A stretch of DNA of 33,189 nucleotides, taken from NCBI GenBank assembly GCA_020348885.1, contig CP070755.1:1498907-1532095 (forward strand), read 5' to 3'. Numbering within the stretch: position 1 is the stretch's first letter; each line of letters begins with the position of its first letter. Positions 1-33,189 of the stretch are shown here, one piece after another. Below the pieces are notes generated by a model. It did no database searches and had not been told where the DNA came from. It saw nothing but the letters and a program-made list of their open reading frames with translations. Source of the DNA: Candidatus Coatesiibacteriota bacterium (GTDB lineage Bacteria > RBG-13-66-14 > B26-G2 > WVWN01 > G020348885). The position numbers and the translations under genes are program-made.

Positions 1-14
1 ATATCGGTTAAACT

Positions 15-1625
15 TTGGCCGTGGAATGCGACGTTCTGATACTCGGTTCCGGGCTGGCCGGGATTTTTTCAGCATTGCACCTGCCGCCCGGCCTTCGCGT
101 CGTCATCGTTACCAAGGGTAAAATCCACGAAGGCGCGACGTGGCTGGCGCAGGGCGGCATCGCCGCCGTCGTCGCCGCGGACGACGACCTCGACCTGCAC
201 GTTAAAGACACCATCGAAGCCGGCAAAGGGCTTTGCCATGAGGAGGTCGTCCGGACCGTTAACGCCGAGGGACCTGCCCGGGTCGCCGAGTTAATCGATT
301 ACGGCGTCAAGTTCAGCAGAGCGTCCAACGGTGACTACGACCTGGGGATGGAGGGCGGCCATTCGCGGCGGCGGGTACTCCACGCCGCCGACATGACCGG
401 CCAGGCGATTATCGAGGCGCTCCTCGACGACGTGGCGCGCCGCGACGGCCTGACGGTCCTCGAGGAACACGCCGGCGTCAACCTGATAGTCGAAGACGGC
501 CGGTGCGTCGGCGCGTACGCGATGGATGAGCGCACTCGGGAAATAACGCCGTTCACCGCGAAGGCCACGGTCATCGCCACCGGCGGCGCCGGCCGCGTTT
601 ACTTGCTTACGTCGAACCCGGACGTGGCCACCGGCGACGGCATCGCGATGGCGTACCGGGCCGGCGCGTGCGTCGCTAACATGGAGTTTTTCCAGTTCCA
701 TCCGACCTGCCTGTACAAGCCCGGGCCGGCGCCGCAGCGGGAACGGTCGTTTTTGATAAGCGAGACGGTCCGGGGCGAGGGCGCCGTTCTGCGCAACAAG
801 GACGGCGACCGGTTTATGGAGGGCGTCCACCCGGATATGGAACTCGCGCCCCGGGATGTGGTCGCCCGGGCGATAGACATGGAGATGAAGCGGACCGGCT
901 CGGACCACGTTTATCTCGACGCCACGGGGATAAAACGGAAGCGGCTGGTCGAGCGGTTCCCGAATATTTACGAGAGGTGCTTCGAGTTCGGCTACGACAT
1001 GGCCGACGTGCCCGTTCCGGTGGCGCCCGCCGCCCACTACTGCTGCGGCGGCATCGAGACCGATATGGACGGGCGTACGAGCGTGCCGGGGTTGTACGCC
1101 GTCGGCGAGACGGCGTGCACCGGGCTTCACGGCGCGAACCGGTTGGCGTCCAACTCGCTTCTGGAAGCGGTCGTCTTCGCGAACCGGGCGGCCGCGGCCG
1201 TCGCAGAAGACGCGGCGGCGTTGCCGGCGTCCGGGCCGGGCGAGCCCTGGGTCGCGCCCGAGGCCGGTCCCCACGACGCCGTGGAGGTGGCCCACGACTG
1301 GGACATCATCAGGCGCATAATGCGTGACTACGTCGGTATTGTGCGGAGCGATATGCGGCTCGCCGTAGCGACGGAACGGCTGAAGCTGATAGACCGGCAC
1401 GTCGACGAGATGTACCGGGCGATGGTACTCTATCCGGACATGCTGGAGCTTCGTAACATCGCCTGCGTCGCCCGGCTCATCGTCCGCTCGGCGTTGTCGC
1501 GGAAAGAGAGCCGCGGGCTGCATTACAACGCCGACCACCCGGAGCCGGACGACGCGCGGTTCCGGCGCGATACGGTAGTCTCCCGCGACGGGCGGTGTGA
1601 AAAGAGCAGTGTGCGTTTCGAATAA
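15..1625 (+). CDS. nadB: L-aspartate oxidase NadB
   Basis: FAD-dependent oxidase that converts L-aspartate to iminoaspartate, the first step of de novo NAD synthesis; its usual partner NadA is not in this window. The 536 residues match the family's usual ~540. Visible signatures are the dinucleotide fold GSGLAG (residues 11-16), WLAQGG (43-48), the flavoprotein segment EFFQFHPT (224-231), APRD with Arg280, HYCCGG with His341, and the FAD-binding stretch VGETACTGLHGANRLASNS (363-381) with Arg376. Arg280, His341 and Arg376 correspond by position to Arg290, His351 and Arg386 of the E. coli enzyme. The C-terminal helical part (LRNIACVARLIVRSALSRKES) is typical of NadB and separates it from succinate dehydrogenase flavoproteins. 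An in-frame TAA at 9-11 shows the gene is complete; the start is TTG at 15 or GTG at 21, with no clear ribosome site. Confidence 0.95.
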   Translation: MAVECDVLILGSGLAGIFSALHLPPGLRVVIVTKGKIHEGATWLAQGGIAAVVAADDDLDLHVKDTIEAGKGLCHEEVVRTVNAEGPARVAELIDYGVKFSRASNGDYDLGMEGGHSRRRVLHAADMTGQAIIEALLDDVARRDGLTVLEEHAGVNLIVEDGRCVGAYAMDERTREITPFTAKATVIATGGAGRVYLLTSNPDVATGDGIAMAYRAGACVANMEFFQFHPTCLYKPGPAPQRERSFLISETVRGEGAVLRNKDGDRFMEGVHPDMELAPRDVVARAIDMEMKRTGSDHVYLDATGIKRKRLVERFPNIYERCFEFGYDMADVPVPVAPAAHYCCGGIETDMDGRTSVPGLYAVGETACTGLHGANRLASNSLLEAVVFANRAAAAVAEDAAALPASGPGEPWVAPEAGPHDAVEVAHDWDIIRRIMRDYVGIVRSDMRLAVATERLKLIDRHVDEMYRAMVLYPDMLELRNIACVARLIVRSALSRKESRGLHYNADHPEPDDARFRRDTVVSRDGRCEKSSVRFE

Positions 1626-1629
1626 CGGT

Positions 1630-1658
1630 TTGACCGGCGCGCGAAACGATAATAGAAT
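1630..1658 (+). promoter_or_regulatory. Sigma70-type promoter for the cdaA operon
   Basis: TTGACC (1630-1635), a 17-base spacer and TAGAAT (1653-1658) match the consensus at 5 of 6 positions in each box. The -10 box ends only 10 bases before the cdaA ATG at 1669, so transcription would start around 1664-1666 and leave almost no 5' leader. This makes cdaA the first gene of its own transcript, apart from nadB. Confidence 0.6.
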
Positions 1659-1668
1659 AAGGGAGTAG

Positions 1669-2418
1669 ATGGGCCTACCCAACTTCAGAATACAGGACTT
1701 CGTCGAGATACTGATACTAGCGTTCGTCGTCTATCGGCTTATAAGCCAGGCCAGGGGAACCCGCGCCGTGTCGATGTTCTTCGGCGTGCTGGTTCTCGTC
1801 GCGTTCGCGTTTTTCGCGGCGGTGGCGCGGCTGGAAACTATAAACTGGTTCGTCGACCGGGTGGCGGCGGTCTGGGTGCTGGCGCTAATTATTGTCTTCC
1901 AGCCGGAGGTCCGGCGCTTGCTTAGTAACCTGGGCCGGAACCGGTTGATACGGTTCTTTATAGGCGTCCGCGAGCGGGTAATCGATACGGTCATCCGGGC
2001 GGCGGCCGAATTCTCCCGGGATCGGGTGGGCGCGCTCATCGTATTCGAGCGGGACGTGCCGCTGGGTGACTTCGCTGAGCGGGGCGTACGCATGAACAGC
2101 GACGTAAATGCCGAGATACTCTGGGCTGTGTTTGAGAAGAAGTCGCCCCTCCACGACGGCGCGGTGATTATCGAGGGTAATATAATCACGTCGGCGGCGG
2201 TGATGCTACCGTTGACCGATAATCCGGCCGTTGCGAAGTCACTTGGCGCGCGGCACCGGGCGGCGATAGGTATCAGCGAAGTGTCCGACGCGCTGGCGTT
2301 GTGCGTTTCAGAGGACGACGGCGCGGTTTCGCTTGCCGAGGATGGCGAGCTTACGTTTTATCCCGACCTATCGGTGTTAAAAGCCGAGGTATTGAACAGG
2401 ATGAAGGGGAGGGCTTAA
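1669..2418 (+). CDS. cdaA: Diadenylate cyclase CdaA (c-di-AMP synthase)
   Basis: Membrane-anchored enzyme that condenses two ATP into cyclic di-AMP. The 249 residues hold three N-terminal hydrophobic helices (about 11-25, 35-53, 65-77), the usual CdaA anchor, followed by a DAC (DisA_N) domain from about residue 110. Both signature motifs of an active cyclase are present: DGA at 163-165 and RHR at 195-197. The next gene encodes the YbbR-domain regulator CdaR, as in Firmicutes. Genes downstream in the same direction include a PgpH-type HD phosphodiesterase able to degrade the product. The start ATG has GGGAG at 1661-1665, only three bases away, and the promoter suggests that part of it may not be transcribed. 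Confidence 0.95.
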   Translation: MGLPNFRIQDFVEILILAFVVYRLISQARGTRAVSMFFGVLVLVAFAFFAAVARLETINWFVDRVAAVWVLALIIVFQPEVRRLLSNLGRNRLIRFFIGVRERVIDTVIRAAAEFSRDRVGALIVFERDVPLGDFAERGVRMNSDVNAEILWAVFEKKSPLHDGAVIIEGNIITSAAVMLPLTDNPAVAKSLGARHRAAIGISEVSDALALCVSEDDGAVSLAEDGELTFYPDLSVLKAEVLNRMKGRA

Positions 2419-2431
2419 GACCGGCGGGAAA

Positions 2432-3373
2432 ATGGCTGCGCGTTTCGAGATGAGAGTGTTCGGGTTCCTACGGCGGTTCTTCGCCGGGCTAGGTTATAAA
2501 CTGCTGGCCCTTCTAATCGCGTTCTTGATATGGGCCGGGCTGTTGACCGCGCGGACGACGTATCGGGATATCGAAGCGGCCGTCGACTTGGGCGGCGCCG
2601 GCGGAATGGTCGTGTCCGGCGACATCCCGGAGACGGTCGCGGTAAGGGTTCGCGGCAAAGGAATCGAGATAGTTCGGGTCCGGGACGAGGATTTTACGGT
2701 TAGCTTACGGCTGGATAACTACGGTCCGGGGAAACACGTTTACACGATATCCGAATACGACGTTATTTACAGGGGAGACCGGGACGTAAAAGTGGACAGG
2801 GTTCTCGGCGCCGACGAGTTCGAGATAGAAATACAGAAGCGGGTCGCGAAGTCGGTGCCCGTCCGCGTCCAGTTCGACGGGCGCCCGAGGGCCGGGTACT
2901 ACGTCGGGTTCCCGACCGTATCGCCGGCTAAGACCACGTTCTTCGGGCCGGAGCCGGTAATCAACGGTTTGGATTACGTGACGGTATCGGTCGACATCTC
3001 GGGGGTTAAAACGTCGGTTCTGGCGATCGAGGCCGTCGAGCCGCCTTTGCCGGGGTTGACGGTTATAGGGGCGAAAGAGGTGGAGGTTTACGTGCACGTC
3101 GAGGAAGGCTTAACCGAGGTTTATAAAAACGTCCCCATAGAAGTCCGCGAAGGAGGAAAAGTGGTGCCGGGCCGAACCGAACCCGGTCGGGTTACCGTCG
3201 TACTCGAGGGTGCGAGAGAGCGTCTGGATAAAATGGAAAACCCGTCCGCGTTCGTTGACGTAGAGGGGGCGGTCGGAGAGGAAAAAGAGTACCCCGTTGA
3301 CGTATCGAGCGACGATTACGTCTCTTTAATCGAAGTTAAACCGGCGTACGTGAAGTACGTACCGGGAGAATAA
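2432..3373 (+). CDS. cdaR: YbbR-domain protein CdaR, regulator of CdaA
   Basis: Single-pass membrane protein with a large extracytoplasmic region of YbbR repeats, expected to bind and modulate the CdaA cyclase encoded just upstream. One transmembrane helix is visible near residues 22-40 (YKLLALLIAFLIWAGLLTA). The remainder is beta-rich with YbbR features such as TVAVRVRGKG, ARTTYRDIEAAVDL and SVPVRVQFDGRPRAGY. Its 313 residues are compatible with two to three repeats; some Firmicute CdaR proteins carry four. It lies 13 bases after cdaA. Gene order and domain type together make the assignment secure. Whether it activates or inhibits here cannot be seen. Confidence 0.9.
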   Translation: MAARFEMRVFGFLRRFFAGLGYKLLALLIAFLIWAGLLTARTTYRDIEAAVDLGGAGGMVVSGDIPETVAVRVRGKGIEIVRVRDEDFTVSLRLDNYGPGKHVYTISEYDVIYRGDRDVKVDRVLGADEFEIEIQKRVAKSVPVRVQFDGRPRAGYYVGFPTVSPAKTTFFGPEPVINGLDYVTVSVDISGVKTSVLAIEAVEPPLPGLTVIGAKEVEVYVHVEEGLTEVYKNVPIEVREGGKVVPGRTEPGRVTVVLEGARERLDKMENPSAFVDVEGAVGEEKEYPVDVSSDDYVSLIEVKPAYVKYVPGE

Positions 3374-3384
3374 CGGCGGACGAT

Positions 3385-4464
3385 TTGGCCGCAGCCGATA
3401 AAAAAGAAGCTTTAACCGCGAAGTTGTACGTCCCGGACAACGAGCAAGCGATCGAACTGTTCGGGGCGAAAGAGGAGCACCTTAAACGGTTCGAGTCCGT
3501 CTTCGGCGTTACGCTCACCGCCCGCGGCGGCGAGTTGACTGTGCGGGGCGAAGAAGCGGCGGTGGATAGGGTTTATTCGATCTTCGAAGAGTTTCTTAGT
3601 ATTTCCGAGGATAAAGGCTCGGTTACGTCGGCGCAGGTGGCGTACGCGCTGAGCCTACTGGAGAAAGACACGAACGCCGATATATCCGGGGCGTTGGCGG
3701 ACGCGATAGCCGTACCATCGAGGCGCCGGTTCATCCGTCCCCGGACGGCGGGCCAGCAAACCTATATCGAAGCGATACGGAACAACACAGTGATATTCTC
3801 CATCGGGCCGGCGGGGACGGGGAAGACCTATCTCGCGATGGCGATGGGTATCGCGGCCTTAATGCGCGAGGACGTGCGGCGGCTCGTACTGGCGAGGCCC
3901 GCCGTGGAGGCGGGCGAGAGCCTGGGGTTTCTGCCGGGTGATATGCACGAGAAAGTATCGCCCTATCTCAGACCGTTATACGACGCGCTGAACGATATGA
4001 TGGACTTCGACCGGGCGATGAAGTTAATCGAGCGGGGAGTGGTAGAGGTAGTCCCGCTCGCCTATATGCGCGGGCGGACGTTGAACGACGCGTTCGTTAT
4101 TCTGGACGAAGCGCAGAACACGACCTTCGAACAGATGAAGATGTTCCTTACGCGCCTCGGGTACGGGTCTAAGTCGGTTATTACCGGTGATATAACCCAG
4201 ATAGACTTGCCGGAAGGGCAGAGTTCCGGGTTGGTCGAAGTCCAATACATACTGAAAGGTATAAACGATATAGCGTTCGTTTACCTTACGAAAGCCGACG
4301 TGGTGCGCCACCGGATTATCCAGGCGATAGTCCGGGCGTACGAAGAGTATGAACGTACCCACCGGCTGGACGACGAAGCCAAACGACGGAAGGGGCGCCG
4401 CAGGGCGAAAGACGATGAAAAGGTTGCTGGCGAAAATACGGCGCCGGCGGAAGAAAAGAATTAA
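3385..4464 (+). CDS. phoH: PhoH-family ATPase (YbeZ type)
   Basis: PhoH/YbeZ ATPase, linked in other bacteria to RNA handling and ribosome maturation together with YbeY. An N-terminal KH-like RNA-binding segment spans about residues 13-72. The P-loop ATPase follows, with Walker A GPAGTGKT (141-148) and Walker B VILDEAQN (238-245). The tail after about residue 325 is charged and lysine-rich. The 359 residues are slightly longer than typical. The start is TTG, because no ATG or GTG precedes the KH-like region in frame; no strong ribosome site is visible, and the gap to cdaR is 11 bases, so translational coupling is likely. It neighbours pgpH and ybeY, the conserved phoH-yqfF-ybeY order of Firmicutes. 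Confidence 0.93.
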   Translation: MAAADKKEALTAKLYVPDNEQAIELFGAKEEHLKRFESVFGVTLTARGGELTVRGEEAAVDRVYSIFEEFLSISEDKGSVTSAQVAYALSLLEKDTNADISGALADAIAVPSRRRFIRPRTAGQQTYIEAIRNNTVIFSIGPAGTGKTYLAMAMGIAALMREDVRRLVLARPAVEAGESLGFLPGDMHEKVSPYLRPLYDALNDMMDFDRAMKLIERGVVEVVPLAYMRGRTLNDAFVILDEAQNTTFEQMKMFLTRLGYGSKSVITGDITQIDLPEGQSSGLVEVQYILKGINDIAFVYLTKADVVRHRIIQAIVRAYEEYERTHRLDDEAKRRKGRRRAKDDEKVAGENTAPAEEKN

Positions 4465-6685
4465 AGCCCGAGAGCTGCGCAAACGCACCCTATTAACCCA
4501 CCCCACGTGGCGGCGGGCATATATATTCGTTGGTTCGGTGACTATCTTGAGCGTGCTTATTACGCCCGGCCAGATCTTACGAAAACCGAAGCTGGTTGAG
4601 GGCGAAATAGGGGAGAAGGATATTATCGCGCCTTACAGGTTCCCGGTGTACAAAGACCAATCCGAGCTGAGGTTGGGGCGAAAAAAAGCTGCCGATAAGG
4701 TACTGCCGGTCTTCGAGCGTAACGAAACTATGGAGGAAATCGCCGCCGACGAACTCCGCGATTTCTTCGATATTATATCGGAGTTGGCTGTAACCTATCG
4801 TAGTTTACCGTCGGCGGAAAGGAGCGCGTACGTCGAAGAACTAAGTATAGATATGGACGATGAATCGTTAACGTTTTTATTTTTATCCGACGATACGGAA
4901 CGTTTGGAAAACGAAGCGCTTGAGCTACAAAAAACGGTTTTCGCCGAGGGCGTAATAGACCGCGAGACCGTTCGGCGAAAAGACCTGGGCGATACCGTAA
5001 CCCTTCGGGACCCCAGGACTCACGACGAACAGATAACCTCCGTGAACTCTTATTTGGACGAAGAAAAAGCGGGTTTCAGGGCCGAAGAATTAGCCATGCA
5101 GACGCCCGAGTTATCGGAGGAAGAAGCGAAAGCGGTCGCCGCGGTCGTCAGGATTACGATTCAACCGAACGTTTTATTCGACGAGACTGAAACGGAACGA
5201 CGGCGGGAGGTCGCTCGCGACGCCGTAGATCCCGTTCTGAAATGGGTGGAAGAAAACGAGAAGATAGTAGAAAGCCATACGCGCGTTACCGAGGAACAGA
5301 TATTAATTGTTGACGCGCTCTACTCGGGGCGAACGAAAATTAACCTAGCGTATTCGTACGCCGGGCGTACCTTATTGGCTTTAATCGTTTTCGTTCTCGT
5401 TTTGGGATTCGTTTACCGTTACCGCCGGGATCTTTTTGAGCGGCCGGGAGCGTGGCTTCTACTCGCGATTATACTGGTCGGGTCCGTAGGCGTAATGCGG
5501 TTAACGTGGCTTTTCCTGGCGGCCCGTGCGCCCCTGTCGGCGTATTTGTTGGGCGCCGGGTTAGGCGCTATGCTATCGCCGATATTGCTCGGGCCGTACG
5601 TCGGGTTCGCGGTCGCCGCGTCTTTAAGCGTGTACGCCGGCGTAATGGGCGGGATAGAACTGCGACCGTTGATAGTTACGCTGGCGGCGACGCTTCCGTC
5701 CGTCTATCTGGTCGCGAAGATTCGCCGGCGTTCCGATTTCTATTGGGTGGTAGTCGCCATGGCCGTCGGCGCGTCGGCGACGATTGCCGGTATCGGACTC
5801 ATCGATATCGCGCCGTCGGATTACGTAATAGCGAATTTACTCGCCGCCGGCGGGATGTCGATAATGTCGGTGTTTATCGTAGCCGTTGTACTGCCGTTGT
5901 TCGAGTACGCGTTTAAGATAACGACCGACGTACGATTGCTTGAACTCGGCGATTTGAACCAGAGGTTATTAAAACGGTTACTCGTGGAAGCGCCTGGAAC
6001 GCATCACCACAGCATTTTGACCGCCAACCTGGCCGAGATGGCGGCCGAGGCCGTAGGCGCGAACCCGATGCTTGCCCGCGTCGCCGCCTATTACCACGAT
6101 GTCGGGAAACTTAAATCGCCCAAGTACTTCGCCGAGAACGAAGGATACGACGCTCACCGGCACGACCATTTAACGCCCCAGATGAGTTCGTTGATTATCG
6201 CAGCTCATACGAAGAACGGAGCCGAAATCGCCGAGGAAAACAGGCTCCCGGGCGAAATCGTCGACGTCGTGCGCGAACACCACGGTACGACCCTGATAAG
6301 TTTTTTCTATCAGGAAGCGCTTAAATTGGACGACCACGACATACTAAACGAGAGCGATTTCTGCTACCCCGGGCCCAAACCACGCGGCAAGGTTTCGGCG
6401 ATAGTGATGCTCGCCGACGCGGTTGAGTCGGCTTCTAGGTCTCTCGAGGAAGTTACTTCAACGAGTATAAGGAACCTGGTGGAGCGCGTCGTACGCAACC
6501 GGCTCGACGACGGGCAATTGGACGAGTGCGACCTGACGTTAAAAGAGATTTCAATAGTTACCGAAAGCCTTATCAAAGGGTTGACCGGCGTTTTACACAC
6601 GCGCCCGACGTATCCGGAGAAACGAGCCGAAGACCTTACGCCGCCTGTGCTTTCCATCTCCGGCGGCGAAACGAAACGGGACTAA
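4415..6685 (+). CDS. pgpH: PgpH-type 7TMR-HD c-di-AMP phosphodiesterase
   Basis: Membrane HD-domain phosphodiesterase of the YqfF/PgpH family, which in Listeria hydrolyses c-di-AMP to pApA. From the ATG at 4415 it has 756 residues: a strongly basic N-terminus, one helix (about 35-51), a long extracytoplasmic 7TMR-HDED region (about 60-310), a seven-helix membrane block (about 318-500) and a cytosolic HD domain. Key residues are the GTHHHS stretch (528-533), the HD pair at 561-562 in YYHDVGK, and REHHGT (620-625). The frame stays open back to an ATG at 4349, but that would overlap phoH by 116 bases and add 22 residues that look like out-of-frame phoH sequence; 4415 reduces the overlap to 50 bases. 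It shares an operon with the cyclase whose product it should degrade. Confidence 0.92.
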   Translation: MKRLLAKIRRRRKKRIKARELRKRTLLTHPTWRRAYIFVGSVTILSVLITPGQILRKPKLVEGEIGEKDIIAPYRFPVYKDQSELRLGRKKAADKVLPVFERNETMEEIAADELRDFFDIISELAVTYRSLPSAERSAYVEELSIDMDDESLTFLFLSDDTERLENEALELQKTVFAEGVIDRETVRRKDLGDTVTLRDPRTHDEQITSVNSYLDEEKAGFRAEELAMQTPELSEEEAKAVAAVVRITIQPNVLFDETETERRREVARDAVDPVLKWVEENEKIVESHTRVTEEQILIVDALYSGRTKINLAYSYAGRTLLALIVFVLVLGFVYRYRRDLFERPGAWLLLAIILVGSVGVMRLTWLFLAARAPLSAYLLGAGLGAMLSPILLGPYVGFAVAASLSVYAGVMGGIELRPLIVTLAATLPSVYLVAKIRRRSDFYWVVVAMAVGASATIAGIGLIDIAPSDYVIANLLAAGGMSIMSVFIVAVVLPLFEYAFKITTDVRLLELGDLNQRLLKRLLVEAPGTHHHSILTANLAEMAAEAVGANPMLARVAAYYHDVGKLKSPKYFAENEGYDAHRHDHLTPQMSSLIIAAHTKNGAEIAEENRLPGEIVDVVREHHGTTLISFFYQEALKLDDHDILNESDFCYPGPKPRGKVSAIVMLADAVESASRSLEEVTSTSIRNLVERVVRNRLDDGQLDECDLTLKEISIVTESLIKGLTGVLHTRPTYPEKRAEDLTPPVLSISGGETKRD

Positions 6686-6688
6686 GTA

Positions 6689-7135
6689 TTGGAAGATGAC
6701 CGTACGATAATCGCCGTAGAATGGAACGGTACAGTTAACGTAAAGCGTTTAGCGAGGGTAGTGGACGCGTTCCGTGTTGTCGAGGCGGTCGACGAGGCGG
6801 CGGTTATCGACGTTCTGTTAACGGGCGACGTTGCCGTCGCGGAATTGAACGAGAGATATAGGGGCGTTAAAGGCCCGACCGACGTACTTGCCTTCGAAAC
6901 CGCCCCGCCCGGAGTCGAAAAGCTGGACGTTTGGGCCCTAGGACAGATAGTTATCTCGTGTGACAGTGCGGCAGAACAAGCACGCGTAACCGGTATCGAA
7001 CTCGGCGACGAATTAGCTACGTTGTTGGTCCACGGTCTATTACACCTTGCCGGGTATAACCACGACGATGGCGAAGCGACATCGGCCATGAACGAGCGTT
7101 CCGAACTAATCCTATCGAAGGTACTCGATGTTTAA
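6689..7135 (+). CDS. ybeY: Endoribonuclease YbeY (rRNA maturation factor)
   Basis: Zinc-dependent endoribonuclease of the UPF0054 family involved in 16S rRNA 3' maturation and ribosome quality control. The hallmark H-x3-H-x5-H motif is intact (HGLLHLAGYNH, His115, His119, His125). The upstream KGPTDVLAFE (61-70) is also typical. The 148 residues are normal for the family. The start is TTG, three bases after the pgpH stop; the nearby ATG at 6696 is out of frame. Placement after phoH and pgpH and before dgkA reproduces the Firmicute yqfF-yqfG-dgkA order, while the later corC recalls the ybeZ-ybeY-ybeX order of Proteobacteria. Confidence 0.93.
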   Translation: MEDDRTIIAVEWNGTVNVKRLARVVDAFRVVEAVDEAAVIDVLLTGDVAVAELNERYRGVKGPTDVLAFETAPPGVEKLDVWALGQIVISCDSAAEQARVTGIELGDELATLLVHGLLHLAGYNHDDGEATSAMNERSELILSKVLDV

Positions 7136-7883
7136 GAAGAAGAACAAGACGAACGAAAGACCGAAAATTCGATCGGAATCCGAGCTGTCGAAGTTCGGGT
7201 TGGTCAAGAGCTTCAACGCGGCGATCGAGGGGATACTTTACGCGTTCAAAACCCAGCGCAACGTGAAACTACATTTCGTCGCGACCGCGTTAATCCTGGT
7301 CGCTAGCGTTTACTTCTCGATTACGAAGATAGAGCTGATACTATTGCTTATCACCATCGGGTTGGTATTAATAACGGAGATGATAAATACGTCAATCGAA
7401 ATGGCCCTCGACTTTATCGTGGACAGGTACCATCCGCTCGCGCGTATAGCTAAGGACGTGGCGGCTGGCGCCGTGTTGTTCGCGTCGATTAACGCGGTCT
7501 TCGTTGGCTATCTCATATTCTTCGAGCGGTTGAAGACGCCGATTATCACAACTATCGTTAAAGTATCCCAACGGCCCGAACACGTGGCGGCAGTGGCATT
7601 GACGTTGTCGGTTATTATGGTTGTCGTGTTCAAAGTAATAGCCGGGCGGGGCGCGCCTCTGCGCGGCGGTTTCCCCAGCGGCCACGCGGCGGTGGCATTC
7701 GCTGTCTGGACTATCGTTACGTTCGTTACGAAAAACCCGCTCATCACGTTACTCACTCTTCTCTTGGCGGTGATTATCGGGATATCGAGGATAAGGATGA
7801 AGATACATTCTTTCGTAGAGGTGGGCGCGGGCGCTTTAGCGGGCGTGGGCATAACGGCTTTGTGCTTGGCGTTGTTCATGTAG
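7128..7883 (+). CDS. dgkA: DgkA lipid kinase fused to a PAP2 phosphatase
   Basis: One 251-residue membrane protein joining two opposing lipid activities. Residues about 23-128 are a DgkA-type kinase (undecaprenol or diacylglycerol kinase) with the signature LITEMINTSIEMALD (81-95) and AKDVAAGA (108-115). Residues about 150-250 are a PAP2-type phosphatase with PSGH (183-186) and SR...H (220-221, 227). The last acidic position of the PAP2 motif is Glu231 rather than the usual Asp, and the first motif is a degenerate KVIAGRGAP form (169-177). It overlaps ybeY by 8 bases, indicating coupled translation. In Gram-positives DgkA phosphorylates undecaprenol and PAP2 proteins dephosphorylate undecaprenyl pyrophosphate, so a role in lipid-carrier recycling is likely. 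Diacylglycerol/phosphatidate turnover is the alternative. Confidence 0.88.
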   Translation: MFKKKNKTNERPKIRSESELSKFGLVKSFNAAIEGILYAFKTQRNVKLHFVATALILVASVYFSITKIELILLLITIGLVLITEMINTSIEMALDFIVDRYHPLARIAKDVAAGAVLFASINAVFVGYLIFFERLKTPIITTIVKVSQRPEHVAAVALTLSVIMVVVFKVIAGRGAPLRGGFPSGHAAVAFAVWTIVTFVTKNPLITLLTLLLAVIIGISRIRMKIHSFVEVGAGALAGVGITALCLALFM

Positions 7884-7890
7884 CGTTACC

Positions 7891-7897
7891 TGGAGGT
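7891..7897 (+). promoter_or_regulatory. Ribosome binding site fixing the corC GTG start
   Basis: TGGAGGT lies nine bases before the GTG at 7907. It supports the non-ATG start of the CBS-domain transporter gene, where no nearby ATG in frame would preserve the first hydrophobic helix. Confidence 0.6.
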
Positions 7898-7906
7898 AAT
7901 TTTTAG

Positions 7907-9151
7907 GTGGAAGACTCGTCGTCGCTTTTTTATTTCATCGGCGTTTGCGTAGGTTACGTCGTTTTTATCACGTTTCGTCTTTCAGCCTTATACTATATGA
8001 CGAGAGGGGAGGTGACGAAAGATCTCGGCGACAGGAACTCGGCGGCCGAAATTTTAATTCCCGATAGGGTATTGAACGGCTTGTTCTTGGTCGAAGTGGT
8101 CTTAATCTTGCTTGCCGCGGATGGGTTCCGTAGAGTGATAGGGCAACTGGCGCTCGTGGTACCGGAGGCCGTAAGTTTCGTCGTTTTCGCCGTCGTAGCC
8201 TTCGGGCTTCGCGGCGGCGCCAGGATGCTACTTCCCCGATCTGCCGCTTACTTCTTGGGAGCCTTCACCGCGCCGGTCGTAAAGCTTTTGGGTTATATAA
8301 TAACGCCATTCGTTTGGACGTTCGCAAAACTAACGAACCTGGTGGGGCTGTTGTTAAGGGCCGGGCGGCGCGCGGAGGCCGTCGCGCCCGACGCCGAGTT
8401 CTTTGAATTATACGCGGCCGAAACCGGCGCCGAGTTGGAAGAAGAAGAGAAGGAAATGATCGAGGCGATAATCAGCATCCGCGCTACCCGGGCCAGGGAA
8501 GTAATGGTACCGCGGGTTGACATCGTCGCGGTCCCGGAAACGGCAACCGTTAACGAGATTAAAGCCCTAGTCGTAAAGCACGGCTATTCGCGCCTGCCCG
8601 TTTTCCGCGAGAACGTCGACGACGTAATCGGAATTCTCCACGCGAAAGACCTCTTTGTCGTCGAAGGAACCGGGGTAGACGTAATTTCGTTGCTGCGGAA
8701 ACCGTACTACGTGCCGGATTCCAAGAAAGTAAACGAGATACTGACCGAACTTCAGGAACATAAGACGCAGATGGCGATAGTCGTCGACGAGTACGGCGGG
8801 ACTGCCGGGGTTATTACTCTCGAGGACGTAATAGAAGAAATCGTGGGCGAGATACATGACGAGTACGACGCCGAGGAGTTCACGTTCGAAAAATCCGCGG
8901 ACGGAAGCTACAGGGTGAACGCGAAGATGGACCTAGAGGAATTATCGGAGGAGTTGGGGATAGAAATCGCCGGCGAGGATTTCGAGACACTGGGCGGCTT
9001 CATCATAGCTCAAGAAGGGCAGGTCCCCGCCGAAGGCGAAGTTCTCGATTACGAGAACTTGGAGATTACGGTACTCGAAAGCGACGAGCGCCGCGTTTCG
9101 TCCGTCAGAATCAAGGTTAAACCGCCTACCGAGGAAGCGGCCGGGGAATAA
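7907..9151 (+). CDS. corC: CNNM/CorC-family membrane protein with CBS pair
   Basis: Hemolysin-C/CorC (CNNM) family membrane protein, associated with Mg2+/Co2+ export or tolerance. Of 414 residues, about 1-140 are hydrophobic membrane helices. An acidic linker EEEEKEMIEAI follows (around 180), then two CBS domains (VMVPRVDIVAV and the following segment; then TQMAIVVDEYGGTAGVITLEDVIEEIVGEI), then a CorC_HlyC domain (about 325-405). It starts with GTG behind a good ribosome site, 23 bases after the dgkA fusion. CBS pairs commonly bind adenine nucleotides. Its position at the end of a c-di-AMP operon invites the idea that nucleotide levels tune ion transport, but this is inference. Unlike E. coli CorC, it carries its own membrane region. 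Confidence 0.88.
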   Translation: MEDSSSLFYFIGVCVGYVVFITFRLSALYYMTRGEVTKDLGDRNSAAEILIPDRVLNGLFLVEVVLILLAADGFRRVIGQLALVVPEAVSFVVFAVVAFGLRGGARMLLPRSAAYFLGAFTAPVVKLLGYIITPFVWTFAKLTNLVGLLLRAGRRAEAVAPDAEFFELYAAETGAELEEEEKEMIEAIISIRATRAREVMVPRVDIVAVPETATVNEIKALVVKHGYSRLPVFRENVDDVIGILHAKDLFVVEGTGVDVISLLRKPYYVPDSKKVNEILTELQEHKTQMAIVVDEYGGTAGVITLEDVIEEIVGEIHDEYDAEEFTFEKSADGSYRVNAKMDLEELSEELGIEIAGEDFETLGGFIIAQEGQVPAEGEVLDYENLEITVLESDERRVSSVRIKVKPPTEEAAGE

Positions 9152-9162
9152 ACGTACGTTTA
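9149..9162. repeat. Perfect 14-base palindrome at the corC stop codon
   Basis: TAAACGTACGTTTA is a perfect palindrome beginning with the corC stop codon. It has no T-tract, so it is not a convincing intrinsic terminator. It could be a protein site or chance, lying some 60 bases upstream of the next promoter. Confidence 0.35.
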
Positions 9163-9219
9163 GTCTACTTTTACGGGACGTACCAATAAAGTAAAGGCAT
9201 TGTGGCCGGTTGATTTCCC

Positions 9220-9248
9220 TTGACTACTCGAGGGGGCGTAAATATACT
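9220..9248 (+). promoter_or_regulatory. Sigma70-type promoter for the barrel-accA operon
   Basis: TTGACT (9220-9225), a 17-base spacer and TATACT (9243-9248) are each one base from consensus. Transcription would start near 9255, about 22 bases before the ATG at 9277, leaving room for the ribosome site. It also shows that an in-frame TTG at 9220 is promoter DNA, not a start codon. Confidence 0.75.
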
Positions 9249-9276
9249 ACGGAAAAACCACAGAAGCGGGGGAAAG

Positions 9277-10131
9277 ATGAGATTTATCGCCAGTTCGCAA
9301 GGAGTTCGCGTTGTAATATTAATCGTTACAACGTTTTTGTTTATATACGGCCCGACCGCCGTTTCCGCCCAGGAGGATTTCGTACCGGAAGGCGGTACGT
9401 ACGTTATCAAAGAGCCGACGGCGTGGACGCGGCCGAAGGGCGAGGTTACCGTTTCGACGGGTTTTACGCCTTGGGTGATCAGGGGCGAAATCGCGATTCT
9501 TGATTTCGTTTTATTGGGCGTGGCGTACGGCGGGACCGATATCCTCGGCTTCGGCAAACCCGACTTCAATCCCTATCCGGCGTTCCAATTTAAGTTCCGG
9601 ATTACCAACGGTGGACCGATATTGCCCGCCTTTTCAGTCGGTTACGACGATATGGGTCAGGGGCGGTATCTTGACGGCGTAAATCCTTATCTTACAGACA
9701 ACGAGTGGAAGAGGACGGGGCGTCGTGTAGAGTTCGATTATAACCGATACGCAATTAAGGCGAAAGGGTTCTACGTTGTAGCGTCCCAGGAGTACGGACT
9801 TCTCGGCGCGCTCGGTTTTCACTTCGGCGGCAACTACAGTATACGCGAGAGAAACGACGACGATTCTTTGAATTTCTTTATAGGCCTTGAAAAGTCTCTC
9901 GGGCCGTATTTTATGGCGATGGCTACTTACGACGTGGGGTTCAACGACGATAACGATAACGCACTGGGCGAGGGGCGGGGTTTTTTGAGCGCTGGCGTCC
10001 GCTGGGGCGTTTCCGACGATTTCGACCTGGATTTTTACGTTACGAACCTCCTCGACAACCAGGAGAAACGCTTGGGCGACGAGGGTAAGAACAACCGGAT
10101 GTTCTATATTACTTACAGGTGGTTCCTGTAG
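9277..10131 (+). CDS. Exported outer-membrane beta-barrel protein, function unknown
   Basis: The 284-residue product begins with a signal peptide (basic start, hydrophobic core RVVILIVTTFLFI, likely cleavage after VSA at residue 31). The mature part alternates polar and hydrophobic residues, is rich in Gly, Tyr and Phe, and ends YITYRWFL, consistent with a small outer-membrane beta-barrel. A WTRPKGEVTVSTGF-like opening strand and a GVAYGGTDILGFGKPDFNP segment recall a barrel family I associate with FCB-group candidate phyla; this is recalled, not checked. The ATG at 9277 is preceded by GGGGAAAG and lies just downstream of the promoter. No enzymatic motif is visible. It is the first gene of a run with accA, a thioesterase and a second barrel. 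Confidence 0.75.
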   Translation: MRFIASSQGVRVVILIVTTFLFIYGPTAVSAQEDFVPEGGTYVIKEPTAWTRPKGEVTVSTGFTPWVIRGEIAILDFVLLGVAYGGTDILGFGKPDFNPYPAFQFKFRITNGGPILPAFSVGYDDMGQGRYLDGVNPYLTDNEWKRTGRRVEFDYNRYAIKAKGFYVVASQEYGLLGALGFHFGGNYSIRERNDDDSLNFFIGLEKSLGPYFMAMATYDVGFNDDNDNALGEGRGFLSAGVRWGVSDDFDLDFYVTNLLDNQEKRLGDEGKNNRMFYITYRWFL

Positions 10132-10152
10132 CGTCAAGGGGTTAACCGGTTT

Positions 10153-11160
10153 ATGGCTTTCGTGCTTGAATTCGAGAAACCGGTCGTCGAAATCGAGGAG
10201 AAGATAGCCGAGCTTACGTCTCTCGGCGACGGTTCCGAGGCCGGTATCGGCGATGAGATAAAAGCGCTCGAGAGAAAAGCGAAGGAACTCCGGCGCGAGA
10301 TATTCGCGTCGCTCGACCCTTGGCAACGGATCCAGCTCGCCCGGCACCCCGAAAGGCCGTACACGCTCGATTATATAAACAGGCTCATAGAGGGTTGGGT
10401 GGAAGTCCACGGCGACCGGGCGTATGCCGACGACCAGGCGATCGTATGTGGTTTCGGCGAGTTCCGAGGGGTTCCCGTCGCCGTAATGGGGCACCAGAAA
10501 GGCCGAACGGCCGAGGAGAAGGTGAAGCATAACTACGGTTCGCCCCACCCGGAGGGTTATCGTAAAGCGCTACGGGTTATGAAGCTGGCCGACAGGTTCG
10601 GGTTACCGATAATAGCGTTCCTCGATACCGCCGGCGCGTACCCCGGAATCGGTGCTGAGGAACGTGGTCAGGCCGAAGCTATTGCGCGGAACGTGGAAGA
10701 AATGTTCAGTTTGGGCGTTCCGTTTATTGCGGTCGTTATCGGTGAAGGCGGCTCCGGCGGCGCTTTCGGAATAGGCGTCGGGAACAGGCTTCTTATACAG
10801 GAGTACGCTTATTATTCGGTGATTTCGCCGGAGGGCTGCGCGGCTATACTGTGGCGAGACCGGGCGGAAGCCCCGAGGGCGGCCGCCGCCCTGCGGGTAA
10901 CCGCCGATGAGTTGTACGCCCTGAAAATAGCCGACGAGATAGTGCCTGAACCGGAATTCGGCGCGCACCGCGACTACGACGAAGCCGCGAAGTTGGTCGG
11001 CGACGCGGTGGAGCGCCACCTGCGCGAAATAATGGACGTTCCGCCCGACGGGCTGATCCGCGGGCGCCGCGAAAAGTTCCTGGCGATGGGCGAATACGTC
11101 GAAGGCGGGACCGTTAAAGGAGGACGCTTTGGCGACGGGCGGCCGCTCGAAACGTCCTGA
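10153..11160 (+). CDS. accA: Acetyl-CoA carboxylase carboxyltransferase subunit alpha
   Basis: Alpha subunit of the carboxyltransferase that transfers CO2 from biotin to acetyl-CoA, giving malonyl-CoA for fatty-acid synthesis. The 335 residues open with a coiled-coil-like region (EIEEKIAELTSL to LERKAKELRREIF). The crotonase-like carboxyltransferase domain follows with landmarks VEVHGDRAYADDQAIV, FLDTAGAYPGIGAEERGQ and the oxyanion-type glycine run IGEGGSGGAFGIGVGN, then YYSVISPEGCAAILW. The beta subunit AccD, needed for activity, is not in the window. The gene starts 21 bases after the barrel gene and probably shares its promoter. Its last bases contain the ribosome site and start codon of the next gene. 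Confidence 0.95.
   Translation: MAFVLEFEKPVVEIEEKIAELTSLGDGSEAGIGDEIKALERKAKELRREIFASLDPWQRIQLARHPERPYTLDYINRLIEGWVEVHGDRAYADDQAIVCGFGEFRGVPVAVMGHQKGRTAEEKVKHNYGSPHPEGYRKALRVMKLADRFGLPIIAFLDTAGAYPGIGAEERGQAEAIARNVEEMFSLGVPFIAVVIGEGGSGGAFGIGVGNRLLIQEYAYYSVISPEGCAAILWRDRAEAPRAAAALRVTADELYALKIADEIVPEPEFGAHRDYDEAAKLVGDAVERHLREIMDVPPDGLIRGRREKFLAMGEYVEGGTVKGGRFGDGRPLETS
11116..11123 (+). promoter_or_regulatory. Strong ribosome binding site inside the accA 3' end
   Basis: AAAGGAGG, complementary to the 16S rRNA 3' end, lies five bases before the TTG at 11129. It decides the start of the thioesterase gene, which therefore overlaps accA by 32 bases. Confidence 0.65.
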
Positions 11161-11563
11161 GCCGGCGGTCGGTTCCTGTTCCGTAAATATCCGGGTTCGC
11201 TACGCCGAAACCGATCAGATGGGCGTAGTTTACAACGGCGAATACTTCACGTACTTCGAGGTCGGTAGGGTGGAGTTGCTGCGAGCCGCCGGGATTTCGT
11301 ACAGGGGCGTGGAAGAAGAAGGGCTGAAACTCGTCGTGGCCGAAGCGACCTGCCGGTATCGAAAACCAGCCCATTTCGACGATTTGATAACCGTCAAGAC
11401 CACTCTGGAAGAAGTCGGACGTACGAAGGTCGCGTTTTCGTACGAGGTTTCGCGCGACGGCGAACTTCTTGCCGAAGGCGGTACCGTCCACGTAGCGGTT
11501 AACGAAGAAGGTAACCCGGTACGCATTAAAGGCAAGCTCGCCGGGGCTTTGGGTTTGGTTTGA
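11129..11563 (+). CDS. YbgC-like hotdog-fold acyl-CoA thioesterase
   Basis: A 144-residue hotdog (4HBT) thioesterase expected to hydrolyse acyl-CoA esters. The family motif RYAETDQMGVVYNGEYFTYFEVGR (from Arg24) holds the catalytic-type Asp29 and the GVVY turn, closely matching YbgC and related 4-hydroxybenzoyl-CoA thioesterases. VRYAETDQ-to-LLRAAG and later AEATCRYRKPAHFDDLITV fit the same fold. The TTG start is supported by the strong ribosome site upstream. YbgC in E. coli sits with tol-pal; here it follows accA, which ties it to acyl-CoA or malonyl-CoA metabolism. The substrate cannot be told from sequence. Confidence 0.88.
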   Translation: MATGGRSKRPEPAVGSCSVNIRVRYAETDQMGVVYNGEYFTYFEVGRVELLRAAGISYRGVEEEGLKLVVAEATCRYRKPAHFDDLITVKTTLEEVGRTKVAFSYEVSRDGELLAEGGTVHVAVNEEGNPVRIKGKLAGALGLV

Positions 11564-11595
11564 TGGAACTTCGCCGGCGGCGTTAGGGGCGACTG

Positions 11596-12522
11596 ATGAA
11601 AAGCGTTATATACCAATTGGTGTTTTTAATTCTATTGACCGCTTCGGTTTGGGCCGCGCGAACGGGAGGCGACGCCGGCGCGTTCGCGGATATGGGCGCG
11701 GGCGGCCGGGCGATCGCCCTCGAAGGAGCTTTCGTGTCGGTCGCCGACGACGCCTGGACGATATTCTACAATCCGGGCGGGGCGGATCAGGTCCCGGGTA
11801 CACAGGTACAATTTATGTATTACCGTCCATTCTCGGAAGTGGACGGGATTAATTACGCCGGGCTGGCCGTGACGAAGAGCTTTAGCGGCGCCGGGTTCGC
11901 CCTGGGTACGGTCGGGTTGGGCGTGCAGTACTTCAAAGCGTCGGGAATAGAAGAGACCGGCGACGCGGGATTGACCGGCAATACGTTTTCGGACTACGAG
12001 ATGGCGCTCCGTTTCGGCTGGTCAAAGGGCTTCGGCGGAAGCCTCGCTATGGGGCGCCCGCCGACCTACTACTTCGGTTTATCGGCGAAAGTCATTTCGA
12101 CCAAGGTTTACGAGTATTCCGACGGCGGTTTCGGATTGGACGTTGGGTTTCTGCTTAAACCGTTTAATTCGGCGAAGATAGGCTTCGCTTTAGAAAACAT
12201 CGTTTCCCCTCAAATCACGTTAATCGAACACGGTGACAATTATCCCGTTCGGTGCCGGGCCGGCTTTGCATACGACGTCGGCGGATACGGTTTCGCGACG
12301 GTAGAAACCCGTGTGGATGACGACGGCGATTACGAAGTAGCCGTGGGCGGCGAAGCGCGTCCCGTAAAAATGTTCGCGTTACGCGGCGGTTACGAGGCCG
12401 TCTATAAAACCTGGGCCGCCGGTTTAGGCGTAAACGTAAGTCCAATACTCGCCGATTTTGCGTACCGTCCGCACGGAGAGCTGGGCGACTCGTATATCGT
12501 AACGGTAGGACTTAACTTCTAG
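11596..12522 (+). CDS. PorV/PorQ-like outer-membrane protein
   Basis: Exported 308-residue protein with a signal peptide (hydrophobic YQLVFLILLTASV, cleavage likely after VWA at residue 20). The mature start GGDAGAFADMGAGGRAIALEGAFVSVADDAWTIFYNPGG is characteristic of the PorV/PorQ (FadL-superfamily-like) barrels of the FCB group. In Bacteroidota such proteins serve type IX secretion, but in other lineages they occur without it, and no other secretion gene is visible here. The remainder is a run of amphipathic beta strands ending in SYIVTVGLNF, with a C-terminal phenylalanine typical of BAM substrates. It is the last gene before a strong terminator. Confidence 0.82.
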   Translation: MKSVIYQLVFLILLTASVWAARTGGDAGAFADMGAGGRAIALEGAFVSVADDAWTIFYNPGGADQVPGTQVQFMYYRPFSEVDGINYAGLAVTKSFSGAGFALGTVGLGVQYFKASGIEETGDAGLTGNTFSDYEMALRFGWSKGFGGSLAMGRPPTYYFGLSAKVISTKVYEYSDGGFGLDVGFLLKPFNSAKIGFALENIVSPQITLIEHGDNYPVRCRAGFAYDVGGYGFATVETRVDDDGDYEVAVGGEARPVKMFALRGGYEAVYKTWAAGLGVNVSPILADFAYRPHGELGDSYIVTVGLNF

Positions 12523-12541
12523 ACTCGCGCTAATTAACGTA

Positions 12542-12566
12542 ACGGCCCCGTCCGGGGCCGTTTTTG
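12542..12566 (+). terminator. Intrinsic terminator after the PorV-like gene
   Basis: Eight-base-pair GC-rich stem (ACGGCCCC / GGGGCCGT, loop GTCC) followed by TTTTTG. It ends the operon that starts at 9220. Confidence 0.88.
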
Positions 12567-12567
12567 T

Positions 12568-12596
12568 TTGGGCGCACTGAACCGGAGTGATATAAT
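12568..12596 (+). promoter_or_regulatory. Promoter with perfect -10 box next to a start codon
   Basis: TTGGGC (12568-12573, weak -35), a 17-base spacer and a perfect TATAAT (12591-12596). Only eight bases separate the -10 box from the ATG at 12605, so transcription should begin at or within two bases of the start codon and give a leaderless mRNA. Confidence 0.6.
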
Positions 12597-12604
12597 AACC
12601 GCCG

Positions 12605-13660
12605 ATGCCCGAAGGCCGGAAAACCCGCGTAGCGATCGTAGCTCAGTTCCCGCCGCCGCCGGCGGGGATGAGTCTGCAGGCCGAGTACTTGGCCCAGCGC
12701 CTTGAAGCCGACGGCGCAGAGGTCGTTCGGGTTGATACGATGCCCTGGGGGCGCCGACGCCCCCGGTCGTTGAGGTTTTTACGCTTCATAAAGAGCCTGG
12801 GCTTATTGAAAGGAAACGACGTCGCTTTAGTAATTACCGGCGCTTACGCAGGTTTTTTCACCTTTAACCTTTTTACTTTCATCGCCGCGCAACTATACGG
12901 AGTGCCTACGGTCGCTTTAATGAAGTCGGGGCTGTTCGAGGGCTTCGCGGAAAAGTTTAGCTCGGTCGTCCGTCTCTTTATGAAACTCCCGGCTGGCGTT
13001 TGGGTTACCGGAGAGTATTTAAAATCGGTTTTGGCCAAGGTCGGGTTAGAAAGCGAGGTTGTCCCGGATCTGATTGACCCCGGCCCGCTACCGAAGCGAG
13101 AGTACGAACCCGAAAGCCCGCCGGTATTCTTGTTACCCCGACACCTATTCGCGATATACAGGGTGGATCATGCGATACGAGCTTTCGCGGAGATCCAGAA
13201 GATTTATCCCGAGGCGGAGCTACATATCGCGGGCGACGGCGAGGAAAGAAAGAGGTTGGAGGATTTAGCCGCGAAAATAACCGACGGTAACGTTTTCTTT
13301 CACGGATGGATTAGTCGCAAACCGTTAAACGAACTTTACAAAAAGGCCACGTTATTACTCAATACGAATTTAGTGGATAACTATCCTAACGCGATATTGG
13401 AAGCGATGATAATAGGCGTGCCGGTAGTCTCGTACAACGTAGGCGGCGTTCCGTATCTAATCGAAGACAAGGTGAACGGCTTTTTGGTACCTTCAGGGGA
13501 CTTAGAACGTTTGGCGGATACGATAACGTACTGCGTCGAAAACCCCGACGTTTGTAAAAGTATCGTCGCATCCGCGAGAAAAAAAGTGGAGGAACTGTAT
13601 TGGCCCGTGGGTCGACCGGGTCTGTTGGACCTTTTGTCGCCCTATATGCGTAGCATCTAG
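12605..13660 (+). CDS. GT4-family glycosyltransferase
   Basis: A 351-residue retaining GT-B glycosyltransferase (GT4, Glycos_transf_1). The N-terminal half has the expected RVAIVAQFPPPPAGM opening strand and glycine-containing turn. The C-terminal nucleotide-sugar domain shows LHIAGDGEERKRLE, VFFHGWIS and the acidic motif DNYPNAILEAMIIGVPVVSYNVGGVPYLI, with the EX7E-type glutamates that hold the donor. It is a single transcription unit: a terminator lies just upstream, its own promoter abuts the start codon, and the convergent gene ends 17 bases after it. No ribosome site precedes the ATG, which fits a leaderless message. Donor and acceptor sugars are unknown; an envelope glycan role is likely. 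Confidence 0.85.
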   Translation: MPEGRKTRVAIVAQFPPPPAGMSLQAEYLAQRLEADGAEVVRVDTMPWGRRRPRSLRFLRFIKSLGLLKGNDVALVITGAYAGFFTFNLFTFIAAQLYGVPTVALMKSGLFEGFAEKFSSVVRLFMKLPAGVWVTGEYLKSVLAKVGLESEVVPDLIDPGPLPKREYEPESPPVFLLPRHLFAIYRVDHAIRAFAEIQKIYPEAELHIAGDGEERKRLEDLAAKITDGNVFFHGWISRKPLNELYKKATLLLNTNLVDNYPNAILEAMIIGVPVVSYNVGGVPYLIEDKVNGFLVPSGDLERLADTITYCVENPDVCKSIVASARKKVEELYWPVGRPGLLDLLSPYMRSI

Positions 13661-13677
13661 AACGAAACTGAAGAGGA

Positions 13678-16245
13678 TTATAACTGTTTTTCCAACGATT
13701 CGATGTTGGCTTTAGCCGCTGCGCTATCGGGCGTATACGTTAATACTTCTTCGAAGGCTTCTATGGCCCCGTCCGTATTTCTCGCATTCGCAAGTTCAAG
13801 GCCCCGCTCGAACGCGATATCCGCGTTCAATTCCGCAATGTCGTCGTTCGGCCAACCGTTTTCGAGGGTGTATTCCCACGCGCCGCGAGCTATGCGCCCC
13901 GCTTTACCAAGGTCACCTACCCGGTAATATAGTTTCGCCTCCATTATGTCGGCCACCACGCCCCGTTCGGTCCCGGGTTCTCCGCCGTGGAGTTCGAGCA
14001 GCCGCGTTAGGATTTTGCTCTCCTCCGGTGAATATAACGCCCGGGGCGCCGAGTACTCCAAAGACAGCCGGTCGTCGGTGTTCAGGCCGGCCCACGTCGC
14101 CGCGCCCAACAACTCTTCGTCGCCCGCTACGTAGTAAGGTGAGCCGGTTATAGACGCGGCGAGTTCCCGTTCGCTTCCGAGAAGAACCGTGTCGCGGCCG
14201 GTGTAGACCAGCCCGACGTGACGGAACGCCGCCGCGAAAGTATTAACTATCATGAAATAGTCGCGAATCGAAAGTTGGTACAAGGGAAGCCACTGGGCCA
14301 TCACGCCGCCGCTGTTTAGTATCCGGCTGCAATTTTCGAAGTGTTCGACCGAGAACAAACCCGAGCTTCCTTTGGTCCACGGGTGTATCGGGTCCGACGT
14401 GATTACGTCGAAACGTTCCTCGGTACAAAGCGCGTACGTCCGCCCGTCTTCGCGAATGAGTTCGACTCGCGGGTCGGCGAGGGGCGAACCGTTGTATTCG
14501 GCGAAGTGCCCTGCGGCCCGGGCTACCGCCGGGTTGATTTCGACGCAGACGACTCCGTCCACCGACGGATTACTTATAGCCGACCCCAGCGTTATTCCGG
14601 TCCCGAGGCCGACGACCAGAACGGACCGGGGGGCGCCGTGGGCCGTAACCGGCAGCGCGCCGAGTTCACGTTCTACGCGCAGATCGTCGTAGTTAGTACT
14701 GGCGACCGACTTCCCGTTGACCTTCAGCGTCAATATCGGGCCGTACTTTATTACCGCCACGGTACCGTCAACGCCGTCTTCGTAGAAGACGGTCTCTTCG
14801 CCCTCGGCGCTCTCTAAATCTACTACGCCGTTTTCGGTCAGGTAGTACCTGGGGCTAATACCGACGCCTAGATTTAAAAGCTTGTAAGAAGGCCCGGGGA
14901 CTAGAATCGCTGTTACGCCGAGCGCGGCTGCCGCGACCACCCACGCGATAACTCTTTTACGGCTTGCTAATACGATAACGCCCGCCGCCGCGGCGCCGAT
15001 GGCCAATAAACGCAACCCGCCGACGGCTCCCAACGCCGGTAGCAACAGAAACGTCCCGCCTAAGCTGCCGACTATCGCGCCGGACGTATTAGCGGCGTAT
15101 ACGGCGCCTACCCTGGAACCGACGGAACCGCCGGACCACCGCGCGACCAGGGCCGGTAAAACCATACCGACGGCCGCGGATGGTAGGAATAAAACTAAGG
15201 TCGCCGTTACGACGGTCATTACCTGGGCGACCGCGAACCCGGCGCCGAACTTCGCGAATGCGGAGAGGAAGAGATAGGGCGAGAAACGTAACGCTATTAT
15301 GCTCGCGGAGAACCCCAACGACCCGAGGGCGAGTAAAATTATAAGCGGCGTCTCGCTCGAAGCGACGCGCCGGGGGAGTGCCCTGTGTACGAAACTCGCG
15401 ACGGCGATGGCGACGAGTATAACCGCCAACAGGGCCGAAAACGCGTAAACCGCCGAACCGACAATCATACTCATTGACCGAACCCATAGAACCTGCGCGG
15501 CCAGGCCCAACGCGCCGGCGATAAAAGCGAGCGTAATTATCGCCCAGGGCCGCGCGGGCCGCGGGACGATCACATCTTCCGGTTTAGCGACGGGCACGTA
15601 CTTGGGTAATCGCCGGGCTAACAGAAAAGCGGCGACCCCTACCGCGACGTTTAGCGCCGCCACCGCGAAGAGCGACGCACGGGCCCCCGTCGCCCAGAGG
15701 AGCCAGTAACCGGCCAGGAGCACGCCGGCGACGGCGCCTGCCGTGTTTAGCCCGTACGCCAGAGCGAAGCCGTGTCCGGTTTCGGTCTTTATCGAATTCA
15801 ACGCCGCGACTACTGCCGGCAAAGTTGCGCCCATCGCGATGGTTGGCGGTAGTAGGGCCAACGATGAGAACAGGAACCGCGCGGCGTGTAGCTCGGTCGT
15901 CCCCAGGCGGCCATAGACGGTTGCGTACCCGCGGGTGATTAACGAGAGTATTACGGGAAACGCGAACGCGAATAAACCAATAAACGCTTCGCATCCCGCG
16001 TACCAGAGGAGCGGTTCTTTCCATTTATCGACGGCGCGGCCTCCGAAGTAACTGCCCAGCGCCAGGCCGCCCATAAAGGACGCGAGCACCGCCGCAACTG
16101 CAGGCGCCGTCGAACCGAGCGTTATCGACAGCATCCGCATCCAGATTACTTCGTAAACGAGACCGGCGGCGCCCGAAGCGAAGAACAAAATGTAAACTAC
16201 GACGCGGTAATATAGGTATTTATTGTTATTGTTGTCTGGTATCAT
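13678..16245 (-). CDS. Fused membrane transporter-like/spermidine-synthase-like protein with TPR tail
   Basis: An 855-residue, three-part protein. Residues about 12-450 are a polytopic membrane region of the fused MFS/spermidine synthase type (opening ASGAAGLVYEVIWMRML). Residues about 480-700 are a class I SAM-fold domain with VVGLGTG (544-550), acidic Glu569 and Asp600 in nucleotide-binding positions, and SDPIHPW (617-623), retaining the Asp618 of aminopropyltransferases. The last ~60 residues (RGLELANARNTDGAIEAFEEVLTYTPDSAAAKANIESLEKQL) look like a TPR unit. Such fusions are widespread but have no established reaction; aminopropyl or methyl transfer at the membrane are both possible. No SAM decarboxylase is nearby. 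The start CAT (minus ATG) is at 16243-16245, about 24 bases after a TATAAT on the minus strand. Confidence 0.85.
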   Translation of the reverse strand: MIPDNNNNKYLYYRVVVYILFFASGAAGLVYEVIWMRMLSITLGSTAPAVAAVLASFMGGLALGSYFGGRAVDKWKEPLLWYAGCEAFIGLFAFAFPVILSLITRGYATVYGRLGTTELHAARFLFSSLALLPPTIAMGATLPAVVAALNSIKTETGHGFALAYGLNTAGAVAGVLLAGYWLLWATGARASLFAVAALNVAVGVAAFLLARRLPKYVPVAKPEDVIVPRPARPWAIITLAFIAGALGLAAQVLWVRSMSMIVGSAVYAFSALLAVILVAIAVASFVHRALPRRVASSETPLIILLALGSLGFSASIIALRFSPYLFLSAFAKFGAGFAVAQVMTVVTATLVLFLPSAAVGMVLPALVARWSGGSVGSRVGAVYAANTSGAIVGSLGGTFLLLPALGAVGGLRLLAIGAAAAGVIVLASRKRVIAWVVAAAALGVTAILVPGPSYKLLNLGVGISPRYYLTENGVVDLESAEGEETVFYEDGVDGTVAVIKYGPILTLKVNGKSVASTNYDDLRVERELGALPVTAHGAPRSVLVVGLGTGITLGSAISNPSVDGVVCVEINPAVARAAGHFAEYNGSPLADPRVELIREDGRTYALCTEERFDVITSDPIHPWTKGSSGLFSVEHFENCSRILNSGGVMAQWLPLYQLSIRDYFMIVNTFAAAFRHVGLVYTGRDTVLLGSERELAASITGSPYYVAGDEELLGAATWAGLNTDDRLSLEYSAPRALYSPEESKILTRLLELHGGEPGTERGVVADIMEAKLYYRVGDLGKAGRIARGAWEYTLENGWPNDDIAELNADIAFERGLELANARNTDGAIEAFEEVLTYTPDSAAAKANIESLEKQL

Positions 16246-16269
16246 TGATGGCGTCTGCGATACGCTCTG

Positions 16270-16298
16270 ATTATACCAGATAGGGGCGTCCGTTCCGA
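16270..16298 (-). promoter_or_regulatory. Possible promoter for the synthase fusion gene
   Basis: On the minus strand a perfect TATAAT (16275-16270) lies about 24 bases before the start codon. The -35 region (16298-16293, TCGGAA) matches consensus at only three positions, so it is called on the -10 box and its placement. Confidence 0.45.
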
Positions 16299-16321
16299 AA
16301 AAACCGGGGGATGGCCCCGGT
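16298..16321 (-). terminator. Intrinsic terminator after the marC-lipoprotein operon
   Basis: Read on the minus strand, ACCGGGG / CCCCGGT with a five-base loop is followed by a run of T residues (A16303 to A16298 on plus). It lies about 30 bases beyond the lipoprotein stop codon and next to the promoter of the following gene. Confidence 0.8.
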
Positions 16322-16352
16322 CTTTTACGTTAAGTATTTCAGACCCTGCCCA

Positions 16353-17114
16353 TTAATACGGCGGCGGGTTTTCGGCCGAGATGTCTATACCGGTCGGGTT
16401 CGGGTCCGTGTCGTCCACCGTAACCGGGTCCGGTTCGGTATCGCCGGGCGGGTCGTAGCCGTACGCGCCTAGCATCGTGTAGTCGGCGAGGCCACGCCAG
16501 GTAAAGACGCCAACGGTTTTGTACGTTCCATAAACAACGTCGTTAACCGTATAGTCCCAAGAGTCGTCCTCGTTAAAAGGTTCGGTGTAGAACGTGGGCA
16601 TCTTTATCGGCGGCCAGTTCTCGAAGGCGATAACGTATACGTCGTCCGACGGCCACGTTCCGGTGAAGGTAACGGTCCCGGAGATAGTCCCTTTTTGCGG
16701 CGGTTCGTACGAAGCGTCGAAGTCGATGCCCGTCGCGTTCGGCTGGCTTTCAGATAACGTGACCGGATCCGGGTCTTCGTCCGGCGGCTCGTAACCGTAC
16801 GCGCCCATAAACGTAAATTCCGGGTACGTATAGAGGGCCACCGCCGCGTACGTACGTAATGCCATTTCGTCTATTGTGTAATCGAACGTAGCACCGCTTG
16901 GTTCCGAGATAGGGTCCGAAAGGACCGGCATACTTTCCATCGGCCATTCTAACGTCGCGATGACGTAAACGGTTTGGTCCGCCGGCGGCCAATCACCGGT
17001 AAAAGTAACGGTCCCGCTGATACTGCCGAGTAGCGGCGGTTCGATATTGTTACACCCTATCGCGACCGCTACCAGAACGGTGGCCAGGGCGGGTATTATT
17101 ATTCGCTTATCCAT
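16353..17114 (-). CDS. Lipoprotein with two tandem ~103-residue repeats
   Basis: The 253-residue product has a lipoprotein signal (MDKRIIIPAL, core ATVLVAVA, lipobox AIGC with Cys21). The mature protein is two copies of one domain, residues about 30-132 and 142-244. Each opens with ISGTVTFTG.WP, continues with VYVIA, a WP...MP block, a DYT, an MGAYGY.PP segment, PDPVT and closes with TGID. This resembles beta-sandwich repeats of the carboxypeptidase-regulatory or Ig-like kind, but I cannot name the family. The proline-rich last residues (ENPPPY) are odd. A strong ribosome site AAGGAG precedes the ATG and overlaps the end of marC, ten bases upstream, so the two are co-expressed. No catalytic motif is visible. 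Confidence 0.82.
   Translation of the reverse strand: MDKRIIIPALATVLVAVAIGCNNIEPPLLGSISGTVTFTGDWPPADQTVYVIATLEWPMESMPVLSDPISEPSGATFDYTIDEMALRTYAAVALYTYPEFTFMGAYGYEPPDEDPDPVTLSESQPNATGIDFDASYEPPQKGTISGTVTFTGTWPSDDVYVIAFENWPPIKMPTFYTEPFNEDDSWDYTVNDVVYGTYKTVGVFTWRGLADYTMLGAYGYDPPGDTEPDPVTVDDTDPNPTGIDISAENPPPY
16383..17027 (-). repeat. Tandem protein-coding repeat inside the lipoprotein gene
   Basis: Repeat 1 is encoded by 17027-16719 and repeat 2 by 16691-16383. They share the landmarks ISGTVTFTG, VYVIA, MGAYGY, PDPVT and TGID in the same order and spacing, with clear divergence elsewhere. This points to an old in-frame duplication rather than recent slippage. Confidence 0.8.
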
Positions 17115-17124
17115 AAGGGTCTCC

Positions 17125-17724
17125 TTATTTCCCGAGTAAACCGGGCATTATTTCGAGTAATCCTTCACGAATCATCGTCACGGCGATAGCAGCCAGGAGC
17201 ATATACATAATCTTCGACACGGCGATCGAAGTCGCACGGCCTATTACTTTGCTTATCCCGTGGGCGAACCTGAGACCTAGGAAGACGATTACAAGGTTGA
17301 CGCCAAAGGCTATTATCGTCTGTATTATACCATAACTGTTACCGGCGGCCAACAACGCCGCAAGGGCTGCCGGGCCGATTATCAATGGCATCCCTAAAGG
17401 TACGACGCCGATTTCGTTCCCCATAACCCGACGCTCGTCCCTCGATTTAATGATGTCGAGTATCGAAAGGACAAGGAGTAGGATACCGCCGGCCACCTTA
17501 AAATCGGCGACGGTCACGCCGAGAAGTGCGAAGACGCCCTTGCCGGTGAATAAGAAAGCTAACCCGATTACCGCGGCGACAAAGGTAGCCTGCTTCACGA
17601 TGCGCTTTTTCGCCGCGTCCGTCATATCGGCGGTCAAACCGAGATATATCGGCAGCGCACCGATGATGTCCATCGCGACGAAAAGCGGTATGAAAGCGAA
17701 GAGGAAATCTTTCAGATAATCCAT
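17125..17724 (-). CDS. marC: MarC-family integral membrane protein
   Basis: A 199-residue polytopic inner-membrane protein of the MarC/UPF0056 family, with about six hydrophobic helices (for example FLFAFIPLFVAMDIIGALPIYLGL near the start and SKIMYMLLAAIAVTMIREGLLEI near the end). Family hallmarks are FVAMDIIGALPIYLGLT and VVPLGMPLIIGPAALAALL. The function of MarC is not settled; the early link to multiple antibiotic resistance was not upheld and transport is presumed. The ATG at 17724 has a CGGAG ribosome site. It is the first gene of a two-gene operon with the repeat lipoprotein and is transcribed divergently from the PhnD-like gene. Confidence 0.9.
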   Translation of the reverse strand: MDYLKDFLFAFIPLFVAMDIIGALPIYLGLTADMTDAAKKRIVKQATFVAAVIGLAFLFTGKGVFALLGVTVADFKVAGGILLLVLSILDIIKSRDERRVMGNEIGVVPLGMPLIIGPAALAALLAAGNSYGIIQTIIAFGVNLVIVFLGLRFAHGISKVIGRATSIAVSKIMYMLLAAIAVTMIREGLLEIMPGLLGK

Positions 17725-17760
17725 CGTAAACTCCGGGCTGCCCCAGCGTAAGGGGCGCGT

Positions 17761-17789
17761 ATTATGCCTTTTGGCTTGACATAAGTCAA
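17761..17789 (-). promoter_or_regulatory. Promoter for the marC operon
   Basis: On the minus strand, TTGACT (17789-17784), a 17-base spacer and CATAAT (17766-17761) match consensus at five of six positions each. Transcription would begin near 17754, about 30 bases before the marC ATG. Its -35 box is the right half of the palindrome shared with the divergent promoter. Confidence 0.7.
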
Positions 17790-17802
17790 CGGTGATTATA
17801 GT
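17776..17802 (+). promoter_or_regulatory. Promoter for the PhnD-like gene, sharing a palindrome with marC
   Basis: A perfect TTGACA (17776-17781) is followed by TATAGT (17797-17802) with a short 15-base spacer. TTGAC-ATAA-GTCAA (17776-17789) is a perfect inverted repeat formed by this -35 box and the opposite-strand -35 box of marC. Transcription would start near 17809. The short spacer suggests weak or activator-assisted use. Confidence 0.5.
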
Positions 17803-17859
17803 ATCCCATTGAGAACAAGCGTCTTTCCGGCTGTGGGAATCTCGAAAGGGGGAAAGCCC

Positions 17860-18729
17860 GTGGTGATTAAATGTTTGAGGGCGTTCGCCGCGTTGATCGC
17901 CGTTGCGGCTCTGCTGGGCGGGTGCGGTGGAAAGGAAGTAAAGGAGCCGATTAAGGTAGCCCTCGGGCCGACGTTCGACGCCGCGAAGGTGGACGAACGG
18001 TTCGGGCCGCTTTCCAGCTATCTGGAAGAGAAGATGGAGCAGCCCGTAGAGTTTACCGGTACTAACTCGGTGGAGGAGTTCGGCGACTTGGTGAAAGGCG
18101 GCGGTTACTGGTTCGTTTTCGCCGACCCGGTAACGTATTTCGAAGTATCCGAGTATTGCGTGCCGATAGCCAAACCAAGTTACGTGGACTTGGGATCGAT
18201 GGATCAGGGCTCGATAATCATCAAGGAAGGCCGTGAGAAGGAAATTATTAACGTCCCGGAGATGAAGGGCAGCTCAATTATGATAGTGGGAAAACATTCC
18301 CTGGGCGGATATCTTTCTCAAAAGCTTTTCTTCCTGCAGCACGGGTTGGACATTGACCTGGACTTCGACGTACGGGAAGCGCCCGGTGGCGACCCCGAGG
18401 CCGTTATCGCGGCGGTCGCGGCGGGCGAAGTCGACTACGGTATGGTCCCTATAGGGTACGCACCGATGGAGCCGGGGAAAGGAGCGATTTACCTTACGGT
18501 CACCGATAGGGTGCCCGTCGAGGTCTTTGCGTATTACCAGGAAGGCGACAAGGAAGTGGCCGGCAAATTGAAATCGGTTCTTAAAGGAATTCCGAAGAAC
18601 GACCCGGCGTTAGAGCCCCTCGGGATCGAGAACTTCACGCCGGCTACCCAGGCCGAGTACGATGGTATTCTGATGCCGCTGGAAATGGACAAAGCCAATA
18701 AGGCGCAGCGTTTAGCGGCGGGCGAATAA
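17860..18729 (+). CDS. PhnD-like substrate-binding lipoprotein
   Basis: A 289-residue periplasmic-binding-protein lipoprotein of the PhnD (phosphate/phosphite/phosphonate) type. The signal core AFAALIAVAALLGGC ends in a lipobox with Cys22. The body has the two-lobe pattern: IKVALGPTFDAAKVDERFGPLSSYLEE, FVFADPVTYFEV, then GKHSLGGYLSQKLFFLQHGLDID, AVIAAVAAGEVDYGMVPIGY. No ATPase or permease gene is nearby, so it is either an orphan receptor or works with a distant transporter. GTG at 17860 (or the next GTG, 17863) is chosen because AAAGGGGGA sits 6-7 bases upstream and because it gives a compact signal peptide; an in-frame TTG at 17809 coincides with the predicted transcription start. The next gene is 20 bases downstream. 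Confidence 0.85.
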   Translation: MVIKCLRAFAALIAVAALLGGCGGKEVKEPIKVALGPTFDAAKVDERFGPLSSYLEEKMEQPVEFTGTNSVEEFGDLVKGGGYWFVFADPVTYFEVSEYCVPIAKPSYVDLGSMDQGSIIIKEGREKEIINVPEMKGSSIMIVGKHSLGGYLSQKLFFLQHGLDIDLDFDVREAPGGDPEAVIAAVAAGEVDYGMVPIGYAPMEPGKGAIYLTVTDRVPVEVFAYYQEGDKEVAGKLKSVLKGIPKNDPALEPLGIENFTPATQAEYDGILMPLEMDKANKAQRLAAGE

Positions 18730-18749
18730 GCCCGGCAAAAGACCGCCAG

Positions 18750-19352
18750 GTGAAACTTTTAAACGATATCGGAAAGGGGATAGGTAAGTATGCCCTTGCC
18801 CCGCCGGCCCGGTTGTTGGGCCGGTTGGGTTTAAGTCCAACGGTATTCACCATTGTAGGTCTTGGCGTGAGCGCGGGCGCAGGGGTCGCGTTCGCCGCCG
18901 GTTCTTTGCGGTTGGGTGGGTTGTTGGTTCTCCTTGCCGGTTTTTTCGATATGTTCGACGGCGTTTACGCTCGTGTGAACGAGAAGGCGAGCCGTTTCGG
19001 CGCGTTCGTGGACTCGACGGTCGACCGTTACAGCGAGTCGGCGTACTTAACGGGGCTTATCTATTATTACGCGTCGCTCCAGAATAAGGACATGGCCCTG
19101 TTGACCGTTCTCGTCCTTATAGGTTCAGTTATAGTTTCGTATATTAAAGCCCGTGCCGAATCGCTCATCGAGTCCTGTAAGGTCGGGTTAATGGAGCGAC
19201 CGGAGCGTATGATCGTGTTGGCGGTCGGGTGCCTTATCGGCGGTTGGTTCGTTTTCGGTTCGTTACTATTGTTGGCCGTCCTGGTTCATATAACGGCGGT
19301 CCAGCGGATAGTTTTCACGGGTCGAAGACTTAGACGGACGCGCAAAAGGTAA
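18750..19352 (+). CDS. CDP-alcohol phosphatidyltransferase
   Basis: A 200-residue integral membrane enzyme that swaps CMP on a CDP-linked lipid (or head group) for an alcohol, forming a phospholipid head group. The complete CDP-OH-P signature D-x2-D-G-x2-A-R-x8-G-x3-D-x3-D is present with Asp67, Asp70, Gly71, Ala74, Arg75, Gly84, Asp88 and Asp92. Several hydrophobic helices follow. It starts with GTG 20 bases after the PhnD-like gene. The acceptor cannot be fixed: the form resembles phosphatidylinositol-phosphate or archaetidylinositol-phosphate synthase-like members as well as PgsA. A terminator follows within 30 bases. Confidence 0.9.
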   Translation: MKLLNDIGKGIGKYALAPPARLLGRLGLSPTVFTIVGLGVSAGAGVAFAAGSLRLGGLLVLLAGFFDMFDGVYARVNEKASRFGAFVDSTVDRYSESAYLTGLIYYYASLQNKDMALLTVLVLIGSVIVSYIKARAESLIESCKVGLMERPERMIVLAVGCLIGGWFVFGSLLLLAVLVHITAVQRIVFTGRRLRRTRKR

Positions 19353-19379
19353 TAGAAAGCGGTTTTTAGTAAAAAGAAT

Positions 19380-19401
19380 ACGCCTCTCGCGGGGCGTTTT
19401 T
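19380..19401. terminator. Bidirectional intrinsic terminator between convergent genes
   Basis: ACGCCTC / GGGGCGT stem (one G-T pair) with loop TCGC, followed by TTTTT on the plus strand. On the minus strand the stem is followed by ATTCTTTTTAC, so it can also stop the polysaccharide operon ending at 19422. Confidence 0.82.
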
Positions 19402-19421
19402 GATAATCGCGCGGAAATACG

Positions 19422-20876
19422 TTAATCGTTTATAGCTTTTTCCGTAGGATTATAGGACGGGACGAGTTGGGACAGTATATCGAGCATTAAAACTTTGTCC
19501 ATGTCGGCGGCGGTTTTTTCCAGGGCCGCCGCCTGGGCTAGTATTTTATATTGGTCCACCGAAGGCGGAGCGACTACCATAATTTGCTCGATAGGCGTCG
19601 ATGTGAGGCTTTCGTGAGACGCGATTAGTTCCTCGTTCAAGCGTTCGCCGTGCTTCATTCCGATGTAGTTTATCTCGATGTCTTTATCCGGTACGTAACC
19701 GCTCAATCGGATGAGGTCTTTCGCCAGTTCTTCGATTCGGATCGGAAGCCCCATATCCAAAATCATTATATCGCCGTCTTCGCCGATGGCCGATGCCTGT
19801 ACGACGAGCTGGACGGCTTCGTAAACGGTCATGAAGTACCGGGTCATCTCCGGGTCCGTCACCGTTACCGGGCCGCCCATTTCTATTTGTTTCTTGAACA
19901 CTGTAATGACGCTGCCTCGACTTTCCAGTACGTTCCCGAAACGGACTGTTACGAAGTTCGTATCGTTGCCGTAGCGTAAAGCTTGTACCACCAACTCGGC
20001 CACCATTTTTGACGCGCCCATCGCGCTTGCCGGGTTTACCGCCTTGTCTGTCGAGATGAGTATGAAACGGGACGCGCCGTGGGTTATCGCTTCTTCGGCC
20101 ATTACCCTCGTCCCGGTAACGTTGTTCTTGACAGCTTCTTCTATGTTAAGTTCCATCAGCCCTATGTGTTTGTGAGCGGCTGCGTGGAATACTATCGACG
20201 GCTTATACGCTTCGAAAACCTTTTCTATTTTCCGGGCGTCTTTAATGTCTCCGACGATGGGCACCGCCGGAACGTCCGGGAACTTACGGGCCAACTCATT
20301 TTGGATTTCGAAGATACTGTTTTCGCCGTGGCCCAGTAGAAGTAGTTTTTCGGGTTTGAAGGGAGTAAGTTGACGGCATAACTCGGCGCCGATGGAGCCG
20401 CCGGCACCGGTAATCAGTATCGTTCGACCTTCGAACTCTTCCGTAATAGCGCTCAAGTCGAGTTCGATGGGGTCGCGTTTGAGTAAGTCCTCCACCTGGA
20501 CGTCGCGGACCTGGTAGATTTTCGCGTCGCCGTGGATAATTTCGAAGACCCCCGGGAGAATCCTGTGAGCTACTTCTTCGGCGATACACTCTTCGATAAT
20601 TTTCCGGGCTATATCGCCCGATGCCGACGGCATTGCTATCAGAACTTCTTCCACTTCGTATTCTGTAATCACGTGCCGGAGGTCGTCGTTGTTTCCTACG
20701 ACGGGCACGCCGTGGATTTCGGACCAGAGTTTCTTGGGGTCGTCGTCCAGGAACGCTACGAGCTCCATCGCAAGCCGCGGGTTATTGACTATTTCGCGGC
20801 CGATCATCTCGCCGGCTTCGCCAGCGCCGCAAATAACGACTCGTTTACTACGCCCGGTGTGTTTTCTATCTACCAC
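19422..20876 (-). CDS. Soluble CapD/WbpM-like NDP-sugar 4,6-dehydratase
   Basis: Polysaccharide-biosynthesis enzyme expected to act on UDP-N-acetylglucosamine-type substrates, giving a 4-keto-6-deoxy sugar. Two Rossmann folds are visible: an N-terminal CoA-binding-like fold with GAGEAG (17-22) and the catalytic SDR domain with GAGGSIG (157-163). The active-site region has STDKAVNPASAMGASK, with Met286 and Lys290 in place of the classical Tyr-x3-Lys, the SMK-type arrangement known from WbpM/PglF. Typical CapD/WbpM proteins carry an N-terminal block of four membrane helices; this 484-residue form begins directly with the first Rossmann fold. The start is GTG at 20876, overlapping the WecA-like gene by 11 bases, so the two are translationally coupled. 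Confidence 0.88.
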   Translation of the reverse strand: MVDRKHTGRSKRVVICGAGEAGEMIGREIVNNPRLAMELVAFLDDDPKKLWSEIHGVPVVGNNDDLRHVITEYEVEEVLIAMPSASGDIARKIIEECIAEEVAHRILPGVFEIIHGDAKIYQVRDVQVEDLLKRDPIELDLSAITEEFEGRTILITGAGGSIGAELCRQLTPFKPEKLLLLGHGENSIFEIQNELARKFPDVPAVPIVGDIKDARKIEKVFEAYKPSIVFHAAAHKHIGLMELNIEEAVKNNVTGTRVMAEEAITHGASRFILISTDKAVNPASAMGASKMVAELVVQALRYGNDTNFVTVRFGNVLESRGSVITVFKKQIEMGGPVTVTDPEMTRYFMTVYEAVQLVVQASAIGEDGDIMILDMGLPIRIEELAKDLIRLSGYVPDKDIEINYIGMKHGERLNEELIASHESLTSTPIEQIMVVAPPSVDQYKILAQAAALEKTAADMDKVLMLDILSQLVPSYNPTEKAIND

Positions 20877-21933
20877 TCTTGATTCCCGTTACGTCCTCGA
20901 TTTTAAGGCTTTCCAATAGATAAACGAACAACCCGAAGAAGACGCCCAATATAATGAGTATAGTTAAGCGGAAGTCCCGAGGGACGAAGTTGAAGACAAC
21001 CGTCGTTAGACAGAAAATAAAAGTAATCAGGTAAATATATAGGACGGCGCCGCGTACGCCTAGCCGAGTTCTGGCGAGTTTGTTATGGAAAAATTCCGTA
21101 TCGCGGCTGGATATCATCCTCCGCTTCCGCGACCTTCTGATTACGGCGTACATAACTTCCATTAAAGGGACGGCCAGCGCGATCATAGGTACGATAAACG
21201 CCGTGACGGCCATTGTCTTCATATTGACGATGGTCGCTATTCCGGCATATGTGAACCCTAGGAAGAGAGCCCCCGTGTCGCCCATTATTATTTTCGCCGG
21301 ATGGAAATTGAATATAAGAAATGCTACGCACGCGCCCACGAGAGCCAGCATAAGTTCCGCTACGATATAATCCGCCCTGATAATCGCGATCGCCGCTACA
21401 GTGGCCGCCGCTATCGAGATTATTCCCGCGCATAACCCGTCGAGACCGTCGACCAAGTTACTCGCGTTGGTCCCGGCGACCAGCCATACGATTATTAACA
21501 ATACACTGACGTAGTTGGAAAGCTCCAAGCCGAAGAACGAAAATTCGTATGCGGCGAAACGGACGCTGTAGCCGAACGCGACGAGAACGGCCGCCGCGGT
21601 TATTTGTAAGGCCAGCTTCGACCGCCAACGGAGTTCTACGGTATCGTCGGCGAGGCCTACCAGGAAAATAATAAAACCCCCGGCGACCAGGCCCAGTAAG
21701 TGTAGGTTATAATTGCCCGATATAACAAAACGGCGGATAATTCCGACCGCTATCGGAAACGTAACGGCTATATACAAAGCGATTCCGCCTAGTGTAGGTA
21801 CGGGACGTTCGTGCACGTGGCCGGGCCTGGGCCGGTCGAAAGCGCCGAACCGCCGGGCGAAATATATTACTACGGGCGTCAGTACTACTGACAGCCCGAA
21901 AGACGAAACCAGGGAAAAGAGCAAGCCTTTCAT
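20866..21933 (-). CDS. WecA-like undecaprenyl-phosphate sugar-1-phosphate transferase
   Basis: A 355-residue polytopic enzyme of the MraY/WecA family that transfers a sugar-1-phosphate from a UDP-sugar to undecaprenyl phosphate, starting a surface glycan. About ten to eleven hydrophobic helices are visible. Motifs are HERPVPTLGGIALY (41-54), the Mg2+-binding LADDTVELRWRSKL (94-107), NLVDGLDGLCAG (159-170) and IIMGDTGALFLGF. It lacks the MraY-specific peptide-binding loop features, so WecA-type is preferred. The cytoplasmic loop RRSRKRR is basic. It lies three bases after the LytR_C gene and overlaps the CapD-like gene, so all three form one operon. The identity of the sugar is unknown. Confidence 0.9.
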   Translation of the reverse strand: MKGLLFSLVSSFGLSVVLTPVVIYFARRFGAFDRPRPGHVHERPVPTLGGIALYIAVTFPIAVGIIRRFVISGNYNLHLLGLVAGGFIIFLVGLADDTVELRWRSKLALQITAAAVLVAFGYSVRFAAYEFSFFGLELSNYVSVLLIIVWLVAGTNASNLVDGLDGLCAGIISIAAATVAAIAIIRADYIVAELMLALVGACVAFLIFNFHPAKIIMGDTGALFLGFTYAGIATIVNMKTMAVTAFIVPMIALAVPLMEVMYAVIRRSRKRRMISSRDTEFFHNKLARTRLGVRGAVLYIYLITFIFCLTTVVFNFVPRDFRLTILIILGVFFGLFVYLLESLKIEDVTGIKSGR

Positions 21934-21936
21934 CTT

Positions 21937-22764
21937 TTACGTCGAATAGTCGTCGCTGACTATTACCTTAATATCGTAATCCGTTTCCCGGATATTCTTT
22001 TTGTCCATACCGAAGAGGTCGGCTATACGTTTGGCTTTCCCCTCTTCTCCTCCCGCCGCGAATAGGACCGTTTCTTCGTAATCGAAAGTTGTCGCGTTTC
22101 CGACTGCTATTACGGTGTACCCGTTACTTTCTAACCGTTCCTTTGTTTTCCCGGCGGCGCCCTCGAGCCCGCATCCGTTTAAAACCTCGACACGGACTTC
22201 TTCTGTAAGGCGCCCTTCCTTAACGAATGCTTCAAGGATAAGTTCAGATATATCCTGCCCGCAGACCATCGTGATATCGGCCTGGGTTACGTTGATGCTA
22301 CCACCGAGGGCGTCCGCTATTTTGCCGGCGTATTCTTTGTAACCGGGGCGGTATAGTACTATAGTCCCTCCGGCGTATGGGATTTCTGGCCTTTCTGTTT
22401 CAATAGTGAAGATCCCTTCGCTTTTTACATTGTAATTCTCGATGGCCGTCAAAGCGTTGCCGAAGCGTTGGGGAACGCTCGTGTTGTTGATGACGTACAC
22501 GTTAAGTTCAGCCGTGTCGGGAGACGTGGGCGTTTCCTCGGTGGGCGTTTCGGCTGGCGGTTCTTCCGTCGGCAGGGTTTCGGCGGTCTCCGCGCCGTTT
22601 CCACCGCGTTTGAATATCGCGTTCCTGTGCTGTACGGCCACCACGATGAGTACGACGACGATAACGACGGAGATTACGCCCGCGATTACCCGGATACGCT
22701 TCGCCCGTTTTCGCTCTTCGACTTTCGCGAGTCGGCCTGATGTGACACGTTTGTTCGTCGGCAT
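21937..22764 (-). CDS. Membrane-anchored protein with two LytR_C-type domains
   Basis: The 275 residues comprise a very basic cytoplasmic start, one membrane helix (about 24-44), a Pro/Thr/Glu-rich linker (about 55-86) and two related extracytoplasmic domains. The second (190-270: VRVEVLNGCGLEGAAGKTKERLESNGYTV) is a clear LytR_C domain. The first (87-168: LNVYVINNTSVPQRFGNAL) looks like a diverged copy. LytR_C domains usually sit at the C-terminus of LytR-CpsA-Psr ligases, which attach glycans to the cell wall; here no LCP catalytic domain is present, so it may act as an accessory or glycan-binding factor. It heads the operon with the WecA-like and CapD-like genes. No ribosome site is visible before the ATG. 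Confidence 0.82.
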   Translation of the reverse strand: MPTNKRVTSGRLAKVEERKRAKRIRVIAGVISVVIVVVLIVVAVQHRNAIFKRGGNGAETAETLPTEEPPAETPTEETPTSPDTAELNVYVINNTSVPQRFGNALTAIENYNVKSEGIFTIETERPEIPYAGGTIVLYRPGYKEYAGKIADALGGSINVTQADITMVCGQDISELILEAFVKEGRLTEEVRVEVLNGCGLEGAAGKTKERLESNGYTVIAVGNATTFDYEETVLFAAGGEEGKAKRIADLFGMDKKNIRETDYDIKVIVSDDYST

Positions 22765-22898
22765 AGAAGGGAATTACTTATCGCTTTAACGAACGGATAT
22801 ATACCACAGCATCCTTCTTTTTTCTATAAGTATCGGCGAACCTATCACGTTTGGGTGTTTTCGTAATCCGAGAGACGGGAGCCCGTACCTTAAAAGTG

Positions 22899-22926
22899 TT
22901 GTAAATACCGAACTGTGATATATAAT
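22899..22926 (+). promoter_or_regulatory. Promoter for the von Willebrand A membrane protein gene
   Basis: TTGTAA (22899-22904), a 16-base spacer and a perfect TATAAT (22921-22926). Transcription would start near 22933, about 40 bases before the ATG. It lies in the 210-base divergent gap with the polysaccharide operon; I found no equally good minus-strand promoter there. Confidence 0.6.
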
Positions 22927-22974
22927 TGGCGATAGTAAACCATTTACGTACTCAGCGTACGCGCGGGTTTGAAA

Positions 22975-24993
22975 ATGGGTTTGGATTTTAAACCACTGGT
23001 TCCGATATTCCCGACGGTAATCCTCTCGGTTGTCGCTGTCGCGGCTGCGGTCTGGGGCGCGTGGCTAATTTATGCCAGCCGTAAACGGTTAGGTGCGACG
23101 GCCGGTACGGCCGGTATCCGTGCGGCGGTAGTGGCTATTTTCGCGTTATCGCTGTTGGGGATGCGGTCGGCGATCGAAAAAGCCGTAGTTGGGGATAAGC
23201 CCGTCGTCGTTTTGGTCGACTGTTCGTTTAGTATGGATTCTAAGGACGCTCCGGGCGTACTACGGGGCGATTCCGTTTCCGAACTGTACGGCGAGATCAT
23301 CAACGTACTTGAGGACGCCGATGCCGATACGCGTTCGTACTTATACGCCGACGGGCTTTATGCTTTGTACGGAAGCGAACCGCGACGCGAACGAATCCCG
23401 GCGCGAAGGCGTTCGTCCTCGGGGCTGGCTTTTGCGTTGGACGAAGTTGCTGCTAGTAAAGAACCGGTCGCGGCCGTGATCATTAGCGACGGTACTCGGC
23501 CCGAAATCCCTGCTCCGGCGTTCCCGGTGTACGTTTTTTCGCCTTCTACCGAACCGGCTTCAGGCGTTTACCCGGTTTCGGTCGAAACTCCCCGTTACGT
23601 ATTACCGGGTACTCGGTTCCCGTTGGAAATAACGTTCGCCGGTTCGGGCGAAATCGCGACCGGTTTTTCGGTTTACGAAGATTCGGACGAAGTTGCGAAA
23701 GGGGTCGTTACCCCCGGCGTCGGTGTTCCCGAAGCAACCGTATATCTTACCGCCGAAATCCCCGGGATACATTTTTACAAGATTGAGGCGGACGACGGAC
23801 GCGCGACCCTATGGGCGTGGACTGAAGTTGTCCAGGGGCCCGTTTCCGTTTATTACCGCTGCACGTGGGCCGACCCGGACGCCACGTTTTTAAAGCGAGC
23901 CGTGGCCGCCAATAAGCAGATAGAATGCGACTACAGACAAGACCTGGCGGGCGGTAAGTCTATTGTAACCGGCCCGGGTTTCGGTCCGGCCGGCGCGGAT
24001 GTAATAGTATTGGCCAACCCTCGGTCCGAGTTCATCGACGCCGGTTTCGCGGGGGAGTTGGATAAGCGCGTCGCGGACGGCGCCGGGTTGTTGATATACT
24101 ATTCCGTTTACCCGCCGGATACGCGGGTCTTATCGATCGGAGCGTTGGCCGCTCTATCGCCCTTACGGCCGTCGGCGGTGGGGACGTTGGTTAGCGGCGT
24201 TCCCAAAGCAGCGCCGGGAGCCGAAACGTCGGGATTCCGTCCGTCGGTCGTTCCGGAGTTCGATTACGCTTTGGAATTGGGCGACCCTAAACCGTTTACG
24301 ACGTCTATTTGGGAATCCCCCGGCGGAGCCCCGACACTTTCGTGGATACCGTATGGCTGCGGAAAAGTAATGCTGCTAGCCGGCGGAGGTTTGGCGGGGT
24401 GGGAACTTTCGAGAAGCGTCGAAGGATCTGGTCTCGACGCGTTCGCCGCCGACCTGGTTTTATTCCTTTACGGCGGCGAGGAAACCGTGACGGTTAGCGA
24501 CCGGGTCGTGGAGGTAAACGAACGTACGGAGGTTTACGTACTTTCTACCGAGGAACCTACGGTGGTCGCGGCCGGACCTGATAATAAGCCCGTCCGGATG
24601 CCGGTCGCCGAATCTGATCTTGGTGTATGGACGGCCGTTTGGGACGCCCGGGTTCCGGGACTATATACGGTTACGGCGCGCCGATTCAGTGACGGCGGTT
24701 TGGTGGTAGAGAAAACCGACGTATACGTTACTGAAAGGTTCGATGGAGAAATCATTAACGAACAAGGCGTAGCGAACCTTATAAAGCTTGCCGGATTATC
24801 GGGCGGTGGGTTCGACGCCGACGGTCCCGACGACCGGGTCGTGCGTGACGTTTCCGAAACGCTAAAAGCATCTACACCTTCGGAGACGTTAGCGACTTGG
24901 ACGCCGTTGTTTCCGCTGTGGTTGGGTTTAACAGTGTTCCTGGGTCTTCTTTCGGTGGAGTGGATAACGAGGAGATTATCAGGTTTGGCTTAG
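22975..24993 (+). CDS. Membrane protein with von Willebrand A-like domain
   Basis: A 672-residue protein with two N-terminal membrane helices (about 13-33 and 49-64), a von Willebrand A-like domain and a C-terminal helix (PLWLGLTVFLGLLSVEWI). The metal-binding DxSxS motif is present as DCSFS (82-86), and IISDG appears later in the fold. The central part, around LAGGKSIVTGPGFGPAGADVIVLANPRSEF, looks like a degenerate glutamine-amidotransferase-like fold without a visible catalytic triad. This architecture resembles large BatA/BatB-like or planctomycete-type membrane proteins of unknown role. A TTG at 22969 is an equally possible start; the ATG two codons on is used. No ATPase (MoxR) gene, the usual partner of such proteins, is adjacent. 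Confidence 0.75.
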   Translation: MGLDFKPLVPIFPTVILSVVAVAAAVWGAWLIYASRKRLGATAGTAGIRAAVVAIFALSLLGMRSAIEKAVVGDKPVVVLVDCSFSMDSKDAPGVLRGDSVSELYGEIINVLEDADADTRSYLYADGLYALYGSEPRRERIPARRRSSSGLAFALDEVAASKEPVAAVIISDGTRPEIPAPAFPVYVFSPSTEPASGVYPVSVETPRYVLPGTRFPLEITFAGSGEIATGFSVYEDSDEVAKGVVTPGVGVPEATVYLTAEIPGIHFYKIEADDGRATLWAWTEVVQGPVSVYYRCTWADPDATFLKRAVAANKQIECDYRQDLAGGKSIVTGPGFGPAGADVIVLANPRSEFIDAGFAGELDKRVADGAGLLIYYSVYPPDTRVLSIGALAALSPLRPSAVGTLVSGVPKAAPGAETSGFRPSVVPEFDYALELGDPKPFTTSIWESPGGAPTLSWIPYGCGKVMLLAGGGLAGWELSRSVEGSGLDAFAADLVLFLYGGEETVTVSDRVVEVNERTEVYVLSTEEPTVVAAGPDNKPVRMPVAESDLGVWTAVWDARVPGLYTVTARRFSDGGLVVEKTDVYVTERFDGEIINEQGVANLIKLAGLSGGGFDADGPDDRVVRDVSETLKASTPSETLATWTPLFPLWLGLTVFLGLLSVEWITRRLSGLA

Positions 24994-25070
24994 TCGGTGC
25001 CGGTTCGTTTAACGTCCTTGTTTAACGAATCCCCGTATGGTATGTTCCGCGTCGCTTTATACCAAAGGTT

Positions 25071-25964
25071 TTGACGCCTAAGATATATATAATACTGGTT
25101 AGCTATAACCAGCGTTCAGACGTAGAACGTGTTTTAAACGCCGTAAATCGGCAGACGGTGCCGCCGGCAGGCATAATGTTGGTAGATAACAGCCCGGGCG
25201 ACGGGACCGCCGAAATGGTAGCTACCGATTACCCTCGCGTAACCTTGCTCGAACCGGGCGAGAACCTTGGTTACGCAGGTGGTAATAATCTCGGGATGAG
25301 AAAAGCGTTGGATGAAGGCGCCGAGTGGATTTTGCTATTGAATACGGATACGGAACCAGCCCTGGATTTCTTGGAGAAGTTCTGGGCCTCTGTCGAAGCG
25401 AACCCCGGCAACGGTGCATATATGCCGTTGATACTATACGGTGACGGCGAAACTATCTGGGCGGCTATCGGTTGCCTTGACCCGATAGACTTGCGCCCGC
25501 GTCACGACCTTCAAGGGTTTCCGGTTTCGTATGCGCCCGATACGGTCCGCTCGGTCGGGTTCGCCGTCGGTTGCGCGCTTATGATGCCAGCGGAAGTTGC
25601 CAAGGAGACCGGCGGTTTTTCGGAAGAGTTCTTTATGTACTACGAGGACGCGGACCTATCGCTGAGGATAAAAGCTCTCGGATACGAAACTGTTTACGTC
25701 CCGGGCGCGTCGCTTGTGCACCATACGCCGAGGGAGTTTAACGAGAAATTCCGGTCGCCGAAACTAGTATATTATCTTAAACGTAATAGGCTTATCGCGA
25801 TATCAAGGTATTCCGCACAAAAGTGGGTAGGGTTTTTACGGGCGTTTTTTCAGGACATTATATCTCAGATCCTCTACGTCGTTAAACGCCAGAATGTCGG
25901 CGGCGCGCTGGCGGTGGTCGACGCCTGGTGCGATTTCGTAGCCGGAAAGTCGGGTAAAAGGTAA
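25071..25964 (+). CDS. GT2-family glycosyltransferase (rhamnosyltransferase-like)
   Basis: A 297-residue inverting GT-A enzyme. IYIILVSYNQRSDVERVLNAV forms the opening strand and MLVDNSPGDGT the donor loop. ENLGYAGGNNLGM (64-76) and LLLNTDTEP (88-96, metal-binding acidic motif) match the WbbL-like rhamnosyltransferase branch, followed by FFMYYEDADLSLRIKALGYETVYVPGASLVHH. The start is TTG at 25071, since the fold begins three codons later and no ATG or GTG fits; AAAGG at about 25064-25068 may serve as ribosome site. It precedes two GT4 genes and follows the polysaccharide operon, so a role in a surface glycan is likely. The donor sugar is not determined by sequence. Confidence 0.88.
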   Translation: MTPKIYIILVSYNQRSDVERVLNAVNRQTVPPAGIMLVDNSPGDGTAEMVATDYPRVTLLEPGENLGYAGGNNLGMRKALDEGAEWILLLNTDTEPALDFLEKFWASVEANPGNGAYMPLILYGDGETIWAAIGCLDPIDLRPRHDLQGFPVSYAPDTVRSVGFAVGCALMMPAEVAKETGGFSEEFFMYYEDADLSLRIKALGYETVYVPGASLVHHTPREFNEKFRSPKLVYYLKRNRLIAISRYSAQKWVGFLRAFFQDIISQILYVVKRQNVGGALAVVDAWCDFVAGKSGKR

Positions 25965-26027
25965 TCGGTACGGTGTCTCGAACGTAAGTTAGCAATCGTT
26001 GCTTTGGATGTAAACCGTACGTTATGT

Positions 26028-27119
26028 ATGCCTGATAGAATTAAAATCGCTAACGTAATCGAAAAGTTGACCATCGGCGGTATAGAACGTTTAACGGTCC
26101 CCCTTTTTTCGCGCCTCGCTACCGATCGCTTCGAACCGTTCCTGATCTGCGTCGAGGGCGGCGGGCCTATGGAGGTCGAAGCTATAGAATATGGCGTAAA
26201 GGTAATCGAGTTAGGAAAAAAAATAAGAAACGTTCCTGCCGCCGCGTTCGCCCTATCCCGGGCTCTACGGGAACTCGAGATAGACGTCGTCCACGGTAAT
26301 CCGGGCCTTGTCGCAAGGCTGGCGGCTCCGAAGCGAGCCGCCGTAGTATCAACGTACCACACCATGCTCCCTGGGCGTGGGTATTTATCATTAATCCCTG
26401 ATCGTTTTTTTACCGAGCGAACTGATATTTTAGTAGCTATCTCTGACGCCGTAGCGTTGAAAACGGCGCGGGCTTTGCGTATTCCCCCGGAATGCATCCG
26501 AGTGATTTACAACGGAATTGACGTGGAAAGGACACGTGCGATGGCCGAGGAAGCGCTTCCGGAAGAGGTGAAAAGGGACGGACCGGTCATTTCGTACTTA
26601 GGGCGTCTGGTGCCGGAAAAGGGTGTAGACGTACTACTCAAGGCTTTTCGTGGAATTATACGGGACGTGCCGGACGCGGCATTGTGGATTATCGGCGACG
26701 GGCCGTCGCGCGCCCGTCTCGAACGGGACGCCGCCGGACTCGGGAAAAACGTGCGGTTCTGGGGTCGAAAGCTAAATCCTTTTCCTCTGCTGGCTTCGTC
26801 GGACTTTTTCTGTTTACCGTCGCGTACTGCGGGTTTCGAACTCGTTCTCCCGGAAGCGATGGCTTTGGGGTTGCCGATAGTCGCTTCCGGAACCGGCGGT
26901 ATCCCGGAGGTAGTAGGCGATGCCGGGATACTAGTAGAACCGGAAAACGATCGGATGTTGGTAAACGCGTTGGTTTCTTTACTCGGAGACGAAGGAAAAC
27001 GGTCCGAATTGTCAGATCGATCGATGGACCGAGTAGAACTTTTCAGGATAGAACGTACCGCGGCGAAATACGCTGAGGTTTACGAGGAAGCGGTAAGCTT
27101 GAGGGCTAAACGTAATTGA
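26028..27119 (+). CDS. GT4-family glycosyltransferase
   Basis: A 363-residue GT-B enzyme. The start IKIANVIEKLTIGGIERLTVPLFSRL is the usual N-terminal strand and glycine turn of this family. The donor-binding half contains VISYLGRLVPEKGVDVLLKAF, LWIIGDGPSRARLE and the EX7E-type region FELVLPEAMALGLPIVASGTGGIPEVV. The ATG at 26028 is preferred because the fold begins a few codons later; an in-frame TTG at 26004 would add eight residues. No convincing ribosome site precedes either. It faces a convergent GT4 gene whose end is only 24 bases away. Substrates are unknown. Confidence 0.86.
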   Translation: MPDRIKIANVIEKLTIGGIERLTVPLFSRLATDRFEPFLICVEGGGPMEVEAIEYGVKVIELGKKIRNVPAAAFALSRALRELEIDVVHGNPGLVARLAAPKRAAVVSTYHTMLPGRGYLSLIPDRFFTERTDILVAISDAVALKTARALRIPPECIRVIYNGIDVERTRAMAEEALPEEVKRDGPVISYLGRLVPEKGVDVLLKAFRGIIRDVPDAALWIIGDGPSRARLERDAAGLGKNVRFWGRKLNPFPLLASSDFFCLPSRTAGFELVLPEAMALGLPIVASGTGGIPEVVGDAGILVEPENDRMLVNALVSLLGDEGKRSELSDRSMDRVELFRIERTAAKYAEVYEEAVSLRAKRN

Positions 27120-27143
27120 CCTGAAAGACGTTTTGCCTACCTC

Positions 27144-28286
27144 CTAAATTATCGGTATACCTAACAGTTCGTCGTAAACCTCTTGTATTCGCTCGGCGGT
27201 TTTTCGGGGAGTGTATTCCTTTGTAACCGTTATCATGCCGCCTTCGGATACTCCGTTTCTCAATTCCGGGTCGTTTATTAGATTGCGTAGTTTACCTACT
27301 AGATCGCTTAAGTCTCCGGGTTGATAAAGGAAGCCGTTGACGCCGGGAGTGATAATTTCGGCAGGGCCGCCGTCATCTCTCGCGAGAACAGGTACGCCCG
27401 CGCCCATAGCTTCCAAGATGACGCGTCCTAGACCTTCGCTTTTAGCGGGATGGACCAGTATATCGATGGAACCATATAGGTTCGCCAGATCATTAGTATA
27501 ATCCGCGAAGAAGAAACGGTCTTCGAGGTTTAACTCCGCGCGCTTTCGAATAAGCTCGTTTAGGTACTCCCTATCCTCGGGACGATAAGGTTCACCCACG
27601 CAAACGAAATACAACCCGCGGATGCCGCGCAGACGGTCGGCTGCTTCCAACAACTCATGCTGTGATTTTTGCGGCGAAATAGTCGCTACAGTTCCAACTA
27701 AGGTTTCGCTCTCCTCAACGTTTAGTTCTTCTTTGAGTAGAGGTTTGAAATCCTTTTCCGCTATCTTCGCTGTAAAAGAGAGATCAACGCCTTCCGTTAT
27801 GACCGACAGCGGCTTCCTTAATTCCGCGGCGTTAAAGAGGGCGGCGGTCGAGTCGGTTATTGCGATTATCTTTGCCGCGCGCCCAGCTACAAGGCGCCCG
27901 AGTAAACCGTGGTCCTTGGAATCTCTTTGGTGTAGTATCCACGGTACGTTTAGAAAGGGAATAAACGATACGAATAGGGCAGCTAGAAAGGTATTGGCGT
28001 GGATAATATCCGGTTTTATGTTTTTGGCTAACCGTGATATAAGGTATACCGAGCGGAACGCCGGTAAAGGTTTCGTCGGGCGCCCGTCGATGGCCGAATG
28101 TGCTGGAAACGTGTGTGTTTCCGCCAACACCCCGAAAAGGTTTTCCGTTCGCGAAGCTTTCGGGACGGCGATTACCGGTACGTAACGACCGCGATCGAGG
28201 TTATCGATTAGCTCGTATAGACTACGTTGACCGCCCCAAATTCGGAGGGCGGTATCTATATACAATACTTTACGCGGTTCGTTCAT
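27144..28286 (-). CDS. GT4-family glycosyltransferase
   Basis: A 380-residue GT-B enzyme, transcribed toward the preceding gene. The N-terminus has KVLYIDTALRIWGGQRSLYELIDNL, in which the glycine-rich turn binds the acceptor side. The C-terminal donor domain contains LVGTVATISPQKSQHELLEAA, and SEGLGRVILEAMGAGVPVLARDDGGPAEII, with the two glutamates of the EX7E motif. It differs in its opening from the neighbouring GT4 gene, so it probably uses another acceptor. The start is ATG at 28286 (CAT on plus). Upstream lies a long divergent non-coding region. Confidence 0.87.
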   Translation of the reverse strand: MNEPRKVLYIDTALRIWGGQRSLYELIDNLDRGRYVPVIAVPKASRTENLFGVLAETHTFPAHSAIDGRPTKPLPAFRSVYLISRLAKNIKPDIIHANTFLAALFVSFIPFLNVPWILHQRDSKDHGLLGRLVAGRAAKIIAITDSTAALFNAAELRKPLSVITEGVDLSFTAKIAEKDFKPLLKEELNVEESETLVGTVATISPQKSQHELLEAADRLRGIRGLYFVCVGEPYRPEDREYLNELIRKRAELNLEDRFFFADYTNDLANLYGSIDILVHPAKSEGLGRVILEAMGAGVPVLARDDGGPAEIITPGVNGFLYQPGDLSDLVGKLRNLINDPELRNGVSEGGMITVTKEYTPRKTAERIQEVYDELLGIPII

Positions 28287-28290
28287 ATAC

Positions 28291-28319
28291 TTGTAAAAGC
28301 CAAATACGCCAAGTATAAT
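28291..28319 (+). promoter_or_regulatory. Unassigned plus-strand promoter-like sequence
   Basis: TTGTAA (28291-28296), 17-base spacer, TATAAT (28314-28319). It starts five bases beyond the start codon of the minus-strand glycosyltransferase and points away from it, 350 bases before the next plus-strand gene. It could serve a small RNA or a long leader. Confidence 0.4.
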
Positions 28320-28558
28320 TCGCCATCGGTATTCGGGATTCCGTGCGCTGCAGGTCGACCGTTATTGCTGACGGACAGTTTCCGGGCGATAATAACCGTT
28401 AAGACGCGACGTGTCAAGAGCTTGAAGATAATAAGTACTTACTCGGAGTTGTCTAGACTGACTCGGCGTTCTTATTAAGACATCGTTTAACGGTTTTTTA
28501 GCCTTCGCGTAACCCTTTGCGTAACCGACATGAGAAAATGAAACTCTCGTTTTTTTTC

Positions 28559-28587
28559 TTGATTTTCGGTTTTCGGTGTTGTATGAT
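28559..28587 (+). promoter_or_regulatory. Promoter for the secreted-protein gene
   Basis: TTGATT (28559-28564), 17-base spacer, TATGAT (28582-28587). Transcription would start near 28594, giving a ~75-base leader that carries the CGCTCGTTA direct repeats and a good ribosome site. Confidence 0.65.
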
Positions 28588-28600
28588 AATCGGAGTATTG

Positions 28601-28630
28601 CGCTCGTTAAACGGGGTTTTACGCTCGTTA
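28601..28630 (+). repeat. Direct repeats CGCTCGTTA, 21-base period
   Basis: Identical nonamers at 28601-28609 and 28622-28630, about two helical turns apart, beginning just downstream of the predicted transcription start. This is a position typical of repressor operators, though RNA-level control is equally possible. Confidence 0.5.
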
Positions 28631-28669
28631 TCAATCAATCAACCTGTTCAACCATAGAGAGGAGAGAAT

Positions 28670-29347
28670 ATGAGGACGAGCATTTTCGTAGTAGTCGGAT
28701 TGTTTGTGGTGGCTACGGCCGCTTCCGCCGCGATGTTTAGCGACGGGCCTATCGCCCTTACGTCGAACGGCGGGTCGGACGAGACCAGGGCCGATTATGT
28801 GCTTTACTACCACGAGGGCATGAGCGGATGGGCTAGCGTCTGGACGTTTAGCCAGAACGGCCATGTGGCTACTTACTTCGACCCGCTTGATAACCTGGGC
28901 GACGATATCCATGAAGCGTATGAGATAGTCGGGGTAGAATCCGGTTGGCATAACGACTCCGGCGGCGATATCGACGTTAACCTGTATGTCTGCGCCGACG
29001 ACGACGGCGAGCCCGATTTCGGCAGCCCCTTGTTCACGCTCCCCGTTACTATCAACGATACTGATCCCTATTGGAGTCAATTCGACAGCGATGTCGATCC
29101 CCCGGTAGGCTTTAACTGCGGTGAGATGTTCTGGGTAGTATACGAGGTCTTCGCCGAAAATCCTCATCCCGCTTCCGACATGGATGATACTGACCCTCAA
29201 TACCACTCCTACATCGGCGACGAAGACGGTTTAACGTGGGACCTTTTCGGCGCGGATTGGAAACACAATGCATACGCCGATCCAGGTGAGAGTACCAACA
29301 ACGTCACGCCGGCTTCGTTCGGTCACATTAAAGCCAGCTACGAATAA
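28670..29347 (+). CDS. Secreted protein of unknown function
   Basis: A 225-residue exported protein with a clear signal peptide (TSIFVVVGLFVVATAASA, cleavage near residue 20). The mature part is acidic, rich in Asp, Gly, Tyr and Trp, with repeated aromatic/Asp-rich stretches and probable beta structure, and has only two cysteines (in LYVCADDDGE and VGFNCGEMFW), which could form a disulfide. I do not recognise the family and see no catalytic motif or anchoring domain. It is a single-gene unit: strong ribosome site GAGAGGAGAG before the ATG, its own promoter, operator-like repeats and a hairpin terminator 30 bases after the stop. That arrangement suggests an abundantly or conditionally made extracellular product. 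Confidence 0.75.
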   Translation: MRTSIFVVVGLFVVATAASAAMFSDGPIALTSNGGSDETRADYVLYYHEGMSGWASVWTFSQNGHVATYFDPLDNLGDDIHEAYEIVGVESGWHNDSGGDIDVNLYVCADDDGEPDFGSPLFTLPVTINDTDPYWSQFDSDVDPPVGFNCGEMFWVVYEVFAENPHPASDMDDTDPQYHSYIGDEDGLTWDLFGADWKHNAYADPGESTNNVTPASFGHIKASYE

Positions 29348-29377
29348 CCCGCTCAACCGTAAGTGGTCGGAATATAA

Positions 29378-29399
29378 AAGGGAGCGTTCGCGCTCCCTT
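29378..29399 (+). terminator. Hairpin terminator with TTCG tetraloop
   Basis: Perfect nine-base-pair stem AAGGGAGCG / CGCTCCCTT closed by the very stable TTCG loop, 30 bases after the secreted-protein stop. The tail ACTTCTTC is only moderately T-rich. Confidence 0.75.
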
Positions 29400-29524
29400 A
29401 CTTCTTCGATTTAGCACGAAACAACCAAGTGGGAGTAGGGTTCGATTCGAGTCCGGTTTGACGTAAGTCCAATAATATAAAAGGGTTCCATAACGCTTTG
29501 GACGACGGTTATCGTACAATTCCC

Positions 29525-29553
29525 TTGACAAACGCGGGTACGTCGCTTATAAT
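29525..29553 (+). promoter_or_regulatory. Perfect-consensus sigma70 promoter for rpmF
   Basis: TTGACA (29525-29530), a 17-base spacer and TATAAT (29548-29553): both boxes and the spacing are ideal. Transcription would start near 29560, about 26 bases before the rpmF ATG, matching the demand for a ribosomal protein and lipid genes in fast growth. Confidence 0.88.
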
Positions 29554-29585
29554 CCGCGTCCCGAATAAGCAAGCAGGTGGAGTTG

Positions 29586-29768
29586 ATGGCAGTACCTAAA
29601 CGCAAGACATCCAAGACGCGTCGCAACAAGCGTAGGACTCATTATAAAGTCCACGGCGAGCGCCCGGTCGTTTGCCCCAACTGCGGTGAGGTGCGCCTGC
29701 CGTACCGTTACTGCCCCGCGTGCGGTTACTACGACGGCCGTGAAGTGGTTAAACCCAAAGAAGAATAG
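29586..29768 (+). CDS. rpmF: Ribosomal protein bL32
   Basis: A 60-residue large-subunit ribosomal protein. The start [20 protein letters not shown] is the standard bL32 opening. Four cysteines, Cys30, Cys33, Cys43 and Cys46 (CPNC and CPAC), form a zinc ribbon, so this is the zinc-binding form. The ATG at 29586 is chosen because the family always begins MAVPK; a GTG nine bases upstream is in frame but unnecessary, and AGGTGG serves as ribosome site. It is followed by plsX, the common rpmF-plsX-fab order, but the DUF177 (YceD) gene that often precedes rpmF is absent; the promoter sits there instead. Confidence 0.96.
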
Positions 29769-29792
29769 GGCGAATCTCTCCGGAGGTTGTAG

Positions 29793-29821
29793 TTGTAAAC
29801 CGACGGGGATTTTTGTATCCT
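29793..29821 (+). promoter_or_regulatory. Possible internal promoter for plsX
   Basis: TTGTAA (29793-29798), 17-base spacer and TATCCT (29816-29821), each box 4 of 6. It would start transcription near 29828, 22 bases before plsX, letting lipid genes be made independently of rpmF. Confidence 0.35.
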
Positions 29822-29849
29822 GAACGCGGCGGCGCCGAACTCTCAAACG

Positions 29850-30860
29850 ATGAAACTAGTACTCGACGCGATGGGTAGCGATCATGCGCCGATGAACGAA
29901 GTTGGCGGCGGCGTCAAATACGTAAAGGAGTTCGACGATTACGACCTGCTCGTTGTCGGCGACCAGACCCAAATCGAAGCCGAACTCGCTAAGTACGATT
30001 ACCCGGCCGACCGTATAGAAGTCCAACACGCGTCCGAAGTTATTACTATGGTGGAGAAGCCCGCCGAAGCGATACGTCGAAAGCGGGATTCTTCTATTGT
30101 CGTTTCCCTGAACGCGGTGCGCGAAGGACGCGGCGCGGCGTTCGTATCGGCCGGGAATACCGGGGCCGTCGTCGGCGCCGCGTTAATATATCTGAAGCGG
30201 ATTAAAGCCGTCCGGCGCCCGGGGCTGGTCGCTATTTTCCCGACGATAAAGGGTGCGTCGGTTGTACTGGATGTCGGCGCGTTCACGTCGGCTACCAGCG
30301 TAAACCTCTACCAGTACGCGGTAATGGGGCAGATATACGCCGATTGTCTTTTCGGGAAGGAGGGTTCGACGGTCGGTTTAATGTCCGTCGGCGAGGAGGA
30401 GGAGAAAGGCCACGAGGAGATATTCGCCGCCCGGCAGATGATAACGTCCACGCCGTTAAACTACGTAGGTCATATGGAAGGCGGCGATATACTTCGGGGG
30501 AAAGCCGACTGCTTCGTAACCGACGGGTTCACCGGGAACGCGTTGCTGAAGTTCGCCGAATCCGTCCCCAAGATGGTGTTCCAAGCGTTGAGGGAAGAGC
30601 TGACCAGAAACTTCCGCGTAAAGGTGGGTGCCTGGTTCGCCAAACCGGCGTTCGAGGTATTTCGGAAGGCTTGGGACTACGCCGAGTACGGCGGCGCGCC
30701 GTTGTTGGGCGTGAACGGCAGCGTACTAATCGGCCACGGTAAATCGTCGCCAAAAGCAATACGGAGCGCTTTGTTGGCCGCGAGTCGTATGGTCTCCTTC
30801 GGCGTCGTCGAGAAAACCGAACAGAATATCGAGTCTTTCGAACAGTATTTAAATGGCTAA
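29850..30860 (+). CDS. plsX: Phosphate acyltransferase PlsX
   Basis: A 336-residue peripheral membrane enzyme that converts acyl-ACP to acyl-phosphate, the first committed step toward phosphatidic acid with PlsY. Characteristic segments are the opening LVLDAMGSDHAP, VVSLNAVREGRGAAFVSAGNTGAVVGAAL, RPGLVAIFPT, LDVGAF and CFVTDGFTGNALLKFAES, ending in APLLGVNGSVLIGHGKSS. Its partner PlsY is not in the window. The ATG at 29850 has no clear ribosome site and lies 81 bases after rpmF. The last eight bases overlap fabH (ATGGCTAA), so plsX and fabH are translationally coupled. Confidence 0.95.
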   Translation: MKLVLDAMGSDHAPMNEVGGGVKYVKEFDDYDLLVVGDQTQIEAELAKYDYPADRIEVQHASEVITMVEKPAEAIRRKRDSSIVVSLNAVREGRGAAFVSAGNTGAVVGAALIYLKRIKAVRRPGLVAIFPTIKGASVVLDVGAFTSATSVNLYQYAVMGQIYADCLFGKEGSTVGLMSVGEEEEKGHEEIFAARQMITSTPLNYVGHMEGGDILRGKADCFVTDGFTGNALLKFAESVPKMVFQALREELTRNFRVKVGAWFAKPAFEVFRKAWDYAEYGGAPLLGVNGSVLIGHGKSSPKAIRSALLAASRMVSFGVVEKTEQNIESFEQYLNG

Positions 30861-31839
30861 ACGCGCACAGATACTCGGTACCGGTTTATACGTCCCGCCG
30901 GACGTGGTTACTAATTTTGATTTAGAGAAGTTGGTCGACACGTCCGACGAATGGATAGTCGAGAGAACCGGAATACGGGAACGACGTTTCGTTGACGGCG
31001 AAACCGCCGCGTCGGATATAGCCCTAGAAGCTTCCCGGGTGGCCTTGGACACGGCCGGTATCGGGCCGGATGAGCTGGACCTGATAATACTCGGGACGGT
31101 TACGCCCGACTATGTATTCCCGGCGACGGCTTGCGTTCTCCAGGACTTATTAGGCGCCCGAAACGCGGCCGCGTTCGACCTTTCGGCGGGATGCAGCGGT
31201 TTACTCTACGGCATTAATATAGCAACCCAGTTCGTCGAAACGGGTAAATTCGAGAAGATACTATGCGTCGGCGTCGAGACGCTTTCGAAGATACTCGATA
31301 TGAACGACAGGAATACGTGCGTACTCTTCGGCGACGGGGCTGGCGTAGCTGTAGTTGGCGAATCCACCGACGACGCCGGGATACTTTCGACTTATATGAA
31401 GGCCGACGGGAGTCTCGTCGATATGCTTTATATGCCCGGCGGCGGTTCCAGGAACCCGTCTACCTACGAGTCCATAGACGCCCGGCTTCACTATATCAAA
31501 ATGGAGGGTCGGGAGGTCTTCAAGGTTGCCGTACGGATGATGGTCGAAGCCAGCAATAAAGTCCTGGATGAGGCCGGATACTCGGGCGAGGACGTGGACG
31601 TTTTTATTCCGCACCAGGCCAATATGCGAATTATGGAAGCGGTCGCCAAGCGAGTAGGCGTACCTCGGGAAAAAGTCTACGTCAACCTCGACAAGTACGG
31701 GAACACGTCGGCGGCGTCTATCGGTCTTGCATTGGACGAAGCCGTCCGTGACGGGACGATTGAGCCCGGCCACCTCGTGCTTCTGGTCGCTTTCGGCGCC
31801 GGGTTTACCTGGGCCGGTACGCTTATACGGTGGAGTTGA
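30853..31839 (+). CDS. fabH: Beta-ketoacyl-ACP synthase III FabH
   Basis: A 328-residue condensing enzyme that joins acetyl-CoA (or a branched starter) to malonyl-ACP to begin fatty-acid synthesis. The catalytic triad is intact: Cys114 in DLSAGCSGLLYG, His254 in IPHQANMRI and Asn284 in YGNTSAAS. The N-terminal SDEWIVERTGIRERR is the standard CoA-binding helix segment. The ATG overlaps the plsX stop by eight bases and the gene's end overlaps fabD by ten. Whether it prefers acetyl or branched primers is not readable from the sequence. Confidence 0.96.
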   Translation: MAKRAQILGTGLYVPPDVVTNFDLEKLVDTSDEWIVERTGIRERRFVDGETAASDIALEASRVALDTAGIGPDELDLIILGTVTPDYVFPATACVLQDLLGARNAAAFDLSAGCSGLLYGINIATQFVETGKFEKILCVGVETLSKILDMNDRNTCVLFGDGAGVAVVGESTDDAGILSTYMKADGSLVDMLYMPGGGSRNPSTYESIDARLHYIKMEGREVFKVAVRMMVEASNKVLDEAGYSGEDVDVFIPHQANMRIMEAVAKRVGVPREKVYVNLDKYGNTSAASIGLALDEAVRDGTIEPGHLVLLVAFGAGFTWAGTLIRWS

Positions 31840-32771
31840 CGTTGCCGTTCGCCTTCATATTCCCTGGACAGGGTTCGGCCGAAGTAGGTATGGGCCGGGC
31901 GATGGCCGACGCTTTCCCCGAAGTCCGCGAGCGTTTAGCCGCCGTAAGCGATTTATTGGGACGAAACCTACTCGATATAGCGTTGAACGGCCCGGCGGAA
32001 ACGTTGGTTGCTACCGAGAACGCCCAACCGGCGATCTTCGCTTTATCGGCGGCGTGTATGGACTTGTTCAGGAAAGGGTCGGACGTCGCGCCCGACTGGA
32101 CCGCCGGACACAGCCTCGGCGAATACACGGCGTTGTACTGCGCCGGGTCTCTGGATTACGATGCGGCCGCCCGGTTGGTCTGTCGCCGGGGCGAGTTCAT
32201 CGCGGAGGCGTGCGTCGAGAACCCCGGTACTATGGCGGCGGTACTCAAACTCGCCGACGGCGATGTCGAGGAGATTTGTAAAAAGGCTTCCGATGTCGGC
32301 CCGGTGGTCCCGGCCAACTTCAATACACCCGGACAGGTCGTGGTTTCGGGGAGCGAAAAAGGTGTAGCTGAAGCGTCCAGGTTGGCCGGTGAGCGTGGCG
32401 GCCGCGCGATACCTTTGAAAGTTTCCGGCGCGTTCCACTCGCCGCTCGTTACGGAAGCGAGCGAGAGGATGCGCGAGGTTCTGGCCGACGCGACGATAGA
32501 ACCGCCGATATGTATGTTCGTCGCGAACGCGTCCGGGAAAGCGGCGAGCCAGCCCGAGGTAATACGCGACCTATTGTATAAACAAATAACTCGTCCGGTG
32601 TTCTGGACCCACACTATGGACCGAATGCTAGCCGACGGCGTTGACACCTTCGTAGAATTCGGCCACGGTACGGTCCTGACCGGGATGGTTAAGAAAATGG
32701 CGCCCGGAGCCCGGCGGTTAAACGTTGGCGACCCGGAAAACCTCGAGAACGCTTTGAAGGAGTTATCGTGA
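31830..32771 (+). CDS. fabD: Malonyl-CoA:ACP transacylase FabD
   Basis: A 313-residue enzyme that moves malonyl from CoA to acyl carrier protein, feeding FabH and elongation. Visible motifs are FPGQGSAEVGMG (11-22), the nucleophile GHSLG with Ser95, the later substrate-binding Arg in CRRGEFI, and GAFHSPLV with the catalytic His near residue 202. The start is GTG at 31830, ten bases inside fabH; a TTG two codons later is possible. It overlaps the next small gene by four bases (GTGA). Confidence 0.95.
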   Translation: MELTLPFAFIFPGQGSAEVGMGRAMADAFPEVRERLAAVSDLLGRNLLDIALNGPAETLVATENAQPAIFALSAACMDLFRKGSDVAPDWTAGHSLGEYTALYCAGSLDYDAAARLVCRRGEFIAEACVENPGTMAAVLKLADGDVEEICKKASDVGPVVPANFNTPGQVVVSGSEKGVAEASRLAGERGGRAIPLKVSGAFHSPLVTEASERMREVLADATIEPPICMFVANASGKAASQPEVIRDLLYKQITRPVFWTHTMDRMLADGVDTFVEFGHGTVLTGMVKKMAPGARRLNVGDPENLENALKELS

Positions 32772-32866
32772 CGAAATCGAAGTCGGCGGCGTTTGTAGTT
32801 CTGGCGTTGGCTTTAATCTTACTGTTCGCCGGTTGTTGCGGGTATTCCGACGACGGCGGCACTTGA
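32768..32866 (+). CDS. Predicted 32-residue micro-lipoprotein
   Basis: A short reading frame, GTG to TGA, whose first four bases overlap the fabD stop (GTGA), the classic form of translational coupling. The product MTKSKSAAFV... has a basic start, a hydrophobic core (AFVVLALALILLFA) and a lipobox FAGC with Cys23, then CGYSDDGGT. Processing would leave a ten-residue lipidated peptide. It is too small for most gene finders. The overlap, signal structure and lipobox together make a real gene likely, but it has no recognisable family. Function is unknown; tiny lipoproteins of the entericidin type are a comparison of form only. Confidence 0.6.
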   Translation: MTKSKSAAFVVLALALILLFAGCCGYSDDGGT

Positions 32867-32932
32867 AGGGTCGTGGAGATGGCCCCGCAGTCGGCGGCGG
32901 TAAATATCTGGTAAACAACCGGGGTACTGTTA

Positions 32933-33189
32933 ATGGCTCATTTGAACGGTAGAAACGCGATCGTTACGGGCGGGGCCCGGGGCATCGGCCGGGCGATCGC
33001 CGCGGAGCTGGCGGCCCACGGCGCGGGCGTCGCTATATGCGACGTTCTTGAGGACGAGGTCGCGGCCGCCGCCGGCGAATTAACCTCGGAGCACAGCGTT
33101 ACCGCGAAAGGCTACGCGGTAGACGTTTCTGACTCCGCGCAGGTGGGCGACTTCGTCTCGTCCGTTAACGAAGAATTCGGTTCCATAGA
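32933..33189 (+). CDS. fabG: 3-oxoacyl-ACP reductase FabG, partial
   Basis: The first 85 codons of a short-chain dehydrogenase/reductase, cut by the window end. The NADPH-binding TGGARGIG motif is at 12-19 and CDVLEDE follows the second strand, with a DVSD segment near residue 66. Position after fabH and fabD identifies it as the ketoacyl-ACP reductase of the fatty-acid cycle. The catalytic Ser-Tyr-Lys residues lie beyond the window. It is 66 bases after the micro-lipoprotein and has no obvious ribosome site. Confidence 0.85.
   Translation, partial: MAHLNGRNAIVTGGARGIGRAIAAELAAHGAGVAICDVLEDEVAAAAGELTSEHSVTAKGYAVDVSDSAQVGDFVSSVNEEFGSI

Follow-up and report, generated by a model that had tools for sequence, protein, structure and literature searches.

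A frame of 32 codons between fabD and fabG (32768-32866, forward strand) is, on balance, best explained as a genuine, translated and lineage-restricted micro-lipoprotein gene that was added at this joint of a fatty-acid operon. It is a real feature and probably a young, translated micro-lipoprotein of likely modest importance. This reading is carried by the open frame, its overlap with fabD, a ribosome site, a lipoprotein signal with a lipobox, the persistence of the arrangement in two copies of the joint, and matches to lgt and lspA in the same genome. The frame is located near the end of the window, i.e., the whole analyzed stretch of 33,189 nucleotides.

The frame between fabD and fabG

In the window, rpmF, plsX, fabH, fabD and the start of fabG follow each other in one direction, and according to the listed starts plsX and fabH overlap by 8 nt and fabH and fabD by 10 nt. 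The fabD gene (31830-32771, + strand) encodes malonyl-CoA:ACP transacylase and matches NCBIfam TIGR00128 over its cut-off. The 5' part of fabG (32933-33189, + strand, 257 nt) is ended by a scaffold gap at the window end; its truncated product of 85 aa has sub-threshold matches to FabG and other SDR models, and TIGR01830 is passed by the complete FabG encoded at a second copy of the joint. A consensus scan of the fabD-fabG joint found neither a promoter nor a terminator.

The micro-ORF starts with GTG, ends with TGA and encodes the 32 aa peptide MTKSKSAAFVVLALALILLFAGCCGYSDDGGT, i.e., a lipoprotein signal followed by a tail of ten residues. Its start overlaps the fabD stop by 4 nt in the sequence GTGA (32768-32771, + strand), and a Shine-Dalgarno motif, AAGGAG (32757-32762, + strand), lies within the last fabD codons, 5 nt ahead of the GTG. 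By eye, none of the other starts from rpmF to fabG in the window has so clear a ribosome site; equally good sites precede acpP of the second copy (GGAGG) and other window genes, e.g., those at 7907 and at 28670. The peptide is composed of a K-S-K n-region, a hydrophobic core, F-A-G followed by Cys at residues 20-23, and the tail CCGYSDDGGT. The lipobox codons (32825-32836, + strand), including the codon of the lipidation residue Cys23 (32834-32836), are unchanged between the two copies. According to a rule of our own making, the Sec/SPII signature of a charged n-region, a hydrophobic core and a lipobox with Cys is present and is kept in the second copy. The preliminary description of this DNA had named the GTGA overlap with fabD, a proper signal core and the lipobox FAGC, all of which are borne out by the sequence at 32768-32866; the coupling geometry and the predicted ten-residue lipidated peptide between fabD and fabG are likewise present and persist in the second version of the joint.

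No family of Pfam or NCBIfam matched the peptide over its curated cut-off. The best PHROGs row was phrog_7486 (E 0.0014 and 0.011), and the best Pfam/NCBIfam rows were Neurokinin_B (E 0.0056, second copy) and invert_tail (E 0.085); none of the three was given any weight, because they cover mainly the hydrophobic signal stretch. The genome contains two matches over cut-off each for LspA (PF01252) and Lgt (PF01790), and lipidation is therefore possible. The two LspA matches are arranged in tandem (L133 and L134, G000:C1:875714-876717), and one of the two Lgt matches (L135 and L136) has an internal TGA.

We propose that the genes at the joint would be co-transcribed and that ribosomes ending fabD would start again at the GTG of the overlap (in the second copy, at the ATG), aided by the AAGGAG within the end of fabD. 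After export by Sec, the product would receive a diacylglycerol from Lgt at Cys23 and be cleaved by LspA, and what remains would be a ten-residue acidic lipopeptide in the envelope. The most likely job of such a micro-lipoprotein is a minor, non-essential envelope role, or none. For the functional suggestion of the preliminary description, that such a product could report on lipid supply or modify the envelope, no evidence was found, and a link to lipid supply beyond the position in the operon is speculation.

Chance expectation, the second copy and the relatives

The frequency of such signals was estimated with a lipoprotein-signal rule and cut-offs that are our own and were drawn up after the peptide had been seen. 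On both strands of the window, six of 1716 start codons pass the rule and belong to three genes; the other two genes read as lipoproteins, one of 284-298 aa that has four of the six starts, at 17.8 kb, and one of 253 aa (at 17114-). In a second-order Markov null (60 sequences of 33 kb each, read on one strand), three of 62,984 starts passed, and the chance expectation of such a signal is about 0.1 per 33 kb. Because the signal is rare and coincides with an exact position at the fabD stop and a clear ribosome site, an accident is unlikely, with the caution that the rule is post hoc.

A chance origin would mean that an insertion widened the fabD-fabG gap and that the drifting spacer happens to read as a signal peptide, in which case the frame may be translated at a low level without function. 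We consider this rather unlikely. The scarcity of such signals (3 of 62,984 null starts) speaks against it, as do the exact 4-nt overlap with its clear ribosome site and a second copy with the same start-stop arrangement. The kept start in this copy is, however, not independent evidence, because a fabD stop TGA after G or A is itself a start.

The second fabD-fabG joint is present in the same assembly at C1:409 kb, about 1.1 Mb from the joint of the window. It encodes the peptide MKSKLAAFVILALAVIVSFAGCCGYSDDGDT, in which the frame, the signal, the lipobox and a ten-residue tail (CCGYSDDGDT) are kept. The stop/start overlap is kept as well, shifted by one codon and now in the form of ATGA: a change of the TGA abolishes the old fabD stop and the GTG, and a change from CGA to TGA gives a new stop, which together with the preceding A forms an ATG. 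The ribosome site is AGGGAG, with 8 nt between GGAG and ATG. An off-frame reading that includes 32833-32952 is open in both copies and has radical changes in its upstream part.

Between the copies, the 99 nt of the micro-ORF contain 13 substitutions, with 5, 5 and 3 at codon positions 1, 2 and 3, respectively. In this single pair of sequences, the micro-ORF has no third-position bias (3/13), compared to fabG between the same copies, in which 19 of 26 substitutions are at the third position; nor does the single pair reveal the excess of synonymous changes that would indicate purifying selection, with six residues changed after the start. When 11 post-start substitutions were drawn at random, the frame stayed open in 78% of the draws and stayed open with the signal kept in 43%. 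Among the open draws, 39% alter at most six residues and 17% reach the observed BLOSUM62 sum; in the fabG control, as few changed residues were obtained in 0 of 20,000 draws. The missing third-position bias and the 43% of draws that retain an open lipoprotein-like frame are points in favor of a chance origin. The 34 nt from 32825 to 32858, which include the lipobox, are free of substitutions. Signal-peptide cores normally change fast. The substitution counts and the random draws for this copy pair are thus compatible both with selection on the protein and with its absence.

Overall, the codon scores of the micro-ORF resemble those of genes. Of 1557 off-frame stretches without a stop, 4.5% score as high as the window copy and 3.1% as high as the second copy, and among 806 gene stretches the two copies are at the 33rd and the 42nd percentile, respectively. 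The resemblance does not extend to synonymous choice taken by itself, by which the micro-ORF is not distinguished from the off-frame stretches, 24.8% and 23.9% of the 1557 being as high.

Relatives were compared in a set of 14 genomes of the phylum including the own genome, the nearest being four of the same order. In these four and in one genome of the same class, fabD is located directly before fabG, with gaps of 26, 26, 28, 24 and 41 nt; the gap in the window is 161 nt. A lipoprotein-like frame is absent from the joint in all five. The sixth order/class relative, of the same class (G006), has no FabD match, and in phylum members at the loci L011, L018, L021 and L025 fabG does not follow fabD within the 300 nt shown. 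Because the frame is absent at the joint in five relatives with gaps of 24-41 nt, we regard the micro-ORF as a lineage-restricted addition; its absence in relatives is also a point in favor of a chance frame. Of the features that the preliminary description had proposed to look for in relatives, the frame, the lipobox and the overlap recur in the second copy, which serves here as a close relative, but they are missing at the joint in the five order/class relatives, and the substitutions between the copies are without coding bias (3 of 13 at the third position).

Beyond the phylum set, a FabD scan of genome contigs, which may omit records closely related to the genome of the window, yielded 73 loci; the best FabD identity is 47%, and thus none of them looks like this lineage. 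Together with 29 genome loci (L003-L031), those FabD matches of the genome search that had a locus, 102 FabD loci were examined, the five relatives among them. A FabG motif follows fabD within 360 nt in 53 of these, and a lipoprotein-like ORF of at most 120 aa with a start between -30 and +200 nt of the fabD stop was found by the same rule in 0 of the 102. A scan of viral contigs with FabG found nothing. A DNA search of the own genome for a source of the micro-ORF or a repeat element (39 rows) gave only the two joint copies as strong matches. The third-ranked match (41 nt, 78% identity, E 0.019) sits in the apparent signal sequence (...VLFAGSCGEKD) of a frame that reads as an ordinary lipoprotein gene (L113 1471-2220).

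A possible hairpin ahead of fabG and the assembly of the joint

An alternative explanation, which we judge improbable, is that an mRNA hairpin matters and not the peptide. Its predicted 5' arm CCGGTTGTT (32829-32837, + strand) overlaps the lipobox codons and its predicted 3' arm AACAACCGG (32914-32922, + strand) lies just ahead of fabG, so that part of the fabG ribosome site would be buried. The micro-ORF would then be a coupling leader that brings fabD ribosomes into the hairpin, whatever its product, and the lipobox codons would be conserved because they form the 5' arm. The 3' arm takes in two of the four G of the Shine-Dalgarno-like GGGG of fabG (32921-32924), of which the hairpin would cover at least two.

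Several observations are in agreement with such a fold, and controls temper them. The spacer between the micro-ORF and fabG (32867-32932, + strand, 66 nt) carries six substitutions between the copies, one of them within 32867-32909. The stretch 32825-32909 is quiet, with two substitutions in 85 nt, despite being half non-coding; however, an equally quiet 85-nt stretch occurs in 6% of random placements of the 47 substitutions between the copies. Folded alone, the 113-nt stretch is predicted to form the hairpin in both copies, with a better fold than 198 of 200 shuffles for the window copy (z -2.3) and than all 200 for the second copy (z -3.1), but 24 of 2206 overlapping window stretches of equal length fold as well for their GC. 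A fold of equal quality was also obtained after synonymous recoding of the 3' part, in 12% of 1000 trials for the window and in 3.2% for the second copy, and after recoding of the whole ORF plus spacer in about 20% of the trials for both copies. The consensus fold of the two copies comprises 34 pairs, none of which is broken and two of which are one-sided variants that still pair, but two-sided (compensating) changes are absent among the 34.

The two copies differ in three longer contexts (161, 221 and 275 nt). In all of them the outer stem persists in the second copy, with eight of nine pairs at a probability of at least 0.83, whereas the window copy favors other pairs over this stem (pair probabilities of the stem 0.11-0.32). 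Here the lipobox arm is predicted to pair with 32852-32859, and 32918-32923 to pair locally with 32907-32912, hiding the fabG site instead. By one measure, the ribosome site of fabG is the least accessible of those at 23 starts of the window chosen by us, with a mean unpaired probability of 0.22 ahead of the start; the same measure is 0.30 for fabG of the second copy, above the 0.27 of the window fabD. In Rfam, no family reached its gathering score, and two rows were far below it (E 3.7 and 8.1). A search of the 14 genomes with a covariance model built from both copies gave, besides the copies themselves, one match in the own genome (E 0.04) and one in another phylum member (E 0.97); the former was rejected as a chance match, because it is located within an open frame of 661 codons and has a different fold. 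The hairpin also leaves the lipoprotein-like reading of the frame unexplained. The predicted hairpin between the lipobox codons and the ribosome site of fabG is a lead rather than a result.

Peptide and fold could also act in concert in an envelope-coupled leader: translation of the micro-ORF, begun by fabD termination, would melt the hairpin over the fabG site, and the fate of the nascent lipopeptide would set the FabG:FabD ratio. We regard this as very improbable.

Concerning the assembly, the window terminates (33189) at a 100-N scaffold gap (G000:C1:1532096-1532195), 257 nt into fabG, and the second copy starts directly after another 100-N gap (L002 1403-1502). The second copy contains 129 nt of fabD identical to the window, followed by 47 substitutions in the 435 nt that remain before the window end (~11%), as expected of strain variants that branch in an assembly graph. 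It continues through fabG and acpP and then, by eye, fabF and an rnc-like frame, and this order (fabG-acpP-fabF-rnc) is also read in one same-order relative. We infer that the two copies are strain variants set apart by the assembly and not a real duplication. The separate placement of the second copy is very likely an assembly effect, but the micro-ORF frame is not. The gaps and the step from identity to divergence would also suit a window end that is a mis-joined strain fragment, but this is the least credible explanation, as the frame occurs in both copies with natural-looking differences and the second copy runs on in the gene order of the relative.

Comparison with known systems

At its stop, a peptide of 32 residues would still be inside the ribosome tunnel, a difference from CutF. 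In the copper control of Rhodobacter capsulatus by CutF/CutO, an exported leader opens a stem-loop over the ribosome site of the next gene (PMC9973294). The micro-ORF resembles CutF in being a small exported product upstream and, if the hairpin is accepted, in having a stem-loop over the downstream ribosome site, but it is without the CxxxC, the proline-rich C-terminus and the downstream metal gene. Other exported leaders are SecM, MifM and VemP, which are regulatory export substrates, also called monitoring substrates (PMC7897499). They share with the micro-ORF the placement of a leader with an export signal before another gene, but the micro-ORF contains no R-A-P-G/P or other arrest motif that we recognize, and its downstream gene, fabG, is not a protein-localization factor. 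By eye, the tails CCGYSDDGGT and CCGYSDDGDT contain neither Pro nor Arg, and no C-terminal arrest or proline-rich motif of the kinds given in PMC7897499 and PMC9973294. The micro-ORF fits small lipoproteins better than exported leaders. An envelope-coupled leader, if true, would represent a SecM/CutF-like control of fatty-acid synthesis, with a lipid anchor that derives from the end products of the pathway.

If the micro-ORF is translated and lipidated, it would be a very small lipoprotein, with a mature part of ten residues, within a core metabolic operon; together with its absence from the joint in relatives, it would be a clear example of a gene born at a joint within an operon. If the RNA fold also acts, a testable translational link within the fatty-acid operon would be added. 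Otherwise, the micro-ORF is an ordinary unannotated small frame. Among the papers listed in the literature searches, none describes a lipoprotein at a fabD-fabG joint in its title or abstract opening, which is no proof of absence.

Small lipoproteins are known from several bacteria, e.g., Atu8019 of Agrobacterium and HP0135 of Helicobacter, and the entericidins are tiny lipoproteins. Another example is LptM (YifL), a small bacterial lipoprotein of about 6 kDa (PMC10567701). The LptM model of NCBIfam, NF047847, gave 8.9 and 9.3 bits (cut-off 27.7; E 1.6 and 1.2) with the micro-ORF peptides, and only the signal was matched. The micro-ORF resembles LptM, Atu8019, HP0135 and the entericidins in its short product, its Sec/SPII signal, its lipobox and its small mature part. 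Small lipoproteins as a class are well known, and the micro-ORF would add one more, which differs from LptM and the other small lipoproteins in a mature part of only ten residues.
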